Part shown: positions 1 to 64,000 of the stretch, in pieces | How positions within the stretch are numbered: the first letter of the stretch is position 1 | How the letters are laid out: the number at the start of each line of letters is the position of its first letter | Assembly (NCBI GenBank): GCA_902629075.1 | Contig: CACOPK010000003.1 | Coordinates: forward strand, 1 to 64,000 | Origin: an uncultured Pelagibacteraceae bacterium | Lineage (GTDB): Bacteria > Pseudomonadota > Alphaproteobacteria > Pelagibacterales > Pelagibacteraceae | DNA: 64,000 bases | Reading direction: 5' to 3' | The notes under the pieces: generated by a model | Told to the model about the DNA's origin: nothing | What the model saw: only the letters and a program-made list of their open reading frames with translations | The model's database searches: none | Program-made: the position numbers and the translations under genes

Positions 1-1
1 T

Positions 2-487
2 CCAAGAAGTTTAGGAACTCAAATTGACGATTCTATTATGGATAAAAGTTTAGATGCAAAACTTATTGCAACAAATAAAAACTATTTTTTAAATGTTAAA
101 ACTAAAATTATTGATGGAAGAATATTTATTACTGGCAAAGTTGACACGGTAGAAGAAAAACTTAATATAACTAAAATGGCCTGGGAGACAAAAGGTGCCA
201 GATCAGTAAAAAATGATTTAAAAATAAAAGATGAATTCAATTTTAAACAATCAGCTAAGGATATTCTGATTACCTCACAATTAAGATCTGCTTTGATATT
301 TAACAAGAAAACTAAAGCTGTAAACTATAATATCGACACATATAAGGAGAAAATTTATATTTATGGTATTGCAGAGTCATCTGAAGAAAGAGATGAAGTA
401 ATTAAAGAAGCGAAAGAAATCCTAGATGTTGAAGATGTAATAGCAAGTATATTGCTTGTCGATGATTTGAGAATTCAAAAGAATTAA
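2..487 (+). CDS. BON-domain protein (DolP/YraP/OsmY-like), 5' truncated by window edge
   Basis: The frame is open from base 2 with no start codon before the window edge, and the residues before the first Met (PRSLGTQIDDSI) look like the usual lead-in to a BON repeat, so the true start lies upstream. Two BON repeats of about 60-70 residues follow each other (I-DGRIFITGKV and Y-KEKIYIYGIA are the central strands). Known two-BON proteins of this kind are secreted or outer-membrane lipoproteins that bind phospholipid and support envelope integrity. The signal peptide and lipobox that would prove this are outside the window. The gene ends exactly where the convergent malic enzyme gene ends. The family call is firm; the cellular role is inferred. 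Confidence 0.85.
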   Translation, partial: PRSLGTQIDDSIMDKSLDAKLIATNKNYFLNVKTKIIDGRIFITGKVDTVEEKLNITKMAWETKGARSVKNDLKIKDEFNFKQSAKDILITSQLRSALIFNKKTKAVNYNIDTYKEKIYIYGIAESSEERDEVIKEAKEILDVEDVIASILLVDDLRIQKN

Positions 488-2770
488 TTATTTTTTATAA
501 TCGATTATTTCAGCCGAATATGCGGCTACTGAAGCTAGATTTAATATTTCAGAAGTTGAGGTTCTTAAAGGCGCTATTTCAATTGGCTCTGCCAATCCAA
601 TTAGAAGAGGTCCAATTACTTTTGCTCTACTCATTGATTTAATAAGTTTAAAAGAGATTGCAGATGCATGAAGACCTGGCATGATTAAAATGTTTGCATT
701 TCCAACTATTTCGGAGAATGGATAAAGTTCCTTAAAAATTTCTTCTAACGCTACATCAGGTTGCATTTCTCCATCATATTTGAAATCAACTTTACTTTTA
801 TTTAAAATTTCAACAGCTTCCCTAACTTTTGTAGTTCTTTCGGTAGTTGGCTGACCAAAAGTAGAATGAGATAAAAATGCTACCTTGGGGTCCATTCCAA
901 ATAATCTTGCAATTCTCGCAGACGATTTAGCTATATTGGCTAATTGATTTGAATTTGGCCATTCATTAACTGCTGTATCAGCTATCAAAACTGTTTTTCC
1001 TCTGTTTACAACTAAATTAAGACCAAAAATTATTTCACCTGGCCTTGCGTTTACTACTGTTGAAACTTTTTCTAATGATGAAGAATATCTTCTTGTATTA
1101 CCTGTCACCATAGCATCAGCGTCTCCACAAGATACCATACATGTTGCCCATATAACTCGATCGTTTCTTACTAGTTTATCACAATCTCTTTCCAATAAAC
1201 CTTGTTCTCTTTGAAGTTTATTAAATAAATAATTAGTATATTTTTTTCTTTTTTCTTTATCAGTTGAATTTACAATTTCTATATCTAGATTTTCATTATA
1301 ACCGATTTCTGCTAATTTTTTTTTAACAAGCTCCTCTTTTGCAACTAAAATTGGAATTCCTAAACCACTATTTTTAAAAGCTATGGCAGCCTTTAAGTTG
1401 TTTTCATCTTCGCCATCTGCAAAAACAACTTTTTTTTGTTTTTTCTTTATTAAAGAGTTTATTCCTTGCATTACAGTTACTGAGGGATCTAATCTATTCT
1501 TTAGTTGATCTGCGTATAAATCAAAATCTTCAATTTTCTTTCTTGCTACACCTGTTTTTATAGCAGCTTTTGCAACAGCTACTGGAATTACATTAATTAA
1601 TCTTGGATCAAATGTTGATGGTATAATATATTCTTTTCCATATATAGGTCTCATTCCACCCATAGCAGAAGCAACTTCATCTGGCACTCTTTCCCGTGCA
1701 AGATTTGCTATAGCATTAGCAGCAGCAACTTTCATCTCTTCATTAATTGTTTTTGCTCTAACATCTAATGCTCCTCTAAAAATATATGGAAATCCTATAA
1801 GATTATTTACTTGATTGGGATAGTCTGATCGACCAGTAGCTATGATTGCATCCGATCTTACACTCTCTACTTTTTCAGGAGTAATTTCAGGATCAGGATT
1901 TGCACAAGCAAAGATAATTGGATTTTTTGCCATTGATTTTACCATATCTGTTGTTAAGGCATCTTTAGCCGATAACCCTAAAAAAACATCAGCACCATTT
2001 ATTGCTTCAGCTAATGTTCTCGATTTTGTTTCTATAGCATGTTTAGATTTCCATTGATCCAATTTGTCTCTACCACGATAGATTACTCCTTTACGATCAC
2101 ACATAATTAAATTTCCATTTTTGACACCTGAATTTTTGAATAATTCTGTGCAAGCAAGTGCAGATGCTCCAGCTCCATTTACAACAACTTTAATATCATT
2201 TATTGATTTACCAGTTATATCCAATGCATTTATCAATGCAGCTGTAGTTATAATTGCAGTTCCATGCTGGTCGTCATGAAATACTGGAATATCGACAAGT
2301 TCTTTCAATTTTTCTTCTATAATAAAACAGTCTGGAGCAGCAATATCTTCAAGGTTTATTCCTCCAAATGTACAAGCTATATTTTTTATTGTATTTATAA
2401 TTTCTTCGTTATTTCTACTATCAACTTCAATATCTATAGAGTCTATATCTGCAAACCTTTTAAAAAGAACTGCCTTACCTTCCATCACAGGCTTTGATGC
2501 AGTTGCGCCAAGGTTACCCAATCCTAAGATTGCAGATCCATTACTTATTACCGCTACAAGATTTCCTTTTGATGTATAATCATAAGCTAAATTTTCATCT
2601 TTGCTAATTTCCATTACAGGAGATGCAACCCCAGGAGAATATGCAAGAGCCAAGTCTCTTTTTGTTGTCATTGGCTTTGAAGGGTTAATCTCAATTTTTC
2701 CTTGTTTTCCTAATGAATGGTAATCCAAAGCCTCTTTTGTTGTGTAATGTTCAATTTTGTTTTTTTTCAT
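488..2770 (-). CDS. maeB: NADP-dependent malic enzyme with C-terminal phosphotransacetylase-like domain
   Basis: This is a full-length 760-residue protein of the large MaeB type. Residues about 20-155 form the malic N-terminal domain. The NAD(P)-binding malic domain follows, with VFHDDQHGTAI near residue 165 and a NGAGASALAC nucleotide-binding loop near 197. From about residue 430 to the end is a phosphate acetyl/butyryltransferase-like domain. The enzyme decarboxylates malate to pyruvate and yields NADPH; in related proteins the PTA-like domain is regulatory (acetyl-CoA binding) and not catalytic. It is divergent from murJ across a 50-bp gap that must hold both promoters. Nothing looks truncated. 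Confidence 0.96.
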   Translation of the reverse strand: MKKNKIEHYTTKEALDYHSLGKQGKIEINPSKPMTTKRDLALAYSPGVASPVMEISKDENLAYDYTSKGNLVAVISNGSAILGLGNLGATASKPVMEGKAVLFKRFADIDSIDIEVDSRNNEEIINTIKNIACTFGGINLEDIAAPDCFIIEEKLKELVDIPVFHDDQHGTAIITTAALINALDITGKSINDIKVVVNGAGASALACTELFKNSGVKNGNLIMCDRKGVIYRGRDKLDQWKSKHAIETKSRTLAEAINGADVFLGLSAKDALTTDMVKSMAKNPIIFACANPDPEITPEKVESVRSDAIIATGRSDYPNQVNNLIGFPYIFRGALDVRAKTINEEMKVAAANAIANLARERVPDEVASAMGGMRPIYGKEYIIPSTFDPRLINVIPVAVAKAAIKTGVARKKIEDFDLYADQLKNRLDPSVTVMQGINSLIKKKQKKVVFADGEDENNLKAAIAFKNSGLGIPILVAKEELVKKKLAEIGYNENLDIEIVNSTDKEKRKKYTNYLFNKLQREQGLLERDCDKLVRNDRVIWATCMVSCGDADAMVTGNTRRYSSSLEKVSTVVNARPGEIIFGLNLVVNRGKTVLIADTAVNEWPNSNQLANIAKSSARIARLFGMDPKVAFLSHSTFGQPTTERTTKVREAVEILNKSKVDFKYDGEMQPDVALEEIFKELYPFSEIVGNANILIMPGLHASAISFKLIKSMSRAKVIGPLLIGLAEPIEIAPLRTSTSEILNLASVAAYSAEIIDYKK

Positions 2771-2820
2771 TTGATTTAATTAGATATACAAATAGAGCTA
2801 AATTAAGACTAATATGATTT

Positions 2821-4350
2821 ATGAACTTAATTAAGTCAACAGGTACATTTAGTATCTTTGTTATAATCAGCAGAGTTCTTGGTTATTTAAGAGATGTTTT
2901 GATTGCTATTTATTTAGGCTCAGGACCTATCGCAGATGCATTTTTCGTAGCTTTTAGAATTCCAAATACATTTAGAAGACTTTTTGCCGAAGGATCTTTT
3001 AATGCTGCATTTGTACCAGGTTACTCCTCAGAATTAGTAAAAGGAAAACTAAATGCTAAAAAATTTGCCAATGATGTTTTTAATTTTTTAATGTTTGGAC
3101 TTTTATTAATAGTTATAATTGTTGAGATTTTAATGCCTGGTTTTATTTATTTAATTGCTCCAGGTTTTTATGAAGACCAGAGTAAATTGGAATTAACAAC
3201 TTTATTAACTAGAATTACATTTCCTTTCTTGCTTTTTATAAGTCTAGCATCCTTTTTTTCAGCAATATTAAATTCTCATAACAAGTTTGGTATAGCTGCT
3301 GCTGCTCCAATTATTTTAAATTTAATTTTAATTTTAATTATTTTTATAGAAAAAAAATCAAATGACGATCTTGTAATATATTTGTCTTATGGAGTTTCAT
3401 TAGCAGGGTTAATACAGCTAATATTTGTTTATTATTTTGCAAAAAAATATTTTGACCCAAATTTATATTTCAAATTAAGAGTATCAAAGAAAATAAAAAT
3501 ATTTTTTAGCAAATTTTTACCAGGTATTTTCTCTTCAGGAGTTACTCAAATAAATATTCTTATAGGTACGATTATTGCATCATTTCAAGCGAGCGCTGTT
3601 TCATATCTTTATTTTGCTGACAGAATTTACCAAATAAATCTAGCTATAGCTGGAATTGCAATTGGAACAGTTATTTTACCTAATCTGAGTAGATACATAA
3701 AAACAAGTAATAAAAAAAAAATTGATTTTATTCAAAATAAATCATTCGAACTATGTCTTTTTTTAAGTCTCCCAGCATCAATGGCATTAGTTGTTGGGTC
3801 TAATGAAATTACTTCTGCATTATTTGGCTATGGTGCTTTTGACATTTTAAGTGTTTCAAATTCAGCAAAAGCTTTATATTATTTTGCATTAGGATTGCCA
3901 GCATTTGCAATCATAAAAGTTTTTTCAACTTTTCTATTTGCAAGAGGTAATACAAAATCACCGTTTTACTATTCTTTTATTTCAGTTTTAATTAATATTT
4001 CTATAAGCGTTATATTTTTTAAAGATATAGGTTTTATAATAATTCCAATAGCAACTACTATTTCGTCTTGGATAAATGTATTATTATTATTTTCAAAATT
4101 ATATATAAACGATTATTTCAAACTTAAAAATATTTTAAGTATCTCAAACTTAAAGATTATTGTCGTTTCCATAATTTCAATATCATTATTTCAAATATTT
4201 ATAAATTTGCTTAGTGAATATTTAGTTTATGATAGTGAATTGAAATTATTCACTATAATTGCTTTAGTAATTATTACTCTTTTTATTTATATTTTAATAT
4301 CATTATTAACAAAAACATTTAAATATTCGGATATTAAATTAAAATATTAA
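2821..4350 (+). CDS. murJ: Lipid II flippase MurJ (MviN family)
   Basis: A 509-residue polytopic membrane protein with many hydrophobic segments, consistent with the 14 helices of MurJ. The N-terminus has the family pattern S-RVLGYLRD followed by [31 protein letters not shown], which is diagnostic for the MviN/MurJ group of the MOP exporter superfamily. The protein moves lipid-linked peptidoglycan precursor across the inner membrane. It starts with ATG 50 bp from the divergent malic enzyme start and is followed after 2 bp by trpS, so the two are probably co-transcribed. The length is typical of the family. Confidence 0.95.
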
Positions 4351-4352
4351 TT

Positions 4353-5354
4353 ATGAGCAAAAAAATCTTTTCCGGAGTTCAACCCACAGGAAATCTTCAT
4401 TTAGGGAACTACATAGGTGCTATTAAAAATTTTGTAAATTTACAAAACGATTCTAATAACTTTTGTATTTATTGTGTGGTAGATCTCCACGCAATTACAG
4501 TTAAACAAACTCCAAAAGAATTAAAAAAAAATATAAGAGAAACAACGGCAGCTTTTATTGCTAGTGGGCTTGATTTTAAAAAAAGTATAATTTTTAATCA
4601 ATCGATGGTTTCTGCTCATTCGGAAGGATCTTGGATTTTAAGCTGTGTTGCACGAATGGGTTGGTTAAATAGAATGACACAATTCAAGGAAAAGGCAGGA
4701 AAAGATAAAGAAAAAGCGAGTGTAGGACTTTATATATATCCAATACTTATGGCAGCAGATATTCTTCTATACGATGCAACCCATGTTCCTGTTGGAGAAG
4801 ATCAAAAACAGCATTTAGAGCTTGCTAGAGATATTGCTAATAAATTTAATTTAGACTTTGATTCATCAAATTTTCTTATTGCACCAGAGCCCTTGATACA
4901 AAAAAATTTTGCAAGAATAATGAGTTTAAAAGATGGTCAGAAAAAAATGAGTAAGTCAGACCCCTCAGATTTAAGTAGAATAAATTTAAACGATACTAAA
5001 GATCAAATATTTAATAAAATAAAAAAAGCTAAAACAGATACTATGCCAATTCCTGAAAATGAAAATCAACTATCAAATAGACCAGAGGCACAAAATTTAT
5101 TAGGGATTTATTCTTGCTTAAATGATCAGCCATTATTTGAAACTATCAACGAGTTTTCAGGGAAAAATTTTTCTGAGTTTAAGGATAAACTAGCTAACTT
5201 AGTAGTTGATAAAATCTCACCTATATCTTCAGAAATAAATAAATTACTTAAAGATGAAAATTTTATAGATAAAGTTTTAAATGATGGAGCCGAAAGAGCA
5301 GGTGAAATTGCAGAAAAAAAAATTAAGGATATAAAAAAAATCATTGGTTTTTAA
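4353..5354 (+). CDS. trpS: Tryptophanyl-tRNA synthetase
   Basis: A 333-residue class I aminoacyl-tRNA synthetase that charges tRNA-Trp. The HIGH-equivalent is in [18 protein letters not shown] at the N-terminus, and the KMSKS loop is intact ([13 protein letters not shown], about residue 195). The middle of the protein has the TrpRS hallmark [34 protein letters not shown]. The length is normal for the compact bacterial form. It follows murJ at 2 bp and is followed 47 bp later by the Nfu gene. Confidence 0.97.
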
Positions 5355-5401
5355 CAACAAAAATCTCTTTAAAAATTTTTTTTTGTATTTATATACAGTA
5401 T

Positions 5402-5944
5402 ATGTTTGTTCAAACTTTAAATACACCGAATCCTAACTCGCTTAAGTTTTTGCCAGGTGAAAAAGTTTCACTATCAGGACCGTTAGAAATTACTGATAAA
5501 AATCAAACAACTAATGAGTTGATAAGAAACATATTGTCAGTGAATGGTGTAAATGGAATCTTTCTTTCAGATGATTTTTTAACAGTAAATAAAGATCAAG
5601 AAAAGAATTGGGAAGATATTAAACATATTATAATTTCTTTTATTAATGAATATTATTCAAATGGAAAAAAATTCATTTATGAGAATAAGTCAGAAAAAGA
5701 TAATCAAGAAAACTTAGATGAAATTGAAATAAAAATAATTAAAATTTTGGAAACAAAAATAAGACCAGCAGTTGCAAGAGATGGTGGAGATATTAAATTT
5801 AAAGAGTACAAAGATGGAAAAGTAAAAGTAGAAATGCAAGGTAGCTGTTCTGGCTGTCCAAGTTCAACCTTGACGTTAAAACGGGGTGTAGAAAATTTGC
5901 TAAAACATTATATACCAGAAGTTACTGAAGTCATTCCGGTTTAA
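5402..5944 (+). CDS. NfuA/Nfu-type iron-sulfur cluster carrier protein
   Basis: A 180-residue protein with two recognisable domains. Residues 1-88 match the Nfu N-terminal domain (MFVQTLNTPNPNSLKFLPG is very characteristic). Residues about 105-180 form the NifU-like C-terminal domain, with the CxxC cluster ligands in GSCSGCPSSTLTLKRGVE. Such proteins receive a [4Fe-4S] cluster from the SUF scaffold and pass it to client enzymes in the cytoplasm; here MiaB is a plausible nearby client. It is followed by the Bax-like gene at 11 bp. Confidence 0.93.
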   Translation: MFVQTLNTPNPNSLKFLPGEKVSLSGPLEITDKNQTTNELIRNILSVNGVNGIFLSDDFLTVNKDQEKNWEDIKHIIISFINEYYSNGKKFIYENKSEKDNQENLDEIEIKIIKILETKIRPAVARDGGDIKFKEYKDGKVKVEMQGSCSGCPSSTLTLKRGVENLLKHYIPEVTEVIPV

Positions 5945-5955
5945 TAAATAATTTT

Positions 5956-7110
5956 ATGTTAAAAGATATTAAAATTAAAAATATAGATATCAGATTATTA
6001 AGAAAAATTCTTTCTAAGAAAGGATTTTTATTGTCAAAAAAATCTATAGTAAAAAAAAATTCAAGCCTTCAAAACTTATACAAAATTAGTCTCTTCTCTT
6101 TATTTATAATTTCATTTTTTTATTTACTGCCACCCTCAGCTAAATATATTAGTGAAACATTTAAGCCAAGCTTAGAGATAGAGAATTCTTCAAATCAAAA
6201 ACTTACACAGGTTTTAGAAGGAAAAAATATTGACGATATAATCAACGATGAAAAAAATAATTTTACTGATCAAGATTTAGTTTATCAAGAGCTATATGGG
6301 GAAGTTACAGAAGAAGATTCTTTAGAGACTGGTGTGAGATTAAAAGCATCAGTATTATATCAACTTTTTGAAGATACAAACTATAAATTAAGTGACGTAA
6401 GAATAAACAAAATTGCGAAACCAGTTGAAATAGGAAAATTACCTTATGAGTTAAAACAAATTCAGAACACAAAAAAAAGAAAAGAATTATTTATTCAAAT
6501 TGTTTTACCATTAATTCTTGAGGAAAATAATAAGATTCTTCTAGATAGAAAAAAACTTTTTGCAATTCTTAATAAAAATAACAATTCCAATTCTGACAAT
6601 GAGTGGTTAAAAAAGAAATTCAAACAATATGGTGTTGCAAATAAAGATTTACCAACCTTAAAGAGAAGAATGGATATTATCCCTCCTTCCATGGCTATCG
6701 CACAAGCAGCAAAAGAGACAGGATGGGGAACTTCAAGGTTTGCACTTGAAGGAAACGCACTTTTTGGACAGTGGACTTATACAGATAAAGGAATAAAGCC
6801 TGCGGCTGCTGAAGCAGGCACAACACATAAGGTAATGATGTTCAATGTTTTAAAATCATCAGTAAGAGCCTATACCAGAAATTTAAATACTCATAAGTCT
6901 TACCGAAAAATGAGATACATCAGAGCAATACAGAGAGATAACTTTGGCAAATTAAACAGTTTAGAGTTGGTTAATCATCTAGATCAATATGCCGAAACAG
7001 GAAAAAAATATATCATTGTGTTAAAACAAATTATTGAGCAAAATAAATTAGTAGATTTTGATGATGTAAAAATTCTTCCGAATAGTGAAGCTGTAAAGAA
7101 TTTAATCTAA
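5956..7110 (+). CDS. Bax-like membrane-anchored glucosaminidase-domain protein
   Basis: A 384-residue protein with a basic N-terminus, one transmembrane segment at about residues 48-65 (ISLFSLFIISFFYLLPP) and a C-terminal glucosaminidase domain (about 240-360). The domain has the conserved PPSMAIAQAAKETGWGTSRF and GNALFGQW patterns; the Glu in AAKETGWG is the expected catalytic acid. The family (E. coli Bax, Pfam glucosaminidase) is expected to cut peptidoglycan glycan strands, and the topology places the domain in the periplasm. The last 4 bp overlap the end of the convergent deacetylase gene. The biological role is not settled in this family, so no cell-division function is claimed. Confidence 0.85.
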   Translation: MLKDIKIKNIDIRLLRKILSKKGFLLSKKSIVKKNSSLQNLYKISLFSLFIISFFYLLPPSAKYISETFKPSLEIENSSNQKLTQVLEGKNIDDIINDEKNNFTDQDLVYQELYGEVTEEDSLETGVRLKASVLYQLFEDTNYKLSDVRINKIAKPVEIGKLPYELKQIQNTKKRKELFIQIVLPLILEENNKILLDRKKLFAILNKNNNSNSDNEWLKKKFKQYGVANKDLPTLKRRMDIIPPSMAIAQAAKETGWGTSRFALEGNALFGQWTYTDKGIKPAAAEAGTTHKVMMFNVLKSSVRAYTRNLNTHKSYRKMRYIRAIQRDNFGKLNSLELVNHLDQYAETGKKYIIVLKQIIEQNKLVDFDDVKILPNSEAVKNLI

Positions 7111-8168
7111 TTATCTTTAATACTTTTAATAACAAATTGAACTCCAAACCATCTCCATCCAACGTTATCTTTAACGGAGCAGTTTATTCTCCCTCTTCTA
7201 GTATTAAATTTGTCTCGAAAAATAATTTTTAAAATATTATTATTTATTTCTAATTTTGAGTTATCCCAACCTTTGCCTTCATTTGAAAAACAATTAATAT
7301 TATTTATATTTTGTTCATCAAAAAATTCTACTTTCATCTCAGGAGGATTATTTTTTTCAATTAACTTATCTTCAGGAAAGACTTTTTTATATTGTAAAGG
7401 TAAAAGCTTAACTAAAAATTTAAACCTATCTAAATCACCGTATTTTTCGTTAATAGGAAATCTTGGTAGTTCATATTTATCTTTATTTAAATCTATTACA
7501 CCTGAATGCTGACCAAATGCAAAATCAAAATGTTTACTTATAAATTTTTTTTGTATGGAACTCCATTCTCCAAAAGGATAAGAAAAAAAAATAGGATTAT
7601 AACCTAATTTAGAATTAAATATTTCTATAGATTTTATTATATCCCTCTCAAATTCATTAAAGCTGAAATTTACTAAATAATCGTGTGAATGGGAATGATT
7701 ACCAATTGTAACAAAATCATATTGTTCAATGTCCTTTATTTTATTCCAATCCATGTAACCATTTTTTCCAATTGCTTCAGTTGAAATGAAAATTAAAAAA
7801 GGTATTTTATTTTCTTTTAAATAAGGCCAGGCATTTTCATAAAATGAATCATAGCCATCATCTATCGTTAACAAAATTTTTTTTTCTAATTTTACATCTG
7901 AAAATACTTCAGGTAGCAACTTAGCATCTAAAAAATTATATCCAGAATTTTTAATAATATTTATATGTTCTTTAAAAATACTCATTTGAATATTTGTTGA
8001 TGGATATTTTTTTTCATTAAATCTATGATACATTATAGAAACAATTCCTTTCTCATTGGTGAAATATTTACTATAAGTTTCAGAATGTACTTTTTCTAAT
8101 GGAATAAAAAAAATTATGAATAATTTAATAATTGATACTACTGGACAGAAAATTTTCTTAATATTCAT
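7107..8168 (-). CDS. Secreted polysaccharide deacetylase (NodB family)
   Basis: A 353-residue protein with an N-terminal hydrophobic segment ending near VHSETYS, consistent with export or membrane anchoring. A NodB homology domain follows: LLTIDDGYDSF (catalytic and metal Asp) near residue 100 and NHSHSHDYL (metal His) near 158. The family removes N- or O-acetyl groups from cell-surface glycans; the substrate here cannot be read from sequence. Residues after about 270 form an extra C-terminal region I do not recognise. The first 53 bp overlap the start of tsaB on the other strand. No ATG, GTG or TTG codon follows in the first 21 codons, so the overlap appears real. Confidence 0.85.
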   Translation of the reverse strand: MNIKKIFCPVVSIIKLFIIFFIPLEKVHSETYSKYFTNEKGIVSIMYHRFNEKKYPSTNIQMSIFKEHINIIKNSGYNFLDAKLLPEVFSDVKLEKKILLTIDDGYDSFYENAWPYLKENKIPFLIFISTEAIGKNGYMDWNKIKDIEQYDFVTIGNHSHSHDYLVNFSFNEFERDIIKSIEIFNSKLGYNPIFFSYPFGEWSSIQKKFISKHFDFAFGQHSGVIDLNKDKYELPRFPINEKYGDLDRFKFLVKLLPLQYKKVFPEDKLIEKNNPPEMKVEFFDEQNINNINCFSNEGKGWDNSKLEINNNILKIIFRDKFNTRRGRINCSVKDNVGWRWFGVQFVIKSIKDN

Positions 8169-8493
8169 AAGTAAAGATAAAGAATATAATATTAAGCACG
8201 ATAACAGTAGAGAAAATTTTGATGAAATGGTAAAATTAGTTTTTGATTTTATTAAGGAAAATCATATTGATTTATTAAAAATTGATAATGTGTTTGTAAA
8301 TCAAGGACCTGGAAAATATACAAGTATAAGATCAGCAATAAGTATTGTAAAAGCTCTCAAGATGTCAAAAAAAATAAATATATATGGTTATTATTCCACT
8401 CAGATTGCTAATAATGACTATAAAATTTTGTTAAAATTATTAGAAGAAGGAAGGTTGACAAAAGATTTTATTCAACCAAAATATTCAAATTAA
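8116..8493 (+). CDS. tsaB: Short TsaB-like tRNA N6-threonylcarbamoyladenosine biosynthesis protein
   Basis: The N-terminus (MNNLIIDTTGQKIFLIF) matches the ASKHA phosphate-1 strand of TsaB, and VFVNQGPGKYTSIRSAIS matches the family signature GPGSFTGLR. TsaB acts with TsaD and TsaE to transfer threonylcarbamoyl to A37 of ANN-reading tRNAs. At 125 residues the protein is roughly half the usual length (about 220-230), so the second ASKHA lobe is almost entirely missing, although the tail IQPKYSN resembles the usual end of the family. It precedes fur by 7 bp. rimI, often found between these two genes, is absent. The start overlaps the deacetylase start on the opposite strand. Confidence 0.8.
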   Translation: MNNLIIDTTGQKIFLIFISKDKEYNIKHDNSRENFDEMVKLVFDFIKENHIDLLKIDNVFVNQGPGKYTSIRSAISIVKALKMSKKINIYGYYSTQIANNDYKILLKLLEEGRLTKDFIQPKYSN

Positions 8494-8500
8494 TATTATT

Positions 8501-8926
8501 ATGACAGAAACAATAGAACAAAAGTGTATTAATAAAGGCGTTAAATTAACAGAGCAAAGAAAAATTATAGCCAAAATAATTTCAGAGTCTAAAGAGGAAT
8601 ATGGAGAGTCAGATCATCCAGATGTAGATGAATTATATAAAAGAGTATCAAAAATAGACTCAAAAATTAGCATTGCGACAGTTTATAGAACAGTGAAACT
8701 TTTTGAGGAAGCAGGTATTCTTGCAAAGCATGATTTTAAAGGTGGAAAGGCAAGATATGAAGCGATGGTAGAAAGTCACCATGATCATTTAATTGATGTT
8801 AAAACTGGAGAGATAATAGAATTTGTTGATGAAGAAATAGAAAAACTTCAAAAAAAAGTTGCAGAAAAATATGGTTATGAACTTGTAGATCATAAGCTGG
8901 AACTTTATGGTGTAAAAAAAAAATAA
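8501..8926 (+). CDS. fur: Fur-family metalloregulator (Fur/Mur type)
   Basis: A 141-residue Fur-superfamily repressor. The winged-helix DNA-binding part contains KLTEQRKIIAKII and the recognition segment SIATVYRTVKLFEEAGIL. The dimerisation/metal part contains ESHHDHLIDVKTGEIIEFVDEEIE. It has no CxxC pairs, as is common for alphaproteobacterial Fur/Mur. In this class the orthologue may sense manganese (Mur) as much as iron. A second family member, Irr, lies at 24.3 kb. miaB begins directly after the stop codon, so fur and miaB are likely co-transcribed. Confidence 0.92.
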   Translation: MTETIEQKCINKGVKLTEQRKIIAKIISESKEEYGESDHPDVDELYKRVSKIDSKISIATVYRTVKLFEEAGILAKHDFKGGKARYEAMVESHHDHLIDVKTGEIIEFVDEEIEKLQKKVAEKYGYELVDHKLELYGVKKK

Positions 8927-10258
8927 GTGAACAAAAAAATATTTATCAAAACTTTTGGCTGTCAAATGAATGAGTATGACAGTAATAGAATAGGTGATAT
9001 TGTTAAAGATATTGGTTATGAAAAATCAAAAGATCAAAATAATGCAGATTGTTACGTTATTAATACTTGTCATATTAGAGATAAAGCAAAAGAAAAAGTT
9101 TTTCATGAAGTTGGAAGAATAAAAAAAAACTATTCGAATAAAAAAAAGCCTATAATGATAATTGCAGGTTGCGTAGCTCAAGCAGAAAGTGAAGAGATAT
9201 TAAAAAGAGAACCTTTTATTGATGTTGTGATTGGACCTCAATCTTATCATAAAATAAATAAAATTTTAGACAATTTTCAAAAAAATAAAAAAGCAGACGA
9301 AACTGAGTTCGATACAATTTCGAAATTTGATTTTTTAGAAAATGTAAAAAATTCAGACAATAATGTTTCATCATTTTTAACAATACAAGAGGGTTGTGAT
9401 AAGTTTTGCCATTTTTGTGTAGTTCCATACACAAGAGGACCCGAATGTTCTAGACCATTTAGAACTATTATAAAAGAGGCTGAGGAGCTTATAAAAAATG
9501 GTGCAAAAGAGATCACTTTATTAGGTCAAAATGTCAACGCATACAATTTTTATCAAAATGATAATGAATTTAAAATTTCAAATTTATTAAATGAATTAGA
9601 GAAATACTCCGAATTAAAAAGGATAAGGTATACAACTTCTCATCCAGTAGATATGACAGAAGACCTAATCGAATGTTACAAAACTAACAAAAAATTAATG
9701 CCATTTATTCACCTACCAATCCAATCTGGTTCTGACAAAGTTTTAAAGCTTATGAATAGAAAGCATAATGTTGAGCATTATGTAAATATATATAATAAAC
9801 TAATTAATATTAATCCTTCAATCAAATTTTCTAGTGATTTTATAATAGGTTATCCAGGAGAGGAAAAGGATGATTTTGAAAAAACATTAAAACTTGTTAA
9901 TGAAATAAAATTTATAAACTCGTTTTCTTTTATTTTTAGTTCTCGCCCAGGTACCATAGCTTCTAAACTAAAAGAAGTGGATGAAAAAATTTCAAAAGAA
10001 AGATTAATAATGTTACAATCGATACTATTTAAAAATCAAATCAACCATAATAAATCTTTAGAAAACAAAGAAATAGATGTATTAGTTGAAAATAAAATTA
10101 GTGGTCAAAATAAATATTTTGGTAGAAATGAATATTTTAATTCGGTCATTTTTGAAGCAGATAAAAAGGATATTGGAAAAATTGTTAAGGTTAATATAGA
10201 AAATAGCAATCAAAACACACTTTTTGGAAAAATTAAAAATAACATGAAGGCTGCATAA
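8927..10258 (+). CDS. miaB: tRNA-2-methylthio-N6-dimethylallyladenosine synthase
   Basis: A 443-residue radical-SAM methylthiotransferase with a GTG start directly following the fur stop. The N-terminal UPF0004 domain begins IFIKTFGCQMNEYDS with three cluster cysteines (C12 plus those in NTCHIRDKA and AGCVAQ). The radical SAM motif is EGCDKFCHFCVVPYTRGPE. A C-terminal TRAM domain (from about 375) binds tRNA. The enzyme adds a methylthio group to i6A37 of UNN-reading tRNAs and needs two [4Fe-4S] clusters, which the Nfu protein encoded upstream could supply. The phoH-like gene starts 1 bp after its stop. Confidence 0.96.
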   Translation: MNKKIFIKTFGCQMNEYDSNRIGDIVKDIGYEKSKDQNNADCYVINTCHIRDKAKEKVFHEVGRIKKNYSNKKKPIMIIAGCVAQAESEEILKREPFIDVVIGPQSYHKINKILDNFQKNKKADETEFDTISKFDFLENVKNSDNNVSSFLTIQEGCDKFCHFCVVPYTRGPECSRPFRTIIKEAEELIKNGAKEITLLGQNVNAYNFYQNDNEFKISNLLNELEKYSELKRIRYTTSHPVDMTEDLIECYKTNKKLMPFIHLPIQSGSDKVLKLMNRKHNVEHYVNIYNKLININPSIKFSSDFIIGYPGEEKDDFEKTLKLVNEIKFINSFSFIFSSRPGTIASKLKEVDEKISKERLIMLQSILFKNQINHNKSLENKEIDVLVENKISGQNKYFGRNEYFNSVIFEADKKDIGKIVKVNIENSNQNTLFGKIKNNMKAA

Positions 10259-10259
10259 T

Positions 10260-11267
10260 TTGAGTAATATTTCTTACAAGCCAAAAAAGATAGATCTTAA
10301 ATTTGTTTATTCGGAAAATAACACTATAAGCATAATATTTTCAAAGAATGAAGACTTACTTGGCGTTTCAGGTGAATTTAACAATAATATCAAGGAATTA
10401 GAAAAAATTACAAATACATCAATATATTCTAGAGGTAACTCTATAATTTTAAAAAATAATCAAAATAAAAATGAAATTGTTAAAAATGCTATTAGTTTTT
10501 TATATGATCAATATATTATTAATGGAACAGTTGAAAAAAAAGATATAATTTCTTCAATAAGTAAGTTTATGATAGACGAAAAAAATAACACAAAAGAAAA
10601 TATTAATTATATAATCAAAACACCAAAAAAATCTGTTATTCCAAGATCTGAAAAACAAAAAAGTTATGTTAAAGCTCTTAGAAATAGTGATGTTGTGATT
10701 TCATCTGGGCCAGCAGGTACAGGTAAAACATTTCTAGCAGTAGCAGTAGCATTGACAATGTTATTAGACAAAAAAATAGATAGAATCATTTTGTCCAGAC
10801 CAGCAGTAGAAGCTGGAGAAAGACTTGGTTTTTTGCCTGGTGACATGAGAGAAAAAGTTGATCCGTATTTAAGACCTTTATACGACTCTTTATATGATTT
10901 GTTAGATTTTGAAAAAATTCAAAAAAAAATCGAAGTAGGAGATATAGAGATTGCACCATTAGCGTTCATGAGAGGAAGAACTTTGAAAAATTCATTTGCA
11001 ATTTTAGATGAGGCACAAAACGCAACAGATACCCAAATAAAAATGTTTTTAACTAGGATTGGTGAAAATTCTAAGATTGTAATTAATGGCGACCCTTCGC
11101 AAATTGATTTACCAAATAAAAATTTGTCTGGTCTTGGAAGATCAAAAAAAATACTTGATCATTTAGATGAAATTACATTTGTCGACTTCGATTATAGAGA
11201 TGTAGTAAGACATCCACTAGTTTCAAAAATAGTTAAAGCCTATTCTAAAAAACAAAATAATGATTGA
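10260..11267 (+). CDS. PhoH-like ATPase (YbeZ type)
   Basis: A 335-residue protein with an N-terminal KH-like region (residues 1-120) and a PhoH P-loop domain. Walker A is SSGPAGTGKTFLAVA, Walker B is FAILDEAQNAT, and SRPAVEAGERLGFLPGD is the typical PhoH signature between them. The start codon is TTG, 1 bp after the miaB stop. YbeZ-type proteins act with the endoribonuclease YbeY, encoded next with an 8-bp overlap, so a role in rRNA/RNA quality control is inferred from context. The phosphate-starvation role suggested by the name is not supported by anything visible here. Confidence 0.92.
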   Translation: MSNISYKPKKIDLKFVYSENNTISIIFSKNEDLLGVSGEFNNNIKELEKITNTSIYSRGNSIILKNNQNKNEIVKNAISFLYDQYIINGTVEKKDIISSISKFMIDEKNNTKENINYIIKTPKKSVIPRSEKQKSYVKALRNSDVVISSGPAGTGKTFLAVAVALTMLLDKKIDRIILSRPAVEAGERLGFLPGDMREKVDPYLRPLYDSLYDLLDFEKIQKKIEVGDIEIAPLAFMRGRTLKNSFAILDEAQNATDTQIKMFLTRIGENSKIVINGDPSQIDLPNKNLSGLGRSKKILDHLDEITFVDFDYRDVVRHPLVSKIVKAYSKKQNND

Positions 11268-11730
11268 AGCTGACGTTCTAGTTGAGTCCAAAAACTGGAA
11301 TAAAATCTTACAAAATCCACAAAAGCAAATTGCAAATATTCTAAAAAGATTCCCAAAACATTATAGATTTAATTATAGAAAGGTCTATATTTCTGTCCTA
11401 TTAACAAATAATAATAAAATTAAATCGTTAAATAAAAAATTTAGAAAAAAAAATAAACCAACAGATATACTTTCGTTTCCTTCTAATAGTAAAAAAAACT
11501 TAGAAAAAAATTTAAAAAATAAAAAAATTTATTTAGGTGATATTGCTATTAGTCACCAAGAATTTTCAAAAAATAATAAAAATAACTATAAAAATGGTTT
11601 TATAAAAATATTTATTCATGGGTTTTTGCATTTACTAAATTTTGACCATAAATCTGATAAAGATTTTAAAAGAATGAATTCTATTGAAAATAAAATTTTT
11701 CAAAAAGTAAAAGGTAAGTTTGAAATTTAA
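11260..11730 (+). CDS. ybeY: Endoribonuclease YbeY (16S rRNA maturation)
   Basis: A 156-residue metalloprotein. The zinc-binding family motif H-x3-H-x5-H is intact as HGFLHLLNFDH near residue 122, and the conserved KPTDILSFP segment precedes it. YbeY takes part in 16S rRNA 3'-end maturation and ribosome quality control. The gene overlaps the phoH-like gene by 8 bp upstream and lnt by 11 bp downstream, so translation is probably coupled through the three. The sequence is very Lys/Asn-rich, as expected from the base composition. Confidence 0.94.
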   Translation: MIEADVLVESKNWNKILQNPQKQIANILKRFPKHYRFNYRKVYISVLLTNNNKIKSLNKKFRKKNKPTDILSFPSNSKKNLEKNLKNKKIYLGDIAISHQEFSKNNKNNYKNGFIKIFIHGFLHLLNFDHKSDKDFKRMNSIENKIFQKVKGKFEI

Positions 11731-13270
11731 AAAGTACAAAACATTTTTTGAAAGTTCTTATATATTTTTCCTCGGAATTATATCTTCCTTTAGCTTGCCA
11801 CCTTATAATTTCTGGTTAATAAACTTTTTAACTTTTAGTTTATTATTTGTGCTCTTAACTAAAAATAAAGACAAAAGCACAAAATATTTTTTTCTTTACG
11901 GCTATGTCTTTGGTTTTGGTTATTTCATATCAAATTTATATTGGGTACCTTTATCACTTCTTTATGATGACAATTTCAAATCTTTGATACCATTGGCGAT
12001 CATATTAATACCTGCATTATTAAGTTTATTTTATGCAATAGCGTTTTCTGCGTTCAAAATTTTTTTCAACTCTAAAAATATATTTATAAATATATTGGGT
12101 TTTTCTCTTATCATAGGGTTGTTTGATTTTATTAGAGGTACGATTTTATCCGGTTTTCCATGGAATCTTTTTGCGTATAGTTTTTCTGAAAACATAAAAA
12201 TTATTCAAATAACTTCATTAATTGGCCTTTATGCTTTTAACACCATCTTAATAACAATATTTTCAGCTCCATCAATTTTATTTTTAAAAAAAAATAGAAG
12301 TGATCTAGTAGGATTTTATTCAATTATAATAATAACCATATTTATATATAGTTATGGTAGCTTTAAAATAAATAGCTTCAAAAATCAGAAATCAGAGATA
12401 CTAAATACTGAAATTAAAATTTTATCTACAAATATTCCTATAGAAAGATTTTATGCAAATTTAGATGTTGAAGAAATTTTATTAAAATTAATATATTTAA
12501 GTAATCCAAGTCAAGATAAAGACACAATTTTTATTTGGCCAGAGGGTATAATACCGAATATAAATTTAAAATCATTGAAAAATCAATATGATTATTTATT
12601 CAAAAAATCCTTCTCAAAAAATCAACAAATAATTTTTGGAATAAATGATTATGAAATTAAAAATGGAAAGAAAAGTTTTTATAATTCACTATCTGTAATT
12701 AATAATGAAGCAAATATTTTATTTAAGTATCACAAAAATAAATTAGTCCCTTTTGGAGAATTTCTTCCATTAGAGAATTTTCTTTCAAGAATTGGTCTAA
12801 AAACCTTAACAAATAATTATCAATCATACTCTTCAGGTGTAGAGAGAAAATTAATATATTTTGATGAAAACAAAAAAATTAGAATTTTGCCTTTGATTTG
12901 TTATGAAATTATATATTCTGGTAAATTATCTCAAGATGATAATTATAATTTTATTGTAAATATATCGGAGGATGGTTGGTTTGGAAATTCAATTGGACCA
13001 TATCAGCATTTTGCACATAGTATTTTCAGATCTGTTGAGTATGGTAAGTATACACTAAGATCTGCAAACAATGGGATTTCAGCAATAATAGATCCGTCGG
13101 GTTCAATAATTGATCAATTAAGTGTTGATCAAGAGGGAGTTATATCGATAAGAGAAATTATTAATATAAATAATACCCCTTTTTCCACATTTGGAAATAA
13201 AATCTATTTTTTAATTATTTTATTATATATTTTTTTAATTTTTTCATTTAAAAAAATGGAAAATGAATAA
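11720..13270 (+). CDS. lnt: Apolipoprotein N-acyltransferase
   Basis: A 516-residue inner-membrane enzyme that adds the third acyl chain to lipoproteins. About six N-terminal transmembrane segments (residues 10-215) are followed by a nitrilase-like (CN hydrolase) domain and a final transmembrane helix. The catalytic triad is visible: Glu in WPEGIIPN, Lys in [12 protein letters not shown] and Cys in [21 protein letters not shown] is typical of Lnt. The start is TTG inside the ybeY end. In many alphaproteobacteria a CorC-type gene sits between ybeY and lnt; here it is missing. Potential substrates in the window are the lipoproteins at 21.1 kb and 38.7 kb. Confidence 0.94.
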
Positions 13271-14432
13271 CTTAAAAAATTATCTTTTTACAAGTGAATC
13301 AGTATCCGAAGGTCACCCAGACAAAGTCTGTGATCGAATTTCTGATATGGTAGTAGACTCTTACTTAAGTGCAGAGCCTTATTCTAGAGTAGCATGCGAA
13401 ACTTTAACAACTACAAATAAAGTTGTTCTGGCTGGAGAAGTCAGAGGACCTGAAATTAAAAAAGAGAATCTTATACAAAGGGTTCGAGAATGCATTAAAG
13501 ATATTGGATATGATCAAGAAGGTTTTACTTGGAAAGATGCTACGAAAATTGAAAGTCATCTTCATTCTCAATCTGCTGATATTGCAATGGGAGTTGATGC
13601 ATCAGGAAATAAAGACGAAGGTGCTGGAGATCAAGGTATAATGTTTGGTTATGCTTGTCGAGAAACAGATGTTCTAATGCCAGCGCCAATACATTATTCA
13701 CACAAAATTTTAAGGCTCATGGCCGAAGATCGAAAATCAGGAAAACTAAAAAATATTGAACCTGACTCAAAAAGTCAAATTACTATACAGTATAAAGATG
13801 GAGCTCCTGCAAATGTTAAATCAGTGGTAATTTCAACTCAACATTCAGCAGATGTTAATCAATCTCAAGTAAGAGAATTGGTTAAGCCTTATATAGAGAA
13901 AGCAATTCCAAAATCGTTATTAAATGGATTAGATGAAAAAGAAATTTATGTAAATCCCACTGGCAATTTTGTGATTGGCGGTCCTGATGGTGATAGTGGA
14001 TTAACAGGTAGAAAAATTATTGTAGACACTTACGGTGGCGCTGCACCTCATGGAGGAGGGGCATTTTCAGGAAAAGATCCTACAAAAGTTGATAGATCTG
14101 CAGCTTACGCGTCAAGATATTTAGCAAAAAATGTAGTTGCTTCTAAAATTGCAGACAAATGTTTAATACAATTAGCATATGCAATTGGAGTCTCAAAACC
14201 TTTATCTATTTATGTAGACCTTTTTGAAAATGATGAAGAAAAAAATAGACATGTTGAAAAACTAATAAATGAAAATTTTGATTTAAGTCCAAGAGGAATA
14301 AGAGAAATGCTTGGATTAAATAAAGCAATTTATGAAAAAACAGCAGCATATGGTCATTTTGGAAGAGACCCAGAGGAAAATGGTGCATTTTCTTGGGAAA
14401 AAACAGACAAAGCTGACGTTTTCAAGAAGTAA
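13263..14432 (+). CDS. metK: S-adenosylmethionine synthetase
   Basis: A 389-residue enzyme making S-adenosylmethionine from methionine and ATP. The signatures [14 protein letters not shown] (N-terminus), [13 protein letters not shown] (near residue 120) and the P-loop-like [19 protein letters not shown] (near 260) are all intact. The gene overlaps lnt by 8 bp, so it is likely the last gene of the miaB-phoH-ybeY-lnt-metK unit. No SAM riboswitch is possible immediately upstream, because that DNA is lnt coding sequence. The usual alphaproteobacterial followers trmB and rimP are absent. Confidence 0.98.
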
Positions 14433-14438
14433 ATAAAG

Positions 14439-14466
14439 TTGAAAATATAAAAAAAATATCTATATT
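14439..14466 (+). promoter_or_regulatory. Putative sigma-70 promoter of the nusA operon
   Basis: TTGAAA at 14439-14444 and TATATT at 14461-14466 are separated by 16 bp. They lie just after the metK stop and upstream of the nusA leader hairpin. A start near 14473 would give a leader of about 55 nt. Base composition makes chance matches common, so this is a candidate only. Confidence 0.45.
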
Positions 14467-14488
14467 CGCTTCACATTGTTGAAATTTC

Positions 14489-14515
14489 AAAATGGGCCTC
14501 GGCCCATTTTTTTTT
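14489..14515 (+). terminator. Intrinsic terminator/attenuator hairpin in the nusA leader
   Basis: AAAATGGGC (14489-14497), loop CTCG, and GCCCATTTT (14502-14510) form a 9-bp stem whose 3' arm runs into an uninterrupted T tract ending at 14515. The ribosome-binding site GGAG (14516-14519) follows at once and nusA ATG is at 14527. The hairpin could simply end the metK transcript, but its contact with the nusA ribosome-binding site, downstream of a candidate promoter, suggests attenuation of the nusA operon. Confidence 0.8.
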
Positions 14516-14526
14516 GGAGAAAACGA

Positions 14527-16080
14527 ATGTTAAATAGAAGAGCAGATAAATTAGAATTATTAAGAATTGCAGAAGCAGTAGCTTTGGAAAAATCAATCGA
14601 CAAAGAATTGATTATTAATTCCATGGAAACTGGAATAGCAAAGGCCGCAAGATCTAAATTCGGCAATGAAAATGATATAATTGTGAGTATTAATAGAGAC
14701 AATGGTGATATTGAAATTTTTAGAAAACTAATCATAAAAGAAAACCCAGAAAATCCCAACACAGAGATAAGCTTAAAGGGTGCTCTACAAGTAGATGAAA
14801 ATAATAAAGATAAGAAAATAGGTGATGAAATTCTACAAACCCTTCCATCTTTTGATTTTGGAAGAATTGCAGCACAGACTGCAAAACAGGTAATTAGTTA
14901 TAATGTTCGAGAAGCTGAAAGAGAAAGACAATTCAACGATTTTATTGATAAGAAAGATACAATATTAAGCGGTATTGTAAAAAGATTAGAATTTGGAAAT
15001 GTTATAGTTGATTTAGGTAAAGCAGAGGGAATAATTCACAAAAATGAAATGATACCAAGAGAAAATATAAAAGCTGGAGATAGAGTTAAAGCTTATTGTT
15101 TGGATGTTAGACGAGAGCAGAGAGGTCAACAAATTTTCTTGTCCAGAGCACACCCAAAATTTATGGAAAATTTATTTACCTTAGAAGTTCCTGAGATCTA
15201 TGATGGGTTAATTGAAATAATTTCTTCAGCGAGAGATCCCGGAAGTAGAGCAAAAATTTGTGTAAAAGCAAAAGATAATTCTTTAGACCCCGTGGGTGCA
15301 TGCGTCGGTATGCGAGGGAGTAGAGTTCAAGCGGTTGTAAATGAACTTCAAGGAGAGAAAATTGATATAGTTAATTGGTCTGAAGATTTAGCTATAGTTG
15401 CGGCTAATGCACTTTCACCTGCAGAGATATTAAGGGTCAATGTTGATAGTGCACAAAAAAAAATAGATGTTATTTTAACTGATGAAAATTTAAGCAAAGC
15501 CATTGGTAGAAGAGGTCAAAACGTTAGGCTTGCAACAAAATTGTTAAATCATGAAATTAATATTTTGACTGATCAAGAAGATTCAGAAAGAAGACAAATA
15601 GAATTTAAAGACAAAACTGATAACTTTGTTAAAAATTTAGAGCTAGATGAAACTTTAGGTCAACTACTTGTTGCTGAGGGATTTTCAACAATAGAAGATA
15701 TTAAAGATAGTGAAATAGATAAGTTAACAAAAATAGAAGGTATTGAAGAAGATACAGCAAAGGAACTTATTGATAGAGCAAAAGAATTTTATCAGAAAGA
15801 TCAAGAAGAAATTTCGAACAAAGTAAAAGAATTAGGATTGGAAAGTAGTTTAATTGAATTACCTGGTCTAACACCAGGAATGTTGATGACACTTGGAGAA
15901 CAAAAAATTTTAACTTTAGTTGATTTTGCTGATCTTGCATCAGATGAACTAACTGGAACATATGATGTAGTAAATGGGGAAAAGGTAAAGATCAAAGGGT
16001 ATTTAGAAGATTTTGCTCTTACTAGACAAGAGGCAGATAACTTAATTATGTCAGCAAGAAATATAGTATATAAAGATTGA
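14527..16080 (+). CDS. nusA: Transcription termination/antitermination factor NusA
   Basis: The start is set at ATG 14527 (MLNRRADKLELLRIAEAVA), which follows GGAG by 7 nt. An upstream in-frame ATG would be translated from the terminator stem and is not credible. The 517-residue product has the N-terminal RNAP-binding domain, an S1 domain (LSGIVKRLEFGNVIVDLG), two KH domains (VGACVGMRGSRVQAVVNELQ and KAIGRRGQNVRLA) and C-terminal helix-hairpin-helix repeats (LLVAEGFSTIEDI and LPGLTPGMLMTLGEQ). NusA binds RNA polymerase and controls pausing and termination. rimP, normally just upstream, and ylxR, normally just downstream, are both absent; infB follows after 10 bp. Confidence 0.97.
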   Translation: MLNRRADKLELLRIAEAVALEKSIDKELIINSMETGIAKAARSKFGNENDIIVSINRDNGDIEIFRKLIIKENPENPNTEISLKGALQVDENNKDKKIGDEILQTLPSFDFGRIAAQTAKQVISYNVREAERERQFNDFIDKKDTILSGIVKRLEFGNVIVDLGKAEGIIHKNEMIPRENIKAGDRVKAYCLDVRREQRGQQIFLSRAHPKFMENLFTLEVPEIYDGLIEIISSARDPGSRAKICVKAKDNSLDPVGACVGMRGSRVQAVVNELQGEKIDIVNWSEDLAIVAANALSPAEILRVNVDSAQKKIDVILTDENLSKAIGRRGQNVRLATKLLNHEINILTDQEDSERRQIEFKDKTDNFVKNLELDETLGQLLVAEGFSTIEDIKDSEIDKLTKIEGIEEDTAKELIDRAKEFYQKDQEEISNKVKELGLESSLIELPGLTPGMLMTLGEQKILTLVDFADLASDELTGTYDVVNGEKVKIKGYLEDFALTRQEADNLIMSARNIVYKD

Positions 16081-16090
16081 GAGATGACTT

Positions 16091-18304
16091 ATGGACAAAA
16101 AAAAATTAAAACTTTCAATATCTGGCAATACCAAAAAAACAATTAATAATATTGAACAGGCAAAATCTAGTACGAAAAATTCAGTAATAATAAATAATAA
16201 TAAAAACTTTCAAAAGAAAAAGTTTTTCAAAGGCTCCTCATCAGATACCTTTAAAAAAAATAATTCAAATAGAAGTTTTAGTAAACCAGCTCAAAGTTTT
16301 TTTCCAAAAAAAGAACTATCAGATTTTGAAAAAAGAAAATTAGCTGAACAAAGAGCAACTAAGAGACTTAAAGGAGAAGCGGTAAAAGAAAACAAGGAAA
16401 AAACTAATAAAAGAAGAGAGCTAAAGCTTACCATTTCTAGGGCGCTTAGCGATGAGGATGGATCAGAACTGAGAGGAAGAAGTTTAGCATCTATTAGAAG
16501 AGCTAGACAAAAAGAAAATAGAGAACAACAACAAGATAATAAACAGGATTATAAACCTGTAAAAAGAGAAGTATTTATACCAGAGGTTATTACTATCAGG
16601 GAGTTGGCTAATAGAATGAGTGAACAGTCTAGTAACTTAATTAAACATTTATTAACTATGGGTGTCAAAGCAACAATAAATCATGCAATAGATGGGGATA
16701 TCGCAGAATATTTAGTTAAAGAGTTTGGCCACAGTCCTATTAAAGAGAAAAAAGCAGAGGATTTAATTAAAAAAACTAGTGATATTAAACAGGAGAATTT
16801 AAAATCGAGACCACCAATTGTTACAGTTATGGGTCATGTTGATCATGGAAAAACCTCTTTATTAGATGTTTTAAGAAAAGCAAATGTTGTCGAGGGCGAA
16901 TACGGCGGTATAACTCAACATATTGGTGCATACCAAATTAACAAAGGTGATAATAAAATTACATTTATAGATACACCTGGCCACGCGGCATTTACAGAAA
17001 TGAGGGCTAGAGGTTCTAAATTAACGGATATAGTTGTATTAGTGGTAGCCGCTGATGATGGTGTAAAACCTCAAACAATAGAGTCTATTAAACATGCAAA
17101 AGCTGCCAATGTTCCAATAGTAGTTGCAATAAATAAATGTGATTTACCAGATGCAGACCCACAAAAAATTAAAAATCAGCTTTTAGAACACGAACTGATC
17201 GCCGAAGATTTATCCGGAGATACTCTTATGATTGAAATTTCAACTAAGACAAAAAACAACATAGATAAGCTAATAGAGTCAATATCACTTCAGTCTGAGC
17301 TCCTAGATTTAAAAACAGAGTTTGAAACAGAGGCAAAAGGAATTGTTTTAGAATCAAAAATTGACGTTGGTAGAGGTCCTGTTGTAAACTTAGTAATAAC
17401 TTCTGGTCAATTAAAAAAAGGTGATTTTTTTGTAAGTGGAAAGAAATGGGGAAAAGTACGAGCAATAATAAACGACCAAGGTAAAAACATAGAAACTGCA
17501 GACCCATCAACCCCAGTAGAAATTTTGGGTATTAATGGTGCATCTAACGCAGGGGATGATTTTATAGTTCTTCCATCTGAAAAAGACTCGAAAAATTTAG
17601 CGGAAGCAAGAATTAATGAAGCCAAAGAAGGAGCAAATAAAATAAGTTTCACAAGCAAAGATAATGCTTTTTCTCAAAAGACTTCTGAGGAATTAAATAT
17701 AATAATAAAATCTGACGTCCACGGATCTGCTGAAGCGATTAAATTTGCCATTTCAAATATTAAACATGATGAGGTTAAGGCAAAAATACTACTTTCTGAC
17801 ATTGGCATGGTAACAGAGACTGATATAACTTTAGCAAAGGCATCAGAGGCACTAGTCATTGCTTTTAACGTAAGACCAAGCAAGGAGGCAAAAAAACTTG
17901 CAGAAAAAGAAAATATTGAAATTAAAACTTTTAATATCATTTATGAATTAATTGATTTTATTAAAGATAAAATGTCAGGTTTATTAACCCCAGAAATTAA
18001 TGAAGAAGTAGTAGGAACAGCAGAGGTACTAGATATATTTAAAGTTTCAAAAGTAGGAAAAGTTGCGGGATCAAAGGTATTAAATGGTGAAATCAATCAA
18101 GATTCTAATGCTAGAATTATAAGAGATGGTATAATAGTATTTAATGGAAAAGTTAGATCAATTTTTAGAGAAAAAAATCAAGTAAAACAGGTAAATGCAG
18201 GATTAGAATGTGGAATATCATTGAAAGATTTTAATGATTTTCAAGTAAAAGATATTATAGAAGCTTACAAATCTAAATCTGTAGAAAGACAAATATTATC
18301 ATGA
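16091..18304 (+). CDS. infB: Translation initiation factor IF-2
   Basis: A 737-residue GTPase that places initiator tRNA on the 30S subunit. The first 160 residues are a low-complexity, Lys/Asn-rich tail. The IF2 N-terminal fold ([21 protein letters not shown]) follows. The G domain has [27 protein letters not shown] and NKCDLPDAD. Domains II to IV run to the end ([19 protein letters not shown] in the last). It is shorter than the roughly 850-950 residues of many alphaproteobacteria, mainly through a shorter N-terminal tail. The final 4 bp overlap rbfA. Confidence 0.98.
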
Positions 18305-18666
18305 CCAAATTAGGTAAACCAGTATCACAAAGACAATTGAGAGTAGGAGAAATGATAAAGCAAGCTTTAAGCATGATTTTTTTAAGAGAAGAGGCCAAAA
18401 TTTCTGATTTAGATACTAAAACTATAACTGTTACAGAAGTTAGAATGAGCCCTGATTTGAAAACTGCTAAAATATTTGTAATACCATTGGGAGGCAAGAA
18501 TGCGGATAAAGTTATTGAAATACTTAAAGAATTTTCATTTGTAATCAGAAAGGTTTTATCTAAAAAAATTATGGTTAAATTTATGCCAAAATTATTTTTT
18601 GTAAACGATGATTCATTTGACTATGCCGAAAAAATAGAAAATTTAATTAGGCAAACACAAAAATAA
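18301..18666 (+). CDS. rbfA: 30S ribosome-binding factor A
   Basis: A 121-residue single-domain KH-type protein with the RbfA pattern RQLRVGEMIKQALSMIFLREEAKI, then VTEVRMSPDLKTAKIFV and a basic end LSKKIMVKFMPKLFFVNDDSFDYAEKI. It assists late 16S rRNA maturation in the cytoplasm. Start and stop overlap tightly with infB (ATGA). The next gene is rpsO: truB, which sits between rbfA and rpsO in most alphaproteobacteria, is missing. Confidence 0.93.
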   Translation: MTKLGKPVSQRQLRVGEMIKQALSMIFLREEAKISDLDTKTITVTEVRMSPDLKTAKIFVIPLGGKNADKVIEILKEFSFVIRKVLSKKIMVKFMPKLFFVNDDSFDYAEKIENLIRQTQK

Positions 18667-18683
18667 ATATAATGGAGAAAAAA

Positions 18684-18920
18684 ATGAAAGATATAGCTAG
18701 ACATGATAAGGATACCGGATCATCTGAGGTACAAATATCACAACTAACAGCTAAAATAGAGAATTTATCTGAACATATTAAAAAGTTTAAAAAAGATAAA
18801 CACTCTTCTGTTGGTCTAATTAAAGCAGTAAATAGAAGAAAGAAATTATTAGATTATTTGAAAAAAAATAAAATGGATAAATATAAAGAAGTAATTTCAA
18901 AATTAAATTTAAGGAAGTAA
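18684..18920 (+). CDS. rpsO: 30S ribosomal protein S15 (short N-terminus)
   Basis: The start is set at ATG 18684 because GGAG at 18674-18677 lies 6 nt before it. An in-frame ATG at 18672 would overlap that ribosome-binding site. The product is 78 residues, against about 88-89 in most bacteria. It keeps HDKDTGSSEVQISQLTAKI, HIKKFKKDKHSS and RRKKLLDYL, which contact h20-h22 of 16S rRNA. The missing part is the short first helix (the usual 10 or so residues before the DTGS loop). Translation of pnp starts directly after the stop codon. Confidence 0.92.
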   Translation: MKDIARHDKDTGSSEVQISQLTAKIENLSEHIKKFKKDKHSSVGLIKAVNRRKKLLDYLKKNKMDKYKEVISKLNLRK

Positions 18921-20993
18921 ATGTTTAAAGTAGTAAAAAAAGAAATAGAAGTAGCAGGAAAAAAAATAAGTTTAGAAACAGGAAAAGTAGCTAGACAGGC
19001 TGATGGTGCAATAATTGCGCAGTGTGGAGAAACAGTTGTATTGGCAACAGCTGTAGGAGCAAAAAAAGTAAATCCAGATATTGATTATTTTCCTTTGTCA
19101 GTAAATTATCAAGAAAAATATTATGCAGCGGGAAAAATACCTGGAGGATATTTTAAAAGAGAGGCAAGACCAACTGAAAGCGAAACACTCATCTCAAGAT
19201 TAATTGATAGACCTATCAGGCCTTTATTTCCAGATGAATTTAAAAATGAAGTACAAGTACTCCCAACTGTAATCTCTTATGATAAAGAAAATGAAGCAGA
19301 TATATTATCTATAATAGCTTCATCAGCAGCATTAGCAATCTCAGGAATGCCTTTTTTAGGGCCTGTTGGAGCCTCGAGAGTTGGTTTTATAGATGGGAAG
19401 TATGTTTTAAATCCATCTAAAGCAGAGCTTAAAAATTCAAAGTTAGATTTAGTAGTTGCTGGAACTAAAGACGCAGTTTTAATGGTAGAGTCAGAAGCAA
19501 ATGGTTTAACTGAAGAAGAAATGTTAAATGCGGTGAAATTTGGTCACGAAGGATTCGTTCCTGTGATCAAAATGATAGAAGACTTAGCAAAAGAATCTAG
19601 AAAACCTGATTGGATTGTTGAGAAAAAAGATCTTTCTGAAGTAAAGAAAAAATTAGAATCTGAGTTTACAGCAGAATTGAAAAAAGCTTTTTCGACAAGA
19701 GATAAACAAGAAAGATCAAATATGATCTCAGAAATAACTGATAAAGCTAAAAAACTTTATGAGGAAAATGAAGAAATAACTGATTTAGATGTTAATTCAG
19801 AATTAAAAAATTTAGAAAAAGCAATTGTAAGAACCGATATTCTTAAAAACAAAAATCGTATAGATGGAAGAGGACTTTCAGATGTTAGACCAATAATGTG
19901 TGAAGTTGGAATTTTGCCAAGAGTTCACGGCTCAGCGTTGTTTACAAGAGGAGAAACCCAAGCAATTGTAACAACTACTCTTGGAACTTCAGATGATGAA
20001 CAAAAAATTGAAAGTTTAGATGGTTTGCAAAAAGAAAGATTTATGCTTCATTACAATTTTCCACCATTTTCAGTTGGTGAGACTGGAAGAATTGGAACTG
20101 GCAGAAGAGAAATTGGACATGGAAAACTTGCTTGGAGAGCAATAAATTCATCTTTGCCACCAAAAGAAACTTTTCCTTATACATTTAGAATAGTTTCAGA
20201 AATTACAGAATCTAATGGTTCATCTTCAATGGCAACTGTTTGTGGTACTTCATTAGCATTAATGGATGCGGGCGTACCAATTAAGGAACCAGTTGCAGGT
20301 ATAGCGATGGGTTTGATTAAAGAAGGTGATGATTTCAGTGTTTTATCAGATATCCTTGGAGATGAAGATCATTTAGGCGATATGGACTTTAAAGTTGCTG
20401 GAACTAAAGATGGAATAACATCTCTTCAAATGGATATTAAAATAACAGGTATTACATTTGAAATTATGGAACAGGCATTAAATCAAGCTAAGGATGGAAG
20501 AATTCATATTTTAGGTGAAATGAACAAAGCTCTTGCTAAGTCAAGAGATGACGTTGGAAAGCATACTCCAAAAATGGAAAAAATATCAGTAGATAAAAAA
20601 GATATTGCAACTGTTATAGGAAAAGGAGGAGCAACAATAAGAGAAATTGTTGAACTTTCTGGAGCTAAGGTTGATATTAATGATGAAGGAGTAGTGACCG
20701 TTGCTGCACCCGATGAAGAAGCTAGAAATAAAGCAATGCAAATGATTAAAGATTTAACTGCAAAACCAGAAATGAACAAAATTTATAATGGAAAAGTAAT
20801 GAAAATTATGGAGTTTGGAGCATTTGTAAATTTCCTAGGAAAGCAAGACGGGCTTGTTCACATTTCTGAACTCGCAGATAAAAGAGTGGCCAAGGTAACA
20901 GATGTTGTTAAAGAAGGCGACGAGGTAAAAGTAAAAGTTATTGGGTTTGACAGAGGAAAAGTAAAATTATCTATTAAACAAGCAGCAATATAA
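18921..20993 (+). CDS. pnp: Polyribonucleotide nucleotidyltransferase (PNPase)
   Basis: A 690-residue phosphorolytic 3'-to-5' exoribonuclease. Two RNase PH domains are present ([20 protein letters not shown] in the first; [17 protein letters not shown] and [16 protein letters not shown] in the second). An all-alpha linker lies between them. A KH domain ([22 protein letters not shown]) and an S1 domain ([28 protein letters not shown]) form the C-terminus. It starts immediately after the rpsO stop. Six bases after its stop lies the first of two conserved-loop hairpins, which probably terminates this long operon. Confidence 0.98.
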
Positions 20994-20998
20994 TATTT

Positions 20999-21028
20999 AG
21001 GGGCACCTGGCAACAGAACGCCCCTTTT
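20999..21028 (+). terminator. Conserved-loop hairpin, copy 1 (terminator-like), after pnp
   Basis: AGGGGC (20999-21004) pairs with GCCCCT (21020-21025) around the 15-nt loop ACCTGGCAACAGAAC and runs into TTTT. The position after pnp fits an intrinsic terminator. The loop is unusually long, and 13 of its 15 bases recur in a second hairpin about 600 bp away, so it may be more than a terminator. Confidence 0.75.
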
Positions 21029-21090
21029 CAATGTAAGGATTAATAATCTAAAATTCTTGATAATTATATTTAATTTTATTAGGATTAATC

Positions 21091-21456
21091 ATGAAAAAAT
21101 TAATTTTAATATTATCAAGTATAATTTTAACTTCTTGTGCAACTATAGTAAATGATGCAAATGTTCCTGTATCATTGTCATTCTCTGATGGGAGTTCAGG
21201 TAATTGTCAACTTACAAATAAAAGAGTTTCTTTAAGTGTAAGTGTACCATCAACGACCATGGTTAGAAGATCAGATGATGCTCTAAGATTTAATTGTACT
21301 ACAGATACTGGAAAAAAAGGATTCGGAAGTATACCAAGTGAAATAGAGTCAGGTAAACTTGCAGGTAGTGTTGTATTTTTTGATTTGGGTATTACCGACT
21401 CAATCACTGATAAACACAGAACTTATCCTTCTAGTTTTGTAATACCGGTTAATTAA
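21091..21456 (+). CDS. Small predicted lipoprotein, function unknown
   Basis: A 121-residue protein with a classic lipoprotein signal: basic MKK, hydrophobic LILILSSIIL and lipobox LTSC (lipidated Cys at residue 16). The mature part is Ser-rich and starts CATIVNDANVPVSLSFSDG, with two further Cys (near 36 and 69) that could form a disulfide; I see no catalytic motif. The start TSCATIVND resembles short proteobacterial lipoproteins of unknown role. It lies alone between two conserved-loop hairpins and is followed by an 18-residue hydrophobic ORF. Confidence 0.75.
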   Translation: MKKLILILSSIILTSCATIVNDANVPVSLSFSDGSSGNCQLTNKRVSLSVSVPSTTMVRRSDDALRFNCTTDTGKKGFGSIPSEIESGKLAGSVVFFDLGITDSITDKHRTYPSSFVIPVN

Positions 21457-21525
21457 ATTAGATAATTAGTTATCTGGCATTCAAAGTTTAATTACTATAT
21501 AAAGTGACTTGGGGAAGGAGTCTTT

Positions 21526-21582
21526 ATGAGCGGACTAGAAATTTTAGCTGTATTGGCAATTGCATATTTCTTAATTAATTAA
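21526..21582 (+). CDS. Putative 18-residue hydrophobic micropeptide
   Basis: The ORF reads MSGLEILAVLAIAYFLIN, essentially one short membrane-spanning helix. It is preceded 5 nt upstream by a very strong Shine-Dalgarno sequence (GGGGAAGGAG, 21511-21520), better than those of most confirmed genes in this window. It is followed 20 nt after the stop by the second conserved-loop hairpin. No family is recognised. The strong translation signal is the main argument that it is real; it could also be a leader peptide. Confidence 0.5.
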   Translation: MSGLEILAVLAIAYFLIN

Positions 21583-21602
21583 TCTAATTATTTAGGGGGT
21601 TT

Positions 21603-21627
21603 GGGGCACCAAGCAACAGAACGCCCC
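21603..21627 (+). repeat. Conserved-loop hairpin, copy 2
   Basis: GGGGC (21603-21607) pairs with GCCCC (21623-21627) around the loop ACCAAGCAACAGAAC, which differs from copy 1 at only two positions. It is followed by a pyrimidine-rich tract with T5. It sits just after the micropeptide ORF, and its last base is the first base of the stop codon region of a small minus-strand ORF. Confidence 0.7.
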
Positions 21628-21737
21628 TACTTTTTCCTTTTTTCTCTCTTTAATTTCCTTTTTTCCTTTAAAGAAAGTTTAGCTTTTTTCATTACACTAG
21701 AATCCTTAAAAGATTTACCACTATATCTTTTAGACAT
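21627..21737 (-). CDS. Putative 36-residue basic protein at the end of the fab operon
   Basis: The minus-strand ORF starts at 21737, 3 bp after the fabI stop, and encodes 36 residues beginning MSKRYSGKSFKDSSVMKKAK and continuing with an almost purely Lys/Arg/Glu/Leu helix. No family is recognised. It is tightly coupled to fabI but has no clear ribosome-binding site. Composition favours a nucleic-acid-associated small protein, but the A-rich DNA alone also produces Lys-rich frames. Its stop codon touches the second conserved-loop hairpin. Confidence 0.45.
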   Translation of the reverse strand: MSKRYSGKSFKDSSVMKKAKLSLKEKRKLKREKRKK

Positions 21738-21740
21738 TAT

Positions 21741-22529
21741 TTAAGTAATGTTTTTGGGATCTGGCATTCCTACTTTATTATATCCAGCATCCACATAGTG
21801 AATTTCACCTGTAACACCACCTGCAAGATCACTTAATAAGTATAGAGCAGAATTTCCAACATCATTTATATCTACGTTTCTTTTTAAGAAGGAATGATCT
21901 TCATTCCATTTATATAAGAATTTTGCATCTCCAATCGCCGATGCTGCTAATGTTTTAATTGGTCCCGCACTTATTGCATTTACTCTAATTTCTTTTGCAC
22001 CTAAATCTCTTGCAAGATATTTGACACTTGCTTCCAAGGCAGATTTACAAACTCCCATAACATTATAGTTTGGTATAGCTTTTGTTGACTCATATGTTAG
22101 CGTAATCATGCTTCCATTAGGTTTCATTATTTTAGCTGCCTCTCTTGCAACCTCAGTAAACGAAAAGCATGAAATTAGCATACTTCTTAAAAAGTTTTCT
22201 CTAGTTGTATTTAGATATTCACCTGAAAGTTCAGATTTATCGGAAAATGCAATTGCATGGACGACAAAGTCAATATTACCCCAACTTAATTTAATATCTT
22301 CAAATAATTTAATAACATCTTCTTTCTTTTCAACGTCGCAGCTGAATGTAGTTTTTGAATTTAGTTTTTCCGCTAATGGAACAACTCTTTTTTTTAAAGC
22401 GTCTCCCAAATAAGTAAATGCAAGTTCGGCTCCTGCTTCTGAAAGTTTTTGAGAAATTCCCCAAGCAATAGATCTTTCATTTGCTACCCCCATGATTAGA
22501 CCTTTTTTACCTTTCATCAAGCTCATCAT
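21741..22529 (-). CDS. fabI: Enoyl-[acyl-carrier-protein] reductase (NADH), FabI
   Basis: A 262-residue short-chain dehydrogenase-type enoyl reductase that completes each fatty acid elongation round. The cofactor site has the FabI-specific GVANERSIAWGISQKL. The catalytic Tyr-x6-Lys is in PNYNVMGVCKSALE, and ISAGPIKTLAASAI follows. The gene directly follows fabB with no gap between stop and start. Placement with fabA and fabB is the typical alphaproteobacterial unsaturated fatty acid cluster. Confidence 0.96.
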   Translation of the reverse strand: MMSLMKGKKGLIMGVANERSIAWGISQKLSEAGAELAFTYLGDALKKRVVPLAEKLNSKTTFSCDVEKKEDVIKLFEDIKLSWGNIDFVVHAIAFSDKSELSGEYLNTTRENFLRSMLISCFSFTEVAREAAKIMKPNGSMITLTYESTKAIPNYNVMGVCKSALEASVKYLARDLGAKEIRVNAISAGPIKTLAASAIGDAKFLYKWNEDHSFLKRNVDINDVGNSALYLLSDLAGGVTGEIHYVDAGYNKVGMPDPKNIT

Positions 22530-23741
22530 TTATACCTTTTCAAAAATTAAAGTTGCGTTAGTACCACCAAAGCCAAAACTATTTGACATAACTGAATTTA
22601 GTTCAACATTTTTTTCTGTTTGTGTAACAATTGGGAATTTTTTTGCATCTTCATCCATATCAATTATATTTGCTGATGCTGTAATGAAATTGTTTTTCAT
22701 CATTATTAAACTATATATTGCTTCATGCACAGAGGCTGCTCCTAAAGGATGTCCAGATAAAGATTTTGTTGAACTAATTTTTGGAACTTCTGTTCCAAAT
22801 GTTTCTCCAACAGCATTTAATTCTGTAATATCTCCAACTGGCGTTGAAGTTCCATGTGTATTTAAGTAATCAATTTTATTTTTTGATGTTGCTAGCGCCA
22901 TTTTCATACATCTGATCGCACCTTCGCCTGATGGAGCTACCATATCATAACCATCTGAAGTTGCTCCATAACCTGTTAATTCAGCATAAATTTTTGCTCC
23001 TCTAGCTTTAGCTCTTTCGTACTCTTCAAGTACTAATACACCAGCTCCACCAGCAATTACAAATCCATCTCTTGTTTTGTCGTATGCTCTTGATGCTTTT
23101 TCTGGGTTATCATTATATTTTGACGATAAAGCAGTCATAGCATCAAACATCGCTGTCATTGCCCAATGAATTTCTTCACTTCCGCCTGCAAAGACAATAT
23201 CTTGTTTTCCCATCTGAATAAGTTCCATGGAATTTCCTATACAATGTCCACTAGTTGCACATGCAGAACTCATTGTATAATTGGTCCCTTTAATTTTAAA
23301 TGGAACAGCTAGTGTTGCAGATGCAGTACTAGCCATAGTTCTTGGGACGATAAAAGGACCCATTAATTTTGGGGTTTTAGCTCTTGTTTTGTCAGCTGCT
23401 AAAATTACATTTTCAATTGAAGGACCTCCAGAGCCCATGATAATTCCAGTTTTAAAATTACTTACATCTTTTTCATCTAATCCTGAGTCTTCAATTGCCT
23501 CTTTCATTGCAATATAATTATATGCAGATCCAGACCCCATAAATCTAATAGTTTTTCTATCAATATGATCCTCAAGTTTTATATTTGGTTTGCCATGAAT
23601 ATGACTTTTTAAATTATGCTCTTTATATTCTTCAGCAAATGAAATTCCAGATTTTGAGTTAAATAATGATTGTTTAACTTCCTCTTGATTATTTCCTAGG
23701 CAAGAAACTATACCTAAACCTGTAATAACTACTCTTCTCAT
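22530..23741 (-). CDS. fabB: 3-oxoacyl-[acyl-carrier-protein] synthase I
   Basis: A 403-residue condensing enzyme. The Cys-His-His triad is visible: [10 protein letters not shown] (near residue 160), [11 protein letters not shown] and [28 protein letters not shown] is the standard N-terminus. FabB extends unsaturated acyl-ACP made by FabA, which supports assignment to FabB over FabF. Its first base overlaps the last base of the fabA stop codon, so fabA, fabB and fabI form one operon. Confidence 0.95.
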
Positions 23742-24241
23742 TATTTAAATAAACCTACTTTTAAATTTTCTGCAGAATAAATTTTTTTTCCATCAGCTGA
23801 TAATATACCATTTGCTAGACCAACAGTAGTTTCTCCTTTTATAAGAATTCTTTTCATATCAATTTCATACGTTGCCATTTTGACATTTTTAAGAACTTCA
23901 CCAGTAAATTTTACAGCACTTACTCCTAGAGCTCTTCCTCTTCCAGGATTTCCAAGCCAACCAAGGTAAAAACCAACTAACTGCCACATAGCATCTAAGC
24001 CCAAGCATCCTGGCATGACTGGATCCTCTTTAAAATGACAATTAAAAAACCATAAATCATTTTTAATATCTAACTCAGCTTTAATTAATCCTTTTTTATA
24101 AGAACCTGTATTTTCACTAATTTCTATAATTCTGTCAAACATGAGCATTGGAGGGAGGGGTAATTTTGCATTACCAGGTCCAAATAAACCGCCTTGTCCG
24201 CAGTTAATTAGGTCATCGTAACTGTAGGAGTTTTTTTTCAT
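23741..24241 (-). CDS. fabA: 3-hydroxydecanoyl-[acyl-carrier-protein] dehydratase/isomerase
   Basis: A 166-residue hot-dog enzyme that introduces the cis double bond in anaerobic unsaturated fatty acid synthesis. The active-site segment [21 protein letters not shown] carries the catalytic His and Asp. It leads the fabA-fabB-fabI operon. Its promoter lies in the 71-bp gap shared with irr, so the Irr-box-like site in that gap may affect it. Confidence 0.96.
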
Positions 24242-24262
24242 ATAAAAGTCTAACCTTAATAC

Positions 24263-24291
24263 TTGATTTCAGATAAATATAATATTACTAT
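24263..24291 (+). promoter_or_regulatory. Putative irr promoter
   Basis: TTGATT (24263-24268) and TACTAT (24286-24291) are spaced by 17 bp. The -10 element abuts the Irr-box-like sequence that runs to the irr start codon, an arrangement that suits autorepression. Confidence 0.45.
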
Positions 24292-24312
24292 AGTTTAGAA
24301 CTATTATAAAGT
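24291..24312 (+). promoter_or_regulatory. Irr-box (ICE)-like operator before irr
   Basis: The site contains the core TAGTTTAGAA-N2-ATTATAAA and includes the inverted repeat ATAGTT-N3-AACTAT (24290-24304). It matches the inverted site before katG at 19 of 22 positions. Known iron-control elements of Irr are of the TTTAGAA-N3-TTCTAAA kind. It lies between the candidate -10 element and the irr ATG. Confidence 0.6.
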
Positions 24313-27014
<2,702 letters not shown>

Positions 27015-27026
27015 ACAAGGAAACTT

Positions 27027-27620
27027 ATGGCGGAAATGAGTTTTGAAGATTTTTATAAAGTACCAGATTTAAAATTTGATATTTCAAGACTAAGAAAAGA
27101 TTTAGACTTAGTTCTAGAGAGAAAAAAATTTAAATCTCCTGGTGTAACTCACTTTGGAGCTATTTCACTTAATAGAGTTCCGAATGATGTAAAATCAACT
27201 GAGGGAAATAATGTGCGTGGTAAATATTGGACTATAGCTGATGAAACAGGAAAAGAAGTTTCTAGAGATATAGATATAGATGAGTCAAAATATACTGAAC
27301 TTGTACCAGAATTTGAGGATACCTATTTTAAAGAGGTATATAATGCTTTAAAAAGTAGATTTAAGCTTGGTAGAGTAAGATTATTGTTAAAAGAACCAAG
27401 ATCAACATTAAGTTGGCATAAAGATCCAGAGCCTAGATTACACATTCCAATTGTTACAAATAAAGGTTGCATGATGGTTATAGAAAATGTCGCTAAACAC
27501 ATGCCTGCCGACGGTACAGCAACTATAACCAATAATAAAAAATTCCATAATTTTTTTAATGGTGGTGAGCAAGCAAGAATACATCTCGTAGCATGCGTGT
27601 TAGAGGATCCTTTTAATTAA
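27027..27620 (+). CDS. Aspartyl/asparaginyl beta-hydroxylase-like 2OG-Fe(II) oxygenase
   Basis: A 197-residue protein whose C-terminal half has the cupin-type iron site: His-x-Asp in LSWHKDPEPRLHIPI, and a second His with an Arg for 2-oxoglutarate in NNKKFHNFFNGGEQARIHLV. This pattern resembles the aspartyl/asparaginyl hydroxylase family. The substrate is unknown. It begins 12 bp after katG, with AAGGA near the start codon, so the pair is likely co-transcribed and co-regulated; a link between iron or peroxide stress and this oxygenase is inferred from position only. Confidence 0.7.
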   Translation: MAEMSFEDFYKVPDLKFDISRLRKDLDLVLERKKFKSPGVTHFGAISLNRVPNDVKSTEGNNVRGKYWTIADETGKEVSRDIDIDESKYTELVPEFEDTYFKEVYNALKSRFKLGRVRLLLKEPRSTLSWHKDPEPRLHIPIVTNKGCMMVIENVAKHMPADGTATITNNKKFHNFFNGGEQARIHLVACVLEDPFN

Positions 27621-27623
27621 AAA

Positions 27624-28079
27624 TTAATTTGGGAGTTCGCCCCAAAAATTTTCGAAAAAAATCCAACCAGAAAAACTTTCATCGATTATTTTACACCAAT
27701 TATTTTTGCATTTTTTTAGTAAAATAAGTTTGCCCTTTTCAGCTATAGCGAGAGGTTCTGAAAATTTAGTAGGTTTAGAGAAAATAAATTGATTTTCAGT
27801 TATGATTACAGATGAGGATTTTCTTAATTGAGATGTATGTATCCAGCCACTATTATGTTTATGATCAATTATTCTTCTAAAATTTTCTTTTTTATCTATT
27901 ACTTTTATTGGTAAATTCTTTTTCATGTATATATATTTAATTGGATATTCAAAACTTGGTCCAAATCTAACATTGACCTTATTGTTTTTTAGCATCACAA
28001 AATCATCTGCAAACGAAATTTGAACTTGAAAAATAAATAGATAGCTAATTATAAAAGTAATTAGAGTCCGCATATACAT
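27624..28079 (-). CDS. Periplasmic SH3-domain protein
   Basis: A 151-residue protein with an N-terminal signal segment (TLITFIISYLFIFQVQISFADD, cleavage expected after SFA). It has two bacterial SH3-like repeats: NKVNVRFGPSFEYPIKYIY with GWIHTSQLR, then a second ending NNWCKIIDESFSGWIFFENFWG. Such SH3b proteins are exported and usually bind peptidoglycan or partner proteins; no enzyme domain is attached. It overlaps the 3' end of the ThiF-like gene by 19 bp on the same strand. Confidence 0.75.
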   Translation of the reverse strand: MYMRTLITFIISYLFIFQVQISFADDFVMLKNNKVNVRFGPSFEYPIKYIYMKKNLPIKVIDKKENFRRIIDHKHNSGWIHTSQLRKSSSVIITENQFIFSKPTKFSEPLAIAEKGKLILLKKCKNNWCKIIDESFSGWIFFENFWGELPN

Positions 28080-28813
28080 TTTTTTACTTTATTGAATTTA
28101 ACTATGCGAACTTTTAAACTTAATGTATTTAGAATTAATATCGAATTATTTAAAAAATTTTTAGATCCTATAATTGTTTTTAAAATTTCATTGGCCTGTA
28201 ATGATCCAACAACACAGGCTGTTGTTCCCAGAATTCCTTCTTCATCACAATTTAAAATTTCATCAGAGGGTTTTTCTTGATAAAAACATTTTAAACATGC
28301 ATTCTTATTATTTTTAAAATCGAAAACAAATATATGGCCATCAAATTTACTAATTGCTCCAACAATTAATTTTTTTTTAAACTTAATGGATTTTTCATTT
28401 AATAGAAATTTTGTATTAAAATTATCGGAAGCGTCCACAATGATATCATATTTTGATATTAAATTATTTATATTATTTTTATCAATTTTTTTTTTGAAGG
28501 TATTAACCTTAACTAAAGGATTTATTTGATTTAACTTTTTTTTTAATACTTCTACTTTGTATTTATTTATATCTAGAGTATTGAAGAGTGTCTGTCTGTT
28601 TAAATTTGAAAGTGAAATTTTATCATAATCAATTATACCAATTTCACCAACGCCTGCTCTGCACAATAAATCAGCTATCGGGCAGCCAAGTCCTCCCGCG
28701 CCAACGATAAAAACCTTAGAAGAACTAATCTTTTTTTGACCAGAAACACCAATATTTTTCAGAATTATTTGTTTCGAATATCTATCAAGATAATTTTTAT
28801 CTAATTGACTCAT
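28061..28813 (-). CDS. ThiF/MoeB/HesA-family adenylyltransferase
   Basis: A 250-residue E1-like enzyme. The nucleotide site GAGGLGCPIADLLCRAGVGEIGIID is followed by SLSNLNRQTLF with the conserved Asn-Arg pair. Cys pairs (CLKC near residue 175 and CICGL at the very end) are the usual structural zinc ligands. Family members adenylate the C-terminal Gly-Gly of ThiS or MoaD in thiamine or molybdopterin synthesis. No rhodanese domain is attached, and no thi or moa gene lies near, so the sulfur-carrier partner cannot be decided here. It overlaps dut by 4 bp. Confidence 0.88.
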   Translation of the reverse strand: MSQLDKNYLDRYSKQIILKNIGVSGQKKISSSKVFIVGAGGLGCPIADLLCRAGVGEIGIIDYDKISLSNLNRQTLFNTLDINKYKVEVLKKKLNQINPLVKVNTFKKKIDKNNINNLISKYDIIVDASDNFNTKFLLNEKSIKFKKKLIVGAISKFDGHIFVFDFKNNKNACLKCFYQEKPSDEILNCDEEGILGTTACVVGSLQANEILKTIIGSKNFLNNSILILNTLSLKVRIVKFNKVKKCICGL

Positions 28814-29247
28814 TTTCCAGTAGATCCAAAACCACCTTTTCCTCTTATTGTTGTAGGTAGGTTTTTTACTTCCTCGAAAGTAGCTTTGATTATGGGGACT
28901 AGCACTATTTGAGCAATTCTATCTTCGTTGTTTACTATAAACTCTTTATCACCATGATTATATAGAATAACTTTTAATTCACCACGGTAATCACTATCAA
29001 TTGTACCGGGCGTATTTAAAACAGAAATATTATTTTTGGCTGCTAATCCAGATCGTGGTCTGATTTGTATTTCTGTGTTACTAGGAATTGCAATAGATAG
29101 TCCCGTTGGTATTAGTTCAGACTTTTTTGGCATTATTGAAATAGGTTTATCAATAAATGCCATAAGATCCATTCCTGAAGAACCATTGGTTTTGTATTTT
29201 GGTAGTTTAACTTTAGAATTGAGTTTTTTTATAAGGACTTTAACCAT
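28810..29247 (-). CDS. dut: Deoxyuridine 5'-triphosphate nucleotidohydrolase
   Basis: A 145-residue trimeric dUTPase with its motifs in order: SGMDLMAF, RPRSGLAAKN, NTPGTIDSDYRGELKV, DRIAQIVL and the C-terminal lid RGKGGFGSTGK. It hydrolyses dUTP to dUMP, keeping uracil out of DNA and feeding dTMP synthesis. It overlaps coaBC by 8 bp and the ThiF-like gene by 4 bp; the coaBC-dut pairing is common in proteobacteria. Confidence 0.97.
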   Translation of the reverse strand: MVKVLIKKLNSKVKLPKYKTNGSSGMDLMAFIDKPISIMPKKSELIPTGLSIAIPSNTEIQIRPRSGLAAKNNISVLNTPGTIDSDYRGELKVILYNHGDKEFIVNNEDRIAQIVLVPIIKATFEEVKNLPTTIRGKGGFGSTGK

Positions 29248-30451
29248 TTGCTCTTAGTTCGTTAGAAATTTTTTCAACTAACGTTTTAGCAATCATTTCC
29301 TTAGTATTGAACGAAATATTTTGAATATTAGATGTATTTTTTTTAAATATCTTAAGTTCATTAAATTCACTGTCAAAACCTATCTTTTTATTTGATACAT
29401 CATTTGCAATTATCCAATCACAACTTTTTTCATTTAATTTTTTTCTTGAATTTTCTTCAATATTATTTGTTTCTGCTGCAAATCCAATTACAAGCTTAGG
29501 TCTTAGGCTATTATGCTTTGAAGTAAGATCAAGAATATCTTTATTTTTCTCTATTTCTAAATTTTTTAGACTTTCTTTTTTAATTTTTTCATAATTTATT
29601 TCTTTCATTTTAAAATCTGAAACCGCTGCTGCAAAAATTGCAACATCAACTGGAAGATTTTCAATAGTTCTTTCGTACATTTCATCTGCACTATTTACAT
29701 TAATTATTTCAACACCATCTGGTGGTTGAAGATTTGTTGGTCCAGATATTAAAGTAGTATGAAAACCATTTTTTTGAAACTCATTTGCAATTGCATAACC
29801 TTGCTTTCCAGAAGATCTATTTGTTATGTATCTTACAGGATCAATATATTCTCTTGTTGGACCTGCTGTTATTAATGCCTTGAATTTTTTATTTATCTCT
29901 AAATTTTTGAAATATTCATTTATTATATTTGCAATTTTTAAAGGATCAGAAAATTTTCCAGCACCATACTCACCACATGCCATTTCGCCAATTTCTGGTC
30001 CTATTATTTTATAGTTGAAATTAACAAGTTTATTTAAATTCTTTTTTGTTACCTTATTTTCCCACATTCGTACATTCATTGCAGGTGATAAAAATATATC
30101 TTTGTTGGAAGCTAGCGCAACAGTTGTAGCTAAATCTTCAGCCAAACCGTAAGTTAATTGAGCAATTTTATTTGCTGTAGCTGGCGCAAATAAAATTAAA
30201 TCTGCCCATCTTGATAAAGATATATGATCCATTTCAGTTTCATTTTGAAAATCGAATAAATCTGTATAAACTTTTTCATTCGAAAGTGAGCTAACAGATA
30301 AAGGGGTTATAAATTCTAAAGCACTTTTAGTCAGGATGGTTTTAATTTGGCATTTATTTTTTTTTAAAATTCTTATCAATTCCAAAGATTTATACGCAGC
30401 TATACCACCACAAATCACTAACAATATTTTTTTATTTATCAAATTCTTCAT
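29240..30451 (-). CDS. coaBC: Bifunctional phosphopantothenoylcysteine decarboxylase/synthetase
   Basis: A 403-residue fusion for two steps of coenzyme A synthesis. The CoaC flavoprotein half has ICGGIAAYKSLELIRILKK, the PAMNVRMW motif and the catalytic Cys in MACGEYGAGKFSDP. The CoaB half has TAGPTREYIDPVRYITNRSS and the lid-region Lys residues. It lies in the ubiE-ubiB-coaBC-dut order seen widely in alphaproteobacteria, 7 bp after ubiB. Confidence 0.96.
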   Translation of the reverse strand: MKNLINKKILLVICGGIAAYKSLELIRILKKNKCQIKTILTKSALEFITPLSVSSLSNEKVYTDLFDFQNETEMDHISLSRWADLILFAPATANKIAQLTYGLAEDLATTVALASNKDIFLSPAMNVRMWENKVTKKNLNKLVNFNYKIIGPEIGEMACGEYGAGKFSDPLKIANIINEYFKNLEINKKFKALITAGPTREYIDPVRYITNRSSGKQGYAIANEFQKNGFHTTLISGPTNLQPPDGVEIINVNSADEMYERTIENLPVDVAIFAAAVSDFKMKEINYEKIKKESLKNLEIEKNKDILDLTSKHNSLRPKLVIGFAAETNNIEENSRKKLNEKSCDWIIANDVSNKKIGFDSEFNELKIFKKNTSNIQNISFNTKEMIAKTLVEKISNELRANG

Positions 30452-30458
30452 TTTTAAA

Positions 30459-32021
30459 TTAAAATACCATGATTGATAAAATTACAAGAAATAATAAACC
30501 AATAATACTTTGATTTTTAAAAGATTTTAATTCCATTTTTTTTTCATTTAACGACGAGTAAGTGTTAGTATTTTGTGGAATTTGACCGCTTGCTAAAAAT
30601 GTTAAAGCTTGATTTGCTTTATCCATAACTTGAGGAAAGTCTGGTAGTTTTTTTAATACCTCAGATGTGTCTTTTAGAATATTTCCTATTTCATTTATTG
30701 GGTCTTTTGTTTCTCTGAGCCATTTTTCTAAAACTGGCTGAGATATATCCCAAATATTAGCATCTGGATCTAGTTTTCTTGCAACACCTTCAACTACTAC
30801 CATGGTCTTTTGAAGCAGTAATAATTGTGGTTGTGTCTGCATATTAAATTTTTCAGTTATATCGAATAATTGTTTTAACAATTTACCACCAGAAATATCT
30901 TTAACAGATTGACCAAATATTGGCTCTCCAATAGACCTTAATGCTTGTGCTAATTCTTCAGAATTAATATTTTGAGGAACTAAACCAGCGGCAATGTGAA
31001 CTTGCGCTACTTTTTTGTAATCTCTTTTTATAAATCCATATAATATTTCTGCTAAAAACTTCCTATTTAACTTATCAATTCTTCCCATAATACCAAAATC
31101 TATAAAAATTAATTGACCACTATCATCTACAAGTAAATTTCCTTGATGCATATCAGCATGGAAGTACCCATCTCTAACAGCGTGTCTAAGAAAATGTTGA
31201 ATTATATCTCTGGCTAGTATTTTTAGATTTACACCATTAGATTTTATTTTTTCAACCTCTCTTATTGAAATAGCGTTAATCCAATCTAACGTTAAAACGT
31301 TATCACTTGTGAGTTTCCAATATATTTTAGGTATTTTAAAACCAACATCGTTCCTTGTATTTTCATAGAATTCATTTGCGGCTGCAGCCTCAAACCTTAA
31401 ATCCATTTCATGATTAGTTATTTCTTTTAATAAAAAAACAACTTCTACAAGTTTAAGTCTTTTTGTTTTCTTAACCAATGACTCGATAATATATGCAAGC
31501 AACATTAAAGCCTCTATTTCCTCATTAAAGACTTTTTTAATATTTGGTCTTAAAACTTTAATTGCGACTTCTTTGAGAACGCCTTCATCTTTTATTTGAG
31601 CTTTATGCACTTGTGCAATAGATGCTGCAGCAATTGGTTCTGAAATATTAATAAAGTCTTTATAATTTTCATTACCTAGCCCCTCCTTTATTTCATTTAA
31701 AGCACGATGTTTTGAAAATGCAGGAACTTTATCCTGAAGAGTTTGTAACTGATCAGATAGTTTTTCTCCAATTATATCAGGCCTGGTTGCCAAGAATTGT
31801 CCGAGTTTTATAAATGTTACTCCCATGGACTCCATTGACTTACACAGCCTTTCCTCCTCGTTATAATTTTGGTTGACATTTTTTTTTCCAAAAAGGCCTA
31901 GAAAACTAAAAAAAATCTTTATTAATACCGGAACTTTATAAATTTTCGAAACTATATCCAATGCATCTGATAAAGCTAACTTTCTACCAATGACAAATAA
32001 TGTTACTAGTTTTTTTACCAT
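30459..32021 (-). CDS. ubiB: Ubiquinone biosynthesis kinase-like protein UbiB
   Basis: A 520-residue ABC1/ADCK family protein. The family KxGQ motif is in FIKLGQFLATRPDI, the Ala-rich loop is in EPIAAASIAQVHKA, the catalytic Lys is in VAIKVLRP, and the active-site segments are FHADMHQGNLL and FIDFGIMG. A hydrophobic C-terminal helix (IIGLLFLVILSIMVF) anchors it to the inner membrane. UbiB is an ATPase needed for ubiquinone synthesis, thought to help extract lipid intermediates. It overlaps ubiE by one base. Confidence 0.95.
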   Translation of the reverse strand: MVKKLVTLFVIGRKLALSDALDIVSKIYKVPVLIKIFFSFLGLFGKKNVNQNYNEEERLCKSMESMGVTFIKLGQFLATRPDIIGEKLSDQLQTLQDKVPAFSKHRALNEIKEGLGNENYKDFINISEPIAAASIAQVHKAQIKDEGVLKEVAIKVLRPNIKKVFNEEIEALMLLAYIIESLVKKTKRLKLVEVVFLLKEITNHEMDLRFEAAAANEFYENTRNDVGFKIPKIYWKLTSDNVLTLDWINAISIREVEKIKSNGVNLKILARDIIQHFLRHAVRDGYFHADMHQGNLLVDDSGQLIFIDFGIMGRIDKLNRKFLAEILYGFIKRDYKKVAQVHIAAGLVPQNINSEELAQALRSIGEPIFGQSVKDISGGKLLKQLFDITEKFNMQTQPQLLLLQKTMVVVEGVARKLDPDANIWDISQPVLEKWLRETKDPINEIGNILKDTSEVLKKLPDFPQVMDKANQALTFLASGQIPQNTNTYSSLNEKKMELKSFKNQSIIGLLFLVILSIMVF

Positions 32022-32725
32022 TAAACTTTCCAGGCACTATGCAACGAAACAATACCGCCGCTTAAATTATTATATTTACATTTCTCAAAGTTATTTTTTT
32101 TCATTAAATCAATTAGTTCATCCTGATCTATAAATTCATTAATACTATTAACTAAATATTCATAAGGTTTCTTATCCCCAACTACAAGCTCTCCTATAAT
32201 TGGTATTAATTTTGAGTAGTTTTGATAAATTACATTAAGAGTATCATTATTTATTTTTGAAAATTCGAGACAAAAGAATCTTCCACCTTTTTTTAATACT
32301 CTAAAAGCTTCTGATAAAGTTCTATTTAAATTTTTTGTATTCCTTATACCAAAACTAATTACATAATAGTCAAAATAAGAATTCTTAAATGGCAATTTCT
32401 CAGCCGAGGCAATTTTCCATGATATATTTTTGTAATTTTCAAGTTTTTTTCTCCCAAGCGAAATCATTTTTTTATTTGGGTCAACACAATCAACTTTTGA
32501 TTTAGAGTTTGTTGAATCTAAAAAAAGCTTGGCAACATCCCCAGTTCCACAGGCAACATCAATCAACTTTTTATTTGGTTTTGGGTTCATTGAATAAATT
32601 AGTTGTTTTTTCCAAGATTTATGTATTCCAAATGACATGATATTATTCATAATGTCATACTTATCAGAAACTTTGTTAAATACTTCTGATACTAGATTTT
32701 TCGTATTTTGTAGTTTTTGTTGCAT
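32021..32725 (-). CDS. ubiE: Ubiquinone/menaquinone C-methyltransferase UbiE
   Basis: A 234-residue class I SAM-dependent methyltransferase. Motif I is DVACGTGDVAKLF. The UbiE/COQ5 signatures YDIMNNIMSFGIHKSWK (N-terminal) and YYVISFGIRNTKNLNRTL with RVLKKGGRFFCLEFSK are present. It C-methylates the demethoxy-benzoquinol ring. The ubiE-ubiB operon, with coq7 at 41.7 kb, indicates aerobic ubiquinone production. It is divergent from mutM across 35 bp. Confidence 0.95.
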   Translation of the reverse strand: MQQKLQNTKNLVSEVFNKVSDKYDIMNNIMSFGIHKSWKKQLIYSMNPKPNKKLIDVACGTGDVAKLFLDSTNSKSKVDCVDPNKKMISLGRKKLENYKNISWKIASAEKLPFKNSYFDYYVISFGIRNTKNLNRTLSEAFRVLKKGGRFFCLEFSKINNDTLNVIYQNYSKLIPIIGELVVGDKKPYEYLVNSINEFIDQDELIDLMKKNNFEKCKYNNLSGGIVSLHSAWKV

Positions 32726-32760
32726 TTATATTTTTTTATTTATTAATAATATAGTCTCAT

Positions 32761-33639
32761 ATGCCAGAATTACCAGAAGTAGAAATAGTAAAACAGTCAC
32801 TTGAAAAATACATACTAAATAAATTTTTAATTAAAATTATTGTTAAAAATAAAAAATTGAGATTTCCAATTCCCAAAGATCTATCAAGAAAATTGTCCAA
32901 TTTAAAAATTATAAAAGTTAAGAGAATATCTAAATATGTAGTAATTGAGTTTGAAGCTCACATATATTTAATAATACATTTAGGTATGTCTGGCACCTTG
33001 CACTTGATTAAAAAATCAAAAATAGTAAAAAATACAAATTTAAGTTTCTATCATTCTAAAAATCTTCCAAAAAAGCACAATCATGTTTTTTTTAACTTCG
33101 AAAATTTTACAATAATATATAATGACCCACGAAGATTTGGTTTTATAAAACTTTTAAAAGATCAGAAAAGTTTAATTGATTATTTTAGTAAACTTGGACC
33201 AGATCCATTTGAAAAAAATTTTAATTTTAATTACTTAAAAAAATATTTATGTAATAAAAAAAAAAATATAAAAAATACTTTACTTGATCAAAAATTTATA
33301 TCAGGCGTAGGCAATATATATGCAAGTGAAATATTGAATAATTCTAAAATAAATCCCTTAAAACTTTCAGGTGATATTAGTGAAAATGAAATTCGTAAAA
33401 TTATTATTTTTACAAAAAAAATTTTAAGACGTTCAATAAAGAAAGGTGGTACATCTATAATGAATTTTTCTTCTATTAAAGGGAATCGAGGCTCTTATCA
33501 AAATGAGTTTAGAGTTTACGATAGAGAAGATAAAAAATGTAAAAATAAATTATGTTTGGGTACAATTATCAAGATAAATATATCAAATAGATCAACTTAC
33601 TTATGTAATATTTGCCAAAATAATCAAAAATTTAATTGA
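32761..33639 (+). CDS. mutM: Formamidopyrimidine-DNA glycosylase
   Basis: A 292-residue base excision repair enzyme for 8-oxoguanine. The catalytic N-terminus MPELPEVEIVKQSL is intact; Pro2 and Glu3 are the active-site residues once Met is removed. The helix-two-turn-helix contains LLDQKFISGVGNIYASEIL, and the zinc finger has C-x4-C (CKNKLC) and C-x2-C (CNIC). It is followed by rpsT and dnaA, the common alphaproteobacterial order. The base composition gives very high Lys content, but no key residue is lost. Confidence 0.96.
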   Translation: MPELPEVEIVKQSLEKYILNKFLIKIIVKNKKLRFPIPKDLSRKLSNLKIIKVKRISKYVVIEFEAHIYLIIHLGMSGTLHLIKKSKIVKNTNLSFYHSKNLPKKHNHVFFNFENFTIIYNDPRRFGFIKLLKDQKSLIDYFSKLGPDPFEKNFNFNYLKKYLCNKKKNIKNTLLDQKFISGVGNIYASEILNNSKINPLKLSGDISENEIRKIIIFTKKILRRSIKKGGTSIMNFSSIKGNRGSYQNEFRVYDREDKKCKNKLCLGTIIKINISNRSTYLCNICQNNQKFN

Positions 33640-33673
33640 CCATATAATTTAAGCAAGCTATACAAGCCCCCAC

Positions 33674-33934
33674 ATGGCTAATACTAAATCAGCAATTAAA
33701 ACAAATAGAAGAATTCAAAGACAGACTATTATTAACAAGTCTAGAAAAAGCAGATTTAGAAACGCAATAAAGAAAATTAACCTTTTAATTGAAAAAAAGG
33801 AAAAAAAAGCGGCATTAGATTACTTACCAAAATTAAATTCAGAGTTGATGAAGATAGCAAAAACAGGCGTTATAAAAAAACAAAATGCGTCAAGAAACGT
33901 TTCAAGAATCACAAAAAGAATTAACTCTCTTTAA
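33674..33934 (+). CDS. rpsT: 30S ribosomal protein S20
   Basis: An 86-residue, very basic, all-helical ribosomal protein with the standard start MANTKSAIKTNRRIQRQ and end VIKKQNASRNVSRITKRI. It binds 16S rRNA early in assembly. The length is normal. It lies 34 bp after mutM and 241 bp before dnaA. Confidence 0.96.
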   Translation: MANTKSAIKTNRRIQRQTIINKSRKSRFRNAIKKINLLIEKKEKKAALDYLPKLNSELMKIAKTGVIKKQNASRNVSRITKRINSL

Positions 33935-34175
33935 TTGAATCAACTTATTGTACACAAACAAATAAACCTACACTAAATCTATATAAAAATTAAGTAAACA
34001 AAATTGATATAATTATTATTTATAAATATTTACAACTAAAGATTTCTTTTTTTAATTAATTCAATCTTAGATTTTATTTTTTAAAATTTATTATTCAATT
34101 AGGGATTACATTTTTTTTTTAAAAGTAAAAATTACCAATTGCATTAAATTATGTTTTAAGATTTAACAAGTTTGA
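33935..34175 (+). other. AT-rich upstream region of dnaA
   Basis: This 241-bp gap is made almost entirely of A and T runs. One 9-mer, TTGTACACA at 33948-33956, is one mismatch from the consensus DnaA box TTATNCACA. I find no cluster of boxes, so it can be called the dnaA promoter region but not an origin. No ORF or stable GC-rich hairpin is visible. Confidence 0.4.
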
Positions 34176-35600
34176 ATGAAAAATTCACTTAATCAAAATA
34201 TTAATCAACAAAATAACGAAGTTTTAAATTGGGAATTAATTCAAGAAGACTTTAAGATAAAATTTGGAAAAGATGTATTCGAAAGCTGGTTAAAAAAAAT
34301 GCATCTTGTTGAAGTTAAAGCAGATTATTTACTTATCTCAGTGCCAACAAGGTTTATTAGAGATTGGATAACCTCTAGATATCTAGATAATGTTATTCAA
34401 GTAATTAAAGCTCACAATAAAAGTTTCAATAGAATTGAGTTTAAAATTAATTCTGTTTCTAATAATATTTTAGATAACAATAACAAATTAAATTCTTCCG
34501 ATCAAAAAAATATTATAGATGGAAATATAACTTTTATTAAAGATACATTTATTCAATATAGTAGAATTGATCCAAATAAAAGTTTTGAAAATTTTATTGT
34601 AGGTCAAAGTAATAATTTAGCCTATGAGGCATCTAAAAAAATTGTAGAGAGTTATTCAAGTTATAATCCATTATATTTATATTCTGGTGTAGGAATGGGA
34701 AAAACTCATTTATTAAATGCAATTGGTTTAAATTTAAAGACAAAAAAAAAAGTAATGTTTATTTCAGCAGAAAGATTTATGTACCATTTTGTAAAATCAA
34801 TTAAATCAAATGAAATGATAAAATTTAAAGATTATTTTAGAAATACAGATGTTTTGTTAATTGATGATATTCAATTTATGAATGGAAAAGAAGCACTGCA
34901 AGAAGAGTTTTTTCATACTTTCTCAGCTTTATTAGATAAAGGATCACAAATAGTTTTAACTGCCGATAGGCCGCCGAGTAAACTAAGCAGGATTCAAGAG
35001 AGAATTAGATCAAGATTTTCTGGGGGATTGGTAGTCGATATTCAAAGTCCAGATTTAAGCCTGCGGTCAGAAATAATAAAAAGTAAATTGTCTGAACTAA
35101 ACGTTTTAAATGGTAATAATGTTAAAATTTCTGAGGAAATACAAAACTTTATTTGTTCAGAGATTAAATCAAGCATTCGTGAATTGGTTGGAGCTCTAAA
35201 TAGAATAATTTCATTTTCTAGAATATATAATAGAGTTCCAAGTCTTTCTGAGACAAGAATTATATTAAAAGATTTACTCAATATTCATGAAAATAAAGTT
35301 ACAATTGACGGAATACAAACAATAGTTTGTAAATATTTTAAAATTAGTAAAAATGAAATGCTTTCATCAAGAAGGTCAAGATATTTAGTTAGACCAAGAC
35401 AAACAGCAATTTATTTGGCAAAAATGCTTACATCAAAGTCATTACCAGAGATAGGAAGATGTTTTTCTAATAGAGATCATACTACAGTCATACATTCTGT
35501 AAAAACTATAGAAAAATTGAGAAAAGATGACAATGAATTAAATATAAAAATAGACACCTTAAAAAGTAAAATTTTATATAACAAAGAAAATGAAATTTAG
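34176..35600 (+). CDS. dnaA: Chromosomal replication initiator DnaA
   Basis: A 474-residue AAA+ initiator. Domain I starts near NWELIQEDFKIKFG. Domain III has Walker A GVGMGKTHLLNAIG, Walker B LLIDDIQFM and sensor residues around LTADRPPSKL and the arginine finger region RIRSRFSGG. Domain IV carries the DnaA signature RDHTTVIHSVKTIEKL. The protein opens the origin in its ATP form. The end overlaps dnaN by 11 bp, so initiator and clamp are translated together. Confidence 0.98.
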   Translation: MKNSLNQNINQQNNEVLNWELIQEDFKIKFGKDVFESWLKKMHLVEVKADYLLISVPTRFIRDWITSRYLDNVIQVIKAHNKSFNRIEFKINSVSNNILDNNNKLNSSDQKNIIDGNITFIKDTFIQYSRIDPNKSFENFIVGQSNNLAYEASKKIVESYSSYNPLYLYSGVGMGKTHLLNAIGLNLKTKKKVMFISAERFMYHFVKSIKSNEMIKFKDYFRNTDVLLIDDIQFMNGKEALQEEFFHTFSALLDKGSQIVLTADRPPSKLSRIQERIRSRFSGGLVVDIQSPDLSLRSEIIKSKLSELNVLNGNNVKISEEIQNFICSEIKSSIRELVGALNRIISFSRIYNRVPSLSETRIILKDLLNIHENKVTIDGIQTIVCKYFKISKNEMLSSRRSRYLVRPRQTAIYLAKMLTSKSLPEIGRCFSNRDHTTVIHSVKTIEKLRKDDNELNIKIDTLKSKILYNKENEI

Positions 35601-36702
35601 TGTAAATCAAAAAGATTTGCAAAACTCATTAAATTATTGCCAAGGTGTAATTGAAAAGAGAAGTACATTACCTATTTTATCAAACGTTTTACTTGAGGCA
35701 AAGAATGCAAATCTCAAAATTACAGCAACGGATCTAGATTTAATTTTCATACAAAATATCTCAAATATCGAGATATCTGAAGAAGGTGAAACCACTACAT
35801 CATGTTCAATAATGTATGATATCGTCAGAAAATTTAGTAACGAAAAAAAAATAAATTTTAATCTAGTTAATGAAAATAAAATAAATTTGGAGTCTGATAA
35901 ATCTACCTTTAATCTAAACTGTCTCAAAGCATCTGAATTTCCAATTACAGAGTCTAATTTCAAGGAAAATGAATTTAATCTCAACTCAAAAAAACTGCTT
36001 AAAATTTTAAATAAATGTAAATTTTCTGTTTCAAACGATGAAACAAGACATTATCTGAGTGGTATATTTTTACATGTTACAGATAATGATAATAAAAAAT
36101 TTCTTACAGCGGTTTCAACCGATAGTCATAGGTTAGCAATATCAAAAACATTTTTATCAGATGAAATTATATTTGAGCCTATAATTCTACCAAAGAAAAC
36201 GATTTTCCAACTATGCTCTTTACTCAATGACTTTGATGGTGATGTAAAAATTTCTAATTTAAAATCAAAAATTAAATTTGAATTTAATAATATTATTTTA
36301 ATGTCTAAATTAATTGATGGAAAATTTCCGAATTATTTTCAAGTGATTCCAAAAGATAACCAAAAAAAATTAGAAATAGATTTGAAACCATTTTTGACAT
36401 CTGTAGATCGAGTTGCCTCTGTTTCTTTAGATAAAAAAGATGGATTAAGGATGAGTCTGGCAAATGATAATTTAAACTTATCTGTTAATAATAGTAATAG
36501 TGGAGATGGAAAAGAAAGCCTACAGGTTAAATTTGGTCATGAATTGGAAATAAGTTTTAATCCAAAATATTTAATAGATGTTGCTTCAAATATGGATGGT
36601 AATAAAATTGAAATTTATTTAAAAGATTCTGGATCTCCAGCTTTAATTAAAGATCCATCAGATTTTGAGAGCATTTATGTTGTTATGCCTATGAAGGGTT
36701 AG
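35590..36702 (+). CDS. dnaN: DNA polymerase III subunit beta (sliding clamp)
   Basis: A 370-residue clamp of three similar domains, starting MKFSVNQKDLQNSLNYCQGVIEKRSTLPILSNVLLEA and ending YVVMPMKG, which is the conserved MPMR-like end of the family. The ring encircles DNA and tethers polymerase and repair proteins. It overlaps dnaA upstream. recF, which commonly follows in other bacteria, is not next; the convergent plsC gene overlaps its last 4 bp. Confidence 0.97.
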   Translation: MKFSVNQKDLQNSLNYCQGVIEKRSTLPILSNVLLEAKNANLKITATDLDLIFIQNISNIEISEEGETTTSCSIMYDIVRKFSNEKKINFNLVNENKINLESDKSTFNLNCLKASEFPITESNFKENEFNLNSKKLLKILNKCKFSVSNDETRHYLSGIFLHVTDNDNKKFLTAVSTDSHRLAISKTFLSDEIIFEPIILPKKTIFQLCSLLNDFDGDVKISNLKSKIKFEFNNIILMSKLIDGKFPNYFQVIPKDNQKKLEIDLKPFLTSVDRVASVSLDKKDGLRMSLANDNLNLSVNNSNSGDGKESLQVKFGHELEISFNPKYLIDVASNMDGNKIEIYLKDSGSPALIKDPSDFESIYVVMPMKG

Positions 36703-37400
36703 AGAATATTATCAAGTTCAGTGTATAAATCTTCTTCAATTTTTTTCTGAAAATTCTCTGTATTTAATCCGGCAGGTATATTTTTGAGTATACTGATCGT
36801 AATAGTTTTGTTTGGACTTAATTTTCCAGATTTAGGCCATACTAAACCTGAGTTAAGGGCTACAGGTACACAAATAAAATTAAGTTTTTTATAGATTTTA
36901 GAAACACCTTTTTTGAAGGGAATTTTTTCATTTACCGGTGTTCTGGTAGCTTGGGGAAAAATTATTACAGGTCTATTTGAAACTTTAGTAATAGAGATAA
37001 TCTTTTCATAGAAATCTAAGTTTTCTTTTTTTATTTTATCTCTATAAATTGATATTGAGCCAATTTTTTTTAGATGCCATCCAAAAACAGGTATTTTTAA
37101 TAATTCTTTTTTTAAAATAAAAACCGGTGAATTAAATATTGTTTGTAAAAAAAATGTCTCGAATAATGATTGATGAAGTGATGCAATAAAAAAAGCAGTG
37201 TTATTTGGAATATTTTCAATTCCCTTAACTTTGATTTTTACTGACAGAAAAATGAAAAGGCAAATTCTTATCCAATATCCAAGAATTTTTCCACCTATGA
37301 GCATAATTTTTTTTGGTAATATTAGTGCAGGAATGAAAATCAAACATACAATTATTGTGCCAGTATAAAAAAATAATTTAAAAAGCAATCCCCTAATCAT
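36699..37400 (-). CDS. plsC: 1-acyl-sn-glycerol-3-phosphate acyltransferase (PlsC family)
   Basis: A 233-residue membrane-bound acyltransferase with two hydrophobic N-terminal segments. The catalytic motif appears as SLHQSLFET, the HQS-x2-ET variant in place of NH-x4-D, a form I associate with alphaproteobacterial PlsC. The second motif is FPQATRTP in place of the usual FPEGTRS. It makes phosphatidic acid from lysophosphatidic acid. It follows lysA after 3 bp on the minus strand, and its 3' end overlaps dnaN by 4 bp. Confidence 0.86.
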   Translation of the reverse strand: MIRGLLFKLFFYTGTIIVCLIFIPALILPKKIMLIGGKILGYWIRICLFIFLSVKIKVKGIENIPNNTAFFIASLHQSLFETFFLQTIFNSPVFILKKELLKIPVFGWHLKKIGSISIYRDKIKKENLDFYEKIISITKVSNRPVIIFPQATRTPVNEKIPFKKGVSKIYKKLNFICVPVALNSGLVWPKSGKLSPNKTITISILKNIPAGLNTENFQKKIEEDLYTELDNIL

Positions 37401-37403
37401 TAA

Positions 37404-38618
37404 TTAAATAATATTTTCTAGACTTATTTTTTTACTAATTTTGAAAACTTTTGAATTTTTGATTAAAATTTCGTAAGCATTTGTTCTCAAATTATAGTTT
37501 GAGCTAAGAACTTTTCCATATGCGCCCACATCACAAATTACAATATTATCTCCTTCATCAACCTTTTGATATGATTTAGTAGATAAAAATTTATCAGTTG
37601 TCTCACATATTGGCCCAACAAAATCATGCCTTTTAAAAATTTTATTCTGAATTTTTTTTGTAGGAATGATTCTATGATACGCTTTATAAAGTGCAGGCCT
37701 CATTAAATCATTCATTCCAGTATTAATAATGATAAAATTAATTTTTCTTGTTTTTTTTATGTAAATTATTTTTGCTAATAAATAACCAGTGTTTCCTATT
37801 ATTGATCTTCCCGGTTCTAGGATTATTTTGACATTATTTTTTTTTATAAATTTAACAACCTGTTTAGCATATCTACTATAATTTAGAGTTTTAGCATTTA
37901 GTTCATAGTTTATACCCATACCTCCGCCGAGATCTATATATTCAAAGGCAAAATTCGATTTATCTATTATTTTTTGAACAGATTTGAGCATTCTTATATA
38001 TGGCACGTGACTTGTGATTTGACTACCAATGTGTACGCTAAGACATTTAATATTTATTTGTTTAGAATTTTTATAAGTATTAATTAATTCAATTACTTCT
38101 TTTTCATTTAAACCAAATTTATTTATATTTTTTCCCGTAGTAATTTCTTTAATTGTATTAGCGTCAACATTTGGATTAAGTCTTATACCGATATCAATAA
38201 CTCTTTTAGTTTTTTTGGCAATTTTAACAATTGTATCTATCTCGCTCTTAGACTCCGCATTAATTAATAGTATATTTTTTTTGGTAGCAAACATTATTTC
38301 ATCATAAGTTTTGCCTACTCCTGAAAAAACTATTTTTTTTGGTTTTATTTTAGATTTGAGAGCTGCTAATAATTCACCTTTGGATACTACATCTGCTCCG
38401 AGTCCTAGTTTGCCTATTTCACTTAAAATTCTAATGTTATTATTCGCTTTTACCGCAAAACATATTAATGGCTTCGTTTTGATAAAATTTTTCTGAAATT
38501 TTAATATATTTTCTTTGATTTGCTTATATGAATAACAATAAACAGGTGTACCAAATGTTTTTATAATTCTATCAACTGAAATTTTGTCGATTAATAGTTT
38601 GTTATTAATGTATTTCAT
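37404..38618 (-). CDS. lysA: Diaminopimelate decarboxylase
   Basis: A 404-residue PLP enzyme for the last step of lysine synthesis. The PLP Lys is in CFAVKANNNIRIL, the phosphate-binding loop is GGGMGINY, and EPGRSIIGNTGYLL and the catalytic Cys of GPICETTDKF are present. It sits in the argH-lptM-lysA order typical of proteobacteria. The start is 28 bp after the lptM stop. Confidence 0.96.
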   Translation of the reverse strand: MKYINNKLLIDKISVDRIIKTFGTPVYCYSYKQIKENILKFQKNFIKTKPLICFAVKANNNIRILSEIGKLGLGADVVSKGELLAALKSKIKPKKIVFSGVGKTYDEIMFATKKNILLINAESKSEIDTIVKIAKKTKRVIDIGIRLNPNVDANTIKEITTGKNINKFGLNEKEVIELINTYKNSKQINIKCLSVHIGSQITSHVPYIRMLKSVQKIIDKSNFAFEYIDLGGGMGINYELNAKTLNYSRYAKQVVKFIKKNNVKIILEPGRSIIGNTGYLLAKIIYIKKTRKINFIIINTGMNDLMRPALYKAYHRIIPTKKIQNKIFKRHDFVGPICETTDKFLSTKSYQKVDEGDNIVICDVGAYGKVLSSNYNLRTNAYEILIKNSKVFKISKKISLENII

Positions 38619-38646
38619 CTAAAGCTTTTAATTTAATAGTTAAATT

Positions 38647-38778
38647 TTAACTACTAGTTTTTCCATAGACTTTCATTTTAATCAACCCTGATTTTTTCTC
38701 GTAAACTGGATCACTTTTTTTTCCACATGAAAAAATTGGGATTAAAAGAAATAAAATAATAAATAATTTTTTAAGCAT
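38647..38778 (-). CDS. lptM: Small lipoprotein LptM (YifL family)
   Basis: A 43-residue minus-strand ORF with a full lipoprotein signal: MLKK, hydrophobic LFIILFLLIPI and lipobox IFSC (Cys18), then a mature end CGKKSDPVYEKKS. The start overlaps the argH stop by 8 bp. The position between argH and lysA and the CG-K-P-Y pattern match the YifL/LptM family; in E. coli LptM aids maturation of the LPS translocon LptD. The mature region is only 26 residues. It needs Lnt (11.7 kb) for full acylation. Confidence 0.8.
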   Translation of the reverse strand: MLKKLFIILFLLIPIFSCGKKSDPVYEKKSGLIKMKVYGKTSS

Positions 38779-40153
38779 TTTTGTATTTTTTTATCATTTT
38801 CTTAATATTTTCAAAAGATGTTCCGCCATAAGATTTTTTTGAATTTACTGAATTTTTTAGATTAAAAACATCAATTACGTCATTTGTAATATTTGATTCA
38901 ATCTTTTTTAGCTCTTCTATAGATAAATCTGATAATTTTTTTTTATTTGCCTCACAATAATTAACTATCTTCGCAGTAATTTGATATGATTTTCTAAAAG
39001 GATAATTTAATTTCTTTACAAAATAATCAGCTAAATCAGTAGCTGTTATATATCCTCTATCTGCCAGATTTAACATTTCATTTTTATTTACTGAAAAGTT
39101 TTTTAATACCTCATTTAAAACTTTTAAAGATATAACCAAATCATCATATGTTTCAAAAATAATTTTTTTGTCATCTTGTAGATCTTTAAAATAAGAAAGT
39201 GGCAATCCTTTTAATATTGTCAACATTGTAAACAAATTTCCATAGCAGCTACCTACTTTTCCCCTCAAATATTCTAATGTATCTGGATTCTTTTTTTGTG
39301 GCATTATTGAAGAGCCAGTGACTATATTGTCTTTTAAATTAATTAGCCTAAATGCATCTGAATTCCAAATTATAAATTCTTCTGCAAGTCTAGATATATG
39401 CATTGCACATAAAGAAGATGCATAAAGAAAGTCTAATACAAAATCTCTATCAGAAACCGTATCAATTGAATTGCCAGTTGGATACTTAAAACCAAGTTTT
39501 TTTGTTGTAAACTTTCGATCAATGTTAAATGAAGTTCCAGATAGTGCACCTGAACCTAAAGGATTCTCCTTAAGGCTATTGAAGTTACTCAATAATCTTT
39601 TCTTATCTCTATTAAACATTTCAACATAAGCTAAAATATAATGCGAAAATGAGATTGGTTGAGCATTTTTTAAATGTGTGAAACCAGGCATAATAGTATA
39701 AATGTTTTTTTCAGCTACTTTCAAAATGGTATTAATTGTTTGATCTAACATTTTAATGAGTTTTCCATTTGAACTTATCATCCAAATTTTTAAATCAACT
39801 AAAACCTGATCATTTCTTGATCTTGCTGTATGTATAAAACCTGCATCTTCTCCAATAAGTTCAAATAATTTTTTTTCAATACTCATGTGTATATCTTCAT
39901 CCCTATAGTCAAATATATATTTTTTTTTGATAATTTGATTTTGAATTTTTTTAAGGCCCCAAATAATTTTATTCTTAATCTTAAAATTAATTATCTTTTG
40001 TCTGTTAAGCATCTCAACATGTGCGATTGATGCCATAATATCTTCTTTATATAATCTTTTATCAACTTTTAGAGAACTTGAGACTTTTTCAAAAATTCCA
40101 GATGTTTTTCCTTTAATTCTTGTACCCCAAATAGGTTTATTTTTTTTATTCAT
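38771..40153 (-). CDS. argH: Argininosuccinate lyase
   Basis: A 460-residue fumarase/aspartase-superfamily enzyme that releases arginine and fumarate. The superfamily signature GSSIMPQKKNPD is intact (near residue 283), along with DEDIHMSIEKKL, HTARSRNDQVLVDLK and PGFTHLKNAQPISFSH. Length and motifs are normal. It leads the argH-lptM-lysA unit. Confidence 0.97.
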   Translation of the reverse strand: MNKKNKPIWGTRIKGKTSGIFEKVSSSLKVDKRLYKEDIMASIAHVEMLNRQKIINFKIKNKIIWGLKKIQNQIIKKKYIFDYRDEDIHMSIEKKLFELIGEDAGFIHTARSRNDQVLVDLKIWMISSNGKLIKMLDQTINTILKVAEKNIYTIMPGFTHLKNAQPISFSHYILAYVEMFNRDKKRLLSNFNSLKENPLGSGALSGTSFNIDRKFTTKKLGFKYPTGNSIDTVSDRDFVLDFLYASSLCAMHISRLAEEFIIWNSDAFRLINLKDNIVTGSSIMPQKKNPDTLEYLRGKVGSCYGNLFTMLTILKGLPLSYFKDLQDDKKIIFETYDDLVISLKVLNEVLKNFSVNKNEMLNLADRGYITATDLADYFVKKLNYPFRKSYQITAKIVNYCEANKKKLSDLSIEELKKIESNITNDVIDVFNLKNSVNSKKSYGGTSFENIKKMIKKYKNA

Positions 40154-40203
40154 AATAATTTGTACTTTAGTTGATTTAACTTATTTTTATCAATTGATTA
40201 AGT

Positions 40204-40401
40204 TTAATTCTTAAAAAAATAAGCAAAAGCTACCAGAGCAATTATCGCAATAAATTGTAAAATTACTCTTAATTGCATCAATTTATTTGATGTTTTATTT
40301 GATCCACCTTTAAATAAATTAGCTATTCCTAAAACAAGAACTATACCAACAGAAAGCAGGAGCACTATAGAGATGATTTTGACCAAGGTTCCAGATAACA
40401 T
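40204..40401 (-). CDS. Twin-transmembrane HIG1-domain-like protein
   Basis: A 65-residue membrane protein with two hydrophobic helices (about residues 8-28 and 45-62) joined by a basic loop (FKGGSNKTSNKLMQLR). This helix-basic loop-helix with the N-K-LM-LRV-LQ pattern matches the HIG1/twin-TM proteins common in alphaproteobacteria, relatives of mitochondrial respiratory supercomplex factors. The role in bacteria is not defined. It is divergent from the esterase gene. Confidence 0.75.
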   Translation of the reverse strand: MLSGTLVKIISIVLLLSVGIVLVLGIANLFKGGSNKTSNKLMQLRVILQFIAIIALVAFAYFFKN

Positions 40402-40443
40402 AATATGATACAGATTAGTAATATATTTATATAATATAATAAT

Positions 40444-41103
40444 ATGACATTTTGCCTAGATACTGAAATTATTTTTCCTGAAAACAATGAGCAAATTGAA
40501 AATGCGGTCATACTTCTACATGGATATGGAGGAGATGGAAGAGATATAAGCATGTTGACAATAAATTGGAGGAGATTTCTAAAAAATACAATTTTTTTAT
40601 GTCCAAATGGACATGAAAAATGTGAAATTAATCCAATTGGTTTTCAGTGGTTTGATCTTTCAAAAGAGAACGAGGAATATATTTTGCAAAAATCACTAGA
40701 AGCAGAAAGTCTTATAAAAAAGTTTATAGAAGAGATAAAAATTAAATATAAATTATCAAATAAGAATATAATACTAAGTGGATTTAGCCAAGGCTGTATG
40801 ATGTCAATTAATACCGGAGTAACTTCAGATGAAGAATTTAACTGTATAGTCGGATTTTCAGGGAAAATAATTAATAAAGATAACCTTCAAAAAAGAATTA
40901 AAAATAAAAGTAAAATACTATTAATTCATGGAGATCAAGATGAAATTGTGAGTTCAAATTTTTTATTAGAGGCAAAAGATTTTTTCGAAAGGAACAAATT
41001 TGATATTCAAACTAATTTAATAAATAATTGTGGTCATCATATTCCAATTGAAGCATCTAGCTTAGCCTTATCATTTATTAAAAAAAATTTAAATTTTAAA
41101 TAA
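40444..41103 (+). CDS. Phospholipase/carboxylesterase family alpha/beta hydrolase (YpfH-like)
   Basis: A 219-residue alpha/beta hydrolase. The oxyanion region is VILLHGYGGDGRDI, the nucleophile is in LSGFSQGCMMS, the acid in HGDQDEIV and the His in NCGHHIP. The family acts on short carboxylesters or lysophospholipids, or as thioesterase; the substrate cannot be told. No signal peptide, so cytoplasmic. Monocistronic by spacing. Confidence 0.88.
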   Translation: MTFCLDTEIIFPENNEQIENAVILLHGYGGDGRDISMLTINWRRFLKNTIFLCPNGHEKCEINPIGFQWFDLSKENEEYILQKSLEAESLIKKFIEEIKIKYKLSNKNIILSGFSQGCMMSINTGVTSDEEFNCIVGFSGKIINKDNLQKRIKNKSKILLIHGDQDEIVSSNFLLEAKDFFERNKFDIQTNLINNCGHHIPIEASSLALSFIKKNLNFK

Positions 41104-41160
41104 AATAATATCTTATTTGTTATATTGATTTTGAAAAATATATAAGCTAAGTTAATTAAT

Positions 41161-41721
41161 ATGTTTAACGAAAGTGTATCATTAGAAAAATGTCCAGCAT
41201 TAGTTTTAAATGCAGATTATAGACCATTGAGTTATTATCCATTATCATTATGGAGTTGGCAAGATTCGATAAAATCAGTATTTCTAAATAGAGTTTCTAT
41301 TGTTAGTTATTATGACCGTGTTGTAAGAAGCCCTTCTTTTAGCATGAAGTTACCAAGTGTAATTGCTTTAAAAGATTATATTAAACCTTTAAGAAACCCA
41401 AACTTTACAAGATTTAATGTTTTTTTAAGAGATAAATTTTCATGTCAGTATTGTGGAAGTAAAAATGAACTTACTTTTGATCATTTGCTACCAAGATCTA
41501 AAGGTGGCAAGACAAATTGGGAAAACGTTGTAACAGCTTGTTCTGGTTGCAATGTGCAAAAAGGTGGAAGGTTATTAGAAAAATCAGGAATGAAACTTAC
41601 GACATTACCTTTTGCTCCAACAACTGAAGATCTTCACAAAAATGGAAAGAATTTTCCACCAAATTTTTTACATGAAAGTTGGATGGATTATTTGTATTGG
41701 GATGTGGAGTTAGAGAATTAA
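41161..41721 (+). CDS. HNH endonuclease family protein
   Basis: A 186-residue protein with a clear HNH module at residues about 98-135: [36 protein letters not shown], including two zinc CxxC pairs and the catalytic His. The N-terminus ([27 protein letters not shown]) is the conserved lead found in chromosomal HNH proteins widespread in alphaproteobacteria. It is not associated with any intron, toxin or restriction gene here, so a housekeeping nuclease is more likely than a mobile one. Exact function unknown. Confidence 0.88.
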   Translation: [186 protein letters not shown]

Positions 41722-41722
41722 T

Positions 41723-42256
41723 TTAGTATTTTTCAGAAATTTTAATTGCAATCTTTGATCCAGTTTTAATAATACCATCGAGGATCTTATAAAAACCTTC
41801 TTTTGAAGCACCTTCCTCAAAAGCAATATCTTTATGGTGTAATTCATCATCTCTAAATTTAATAATTTTTTTTTTTAATTCTATTTCATCGTCACCAATC
41901 TGATCAATTTGATTTTGATAATGTTTATCGATTACTTCTTCCACGGAGGCTGTGCAAAGCATTGCAGCCTTTTTTCCAAGTAACGTTGATCCAAACCCAA
42001 GCCCTACGCCTAATAAGTCCCAAATTTTTAAAAATTTAGTCGGCTTAATATTTCTTTTATTAATCTGACTTTCAAAATATTCAGAATGCTCTTCCTCGTG
42101 TACCTTCATATCTTCAATTAGTTTCTTTAACTTTTCATCTTTATAGAAAGTATTTAAAGCTAAAAGTTGACCTTCATATATTTTTATTGCACCTCTTTCA
42201 CCCGCATGATCTACACGGATAAATTCTTCTAACTTCTTTTTATCTGTTTTTTTCAT
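41723..42256 (-). CDS. coq7: Demethoxyubiquinone hydroxylase Coq7
   Basis: A 177-residue di-iron carboxylate enzyme of aerobic ubiquinone synthesis. Its iron-ligand motifs are RVDHAGERGAIKIYEGQ, MKVHEEEHSEYF, ASVEEVIDKHY and RDDELHHKDIA, all with Glu/His ligands present. It complements ubiB and ubiE elsewhere in the window. It overlaps dsbB by 17 bp. Confidence 0.95.
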   Translation of the reverse strand: MKKTDKKKLEEFIRVDHAGERGAIKIYEGQLLALNTFYKDEKLKKLIEDMKVHEEEHSEYFESQINKRNIKPTKFLKIWDLLGVGLGFGSTLLGKKAAMLCTASVEEVIDKHYQNQIDQIGDDEIELKKKIIKFRDDELHHKDIAFEEGASKEGFYKILDGIIKTGSKIAIKISEKY

Positions 42257-42728
42257 TATGAAGATATTTAAATGTTATTATAGTTAAAGCAATTGAAAAT
42301 ATAAAATTTATAGTCGCAAGTGAAAGACCAAAAATCTTAAAATTTATGTCTTTACAATTAGGTAAAAAGGTATTTAAACTTTTCAATATTTCTTCTTTTT
42401 CAATAGTGTTCAAGCTTTCATTTGTACAACCAGAATATTCTTTAAAAATATTATTTTCTATACCAAGATGATACCCTGACAATATTGTACTACTTAAAAA
42501 AGTTAATATTAAGATATGTATCCAGAATTTATTTTTTTGAAAAAAATAACCAAAAAAACAAATGATTAACGAAAATATATAGGGAATTCTTTGATATAAA
42601 CATAATTTGCAAGCGGGTATAGATAATATATGTTCAATATACAAAGCCGATAAAATTGTAAAAATACAAATTAATGAAATAAATGGGTAAAAAAAATTAT
42701 TTATCCTATCTAGCATTTTATCCGACAA
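42240..42728 (-). CDS. dsbB: Disulfide bond formation protein DsbB
   Basis: A 162-residue inner-membrane protein with four hydrophobic helices. It has the first Cys pair CKLC (PACKLCLYQRIPY, residue 37 region) and two separated Cys in the second periplasmic loop (SGCTNES and LPNCKDI), as needed for passing electrons from DsbA to ubiquinone. It overlaps the YqaA-like gene upstream (11 bp) and coq7 downstream (17 bp). Confidence 0.9.
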   Translation of the reverse strand: MSDKMLDRINNFFYPFISLICIFTILSALYIEHILSIPACKLCLYQRIPYIFSLIICFFGYFFQKNKFWIHILILTFLSSTILSGYHLGIENNIFKEYSGCTNESLNTIEKEEILKSLNTFLPNCKDINFKIFGLSLATINFIFSIALTIITFKYLHNEKNR

Positions 42729-43326
42729 AATTTATTAAAAACTTATAAACTAAATAGGCAACTATTATAGCAATAATAGAAAATATGATTGATAATATAA
42801 TTAATTTTTTCTCTATTATTCTTCTCATAGCTGGACCAAAATTTCCAATAAGAAAAGCTATTAGAAAAAATCTAGAACCTCTTGTTAGAATTGAAACGAT
42901 CAAAAAATAGAAAAAATTAAATTGCACAAATCCACTTGTTATTGTTAATAATTTAAATGGAACTGGTGTAAACCCAGCTATTGCAAGAAGGGTCATCCAA
43001 GCAATTGCACCGCCGTCTGACGATACTTTATCCTTAAGGAAAGATGTATTGTCTACTCCATACAATTCGAATATCTTGATACCAATTTCATTAAAAAAAA
43101 CGTATCCAATAAAATAACCTAAGCAAGCCCCTAATACTGATCCTATGGTTGCTATTGTAGCTATTTTTAACCAGTTTTTAGGTTTAGCAATTGCCATTGG
43201 TATAATAATCACATCGGGAGGTATAGGGAATATAAAACTTTCTACGAATGATACTCCGCTTAAAAAGAATTTTGAGTTTTTATTGCCTGCAAGTTCAATA
43301 GTTTTATTATAAAGTTTACGAAACAT
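42718..43326 (-). CDS. YqaA/SNARE-associated (DedA-superfamily) membrane protein
   Basis: The start is placed at ATG 43326 (MFRKLYNKTIELAGNKNSK). A longer frame to 43437 would read through the tRNA-Leu gene on the other strand and is not credible. The 202-residue product has about five hydrophobic segments and the family motif VESFIFPIPPDVIIIPMAIA plus AGFTPVPFKLLTITSG. DedA-type proteins are linked to lipid flipping across the inner membrane; the activity of YqaA forms is not established. Confidence 0.85.
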   Translation of the reverse strand: MFRKLYNKTIELAGNKNSKFFLSGVSFVESFIFPIPPDVIIIPMAIAKPKNWLKIATIATIGSVLGACLGYFIGYVFFNEIGIKIFELYGVDNTSFLKDKVSSDGGAIAWMTLLAIAGFTPVPFKLLTITSGFVQFNFFYFLIVSILTRGSRFFLIAFLIGNFGPAMRRIIEKKLIILSIIFSIIAIIVAYLVYKFLINFVG

Positions 43327-43384
43327 ATTTCCTTTTATTATATTAATAATTTTTATACTATTAATAATTAATAAACGTTTTCGT

Positions 43385-43471
43385 GGGCGAATGGCGGAAC
43401 TGGTAGACGCGTTGGACTCAAAATCCAATGGTAGCAATACTGTGAGAGTTCGAGTCTCTCTTTGCCCACCA
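43385..43471 (+). tRNA. tRNA-Leu (anticodon CAA)
   Basis: A complete class II tRNA: acceptor GGGCGAA pairs with TTTGCCC (one G-U), followed by A73 and an encoded CCA. The anticodon stem-loop is TTGGA-CTCAAAA-TCCAA, giving CAA, so it decodes UUG. A long variable arm is present, and the T-arm is GAGAG-TTCGAGT-CTCTC. It sits between the divergent YqaA-type gene and the acyl-CoA synthetase. Confidence 0.97.
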
Positions 43472-43478
43472 TTAATTT

Positions 43479-45176
43479 ATGGATTTTAAAAAATATAATA
43501 ATTTAATCGATTTGTTTTATGAACAATGCGAAAAACAAGATAAAAACAAAATTTTTTTATCAACTTTAAAAGATCCAAAAAAGAATTTTTCATGGGGCAA
43601 TGTAAAGTCATTTGTTTTGCAACTTGGAAATGAAATTTCTAAAATTATAAATCATGGTGATAGGTGTTTATTAGTATCAGAAAATAGACCTGAATGGATG
43701 ATTTCAGACTTATCAATAATGCTTGCGGGTGGAATAACTGTTCCAGCTTATACTACTTATGTATCAAGAGATTATGAATATATAATTAATGACTGTTCTC
43801 CTTCTATAATAATTGTTTCTAATGACGAGCAGTTTAATAAAATTAAAAATGTATATGAGAGAATATCTTCAATAAAAAAAATAATTTCCTTTGAAAAGTT
43901 ATCAGGAATCGATGAAGATGCTTATATAAATTTAGCAACATTATTTAAAAATAAAAATGAAAAAATTAAATTAGAAATAAATGCTCAAAGATCCGATCCA
44001 GCATGTATAATTTATACCTCGGGCACACAAGGAAATCCAAAAGGTGTTATTTTGAGTCACGGAGGTATATTAAGTAATTGTGAGGGAGGTTATGAATTAT
44101 TAAAACCTATTTTAGAAAATGAGACAAGATTCTTAACTTGGCTACCTCTATCCCATTCATATGAACATGCTGTACAGTTTATTCAAATAGCTGTGGGTGC
44201 CAAAGTGTTTTATGCAGAAGGTATTGATAAGTTAATAAAAAACATGGGTGAATGCTCTCCACATATAATGACAGCAGTACCTAGATTTTATCAAAATTTG
44301 CATCAAAAAATAAATGCATCTTTTAACAAAACCAAAGGTCTTAAAAAATTTTTAATAAATCAAACAATAAATTTAGGATCAAAAAAATTAAAAAAAATAG
44401 ATATGTCTTTCTCTGAAAAAATAACAAATTTTATAGTCGATAATTTAGTAAGAAGAAAAATTAAAAAACAATTCGGTGGAAATTTAAAAACATTTGTTTC
44501 AGGTGGAGGTGCTCTTGATGCTGAGATTGGCTATTTCTTAAATGCAATAGGATTACCAACTTTACAAGGCTATGGACTTACTGAAACATCTCCAGTTGTC
44601 AGTTGCAACCCTATAAATGATATAAGAATAGATACTGTTGGAATTCCTTTTAAATGTAATGAAGTTAAAATTGCTGATGATGGAGAAATACTGGTTAAAG
44701 GTGAGAATGTAATGCTAGGCTATTGGAACAATGAGCAAGAAACAAAAAAAGTTTTAGTAAATGGTTGGCTACATACAGGGGATATAGGTAATTTTGAAAA
44801 AAATTATTTAAAGATCACAGATAGAAAAAAAGATATTTTAATTACTCCCGGTGGAGACAATATCTCACCTTTAAAAATTGAGAATATGTTAACAAATTCT
44901 AATTTAATAGATCAAGCAATTGTTTATGGAGATTATAAACCTTATTTAGTTGCACTTTTAGTTTTAAACAAAGAAATTAATGATGAAAATAACAAAATAG
45001 AAAAAGAAATTGAAAATATAAATAAAAATCTAACAAAAGTAGAAAAAATAAAAAAATATTTTACCATTAAAGAAAATTTTACAATTGAAAATGGAATGAT
45101 GACACCAACATTAAAACTTAAAAGATTTAAAATTATTAACAGTTACAAAAACGAATTCGAAAAATTATATAAATAA
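43479..45176 (+). CDS. Long-chain acyl-CoA synthetase (AMP-forming)
   Basis: A 565-residue ANL-superfamily enzyme. The P-loop is IIYTSGTQGNPKGVILSH, the A5 motif is GYGLTETSPVVS, the A7/A8 region is GWLHTGDIGNFEKNYLKITDRKKDILITPGG, and a near-terminal conserved Lys is in TPTLKLKRFKI. Length and motifs suit the FadD/long-chain (bubblegum-like) type that activates fatty acids to acyl-CoA. It starts 7 bp after tRNA-Leu. Confidence 0.92.
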   Translation: MDFKKYNNLIDLFYEQCEKQDKNKIFLSTLKDPKKNFSWGNVKSFVLQLGNEISKIINHGDRCLLVSENRPEWMISDLSIMLAGGITVPAYTTYVSRDYEYIINDCSPSIIIVSNDEQFNKIKNVYERISSIKKIISFEKLSGIDEDAYINLATLFKNKNEKIKLEINAQRSDPACIIYTSGTQGNPKGVILSHGGILSNCEGGYELLKPILENETRFLTWLPLSHSYEHAVQFIQIAVGAKVFYAEGIDKLIKNMGECSPHIMTAVPRFYQNLHQKINASFNKTKGLKKFLINQTINLGSKKLKKIDMSFSEKITNFIVDNLVRRKIKKQFGGNLKTFVSGGGALDAEIGYFLNAIGLPTLQGYGLTETSPVVSCNPINDIRIDTVGIPFKCNEVKIADDGEILVKGENVMLGYWNNEQETKKVLVNGWLHTGDIGNFEKNYLKITDRKKDILITPGGDNISPLKIENMLTNSNLIDQAIVYGDYKPYLVALLVLNKEINDENNKIEKEIENINKNLTKVEKIKKYFTIKENFTIENGMMTPTLKLKRFKIINSYKNEFEKLYK

Positions 45177-45273
45177 ATATCTTAAATAAATCGCTAATTA
45201 CTTAACTTTTTTAAGTTAATTTAAAAATTAAAAAAAATAAATTTATTTTAAAATTTTCTAAAAAAATTAATGT

Positions 45274-45302
45274 TTGACATCACTAACCAAAAAAAATAAA
45301 AA
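45274..45302 (+). promoter_or_regulatory. Putative promoter of the polybasic micropeptide gene
   Basis: A perfect -35 element TTGACA (45274-45279) is followed after 17 bp by TAAAAA (45297-45302), a weak -10. It lies in the otherwise featureless A/T-rich gap after the acyl-CoA synthetase and 50 bp before the micropeptide ATG. Confidence 0.45.
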
Positions 45303-45312
45303 AGTAATATCA

Positions 45313-45334
45313 AACGAATCAATAATGATTCGTT
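45313..45334 (+). promoter_or_regulatory. Leader hairpin before the polybasic micropeptide
   Basis: AACGAATC (45313-45320), loop AATAAT and GATTCGTT (45327-45334) form a perfect 8-bp inverted repeat. It may be a leader RNA hairpin just upstream of the ribosome-binding site or a dimeric operator at the transcription start. No T tract follows, so it is not a terminator. Confidence 0.6.
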
Positions 45335-45352
45335 AATTAAAGGGAGCTAAAA

Positions 45353-45436
45353 ATGGCTAAAAGAAGAAAAAAAGCTGCTAAAAAGAAAACTAAGAAAAAA
45401 GCTAAGAAAAAAGCTAAAAGAAGAAGAAGAAGATAA
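45353..45436 (+). CDS. Putative 27-residue poly-Lys/Arg micropeptide
   Basis: The ORF starts MAKRRKKAAKKKTKKKAK and ends in five Arg; apart from Met, four Ala and one Thr after the start region, every residue is Lys or Arg. AGGGAG (45341-45346) lies 6 nt before the ATG, a perfect -35 and a hairpin lie upstream, and a strong terminator lies 22 nt after the stop, so it looks like a complete one-gene transcription unit. Composition resembles histone H1/protamine tails; nucleic-acid binding is inferred. It is too short for family recognition and is unlike ribosomal Thx. The adjacent convergent carD gene encodes an equally basic tail. Confidence 0.6.
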   Translation: MAKRRKKAAKKKTKKKAKKKAKRRRRR

Positions 45437-45458
45437 TTTAGTATTCTTTTTAACTGAT

Positions 45459-45499
45459 AACGCTTCTCATGGCGAATGCGTGGGAAGCGTTTTTTTTTA
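45459..45499 (+). terminator. Strong intrinsic terminator after the micropeptide
   Basis: AACGCTTC (45459-45466) pairs with GAAGCGTT (45484-45491), extendable by a G-T and a C-G pair to 10 bp, with a 15-nt loop and a run of T to 45498. It also lies at the 3' end of the convergent carD gene, so it could serve that side too, though the A tract needed there is absent. Confidence 0.85.
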
Positions 45500-46363
45500 C
45501 TCTATATTTTCTGTTTCTAATGAATTTTCCTCGATATTTTCATGTGAAGTCTCTATATCGTTTGGCTGAGGGCTTGGTTTCTTATCTAGTTTAGCTTTTT
45601 GAGCTTCTAAATTTCTTTTTAATGCTTTATCTAATTTTTTTTGAGTATTTTCAGTTGTTGTTCCTAATACTATATTAAATTCTGATAATAGTCTTTCGTA
45701 AGCTTTTTCAAATAACTGTCTTTCACTATAAGATTGGTCTATCATTAAATCATCACCTTTATTTAAATCTCTTACTACTTCTGCTAACTCATATATTTTA
45801 CCTGAAGATATTTTAGCTTCATATTCTTGTGCTCTTCTACTCCACATTGATCTTTTGATTTTTGGTTTACCTTTTAATATGCTTATACATTTATTCACCT
45901 GGTTGACTGTAGCCAAAGGTCTTAAATGAGATTGTTTATTTACAGGAACCATTCCTGTTGCTTTATCCTTTTCAAACTTAAGCAAATAAGTTTCTACATC
46001 AATCCCACCAATATTGATCTTCTTGAACTCAGTAATTTGTCCGACTCCATGTTTTGGATATACAACATATTCTTTTAATTTATAAATTTTTTTTTCTGAG
46101 CTTTGTTTTTTTACTTTTTTTATTTCAGGCTTTTGTTCATTTACTTTGGCAATTCTATGAGGCTCACTTTTTAATACTTCCTCTTTTTTACTATTTCGAG
46201 TTTCAAGTTTTACTGACTTCTTTTTTTTAAAACTTACTTTTTTCAAAACTTTTTTATTTTTTAGTTTTTTTACTTTTTTAACAACTTTCTTCTTTTTAGC
46301 TTTAGAAGATTTATTGTTTTTAAAGGTTTTCTTTAAAATATTTTTCAAATTTATCTTCTTCAT
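45497..46363 (-). CDS. carD: CarD/CdnL-family transcription regulator with long basic N-terminal tail
   Basis: The C-terminal 190 residues are a standard CarD protein: the RNA-polymerase-interacting domain ([17 protein letters not shown], then [15 protein letters not shown]) and the helical DNA-binding domain ([27 protein letters not shown]). CarD/CdnL stabilises open complexes, notably at rRNA promoters. Unusually, residues 1 to about 92 are an extension made mostly of Lys with Val/Ser ([16 protein letters not shown]). A tail near the end ([20 protein letters not shown]) is acidic. The start overlaps fdxA by 44 bp; a TTG five codons later is an alternative, but no other Met occurs before the CarD domain, so the basic tail is kept either way. 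Confidence 0.88.
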
Positions 46364-46646
46364 TTTTGTAGTTTTCGTTATCTATTGGAGGATCTTTTTT
46401 TTGAGAAATATTTGGCCAGATTTCTGAATATTTTTTGTTTAATTCTAACCATTTCTCAGCTCCTTTTTCTGTGTCTGGAACTATTGCATTAATAGGACAT
46501 TCAGGTTCACAAACGCCACAATCTATACACTCATCTGGTTTAATTACAAGCATATTTTTTCCTTCATAAAAACAGTCGACAGGACAAACTTCAACACAAT
46601 CCATTAATTTACATTTAATACATTTATCATTTACTACATATGTCAT
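46320..46646 (-). CDS. fdxA: 7Fe (3Fe-4S/4Fe-4S) ferredoxin
   Basis: A 108-residue ferredoxin with the seven-iron pattern: [21 protein letters not shown] (first cluster region, Cys spacing of the 3Fe-4S type) and [12 protein letters not shown] (4Fe-4S). It transfers electrons in the cytoplasm. The placement before carD and after the SUV3-like helicase is conserved in alphaproteobacteria. It overlaps the TerB-like gene by 4 bp and carD by 44 bp. Confidence 0.95.
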
Positions 46647-47062
46647 GATTTTGAATTTTTTATCTTCTCTTTAATATCACCAACTACTTTTTTGTCTATA
46701 TAAAGCAATCCTGAAATTCTTCGCATAAGGTTTGCTTCATACATATCTGCATTTTTGTCTGAATAAATTATATTCCACAAAGCTTCAATGAGTATTATTT
46801 TCTTTTCTTGATCAAGATTTTTTGCTTCTTTTGTAAATGCCAAAATTTGATGAGAATCACTTTCTAGTTTTTCTGCTTCAATTAAAACTTCTTCAACATT
46901 ATTTTCTTCTAAACCAAGTTTAATAAGAGTTTTTTTAATAATCTCCTTTTCTTGTTTTGTATATATCTCATCAATTCTTGCAGCATGAATTAATAAGCAT
47001 GCTAAAGATATAATTGAAATATTATTATTAGAATTATTATTTTTTTTAAAAAAGTTGAGCAT
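46643..47062 (-). CDS. TerB-like (DjlA/tellurite-resistance fold) protein
   Basis: A 139-residue all-helical protein. [29 protein letters not shown] and [25 protein letters not shown] match the TerB repeat with its Asp/Glu metal-binding turns. No signal peptide or membrane segment is seen. The function of solitary TerB-like proteins is not defined. It occupies the slot between helicase and ferredoxin that often holds a small S4-domain RNA-binding gene. It overlaps both neighbours by 1-4 bp. Confidence 0.75.
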
Positions 47063-49527
47063 TACTTTATATTAAGTTGTTCTAATTTCCTAAAAGGACT
47101 GTCTATTAAAGTCTTATCTTTTTTACTATTCATATTTTTTCTAGTAGGAACATATTTAAAAAATATGTCTTTATTTTTTTCATATACTCTATAATTCATT
47201 TTTTTTAATAATTTTAAGAAATTTTCTCTATTGCATCCCAATAAATTCATCATTTCAGGTAAAAGTTTTATTTCATTTGTATTATTTTTGTTAGAATTTA
47301 AAATCAATAAAAATAACCTTTCAAGAATATCTATTCTGACATAAAATTTTTCAAAGTTTTCAAAACCACACAAAAGCATAAAATCTTTAACCATTTTTTT
47401 ATTACTTTCTAAAAAGTTTAAACCAAATACAGGCGGGTCTAATTCATGAAATCTCTTATAAAAATTCTTCCAAAGTAATATTCTCAAAGATACTGAGCTT
47501 GGTTTAAATAGTTTATATAAAAAAACATGATAACGGCCAAATTTTACTCCAGCTGATCTCAATATTTTTCTCTCTTCTTGACCTAGCTTGTCTATAATTA
47601 TTTTTACTTTATCTCTTTTAACAACCCCATTGCTTTCATACAAAATATAAGCCAAAGCTCTTATTTGTGAATTATTTTCTCTTATATTTTTTAGTTTTAT
47701 AAGACTTTCCAATTCATTTTCTATTTTATCTTTAATCCATTTGTCTAAATATAGTTTTAATTTATTCCTATCTTTAATTTCGATCATATCATCGATTATT
47801 AATTCAATTTCTGGTGACAAATAATCTTTGCCTTTTTGTATTTGAGCAATTGGTGATTCGTTCCAATATATTTTAAAATCTTTTTTAATTTCTATTAATT
47901 TTGTATTTAAAATTTGATCTATCCTTTTTAAAATTTCTGGCATTACCGATTGTCTTGATGCTTTTTTTAAGGATTTTATATCAGCTTCAAGAGCGTCTAC
48001 TTTTAAATCTAATTCTAATTTTAATCCATTTAAATTTCCAATAAACTGATCGTTTATTTTAACTTTTTTTTCATCAATTATTTCTGTTTTAAAAGACATA
48101 TCTTGCTTAAGACCTTTAGCTAATATACTTGCTCTTTTATCTATAAAAGTTTTTGTCAATTCTTCGTGTAATCTATCTGAAAGTTTGTCTTCAATATATT
48201 TTGTTCTCTCAATCCAATAGTCGCTATTTTCAACCCAGTTAGATTTATTTGCAATATAAGACCACGTCCTGACATTTGCTATTCTGTTTGATATGGAGTC
48301 AACATTTCCTTGAATTTTATCAAGATTTTTCAATTGTTCCTTTATATATGTATTAGGTACTTTGTTTTTGTTTGATAAAAAATAAAAAACTTTTTTAACA
48401 ACTTCAAGATGTTTACCGTAACTTTTTTTGACGAAATCAGGTATTTGACAACATTCCCAAAGTAACTTTAAATTTTCTTCGCTATCTTTAATTTCCAATT
48501 CATTTTGATTATTAATTAAATATTTAAGTACTTTTTCATCTTCGCACTCATTGATTCTTCTCAACCAAATTTTATTTGGTTTTTCCTCTAATGAATCTAT
48601 CAAATTTTTATTACTTCTAAAGTTCAACTCAGAATTTCTCCAAAATATATTATTTATTACCTCAAATTTATGATTTTCTATTAATTCTATATCATCAGGA
48701 TTAATAATTTGAACTTCTCCCGTAATACCAAAATTACCATCGTTCATATATCTCCCTGCTCTTCCTGCGATTTGTCCAATTTCTGAAAGGGTTAATCTTC
48801 TGAGCTTTTTACCATCAAATTTTTTTAGATTTGAAAAATATACATTATCTAAATCCATATTTATTCCCATTCCTATAGCATCTGTTGCAACTAAATAATC
48901 TACGTCGCCAGATTGATAAAGTGATACCTGAGAATTTCTTGTTTTTGGACTTAGGGAACCCATAACTATTGCACATCCTCCTTTTTGTCTCCTTAATAAT
49001 TCAGCTATTGCGTAAACTTCTTCAGTTGAGAAAGCTATTATTGCAGTTTTTCTTTCTATCCTTGAAATTTTTTTATGTCCTGTGTATGTTAATTTTGAGA
49101 GTCTCTCTTTATTTATAAACGTAATTTCCTCATTTAGATTAGATAAAATATTTTTCATTGTATGTGATCCCATAAACATAGTTTGTTTATCTCCTCTTAA
49201 ATTAAGAAGTCTATCAGTAAATATATGTCCGCGTTCATGATCATTACACATTTGAATTTCATCAATTGCTACAAATTCTAAATTCTTATCGATAGGCATT
49301 GACTCAACAGTACATAAAAAATATTTAGCATTTGAAGGTATTATTTTTTCTTCCCCTGTAATTAAGGCCACCATTGATGGGTCGCATTTTTTTATAACTT
49401 TGTCATATACCTCTCTTGCCAAAAGCCTTAAAGGAAATCCAATCATTCCAGAATTAAATGAAAGCATTGTCTCTATAGCTAGAAAAGTTTTACCTGTATT
49501 TGTTGGTCCTAGTACTGCAGTTATCAT
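47062..49527 (-). CDS. SUV3/MgpS-like ATP-dependent RNA helicase
   Basis: An 821-residue DExH-type helicase. Motif I is GPTNTGKTFLAIE at the very N-terminus, motif II is VAIDEIQMCND, motif III is GSHTMKNIL and motif VI is IGQIAGRAGR. The SUV3 C-terminal region follows, and the last 500 residues are Lys-rich and helical. The mitochondrial homologue SUV3 works with PNPase in RNA decay; pnp at 18.9 kb is a plausible partner, by inference only. It is first in a tight helicase-terB-fdxA-carD unit. Confidence 0.92.
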   Translation of the reverse strand: MITAVLGPTNTGKTFLAIETMLSFNSGMIGFPLRLLAREVYDKVIKKCDPSMVALITGEEKIIPSNAKYFLCTVESMPIDKNLEFVAIDEIQMCNDHERGHIFTDRLLNLRGDKQTMFMGSHTMKNILSNLNEEITFINKERLSKLTYTGHKKISRIERKTAIIAFSTEEVYAIAELLRRQKGGCAIVMGSLSPKTRNSQVSLYQSGDVDYLVATDAIGMGINMDLDNVYFSNLKKFDGKKLRRLTLSEIGQIAGRAGRYMNDGNFGITGEVQIINPDDIELIENHKFEVINNIFWRNSELNFRSNKNLIDSLEEKPNKIWLRRINECEDEKVLKYLINNQNELEIKDSEENLKLLWECCQIPDFVKKSYGKHLEVVKKVFYFLSNKNKVPNTYIKEQLKNLDKIQGNVDSISNRIANVRTWSYIANKSNWVENSDYWIERTKYIEDKLSDRLHEELTKTFIDKRASILAKGLKQDMSFKTEIIDEKKVKINDQFIGNLNGLKLELDLKVDALEADIKSLKKASRQSVMPEILKRIDQILNTKLIEIKKDFKIYWNESPIAQIQKGKDYLSPEIELIIDDMIEIKDRNKLKLYLDKWIKDKIENELESLIKLKNIRENNSQIRALAYILYESNGVVKRDKVKIIIDKLGQEERKILRSAGVKFGRYHVFLYKLFKPSSVSLRILLWKNFYKRFHELDPPVFGLNFLESNKKMVKDFMLLCGFENFEKFYVRIDILERLFLLILNSNKNNTNEIKLLPEMMNLLGCNRENFLKLLKKMNYRVYEKNKDIFFKYVPTRKNMNSKKDKTLIDSPFRKLEQLNIK

Positions 49528-49549
49528 TTGTTATCCATTTCAACTTTAT

Positions 49550-49660
49550 GTGTCTATTAATTTTAAGCAACTATATCTAGTATCTCCAAAAGAACAAAGA
49601 TGGGATAAAAGGTGTCCGAATCATATTTGTAAATGTTCTCATTTAAATATCTTTTTTTAA
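49550..49660 (+). other. Cys/His-rich short frame, possible 36-residue peptide
   Basis: In the 171-bp gap between the helicase and thioesterase genes, a plus-strand frame with a possible GTG start encodes VSINFKQLYLVSPKEQ and then a dense Cys/His cluster (CPNHICKCSH). The same frame is open further upstream only as antisense to the helicase. No ribosome-binding site is evident. The Cys/His spacing looks like a metal site, but a chance origin cannot be excluded. Confidence 0.25.
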
Positions 49661-49698
49661 TTATAGCATTAAATTTTTTAAACCCAAATATGATTTAT

Positions 49699-50121
49699 TT
49701 ATCCCCCGTAACCACTGCCCTGAGTTTTAAAACTTAAAATTTTCCATATTCCAGAGGATGTGGCTATAATTTTATTTTTTGATTTGAGAGTACTACTTAA
49801 AAAAATCAAAGATTTTGTTTTTCTATTTATATTTACTGTCCCTATAATTTCATCTTTATATCTTGTTGGAGCAATAAATTTTATTTCCAAAGATATTGTA
49901 ACACATGACTTTCCATTTGATGATTCATGAGCCGCCGTTCCTGCCCCCGCATCTATTATTGAACAAATGTATCCGCCGTGAGTTATTTGTGACCTATTTA
50001 AATGTATTTTTTTAACTTTAGTTTTAAACTCGAATTTATTCTTATTAATTTTTTTAAATAGCAATCCACCATTATATTTCAGAAAACCAGGTTTAGTACT
50101 TATCTGTTTATATTTTTTCAT
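49699..50121 (-). CDS. PaaI-type hotdog acyl-CoA thioesterase
   Basis: The start is placed at ATG 50121 (MKKYKQISTKPGFLKYNGG). The longer frame to 50265 runs into the tRNA-Arg gene and its first residues are tRNA-derived. The 140-residue product has the hotdog active-site helix THGGYICSIIDAGAGTAAH with a conserved Gly-Gly and Asp, then VTISLEIKFIAPTR. Family members hydrolyse acyl- or aryl-CoA thioesters; the substrate is unknown. Confidence 0.85.
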   Translation of the reverse strand: MKKYKQISTKPGFLKYNGGLLFKKINKNKFEFKTKVKKIHLNRSQITHGGYICSIIDAGAGTAAHESSNGKSCVTISLEIKFIAPTRYKDEIIGTVNINRKTKSLIFLSSTLKSKNKIIATSSGIWKILSFKTQGSGYGG

Positions 50122-50216
50122 TAGAGAAATAATGTTAATAAAATTAGTAAAAAAATAATTATTATAAAGAAATAAATAACTGATTTTTGTAAAGATAATT
50201 TCATAGTTTTCTTTCT

Positions 50217-50293
50217 TGGTGCGTCTGCTAGGATTTGAACCCAGAACCTCCTGGTCCGTAGCCAAGCGCTCTATCCAGTTGAGCTACAGACGC
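50217..50293 (-). tRNA. tRNA-Arg (anticodon ACG)
   Basis: On the minus strand the acceptor GCGTCTG pairs perfectly with CAGACGC, followed by A73 and an encoded CCA. The anticodon stem-loop is CTTGG-CTACGGA-CCAGG, so the anticodon is ACG, read as ICG after deamination and decoding CGN codons. The D-arm and T-arm (GGTTCAAATCC) are regular. Confidence 0.97.
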
Positions 50294-50402
50294 ACACAAT
50301 TTTAAATAATAGTTTGTAAAGTAATTATTTTTCTTAATCAATTACTCTTATTTGATGATTTAAGGTAATTTTTTAACAATATATCTTGTATCCAATATTT
50401 CG

Positions 50403-50433
50403 CATCAAGATCATTTTTTGATCTTTTTGGATG
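50403..50433. repeat. Inverted repeat in the aceE upstream gap
   Basis: AAGATCA (50407-50413), loop TTTTT and TGATCTT (50419-50425) form a 7-bp stem, with flanking CATC and GATG able to extend it around a bulge. It lies between tRNA-Arg and aceE, oriented ambiguously; it could be an operator or a stray terminator. Confidence 0.4.
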
Positions 50434-50469
50434 GTGAGATATAAAATAGCACCATATTTTGTTTAAAAT

Positions 50470-50495
50470 ATATCTAATTTGCATATCTAATTTGC
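50470..50495. repeat. Tandem 13-bp repeat upstream of aceE
   Basis: ATATCTAATTTGC occurs twice without a gap (50470-50482 and 50483-50495) and the next bases, ATATA, begin a third unit. It lies about 110 bp before the aceE start and could be a pair of regulator sites for the pyruvate dehydrogenase operon. Confidence 0.5.
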
Positions 50496-50568
50496 ATATA
50501 AATTATTTAGATTGTTCAAAATTTGTAATAAATATGGCCAAAAAAATACTTATTTTTAAAAAAGAGCG

Positions 50569-50574
50569 TATAAT
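50569..50574 (+). promoter_or_regulatory. Putative -10 element of the aceE promoter
   Basis: A perfect TATAAT lies 17 bp before the aceE ATG (50592). The matching -35 region (near 50546, ATACTT) is poor, so activator help or a chance match are both possible. Confidence 0.35.
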
Positions 50575-50591
50575 AAGATAAAATTGATTCA

Positions 50592-53500
50592 ATGAGCAAA
50601 CAAATATTAGTTCCTGATATAGGAGATTTCGAAAATGTAGAGATAATTGAGATTTTAGTTAAACAGGGAGATCAAATAAAAAAAAATGATCCATTAGTTA
50701 CACTTGAGAGTGACAAATCAAGCGTTGAAGTCCCCTCAACCGAAGAAGGTGTAATTGAAAAAATAAATGTAAAAGTTGGTGATAAAGTTTCAAAAGGAGA
50801 CTTGATTTTGTCTCTTAATTCAAAAAACGTAGAGTCAAAATCTACAATACCCCCTGTCACAGAAAAAATTATTGAAGAGGCAGAACAAACTTTAAAAAAA
50901 GAAAATAAAATTGAAAAAAGTAATAATTTGCAACAATCAAAAATACAAAAAGAAGATAATAGGATTATTATAGATGATAATGGTGATATTGATCCATTAG
51001 AAACTAAAGAATGGATAGAATCTTTAAATGCAGTTGTCGAAAATATGGGAAATGAGAGAGCTCATTTTCTTTTAAGACAATTGATTGATGAGTCTTATCG
51101 AAAAGGATCAAGAATTCCATTCATTCAAAATACGCCTTACATAAACACTATTCCACCTAATGAAGAAGAAAAATCTTCAGGAGATCAAAATATCGAGAGA
51201 AAAATTAGATCTTTAATTAGATGGAATGCAGCAGCAATGGTGGTTAGGGCAAATAAAAAATTTCCTGAACTAGGTGGTCATATAGGTACATTTGCATCTG
51301 CAGCTACTTTGTACGATGTAGGAATGAATCATTTTTGGAGAGCAAAAAATCATCAATTTGGTGGAGATTTAATTTATTTTCAAGGTCATTCTGCTCCAGG
51401 TGTATATTCAAGAGCTTTCTTAGAAGGCAGACTTACAAAAGAGCAGTTAGATAATTTCAGACAAGAAGTAGGTCCTAATGGCTTATCTTCTTATCCTCAT
51501 CCATGGTTAATGCATAAATTCTGGCAGTTTCCAACTGTATCAATGGGACTTGGTCCAATGTTAGCAATATATCAGGCAAGGTTTATGAAATACTTGATTA
51601 ATAGAGGTTTAATAAAAGATGAAAATAGAAAAGTTTGGGCATTTCTTGGGGATGGAGAAATGGATGAGCCAGAGTCTTTAGGAGCTATTGCTTTAGCATC
51701 AAGAGAAAATTTAGATAATTTAATATTTGTTATTAATTGTAATTTGCAGCGATTAGATGGTCCTGTAAGAGGTAATGGAAAAATAATTCAAGAATTAGAG
51801 GGAAGTTTTAGAGGAGCGGGTTGGAACGTTATCAAAGTTATCTGGGGGTCTTATTGGGATACACTTTTAGCAAATGATAAATCAGGATTACTTATCAAAA
51901 GAATGAACGAAGCTGTTGATGGAGAATATCAAGCATTTAAAGCTAAAGGTGGAGCTTATGTTAGAGAAAAATTCTTTGGAAAATATCCAGAGCTTTTAAA
52001 ATTGGTTTCGTCATATAGTGACAAAGACATTTGGCGATTAAATAGAGGTGGTCATGATCCTCACAAAGTTTTCGCAGCATATCATAAAGCAATGGAAAAC
52101 GTAGGCAGTCCTACTGTAATTATAACTAAAACAATTAAAGGATATGGCATGGGAAAATCTGGTGAAAGTATTAATACCACTCACCAACAAAAAAAATTAG
52201 ATGTTGATGATTTGATGTATTACAGAGATAGATTCGATGTTCCATTAACTGATCAACAAGTTAAAAATATAGAATATTATAGACCTAACGAAAATTCTGA
52301 AGAAATTAAATATTTAAAAGAAAGAAGATTGAAATTAGGAGGATATCTTCCTGAACGGTCTACATTTGCAAAACCAATCAAAGCTCCACCCGAAGATATT
52401 TTTGACGTAATGATGAAATCAACTGGAGACAAGGAGATGTCAACTACAATGGCTTTAGTTAGAATGCTAACAAATCTTTTAAGAGATAAAAATGTTGCAT
52501 CCAGATTGGTTCCAATAATCCCTGATGAAGCTAGAACTTTTGGTATGGAAGGTTTTTTTCAAAAAATTGGAATATATGCTCATGAAGGCCAAAAATATGA
52601 GCCTGTAGATTCAGAACAATTAAGTTCATACAGGGAAGATAAAAAAGGACAGGTTTTAGAGGAAGGAATAACAGAAGCAGGGTCAATGTCTTCTTGGATA
52701 GCAGCAGGCACATCTTACACAAACCATGACATAGAAATGATACCTATTTATTTATTTTACTCAATGTTTGGATTTCAAAGAGTTGGAGATTTTGCTTGGG
52801 CTGCAGGAGATAGTCAAGCAAGAGGTTTTTTAATAGGGGCAACTTCAGGTAGAACAACTTTGGCTGGAGAAGGTTTGCAACATCAGGATGGACACAGTCA
52901 TCTTCTATCATCAACAATTCCTAACTGTGTATCTTATGACCCAACCTTTGCTTATGAGTTAGCAGTTATATTTAGAGACGGTCTCAAGAGAATGCATGAA
53001 AAAAAAGAAAATATTTTCTACTATATCACAACAATGAATGAAAACTATCCTCATCCAGAAATACCCAAAGATAGCGAAAAGGGAATACTGAAAGGTATGT
53101 ATAAAATTAAAGAATTTTCAAAATATAAAAAAACAAAGATTCAGTTACTTGGCTCAGGAACAATTTTAAGAGAAATGATAAATGCTGCTGAAATGTTACA
53201 AAAAGAATATCAAATAGATAGTGAGGTTTGGAGTGTAACAAGTTTTAGTGAGTTGAGAAAAAATGGAATGGAAGTAGAAAGATATAATTTATTACATCCA
53301 GATAAAAAAAAGAAAAAGTCTTATATTGAGGAGTGTTTAGGAAGTTCAGAGGGACCAATTTTAGCAGCTTCAGATTATATGAGATTAAATTCAGATCAAA
53401 TTAGATCTTATATTAATAAAAGTTTCTATTCCTTAGGTACAGATGGTTATGGAAGAAGCGATACAAGGAAAAATTTAAGAAAATTTTTTGAAGTAGATAA

Positions 53501-53627
53501 AAATTATATAACAACCTATTCTTTGAGTGTTTTAGCAAATGAACAATTATTATCTTCAAAACATGCTATTGATGCGATTAAAAAATATAAAATTGATACT
53601 GAAAAACCAATGCCTACAAAAGTTTGA
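50592..53627 (+). CDS. aceE: Pyruvate dehydrogenase E1 (AceE, homodimeric type) with fused N-terminal lipoyl domain
   Basis: A 1011-residue protein. Residues 1-80 are a complete biotinyl/lipoyl domain with the lipoylation Lys at residue 42 (ESDKSSVEVPS). After a charged linker (80-135) comes a full AceE-type E1: the thiamine-diphosphate segment FLGDGEMDEPES and NCNLQRLDGPVRGNG, then DEARTFGMEGFFQ, the central AGEGLQHQDGHSHLLSSTIPN and the end GTDGYGRSDTR-LR-FFEVD. It decarboxylates pyruvate and transfers acetyl to the E2 lipoyl group. The homodimeric AceE form and the extra lipoyl domain are both unusual for the class, where PdhA/PdhB is standard. The E2 gene overlaps the stop; no E3 gene lies near. 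Confidence 0.95.
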   Translation: MSKQILVPDIGDFENVEIIEILVKQGDQIKKNDPLVTLESDKSSVEVPSTEEGVIEKINVKVGDKVSKGDLILSLNSKNVESKSTIPPVTEKIIEEAEQTLKKENKIEKSNNLQQSKIQKEDNRIIIDDNGDIDPLETKEWIESLNAVVENMGNERAHFLLRQLIDESYRKGSRIPFIQNTPYINTIPPNEEEKSSGDQNIERKIRSLIRWNAAAMVVRANKKFPELGGHIGTFASAATLYDVGMNHFWRAKNHQFGGDLIYFQGHSAPGVYSRAFLEGRLTKEQLDNFRQEVGPNGLSSYPHPWLMHKFWQFPTVSMGLGPMLAIYQARFMKYLINRGLIKDENRKVWAFLGDGEMDEPESLGAIALASRENLDNLIFVINCNLQRLDGPVRGNGKIIQELEGSFRGAGWNVIKVIWGSYWDTLLANDKSGLLIKRMNEAVDGEYQAFKAKGGAYVREKFFGKYPELLKLVSSYSDKDIWRLNRGGHDPHKVFAAYHKAMENVGSPTVIITKTIKGYGMGKSGESINTTHQQKKLDVDDLMYYRDRFDVPLTDQQVKNIEYYRPNENSEEIKYLKERRLKLGGYLPERSTFAKPIKAPPEDIFDVMMKSTGDKEMSTTMALVRMLTNLLRDKNVASRLVPIIPDEARTFGMEGFFQKIGIYAHEGQKYEPVDSEQLSSYREDKKGQVLEEGITEAGSMSSWIAAGTSYTNHDIEMIPIYLFYSMFGFQRVGDFAWAAGDSQARGFLIGATSGRTTLAGEGLQHQDGHSHLLSSTIPNCVSYDPTFAYELAVIFRDGLKRMHEKKENIFYYITTMNENYPHPEIPKDSEKGILKGMYKIKEFSKYKKTKIQLLGSGTILREMINAAEMLQKEYQIDSEVWSVTSFSELRKNGMEVERYNLLHPDKKKKKSYIEECLGSSEGPILAASDYMRLNSDQIRSYINKSFYSLGTDGYGRSDTRKNLRKFFEVDKNYITTYSLSVLANEQLLSSKHAIDAIKKYKIDTEKPMPTKV

Positions 53628-54907
53628 TGTCTATAATTGATATAAAAGTACCAAACATAGGTGATTTCAAAGATGTAGAAATCATAGAAATACTAGTAAA
53701 AAATGGCCAAGAAATTAGCAAAGGTGATTCAATTATTACTCTTGAGAGCGATAAATCAAGTGTAGAAGTGCCATCAGATAATTCAGGTAAAATATCAAAT
53801 ATAAATGTAAAAGTAGGTGATAAGGTTTCTGAAGGAGATTTAATACTCAAGATAGAGTTGTCTAAAAAAGAAGATATAAAAATAGATAATCAAGAAATCA
53901 TTAATACTCGAGAATTTAATGAACCTAATGAAAAACCTTTAGAAAAAAAAGAAATCAAAACTAATATACATAACACTAACAAAACAGCTAAATTAACACA
54001 AGCCAGTCCGAAGGTGAGAAAGTTTGCAAGAGAACTTGGTGCTGATATAAATATAATATCTGGATCTGAAAAATATGGTAGAGTTTCAGAGGAGGATGTA
54101 AAAAGCTTTATCAAACAAGGCATCAATGAAAAACAACCATTAAAAAGTAATGAGGAAAATCAAAAACAAAAAATTAAAATTGAATATGATCACTCTGATT
54201 TTGGTGATATTGATGTAAAGGATATACCAAGAATAAAAAAATTAGCAGCACCACATCTTGTAAATTCTTTTAACACTATCCCACATGTCACTCATCATGA
54301 TGAAATTGACATTACTGAAATGGAAGAATTTAGAAAATCATTGACAGATCATTATACTGGTGAAAAATTAAAAATTACTCCATTAGCATTTATTATGAAA
54401 GCTTTAGTGGCAGCTCTAAAAGAATTTCCATCTTTTAATTCATCTATAGAAGACATGACTAGTGGAAAAATTATCTTTAAAAAATATTTTCATATAGGTA
54501 TAGCTGTGGATACTCCTAATGGCTTAATGGTTCCTAAAATCAGACAAGTCGATAAAAAAAACATTCAACATTTATCAGCAGAATTAAGAGAGGTCGCTCA
54601 AAAATGTAGAGATTTAAAAATTGATAAAAAGGAATTTTATGGAGGATCAATGACAATATCTAGTCTTGGAGGTATTGGAGGAAGTTTCTTTACACCTATT
54701 ATAAACTATCCCGAGGTGGCAATATTAGGAGTTAGCAAATCAAATGTAAAACAAATCTTATTAGGAGATCAATTTACAACAAGAACTATATTACCAATTT
54801 CTTTATCTTATGATCATAGAATAATTGATGGGGCAGAAGCTGCAAGATTTTGTAATGAGATTAGGGATAATTTGGGTAAAAATTTTGCTTTCAAATTAGC
54901 CATATAA
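53627..54907 (+). CDS. aceF: Dihydrolipoamide acetyltransferase (pyruvate dehydrogenase E2)
   Basis: The start is ATG 53627, which overlaps the aceE TGA stop by one base; a TTG one codon earlier is less likely. The 426-residue protein has one lipoyl domain (Lys at residue 43, SDKSSVEVPS), a peripheral-subunit-binding domain (ASPKVRKFARELGADI with GRVSEEDVKSF) and a catalytic core with SYDHRIIDGAEAARF. A single lipoyl domain, where E. coli has three, is balanced by the one on E1. The two lipoyl domains are closely alike, pointing to duplication within the operon. Confidence 0.95.
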   Translation: MSIIDIKVPNIGDFKDVEIIEILVKNGQEISKGDSIITLESDKSSVEVPSDNSGKISNINVKVGDKVSEGDLILKIELSKKEDIKIDNQEIINTREFNEPNEKPLEKKEIKTNIHNTNKTAKLTQASPKVRKFARELGADINIISGSEKYGRVSEEDVKSFIKQGINEKQPLKSNEENQKQKIKIEYDHSDFGDIDVKDIPRIKKLAAPHLVNSFNTIPHVTHHDEIDITEMEEFRKSLTDHYTGEKLKITPLAFIMKALVAALKEFPSFNSSIEDMTSGKIIFKKYFHIGIAVDTPNGLMVPKIRQVDKKNIQHLSAELREVAQKCRDLKIDKKEFYGGSMTISSLGGIGGSFFTPIINYPEVAILGVSKSNVKQILLGDQFTTRTILPISLSYDHRIIDGAEAARFCNEIRDNLGKNFAFKLAI

Positions 54908-54925
54908 TTATAAGTTCCGATCTAA

Positions 54926-55834
54926 ATGTCTAAATCAATTTCTATTTTAAGTGCACTAGGATGCACTTTTATATGGGGTACTACATTTATAGCTCAAGAT
55001 ACTGGAATGGAGTTTATTGGCCCATATTTATTTAACGGTGTAAGATTTTTTGTTGGATTTTTAGTTTTATTACCTTTTTTTTTATATTTTGAAAAAAAAA
55101 ATATAAACAAAGAGTTAGCAAAAAATAGTAATGAATTTTTTAAATATTCTTTATATATAGGGGTATTTTTATTCTTAGGATCTGCTTTACAGCAAATATC
55201 ACTTCAATTTACAGATGTTGCAAATGCAGCCTTTTTTACAATTTTTTATGTACCCATGGTTCCGATAATAGTTTTTTTTCTATTCAAAGAAAAAATTCAT
55301 TGGAGTAATTGGCCTTCAGTAATTTTGTGTCTTCTTGGCGGTTACTTGCTTACAAATTTTTACGATGCAACTATCAGAAAAGGTGATACACTTGTTGTAT
55401 TATGTGCTATATTTTGGGCTCTTCATATAATTTATGTAGGAAAAGTAATTAAAAATTTCAACTTACCAATATTAATAGGGCTGATTCAAACTTTAGTTGT
55501 TTCTATTCTTTCGATCATAGGTGCGATCGTTTTTGAGGAAATAAATATCGATGGAATATTTAAACAAACTTACCAAATACTTTATGCTGGGATACTGTCT
55601 GGAGGATTTGCTTTTGTCTTACAAATTTATGCGCAAAAAAATATTACTCCGACTCCAGCTGCAATAATATTTTCTTTAGAGGGTGTCATCGCAACTATTG
55701 CAGCTTGGTTTTTATTAAGTCAAATACTTAATTTAAATAATATTATTGGATGTGTATTTATAATTTTAGGAGTTCTTATATCTCAAATAGTACCAGAATT
55801 AAAAATAAATAAAGTAAAACAAAATCGAGGATAA
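54926..55834 (+). CDS. EamA/DMT-superfamily transporter
   Basis: A 302-residue membrane protein with about ten hydrophobic helices in two EamA halves. The first begins ALGCTFIWGTTFIAQDTGM and the second begins CAIFWALHIIYVGKV and contains TPTPAAIIFSLEGVIATIAAW, the typical conserved end. DMT exporters move amino acids, nucleotides or other metabolites; the substrate is not predictable. It follows aceF by 18 bp. Its last 36 bp overlap the convergent uppP 3' end. Confidence 0.88.
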   Translation: MSKSISILSALGCTFIWGTTFIAQDTGMEFIGPYLFNGVRFFVGFLVLLPFFLYFEKKNINKELAKNSNEFFKYSLYIGVFLFLGSALQQISLQFTDVANAAFFTIFYVPMVPIIVFFLFKEKIHWSNWPSVILCLLGGYLLTNFYDATIRKGDTLVVLCAIFWALHIIYVGKVIKNFNLPILIGLIQTLVVSILSIIGAIVFEEINIDGIFKQTYQILYAGILSGGFAFVLQIYAQKNITPTPAAIIFSLEGVIATIAAWFLLSQILNLNNIIGCVFIILGVLISQIVPELKINKVKQNRG

Positions 55835-56569
55835 CAAAACTCTATATATAACAAAAATATTCAGTGAAAAATTTTTTGTATAAATTAAAAAATATTTAAT
55901 AGTAAGATAAGAAAATATATAGGAAAAAATTATTCCTAATATTATATTTAAATTTATTATTTCCTCTTTTATAAATGAATCTTTTAAAGTTAGAACACTT
56001 GCTCCTAACAAAGCAGGAATTGATAAAATAAAAGATATTTTAGCAGCATCGTATCTATTAAAATTCAAAAACCTAGAGCCGGTTATTACAATTCCAGCTC
56101 TACTTGCTCCTGGTATTAAAGCAAAGATTTGAAATAATCCTATTGTAAATATATTTTTTAAATTTAAATTTTCTTCAAATGTCTTAGATGCACTAAATTT
56201 ATCAGAAAAATATAACAAAATTCCAAAAATTAACGTCGTCCATGCAATGGTTTCAATGTTACGTAAATTTGCATAAATATTATATTCATAAAAAAAATAA
56301 CCTATTATAATTAAAGGTAGCGAACCAATTAAAAGTAAATTTAATATTTTCGTATTGTTAGAAAAATTAATTAAGTCTCTAAAGAAATAGTGTATGATTG
56401 CTATTAGTGAACCTAAATGTAAACTAGCATCTATTAAAACTGAACTTTTGTAACCGTTAAAAATGTCTGAAAATAGAACTAAATGAGCTGATGAGCTGAC
56501 AGGAATAAATTCTGAGACTCCTTGAATGAGAGATAAAAATAGAGTTTGAAGATAAATCAATGACATCAA
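55799..56569 (-). CDS. uppP: Undecaprenyl-diphosphatase UppP (BacA)
   Basis: A 256-residue inner-membrane enzyme that recycles the cell-wall lipid carrier. The signatures LIQGVSEFIPVSSSAHL (with the catalytic Glu and Ser) and LIPGASRAGIVITGSRF are intact. About eight hydrophobic segments are present. It works upstream of MurJ (2.8 kb) in the peptidoglycan lipid cycle. The convergent overlap with the EamA gene is 36 bp. Confidence 0.95.
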   Translation of the reverse strand: MMSLIYLQTLFLSLIQGVSEFIPVSSSAHLVLFSDIFNGYKSSVLIDASLHLGSLIAIIHYFFRDLINFSNNTKILNLLLIGSLPLIIIGYFFYEYNIYANLRNIETIAWTTLIFGILLYFSDKFSASKTFEENLNLKNIFTIGLFQIFALIPGASRAGIVITGSRFLNFNRYDAAKISFILSIPALLGASVLTLKDSFIKEEIINLNIILGIIFSYIFSYLTIKYFLIYTKNFSLNIFVIYRVLLSSILFYFIYF

Positions 56570-56649
56570 TTTTTTATTGGTAAACTATATATTTTGAAAT
56601 TAAAGCAATACGTTATATGCATAATACCTATGCAATTAAGTAAAAAACG

Positions 56650-56697
56650 TTGAAAAAAGAAGATTTTTTTCAAAATAAGGTAAATATTACTTACCTT
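56650..56697 (+). promoter_or_regulatory. Two consecutive hairpins in the gltD leader
   Basis: TTGAAAAAA (56650-56658) pairs with TTTTTTCAA (56665-56673). AAGGTAA (56677-56683) pairs with TTACCTT (56691-56697). A wider complementarity, ATTGGTAAA (56576-56584) with TTTACCAAT (56707-56715), encloses both. None has a terminator T tract. They lie in the 173-bp gap before gltD and could be leader RNA structure or operators. Confidence 0.4.
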
Positions 56698-56742
56698 TAT
56701 ATCCTTTTTACCAATAATTTTATGTTATATAAGCAGCCCATT

Positions 56743-58182
56743 ATGACAGATAAAATGCTTAAGTTTGTAAATATAGGTCAGCAAAACCCACCTAAAAGGT
56801 CTATAGATGAGAGAAATAAAGACTTTAATGAAATTTACAAAGAATTTATTGAAGAAAAAGCCAAAACTCAATCAAGTAGATGTTCTCAATGTGGAGTACC
56901 TTTTTGCCAAGTCCATTGCCCATTAAGTAATAATATACCTGATTGGTTAAAATTAACTGCAGAAGGCAGATTAGAAGAGGCCTATAGGTTATCGCAAAGC
57001 ACAAATAACATGCCGGAAGTTTGTGGAAGAATATGTCCGCAAGATCGACTGTGTGAGGGAAATTGCGTAATTGAACAATCAGGACATGGAACAGTTACTA
57101 TAGGGTCTGTAGAGAAATTTTTAACCGAAACTGCTTGGGAAAATAATTGGATTAAACCAATCGCTATTAAAAACGAAATCAATCAAAGTGTAGGGATAAT
57201 TGGAGCAGGTCCAGCAGGTTTAGCATGCGCTGAAGAATTAAGAAAAAAAAATTATAAAGTCACAGTTTACGATAGATATGATAGAGCTGGCGGCTTATTA
57301 ATTTATGGAATTCCCAATTTTAAACTAGAAAAGCATGTAGTTTTAAGAAGAATTAAATATTTAAAAGATAGTGGAATTGATTTTGTAAATAATTTTGAAG
57401 TTGGAAGAGATAAATCATTTCAAGAATTAAAGGAAAAACATGATGCAATTCTAATTGCAACAGGAGTATATAAAGCTAGAGAAATTGAATTACCTGGCAG
57501 TGATTTAGAAAATATTTTTCCAGCAATGGAATTTCTAACTGCCTCAAATAAAAAAGGATTAGGAGATAAAGTTGAATTATTCGACAATGGAATTTTAAAT
57601 GCTGAGGGTAAAAATATTGTTGTGATTGGGGGAGGAGACACTGCTATGGACTGTGTCCGAACTTCAATTAGACAAAATGCCAATTCAGTTAAGTGTTTGT
57701 ATAGAAGAGATAAAGAAAATATGCCTGGATCAGCGCGTGAAGTTGTAAATGCTGAAGAAGAAGGTGTAGAATTTATTTGGCTTTCGAACCCAAAAGAATT
57801 CATAGGCAACAATAAAGTTGAAATAGTTAAGGCTTCAAAAATGAAATTAGGTGAACCAGATGAAAGTGGAAGAAGAAAACCTATAGAAGAACAAAATTCT
57901 GACTTTGAAATTAAAGCTGATTTAGTTATCAAAGCTCTTGGTTTTGATCCTGAAAATTTACCCTATCTATTTGGTGAAAGTAACTTACAGGTTTCTAGAT
58001 GGGGAACTATTAAAGCAGATTTTGATACAATGGAGACTTCAATCCCCGGTGTGTTTGCTGCGGGTGATATTGTTAGAGGTGCTTCATTGGTTGTTTGGGC
58101 AATAAAAGATGGAAGAGATGCCTCGGATAATATTCATAAATATTTAAAAAATAAAATTCAGTTAAAACAAAAAGTTGCATGA
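56743..58182 (+). CDS. gltD: Glutamate synthase small subunit
   Basis: The start is placed at ATG 56743 (MTDKMLKFVNIGQQNPPKR), since homologous sequence begins there; an in-frame TTG at 56650 would be translated from leader hairpins. The 479-residue FAD/Fe-S protein has cluster Cys in RCSQCGVPFCQVHCPL, the FAD motif GAGPAGLACAEELRKK, the NADPH motif GGGDTAMDCVRTS and the final FAD segment GVFAAGDIVRGASLVVWA. It passes electrons from NADPH to GltB. The stop overlaps the gltB start by 4 bp. Confidence 0.95.
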   Translation: MTDKMLKFVNIGQQNPPKRSIDERNKDFNEIYKEFIEEKAKTQSSRCSQCGVPFCQVHCPLSNNIPDWLKLTAEGRLEEAYRLSQSTNNMPEVCGRICPQDRLCEGNCVIEQSGHGTVTIGSVEKFLTETAWENNWIKPIAIKNEINQSVGIIGAGPAGLACAEELRKKNYKVTVYDRYDRAGGLLIYGIPNFKLEKHVVLRRIKYLKDSGIDFVNNFEVGRDKSFQELKEKHDAILIATGVYKAREIELPGSDLENIFPAMEFLTASNKKGLGDKVELFDNGILNAEGKNIVVIGGGDTAMDCVRTSIRQNANSVKCLYRRDKENMPGSAREVVNAEEEGVEFIWLSNPKEFIGNNKVEIVKASKMKLGEPDESGRRKPIEEQNSDFEIKADLVIKALGFDPENLPYLFGESNLQVSRWGTIKADFDTMETSIPGVFAAGDIVRGASLVVWAIKDGRDASDNIHKYLKNKIQLKQKVA

Positions 58183-61100
58183 AAAATTTAAGAGAAAAAA
58201 ACATAAAAAAATTAAAAGAAAACTTTATTTATCATGAAAATATGGAGCATGATGCTTGTGGAGTTGGATTAGTTGTTTCAACAGAGGGAAAAAAATCAAG
58301 AAAAGTTGTTGAAGCAGGAATAGAAGCTTTGAAGGCTGTTTGGCACAGAGGTGCAATAGATGCTGATGGCAAAACAGGTGATGGTGCGGGAATTCATATA
58401 GAAATCCCTACAGATTTCTTTATAGAAAAAATAGAAGTTACAGGCCATTCCCATGATAATTCTGAGTTATGTATAGGAATGATATTTTTACCACGAAATG
58501 ATTTTGGGGCCCAAGAGGCATGTCGAACTATTGTAGAAAGTGAATTAACCAAAAATAATTTTAACATATACGGTTGGAGACAAGTGCCAGTCAATCCGTC
58601 TGTGCTTGGAGAAAAAGCAGAGCAAACAAGACCAGAAATAACTCAAATATTATTCAAACATAATGATAGAAAACTAAAGGATAAAGAACTTAATAGATCA
58701 CTTTACGAAACAAGAAGAATTATAGAAAAAAAAGCCTTGAGCAATCAATTAAAAGATTTTTACATATGCTCATTTAGTTCTAAATCTATAATCTATAAGG
58801 GAATGTTCTTAGCTGAAGCTATAGATGATTTCTATCCAGATCTTAAAGATGATAGATTCGTATCAAGATATTCAATTTTTCATCAAAGATTTTCTACTAA
58901 TACAGCGCCTAGTTGGGATTTGGCTCAACCATTTAGATCACTAGCTCATAATGGTGAAATAAATACTCTTAAAGGGAATATAAATTGGATGAAAGTACAT
59001 GAACAAGAAATGCACTCCCGTCTTTTTCAAAATGTAGAAAACTTAAAGCCCGTTATACCTTCAGGAAATTCAGACTCAGCTTCATTAGATAATGTGTTTG
59101 AATTACTTACTACATCAGGACACTCAGCACCATTAGCTAAATTAATGCTAATACCTGATGCTTGGTCAAAAAAAAGCAAAATACTTCCAAGAGAACATTT
59201 ACAATTATTTAATTTTTTAAATAGTTCTATGGAGCCATGGGATGGACCAGCCGCTATTGCTGGAACAGATAACGATTGGGCTATTGTTGCTTCTGATCGT
59301 AATGGATTAAGGCCAATGAGATATACGCTAACAAATGAGAAACTTTTATTTGCAGGCTCAGAAACAGGAATGATAGATATAAACGAGAAAAAGATAATAG
59401 AAAAAGGGAGACTCGGCCCTGGTGAAATTTTAGGAGTAAGAATTGATAACGGTAAGGTTTTTAGAAATACGGAAATTAAAAATTATTTAGCTAAAGAGTA
59501 TAAACATTTTAATAGTCAAATAATTGACCTTGATAAAAAATTTCCAATACAGAATGAGAAAAATTTTTTTGAGGGCAATAATCTCAGAGAAAGACAATAT
59601 CTTTTTGGTTATAGCCTAGAGGATCTAGAATTAATTTTGCATCCAATGGCTGAAGACGCAAAAGAGGCAACAGGTTCTATGGGAGATGATACACCTTTAG
59701 CAGTATTGTCGGACAAATATAGACCTCTTTATCATTATTTTAGACAAAACTTTAGCCAAGTTACCAATCCTCCAATTGATTCACTAAGAGAAAACAAAGT
59801 GATGAGTTTAAAGACTAGATTTGGAAATCTTGGAAATATCTTGGATTTTAATAATTTAACAGAGGAAAATATTTATGTGTTAGAAAGTCCAATCCTTTCC
59901 AATACTCAATTTGATAAATTTACAAATTTTTTTAAGGAAAATATCAAAAAAATTGATTGTACTTTTACATTAGAGCAAAGTTTAGAGGAAGCTTTAGAAA
60001 ACATAAAAAAAGAGGCAGAAATAGCTGTAAGAGAAGGTTTTACTCAAATAGTTTTAACTGACAAAAATGTTTCAGATAGTAGATTACCCATCCCAGTTTT
60101 ACTTGCTGTAGGAGCATTAAATACATATTTAGTAAAGCTTAAATTGAGAGGTTATGCATCAATCAATGTCCAAACAGGAGATGCGATGGATACCCACTCA
60201 TTCGCAACTATTATAGGTGTTGGAGCAACAACGGTAAATCCATACCTCGCATTTGATAGTTTATATCAACGTTTTAACAAAAAATTGTTTGGAAATTTTG
60301 AATTTGATGAATGTGTTAGAAGATATGTTAAATCAGTAAATCTAGGTCTTCTTAAAATAATGTCAAAGATGGGCATTTCTGTAATTAGTTCTTATAGAGG
60401 TGGATGCAATTTTGAAACAGTAGGATTAAGTAGAACAATTGTAAATAATTTTTTCCCTGGAGTTCTCTCTAAAATTTCTGGAATAGGTCTTACTGGTATA
60501 GAAAAAAAAATAAGGAATATTCATCAACAAGCCTTTTCGAAAACCAATAATGTTCTCCCAATAGGTGGAATATATAGATATAGAAAAACTGGTGAGACAC
60601 ATCAGTATCAAGGTAGATTAATACATATGTTGCAAACAGCAGTTACTAAAGGTTCATATGAAATATATAAGAAATATGCTCAAGGCATTTATGATTTACC
60701 TCCAATAAGTCTAAGAGATCTTGTTGGGTTCAAAGAAAAAAACTCTATAAGTGTTGATGAAGTTGAGCCATTAGAAGAAATTCTAAAAAGATTTGGAAGT
60801 GGAAGTATGTCCCATGGAGCCTTATCAAAAGAAGCTCATGAGACATTAGCCATTGGCATGAATAGAATCAAAGGAGCTTCATGTAGTGGAGAAGGTGGAG
60901 AAGATAAATCTAGGTTTAAAATATTAGATAACGGAGATACAGCCAATTCAAGAGTTAAACAAATTGCGTCTGCAAGGTTTGGAGTAACAATCGACTACTT
61001 AAATAATTGCAATGAGATTGAAATTAAAATTGCACAAGGTGCAAAACCAGGAGAAGGAGGACAACTTCCAGGTTTCAAAGTAACTGATGAAATTGCAAAG

Positions 61101-62675
61101 TTACGACATTCTACACCCGGTGTTACATTAATTTCTCCTCCACCTCACCATGACATTTATTCAATAGAGGATCTTGCTCAATTAATTTATGATCTTAAAC
61201 AAATTAATCCTAAAGCTAGAGTAGGTGTAAAATTAGTTGCATCTTCAGGTATAGGCACCATTGCGGCAGGAGTAGCTAAAGCAAAAGCAGATATAATATT
61301 AATTTCAGGGCACTCAGGTGGAACAGGCGCAACACCTCAGACAAGTGTTAAATATGTTGGAATACCTTGGGAGATGGGCCTTACAGAAGCAAATCAAGTT
61401 TTAACGCTAAATAATTTAAGGCATAAAGTTACATTAAGAACTGACGGAGGTATTAAGACAGGAAGAGATGTAGTTATCGCAGCCATGATGGGTGCAGAAG
61501 AATTTGGTGTTGCAACAACTGCACTAGTTGCTATGGGATGTATAATGGTTAGACAATGTCACTCAAATACTTGTCCAGTGGGGGTTTGTACACAAGATGA
61601 AAAATTAAGACAGAAATTTGTTGGTACGCCCGACAAAATTGTAAATTTATTTACCTTTATTGCTTCAGAAGTAAGAGAAATTTTAGCTGAGCTTGGTTTC
61701 AAAAATTTGAATGAAATAATTGGTAGAACAGATTTACTAAGACAAATAAGTAAGGGCTCACCTAATTTAGATGATTTAGATTTGAATCCACTATTTGTCC
61801 AGGCTGACCCAGGAAAAAATAAAAGATATTGCGACCAAAAAATTATAAATGAAGTACCTGATACATTGGATCAAAAAATTTGGCCTGAAATAGAAAAAGA
61901 TATAGAGGATAAAAAAGAAATTGAAAAAGAATTTACTATTCAGAACACTAATAGAGCTGTAGGAACCAGAATTTCTTACTATCTTTATAAGAAATACGGA
62001 GAAGATAAAATAGAGCCTGAGAGCATCAAGCTTAATTTTAAAGGCTCAGCTGGGCAGTCTTTTGGTGCTTTTGGAATTAAGGGTCTAAAGCTTATATTGA
62101 AAGGTGATGCAAATGATTATGTAGCAAAAGGACTTTCTGGCGCAACTGTTTCAATAAAACTTCAAGACGAGAGTAATATTATATCTAAAGAAAATACAAT
62201 AATTGGAAATACAGTTCTTTATGGAGCAACGTCTGGAAACTTATATGCTGCTGGTCAGGCAGGTGAAAGATTTGCGGTTAGAAATTCAGGAGCCAATGCA
62301 GTTGTTGAAGGTTGTGGATCAAATGGATGTGAATACATGACTGGTGGTACAATTGTTATATTAGGTGATGTCGGTGATAACTTTGGTGCAGGAATGACAG
62401 GGGGTATGGGATTTGTTTATGATCCAAATCAAACTTTCCAAAACAAAGCAAACCCAGAATCTATAGTATGGCAAAAACTGGAAACAGAGTTCTGGATACA
62501 TAATTTAAAATTATTAATTCAAAAACACTTTAGAGAAACAAATTCAGAAGTTTCAAAGAAAATTTTGGAAAATTTTGATAAAGAAATTGGTAACTTTTAT
62601 CAAGTATGTCCAAAAGAAATGCTTGATAAACTTGAGAACCCAATTACTCGTAAACAAACTAACCTTGCAAGTTAA
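58179..62675 (+). CDS. gltB: Glutamate synthase large subunit
   Basis: A 1498-residue enzyme making glutamate from glutamine and 2-oxoglutarate. The N-terminal glutaminase domain has its nucleophile Cys27 in EHDACGVGLV, so a 26-residue propeptide is expected to be removed. The FMN synthase domain follows, with VKLVASSGIGTIAAGVAKAKAD and SGHSGGTGATPQTS. The 3Fe-4S Cys residues are in MVRQCHSNTCPVGVC. The C-terminal beta-helix domain is complete (NGCEYMTGGTIVILG). With GltD it is the main ammonium assimilation exit in this window; the hairpin-rich leader may control both. Confidence 0.97.
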   Translation: MKNLREKNIKKLKENFIYHENMEHDACGVGLVVSTEGKKSRKVVEAGIEALKAVWHRGAIDADGKTGDGAGIHIEIPTDFFIEKIEVTGHSHDNSELCIGMIFLPRNDFGAQEACRTIVESELTKNNFNIYGWRQVPVNPSVLGEKAEQTRPEITQILFKHNDRKLKDKELNRSLYETRRIIEKKALSNQLKDFYICSFSSKSIIYKGMFLAEAIDDFYPDLKDDRFVSRYSIFHQRFSTNTAPSWDLAQPFRSLAHNGEINTLKGNINWMKVHEQEMHSRLFQNVENLKPVIPSGNSDSASLDNVFELLTTSGHSAPLAKLMLIPDAWSKKSKILPREHLQLFNFLNSSMEPWDGPAAIAGTDNDWAIVASDRNGLRPMRYTLTNEKLLFAGSETGMIDINEKKIIEKGRLGPGEILGVRIDNGKVFRNTEIKNYLAKEYKHFNSQIIDLDKKFPIQNEKNFFEGNNLRERQYLFGYSLEDLELILHPMAEDAKEATGSMGDDTPLAVLSDKYRPLYHYFRQNFSQVTNPPIDSLRENKVMSLKTRFGNLGNILDFNNLTEENIYVLESPILSNTQFDKFTNFFKENIKKIDCTFTLEQSLEEALENIKKEAEIAVREGFTQIVLTDKNVSDSRLPIPVLLAVGALNTYLVKLKLRGYASINVQTGDAMDTHSFATIIGVGATTVNPYLAFDSLYQRFNKKLFGNFEFDECVRRYVKSVNLGLLKIMSKMGISVISSYRGGCNFETVGLSRTIVNNFFPGVLSKISGIGLTGIEKKIRNIHQQAFSKTNNVLPIGGIYRYRKTGETHQYQGRLIHMLQTAVTKGSYEIYKKYAQGIYDLPPISLRDLVGFKEKNSISVDEVEPLEEILKRFGSGSMSHGALSKEAHETLAIGMNRIKGASCSGEGGEDKSRFKILDNGDTANSRVKQIASARFGVTIDYLNNCNEIEIKIAQGAKPGEGGQLPGFKVTDEIAKLRHSTPGVTLISPPPHHDIYSIEDLAQLIYDLKQINPKARVGVKLVASSGIGTIAAGVAKAKADIILISGHSGGTGATPQTSVKYVGIPWEMGLTEANQVLTLNNLRHKVTLRTDGGIKTGRDVVIAAMMGAEEFGVATTALVAMGCIMVRQCHSNTCPVGVCTQDEKLRQKFVGTPDKIVNLFTFIASEVREILAELGFKNLNEIIGRTDLLRQISKGSPNLDDLDLNPLFVQADPGKNKRYCDQKIINEVPDTLDQKIWPEIEKDIEDKKEIEKEFTIQNTNRAVGTRISYYLYKKYGEDKIEPESIKLNFKGSAGQSFGAFGIKGLKLILKGDANDYVAKGLSGATVSIKLQDESNIISKENTIIGNTVLYGATSGNLYAAGQAGERFAVRNSGANAVVEGCGSNGCEYMTGGTIVILGDVGDNFGAGMTGGMGFVYDPNQTFQNKANPESIVWQKLETEFWIHNLKLLIQKHFRETNSEVSKKILENFDKEIGNFYQVCPKEMLDKLENPITRKQTNLAS

Positions 62676-62698
62676 TTAATAAATCAATCTATTTAATT

Positions 62699-63463
62699 CT
62701 AAATATGTTTTTTTAGATTATTATATATTAGTTCAACTTCTTTTGTCAGTTTTTTCAAATTATTTTTTTTTGAAAGACTATGATCTCCATTTTTTATAAT
62801 AATTAATTTTTTTTTAGCGTTTTTAAATACTTTCATAATTTTTTTTGAGATGTAGATTGGTACTACATCATCTTTTTTGCCATGGAGAATAGTAATAAAA
62901 ATTTTATTTTTAAAATTTTTATTAAAAAATTTATTTTTTCTTCCATCTTTAATTAGATTATACGAAATGTTATATTCAAAGCCACCATGATTAAAAATAT
63001 GAAACTTTTTATTTATTATTTGTTTTTTAACTCTTAGAGTAAAATTTTTCCACATTAGTCTATCTAAAAATTCGGGTGCAGGTGCAATCCCAACAAATGC
63101 AAGAATCTTATTATTCATATATTTAAAAAGATTAAGCCCTATCCATCCACCCATGCTAGATCCTACCAAAATAATTTTTTTTCTTTTTATTTTTTTTTTG
63201 ATTACTTTTTTTGCATCCTGTGTCCAACTTGAGATTGTACCCTGCTCGAATTTTCCATATGATTTTCCGTGGCCAGAATATTCTAATGCTAAAAATCCAA
63301 TATTATTTTTTTTACAAAATCGGTATAATGCCTTTGGTTTGTCACCCTCAAGATCTGATTTAAAACCATGCAAAAAAACAACATAAATATCGCAAGATGA
63401 AGAATTAAATAAATATCTTATTTTTTTATTTTTAGAAATTTCAACAAATTTAAATTTTGCCAT
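62699..63463 (-). CDS. Alpha/beta hydrolase (serine esterase-like)
   Basis: A 254-residue alpha/beta hydrolase: oxyanion segment VVFLHGFKSD, nucleophile LVGSSMGGWIGLNL (near residue 103), acid in LHGKKDDVVP and His in NGDHSLS. No signal peptide, so cytoplasmic. It resembles the conserved alphaproteobacterial hydrolases related to palmitoyl-protein thioesterase ABHD10; the substrate is not readable. The sequence is exceptionally Lys-rich. It is divergent from the glycosyltransferase gene across a 41-bp gap. Confidence 0.85.
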   Translation of the reverse strand: MAKFKFVEISKNKKIRYLFNSSSCDIYVVFLHGFKSDLEGDKPKALYRFCKKNNIGFLALEYSGHGKSYGKFEQGTISSWTQDAKKVIKKKIKRKKIILVGSSMGGWIGLNLFKYMNNKILAFVGIAPAPEFLDRLMWKNFTLRVKKQIINKKFHIFNHGGFEYNISYNLIKDGRKNKFFNKNFKNKIFITILHGKKDDVVPIYISKKIMKVFKNAKKKLIIIKNGDHSLSKKNNLKKLTKEVELIYNNLKKHI

Positions 63464-63504
63464 AAGTTTTACTGATAACTTATGATATTATTATAAGTAT
63501 ACAA

Positions 63505-64000
63505 ATGCCATCAAAAATAAAAGTTTTGCAAGTAATACCCAAGCTTGGATATGGAGGTGCTGAGACAGGCTGTTATGACATTGCACATTACTTATATGAA
63601 AAAAATTGTGATTCCTACTTAGTCACAAGTGGTGGCGATTTACTTAAATTTGTTGATAAAAAAAAAGTTAAAGTAATAAGACTTCCGGTCCATAGCAAAA
63701 ATCCATTACTAATTCTTGTTAATGCTATCATTTTAACTTTTATAATAATTTTTTTAAACATAAATATAGTTCACGCAAGAAGTAGAGCTCCAGCTTGGTC
63801 TTGTTATTTAGCCACTAAAATAACTAGAAGAAATTTTGTTACAACATTTCATGGTACATACAATTTTCAAACCAAAATAAAAAAATTTTATAATTCAATT
63901 ATGGTTAGATCAAAACTAATTATAGCTGGATCCAATTTTATTTTTACACATATAAAGGAAAATTATTCAGAATATATTGACTTAAAAAAAAAATTACTAG
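63505..64000 (+). CDS. Glycosyltransferase family 4-like protein, 3' truncated by window edge
   Basis: The frame is open from ATG 63505 to the end of the window (165 codons). The N-terminal acceptor-binding fold of GT-B group 1 glycosyltransferases is recognisable: KVLQVIPKLGYGGAETGCYD, then NIVHARSRAPAWSCYLA and FVTTFHGTYN. The nucleotide-sugar-binding half lies outside the window, so donor and product are unknown; an envelope polysaccharide or LPS role is usual for the family. Confidence 0.88.
   Translation, partial: MPSKIKVLQVIPKLGYGGAETGCYDIAHYLYEKNCDSYLVTSGGDLLKFVDKKKVKVIRLPVHSKNPLLILVNAIILTFIIIFLNINIVHARSRAPAWSCYLATKITRRNFVTTFHGTYNFQTKIKKFYNSIMVRSKLIIAGSNFIFTHIKENYSEYIDLKKKLL

Follow-up and report, generated by a model that had tools for sequence, protein, structure and literature searches.

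Copies of the tmRNA gene end as probable attachment sites of a small gene cassette in SAR11

SAR11 bacteria are among the most abundant cell groups in the ocean; they have small genomes and few known mobile elements. In the genome studied here, two hairpins with the same GGGGC/GCCCC stem and similar 15-nt loops bracket a small patch of accessory genes between pnp and a convergent fabI-like gene. Why is a long loop kept at both ends of such a patch, and what do the two hairpins bound? Below, "the window" is the whole stretch of 64,000 nucleotides that was analysed (features in Table 1), and "the core" is the hairpin sequence.

The window hairpins and the end of ssrA

The coordinates given for the two hairpins in an earlier note proved correct within a few bases. 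The core is 25 bp long with a stem of 5 bp. Both copies contain the 10-mer GCAACAGAAC, which has only two occurrences in the window; in shuffled windows its mean count is 0.07, and two copies appear in 0/100 shuffles. The earlier note had also said that one shared run precedes both hairpins. This run, ATTTAGGGG, does stand before each of them; its GGGG, however, already forms the stem arm of copy 1, whereas copy 2 has the run separately at 21590-21599 (ATTTAGGGGG), with TTT and the stem following it. In isolation, the folding energy is -13.9 kcal/mol for copy 1 (z -2.15) and -16.2 kcal/mol for copy 2 (z -1.51, in a different register). By itself, the RNA fold of the window copies is only mildly unusual. 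The letters after the stem are TTTTC in copy 1 and TACTTTTTCC in copy 2. A consensus terminator scan of the window lists neither hairpin, but it admits loops of at most 8 nt and so passes over loops of 15 nt. Elsewhere in the genome, a hairpin with a GGGGC/GCCCC stem (L001, G000:C1:31560-31581) has an unrelated loop and is perhaps an ordinary terminator. Downstream of fabI and on the same strand (minus) lies a very basic frame of 36 amino acids (MSKRYSGKSFKDSSVMKKAKLSLKEKRKLKREKRKK; 21627-21737), the stop codon of which overlaps the final base of core copy 2.

Table 1. Positions of the hairpins, the putative cassette and the flanking genes in the window
Feature	Position	Strand	Basis or remark
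pnp, upstream flank of the predicted insertion junction	18921..20993	+	ORF list; Pfam
Core copy 1, GGGGC-ACCTGGCAACAGAAC-GCCCC	21000-21024	+	GGGGC/GCCCC stem; window sequence
Core copy 1 as ssrA (tmRNA) 3'-end fragment, putative first cassette boundary	21000..21024	+	6 nt past the pnp stop codon
Putative cassette between the two cores	21025..21602	+	603-bp unit bracketed, pnp to convergent fabI-like gene
121-aa cargo protein gene	21091..21456	+	ORF
Possible 18-aa hydrophobic peptide, MSGLEILAVLAIAYFLIN	21526..21582	+	directly before core copy 2
Core copy 2 with extra upstream GGGGGTTT (ssrA has similar)	21595..21627	+	putative second cassette boundary; alpha_tmRNA partial match
Core copy 2 stem-loop, GGGGC-ACCAAGCAACAGAAC-GCCCC	21603-21627	+	window sequence
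fabI-like enoyl-ACP reductase gene, convergent downstream flank	21741..22529	-	ORF list; Pfam

Where does the loop come from? A third copy in the window's genome is the 3' end of ssrA, the gene of a permuted two-piece tmRNA (tag ANESYALAA), and its 25 nt are identical to copy 1. Against the alpha_tmRNA model (Rfam RF01849) the copy on C8 of this genome scores 223.5 bits, above the gathering score of 50. The Rfam consensus ends in the same loop as the hairpins; the earlier note had recognised no described RNA family with this loop, and alpha_tmRNA is one. The window copies give partial matches below the gathering score (copy 1: 16.5 bits, E 0.0085; copy 2: 33.7 bits, E 5e-8). Both match only the last part of the model, with the 3'-terminal segment GGCACCUGGCAACAGAA present, and the extra upstream run of copy 2 aligns with the tmRNA segment CGGGGTTTGGGGC. 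Because the match is to the end of the model only, the window copies are, judged by their letters, copies of the last ~25-33 nt of ssrA, that is, fragments and no tmRNA genes. At the ssrA locus of the window's genome the core is followed directly by tRNA-Leu, which is the empty form of the locus.

Arrays, junctions and shared segments

How widely is the core spread? The earlier note had called for a search for further copies, and pattern searches found many in SAR11 genomes; we used patterns and Rfam's own model in place of a covariance model built from two copies. When 3 mismatches are allowed, 164/197 genomes of the family contain the core, as do 75/77 of the more complete ones, and a reversed-pattern control in the same family genomes gave 0 among the matches listed. 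With up to 2 mismatches it is present in 57/59 genomes of the genus. Of 289 genomes from the whole class, 144 contain an exact match to the 15-mer loop motif; in the 285 class genomes outside the family it occurs at most twice, with two copies in 6. The class-wide search also showed one genome outside the family (G318) with two identical CACCGGGCAACAGAA copies on different contigs, and a similar system elsewhere is possible.

In relatives, further core copies lie downstream of the ssrA end as arrays, in which the DNA is split into short segments with small genes. The counted segments between cores are 149-4,339 bp long; segments above 6 kb (in L040 and L041) are excluded from the cassette counts. 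In 86 fetched stretches with 167 cores, more than one core is found in 40, and mixed strands in 0 of these 40; since the stretches were picked by pattern match to the core, many of them because they hold several, the frequency of arrays is no random estimate. These counts take up to 5 mismatches (152 cores, 85 stretches and 38 multi-core stretches with up to 3) and are made without L077, which is the same place as L170. Outside this set, and unlike the counted arrays, L024 (G126:C17) has two degenerate cores (2 and 4 mismatches; 676-690 and 1040-1063) on opposite strands about 370 bp apart. Relatives (e.g., L036-L046, L296, L300) have islands with ssrA on one side and, on the other, a direct repeat of the ssrA 3' end. 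The window differs from them in that both boundaries are repeats and the locus is pnp|fabI.

A few gene junctions recur among the other positions of the core (the pnp, fabI, rnhA, redoxin and thyX genes were named by Pfam). A core stands at the pnp|fabI junction in eight genomes, two of which belong to another genus. Behind rnhA it is found in 14 genomes, 0-4 nt past the rnhA stop codon in 13 of them and with a redoxin gene within the next three genes in 10. At pnp loci of the same genus, 7/30 have a core (up to 5 mismatches) downstream; the gap from pnp to fabI, measurable in 24/34 stretches, ranges from -4 to 1,732 bp.

Segments that end at the core are found again at different loci and across genera. 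We used thyX as the background comparison. One segment lies at ssrA in G033, of genus g2, and behind rnhA in G188, of genus g1; the two copies are 93.4% identical over 381 bp (thyX: 73.9%). A segment at ssrA in G190 matches one behind rnhA in G083 at 85.8% across 1,512 bp and at 87.0% in the final 353 bp (thyX: 77.8%), and a segment at ssrA in G170 matches one at a different locus of G137 at 90.5% across 549 bp (thyX: 83.8%). Two ssrA arrays share a segment that is in second place in one and in first place in the other (94.8% over 1,868 bp; thyX: 84.1%). A counter-example is one pair of cassettes with 82.0% identity, lower than the 96.9% between the genomes that carry them.

What does the window cassette itself carry? 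From its signal-like start and LxxC motif, read by eye, our reading of the 121-amino-acid cargo is that of a putative lipoprotein; it has no Pfam family above cut-off. Relatives are found in 7/397 genomes, its own included. In G516 (genus g4), a relative with 79% amino acid identity lies directly behind the last of eight cores in an ssrA array, and by reading, a short hydrophobic frame like the 18-amino-acid one of the window precedes that last core. The DNA identity of these two cargo genes is 77.5%, only slightly higher than that of thyX (72.5%), and thus makes no case for recent transfer of the window unit. In G127, a 69% relative lies between rnhA and a redoxin gene without a core, and in G164 a distant relative (26%) adjoins a core at pnp|fabI.

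Arm-like repeats and integrases

Do the cassette ends hold further binding sites? We searched 69 cassettes of 350 bp to 6 kb for 7-bp direct repeats with at least 6 matches and a spacing of 11. Such repeats are found in at least one end of 42/69 cassettes and in both ends of 24/69, compared with 3.4 and 0 in shuffles that preserve base composition only; among random genomic windows, a broader rule finds repeats in 88/1740. Under a stricter 8-bp rule, a spacing of 11 occurs in 57/138 ends and any other spacing from 9 to 40 in at most 10 ends. By offset, the repeats fall into two groups separated by roughly one helical turn: 44-47 or 55-60 past the core, and -77 to -81 or -89 to -91 ahead of it, with one at -58. 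The arm motifs vary from cassette to cassette; within the 18 cassettes that have repeats in both ends by the 8-bp rule, the motifs of the two ends agree in 6.94 of 8 positions versus 4.40 when permuted (0/2000). We take this arrangement to be the layout of arm-type integrase sites. An SD-like motif follows the left repeats, as it does before the integrase gene, in only 5/29. The ends of the window cassette contain no 11-bp-spaced arm repeats that we could find, and the same is true of 26 of the other 68 cassettes. The window cassette may have lost its arms, may use another enzyme or may have arrived together with its neighbours.

No integrase gene was seen in any of the cassettes examined by reading, so these cassettes would depend on an integrase in trans. 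Among genomes, two records have an integrase gene adjacent to ssrA. In G511 (L284/L299), 94 nt separate the ssrA core from the start of the gene of an arm-type tyrosine integrase, and an 11-bp repeat lies in this gap. In AG-333-N19, L300 contains a complete element that spans 4,525 bp between its two cores and has repeats at either end; its order is ssrA core, TGGCGTCA twice, integrase (330 amino acids; 6001-6993), further genes, matching repeats, second core and tRNA-Leu. The element has PHROG matches to an integrase and to a primase (E 3e-7); Pfam and PHROGs recognise no further family in it and no capsid gene. A search of a large protein set scored 515 proteins as relatives of the ssrA integrase; among the 120 listed, identity is 55-93% and the source is mostly ENA or JGI. 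Elements with integrases of the ssrA type may thus be common, although the genome records are only two.

An 11-bp-type repeat lies upstream of 6/7 arm-type integrase genes in SAR11 (0.44 in shuffles), where "arm-type" is a class set by a sequence rule and no domain model; L181, L284 and L288 fell outside the rule, and four proteins of ~463 amino acids (L231, L232, L234, L236) were left unclassed by it. Four of the seven adjoin a tRNA gene (ARAGORN), and beside others a partial tRNA was identified by eye. The arm-type integrases of L055, L177 and L237, beside tRNA-Met, tRNA-Arg and tRNA-Ser, have 11-bp-spaced repeats before the gene and are likely to belong to prophages or satellites. A second integrase in G056 belongs to an insertion at tRNA-Met and was rejected.

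Is there a viral counterpart of the site? A search of IMG/VR for attP found the longer core in 10 stretches and GCAACAGAACGCCCC in 50, with 9 common to both. By reading, eight low-GC stretches are the 3' ends of phage tmRNA genes. In the low-GC viral contigs L065, L066, L068 and L070-L074, the 3' part of a permuted tmRNA gene reads as complete and contains this same loop. A further 42 stretches, found only with the shorter pattern or GC-rich, seem unrelated; the exception is L069, an apparent tmRNA end. By the repeat rule applied, none of the IMG/VR stretches has repeats on both sides, as a phage attP would. Phage-borne copies could be a means by which the core spreads. A blastn search of the hairpin against phages led nowhere, and neither did searches of viral contigs with the integrase of L177 or with the ssrA integrase as a single query. 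An alignment query found 112 relatives of the ssrA integrase in viral contigs, the best 80 of the 112 at no more than 35% identity, and in annotated phages the best relatives are near 32%.

A probable attachment site, rival readings and known systems

Does the core act as DNA or as RNA? At 55 ssrA ends the stem pairs are intact in 275/275 cases. In 112 copies elsewhere, 410/560 pairs are intact and 150/560 broken; 25 pairs are changed but kept, 5 of them through two-sided changes, and just 34/112 copies keep all five pairs. Mismatches cluster in three places: the left arm, T8-G9 of the loop and the right arm's first two bases. CAACAGAAC, the right part of the loop, is nearly invariant (14 mismatches across the 112 copies). 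At least 5 T are found within 8 nt after the stem in 28/112. Since the stem is often broken outside ssrA, the core there looks like a DNA site. We agree with the earlier note that loop conservation does not fit plain terminators, and there are many more loop-bearing copies in SAR11. It had offered a bound protein, RNA pairing or a pseudoknot as explanations; a bound protein is likely, but the broken pairs give no support to a structured RNA outside ssrA.

The core outside ssrA might instead be a compact bidirectional terminator between convergent genes, gene-converted from ssrA, with the accessory genes arriving by unrelated routes. Many non-ssrA cores do lie a few nt past a stop codon and beside a convergent gene, and both window copies have the GGGGC/GCCCC stem. 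We nevertheless think this quite unlikely, given that recurring segments end at the core, to which the arm repeats keep a fixed distance, and given the stem-pair and T-run counts of the non-ssrA copies, which speak against a plain terminator family. The core could still have a terminator role alongside its presumed role as an attachment site. A structured RNA or RNA-protein element that spread as a regulator at the RNA level would account for the high identity of the loop and the many copies in SAR11, but the loop is already part of alpha_tmRNA, the copies delimit shared DNA segments, and there is little covariation outside ssrA; with five two-sided changes against 150 breaks, we rejected structured RNA, and the regulator is very improbable.

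A further rival concerns the enzyme. A resident Cre/Xer-like recombinase could move the cassettes in the fashion of an integron integrase, the 11-bp repeats serving accessory proteins or expression. Exactly one tyrosine recombinase is found in 22/28 genomes of the genus and in 11/14 others, which favours this view; so does the absence of serine resolvase and Y1 transposase from 14 genomes. The two resident recombinases scanned are Xer/Cre-like; the resident type scores far below the XerC/XerD cut-offs and resembles XerA and Cre in the PDB. By sequence, however, the resident recombinases lack an arm-like N-terminal stretch, and the 11-bp repeat is found upstream of 0/59 resident genes (a spacing-12 repeat in 6/59), while the integrases with an arm stretch and the repeat include one at ssrA. 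We therefore hold movement by the resident recombinase to be unlikely. Serine-recombinase islands of the DsiB/DsiA type were rejected (PF00239 in 0/14 SAR11 genomes, 10/14 control genomes), and so was a REP/RAYT or IS200-like hairpin element (Y1 transposase PF01797 in 0/14; controls 5/14). In L058 (1135-2088; G000:C2), the sole tyrosine recombinase stands, by reading, beside glycosyltransferase-like genes and an apparent 23S rRNA end; it is far below the XerC/XerD cut-offs.

The match of the core to the ssrA end, arrays, shared boundaries, sharing across loci and genera, paired arms and an integrase at ssrA together lead us to read the core as an attachment site. We consider it highly probable that the window hairpins, as copies of the ssrA end, are attachment sites that bound a small cassette, with insertion predicted to proceed by site-specific recombination. 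An integrase would bind the core and the arms, recombine within the core and insert a circle, and ssrA would remain whole because the incoming element brings the same 3' end. Cassettes that lack an integrase gene would be moved in trans by the integrases of ssrA-type elements, with junctions such as pnp|fabI as secondary targets. Conservation of the loop would have two causes: at ssrA it is fixed by tmRNA function, and elsewhere recombination needs it or copies it anew. We also lean, with less assurance, toward a broader reading: an integron-like exchange in SAR11 without an integron, in which small cassettes that share one tmRNA-end core but have phage-type arm sites of many specificities would cross genera, moved in trans by integrases that belong to tiny satellites targeting tmRNA, and would occupy ssrA and a small number of fixed secondary ports (such as pnp|fabI and the junction behind rnhA). 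Insertion by tmRNA-targeting integrases may explain the swapping of single genes in these very abundant bacteria, and a shared, searchable core at named loci would offer a concrete and testable mechanism for single-gene gain and loss in SAR11.

Among the open-licence PMC papers that literature searches listed, none describes this system for SAR11 in its title or the beginning of its abstract. The word "tmRNA" is absent from the available main text of three SAR11 genome papers (PMC2217521, PMC7318151, PMC7542561). Further related papers, each available to us in part, are PMC11915505, PMC3478194, PMC2704228, PMC9004378, PMC12416821 and PMC11476347.

How does the predicted system compare with known ones? 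As in lambda-like arm-site elements, repeats lie on both sides of the core in 24/69 SAR11 cassettes and in L300, whereas the window cassette has none; in SAR11 an integrase gene of the element's own, as in lambda-like elements, is found only in L284/L299 (G511) and L300. The L300 element, with its integrase and primase-like gene and no recognised capsid gene, is possibly akin to small marine phage satellites (PICMI, in the available part of PMC10803314) and tycheposons (as cited in that of PMC10872708). SAR11 units differ from the phage satellites in PMC10803314, so far as its available text describes them, in being mostly small cassettes without an integrase, and a helper phage or packaging is not known for them.

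Closer in layout are the ssrA islands of Dehalococcoides, which, in the available part of PMC3146451, lie in tandem downstream of ssrA, as in SAR11, and have directly repeated copies of the 3' end of ssrA as their boundaries. There, 15/31 islands have no integration module, and the SAR11 cassettes are likewise mostly without one. The Dehalococcoides system as given in that text has a 20-bp repeat, a one-piece tmRNA and the serine recombinase DsiB. In SAR11 the repeat comes from the end of a permuted tmRNA, and the integrases are tyrosine enzymes associated with 11-bp arm repeats; most cassettes hold a single gene, and there are additional junctions, pnp|fabI for example. Ca. Methylopumilus is, like SAR11, a streamlined aquatic bacterium with islands preceded by repeated ends of an RNA gene; its additive flexible genomic island has repeats of the last 20 nt of tRNA-Lys and islands of 330 bp to 42 kb (available part of PMC10872708). 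It differs in using a tRNA for the tmRNA, and the same part of the text notes no arm sites, integrase pairing or secondary junctions. As described in these parts of the two papers, neither the Dehalococcoides nor the Ca. Methylopumilus islands combine all the features seen in SAR11.

Integrons are the remaining comparison. The available part of a 2007 study reports no attC sites in SAR11 variable regions (PMC2217521). Integron integrase models of NCBIfam are far below cut-off for the three recombinases that the scan covered, those of G000 and G040 (resident) and of G168 (prophage-type). Like integrons, the SAR11 arrays consist of small, mostly promoterless-looking gene units with a repeated putative recombination site in a single orientation. 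They differ from integrons in having no integron integrase by the NCBIfam cut-off among these three, in having arms outside the core, in a site that is the end of an RNA gene and in genes that lie on either strand.
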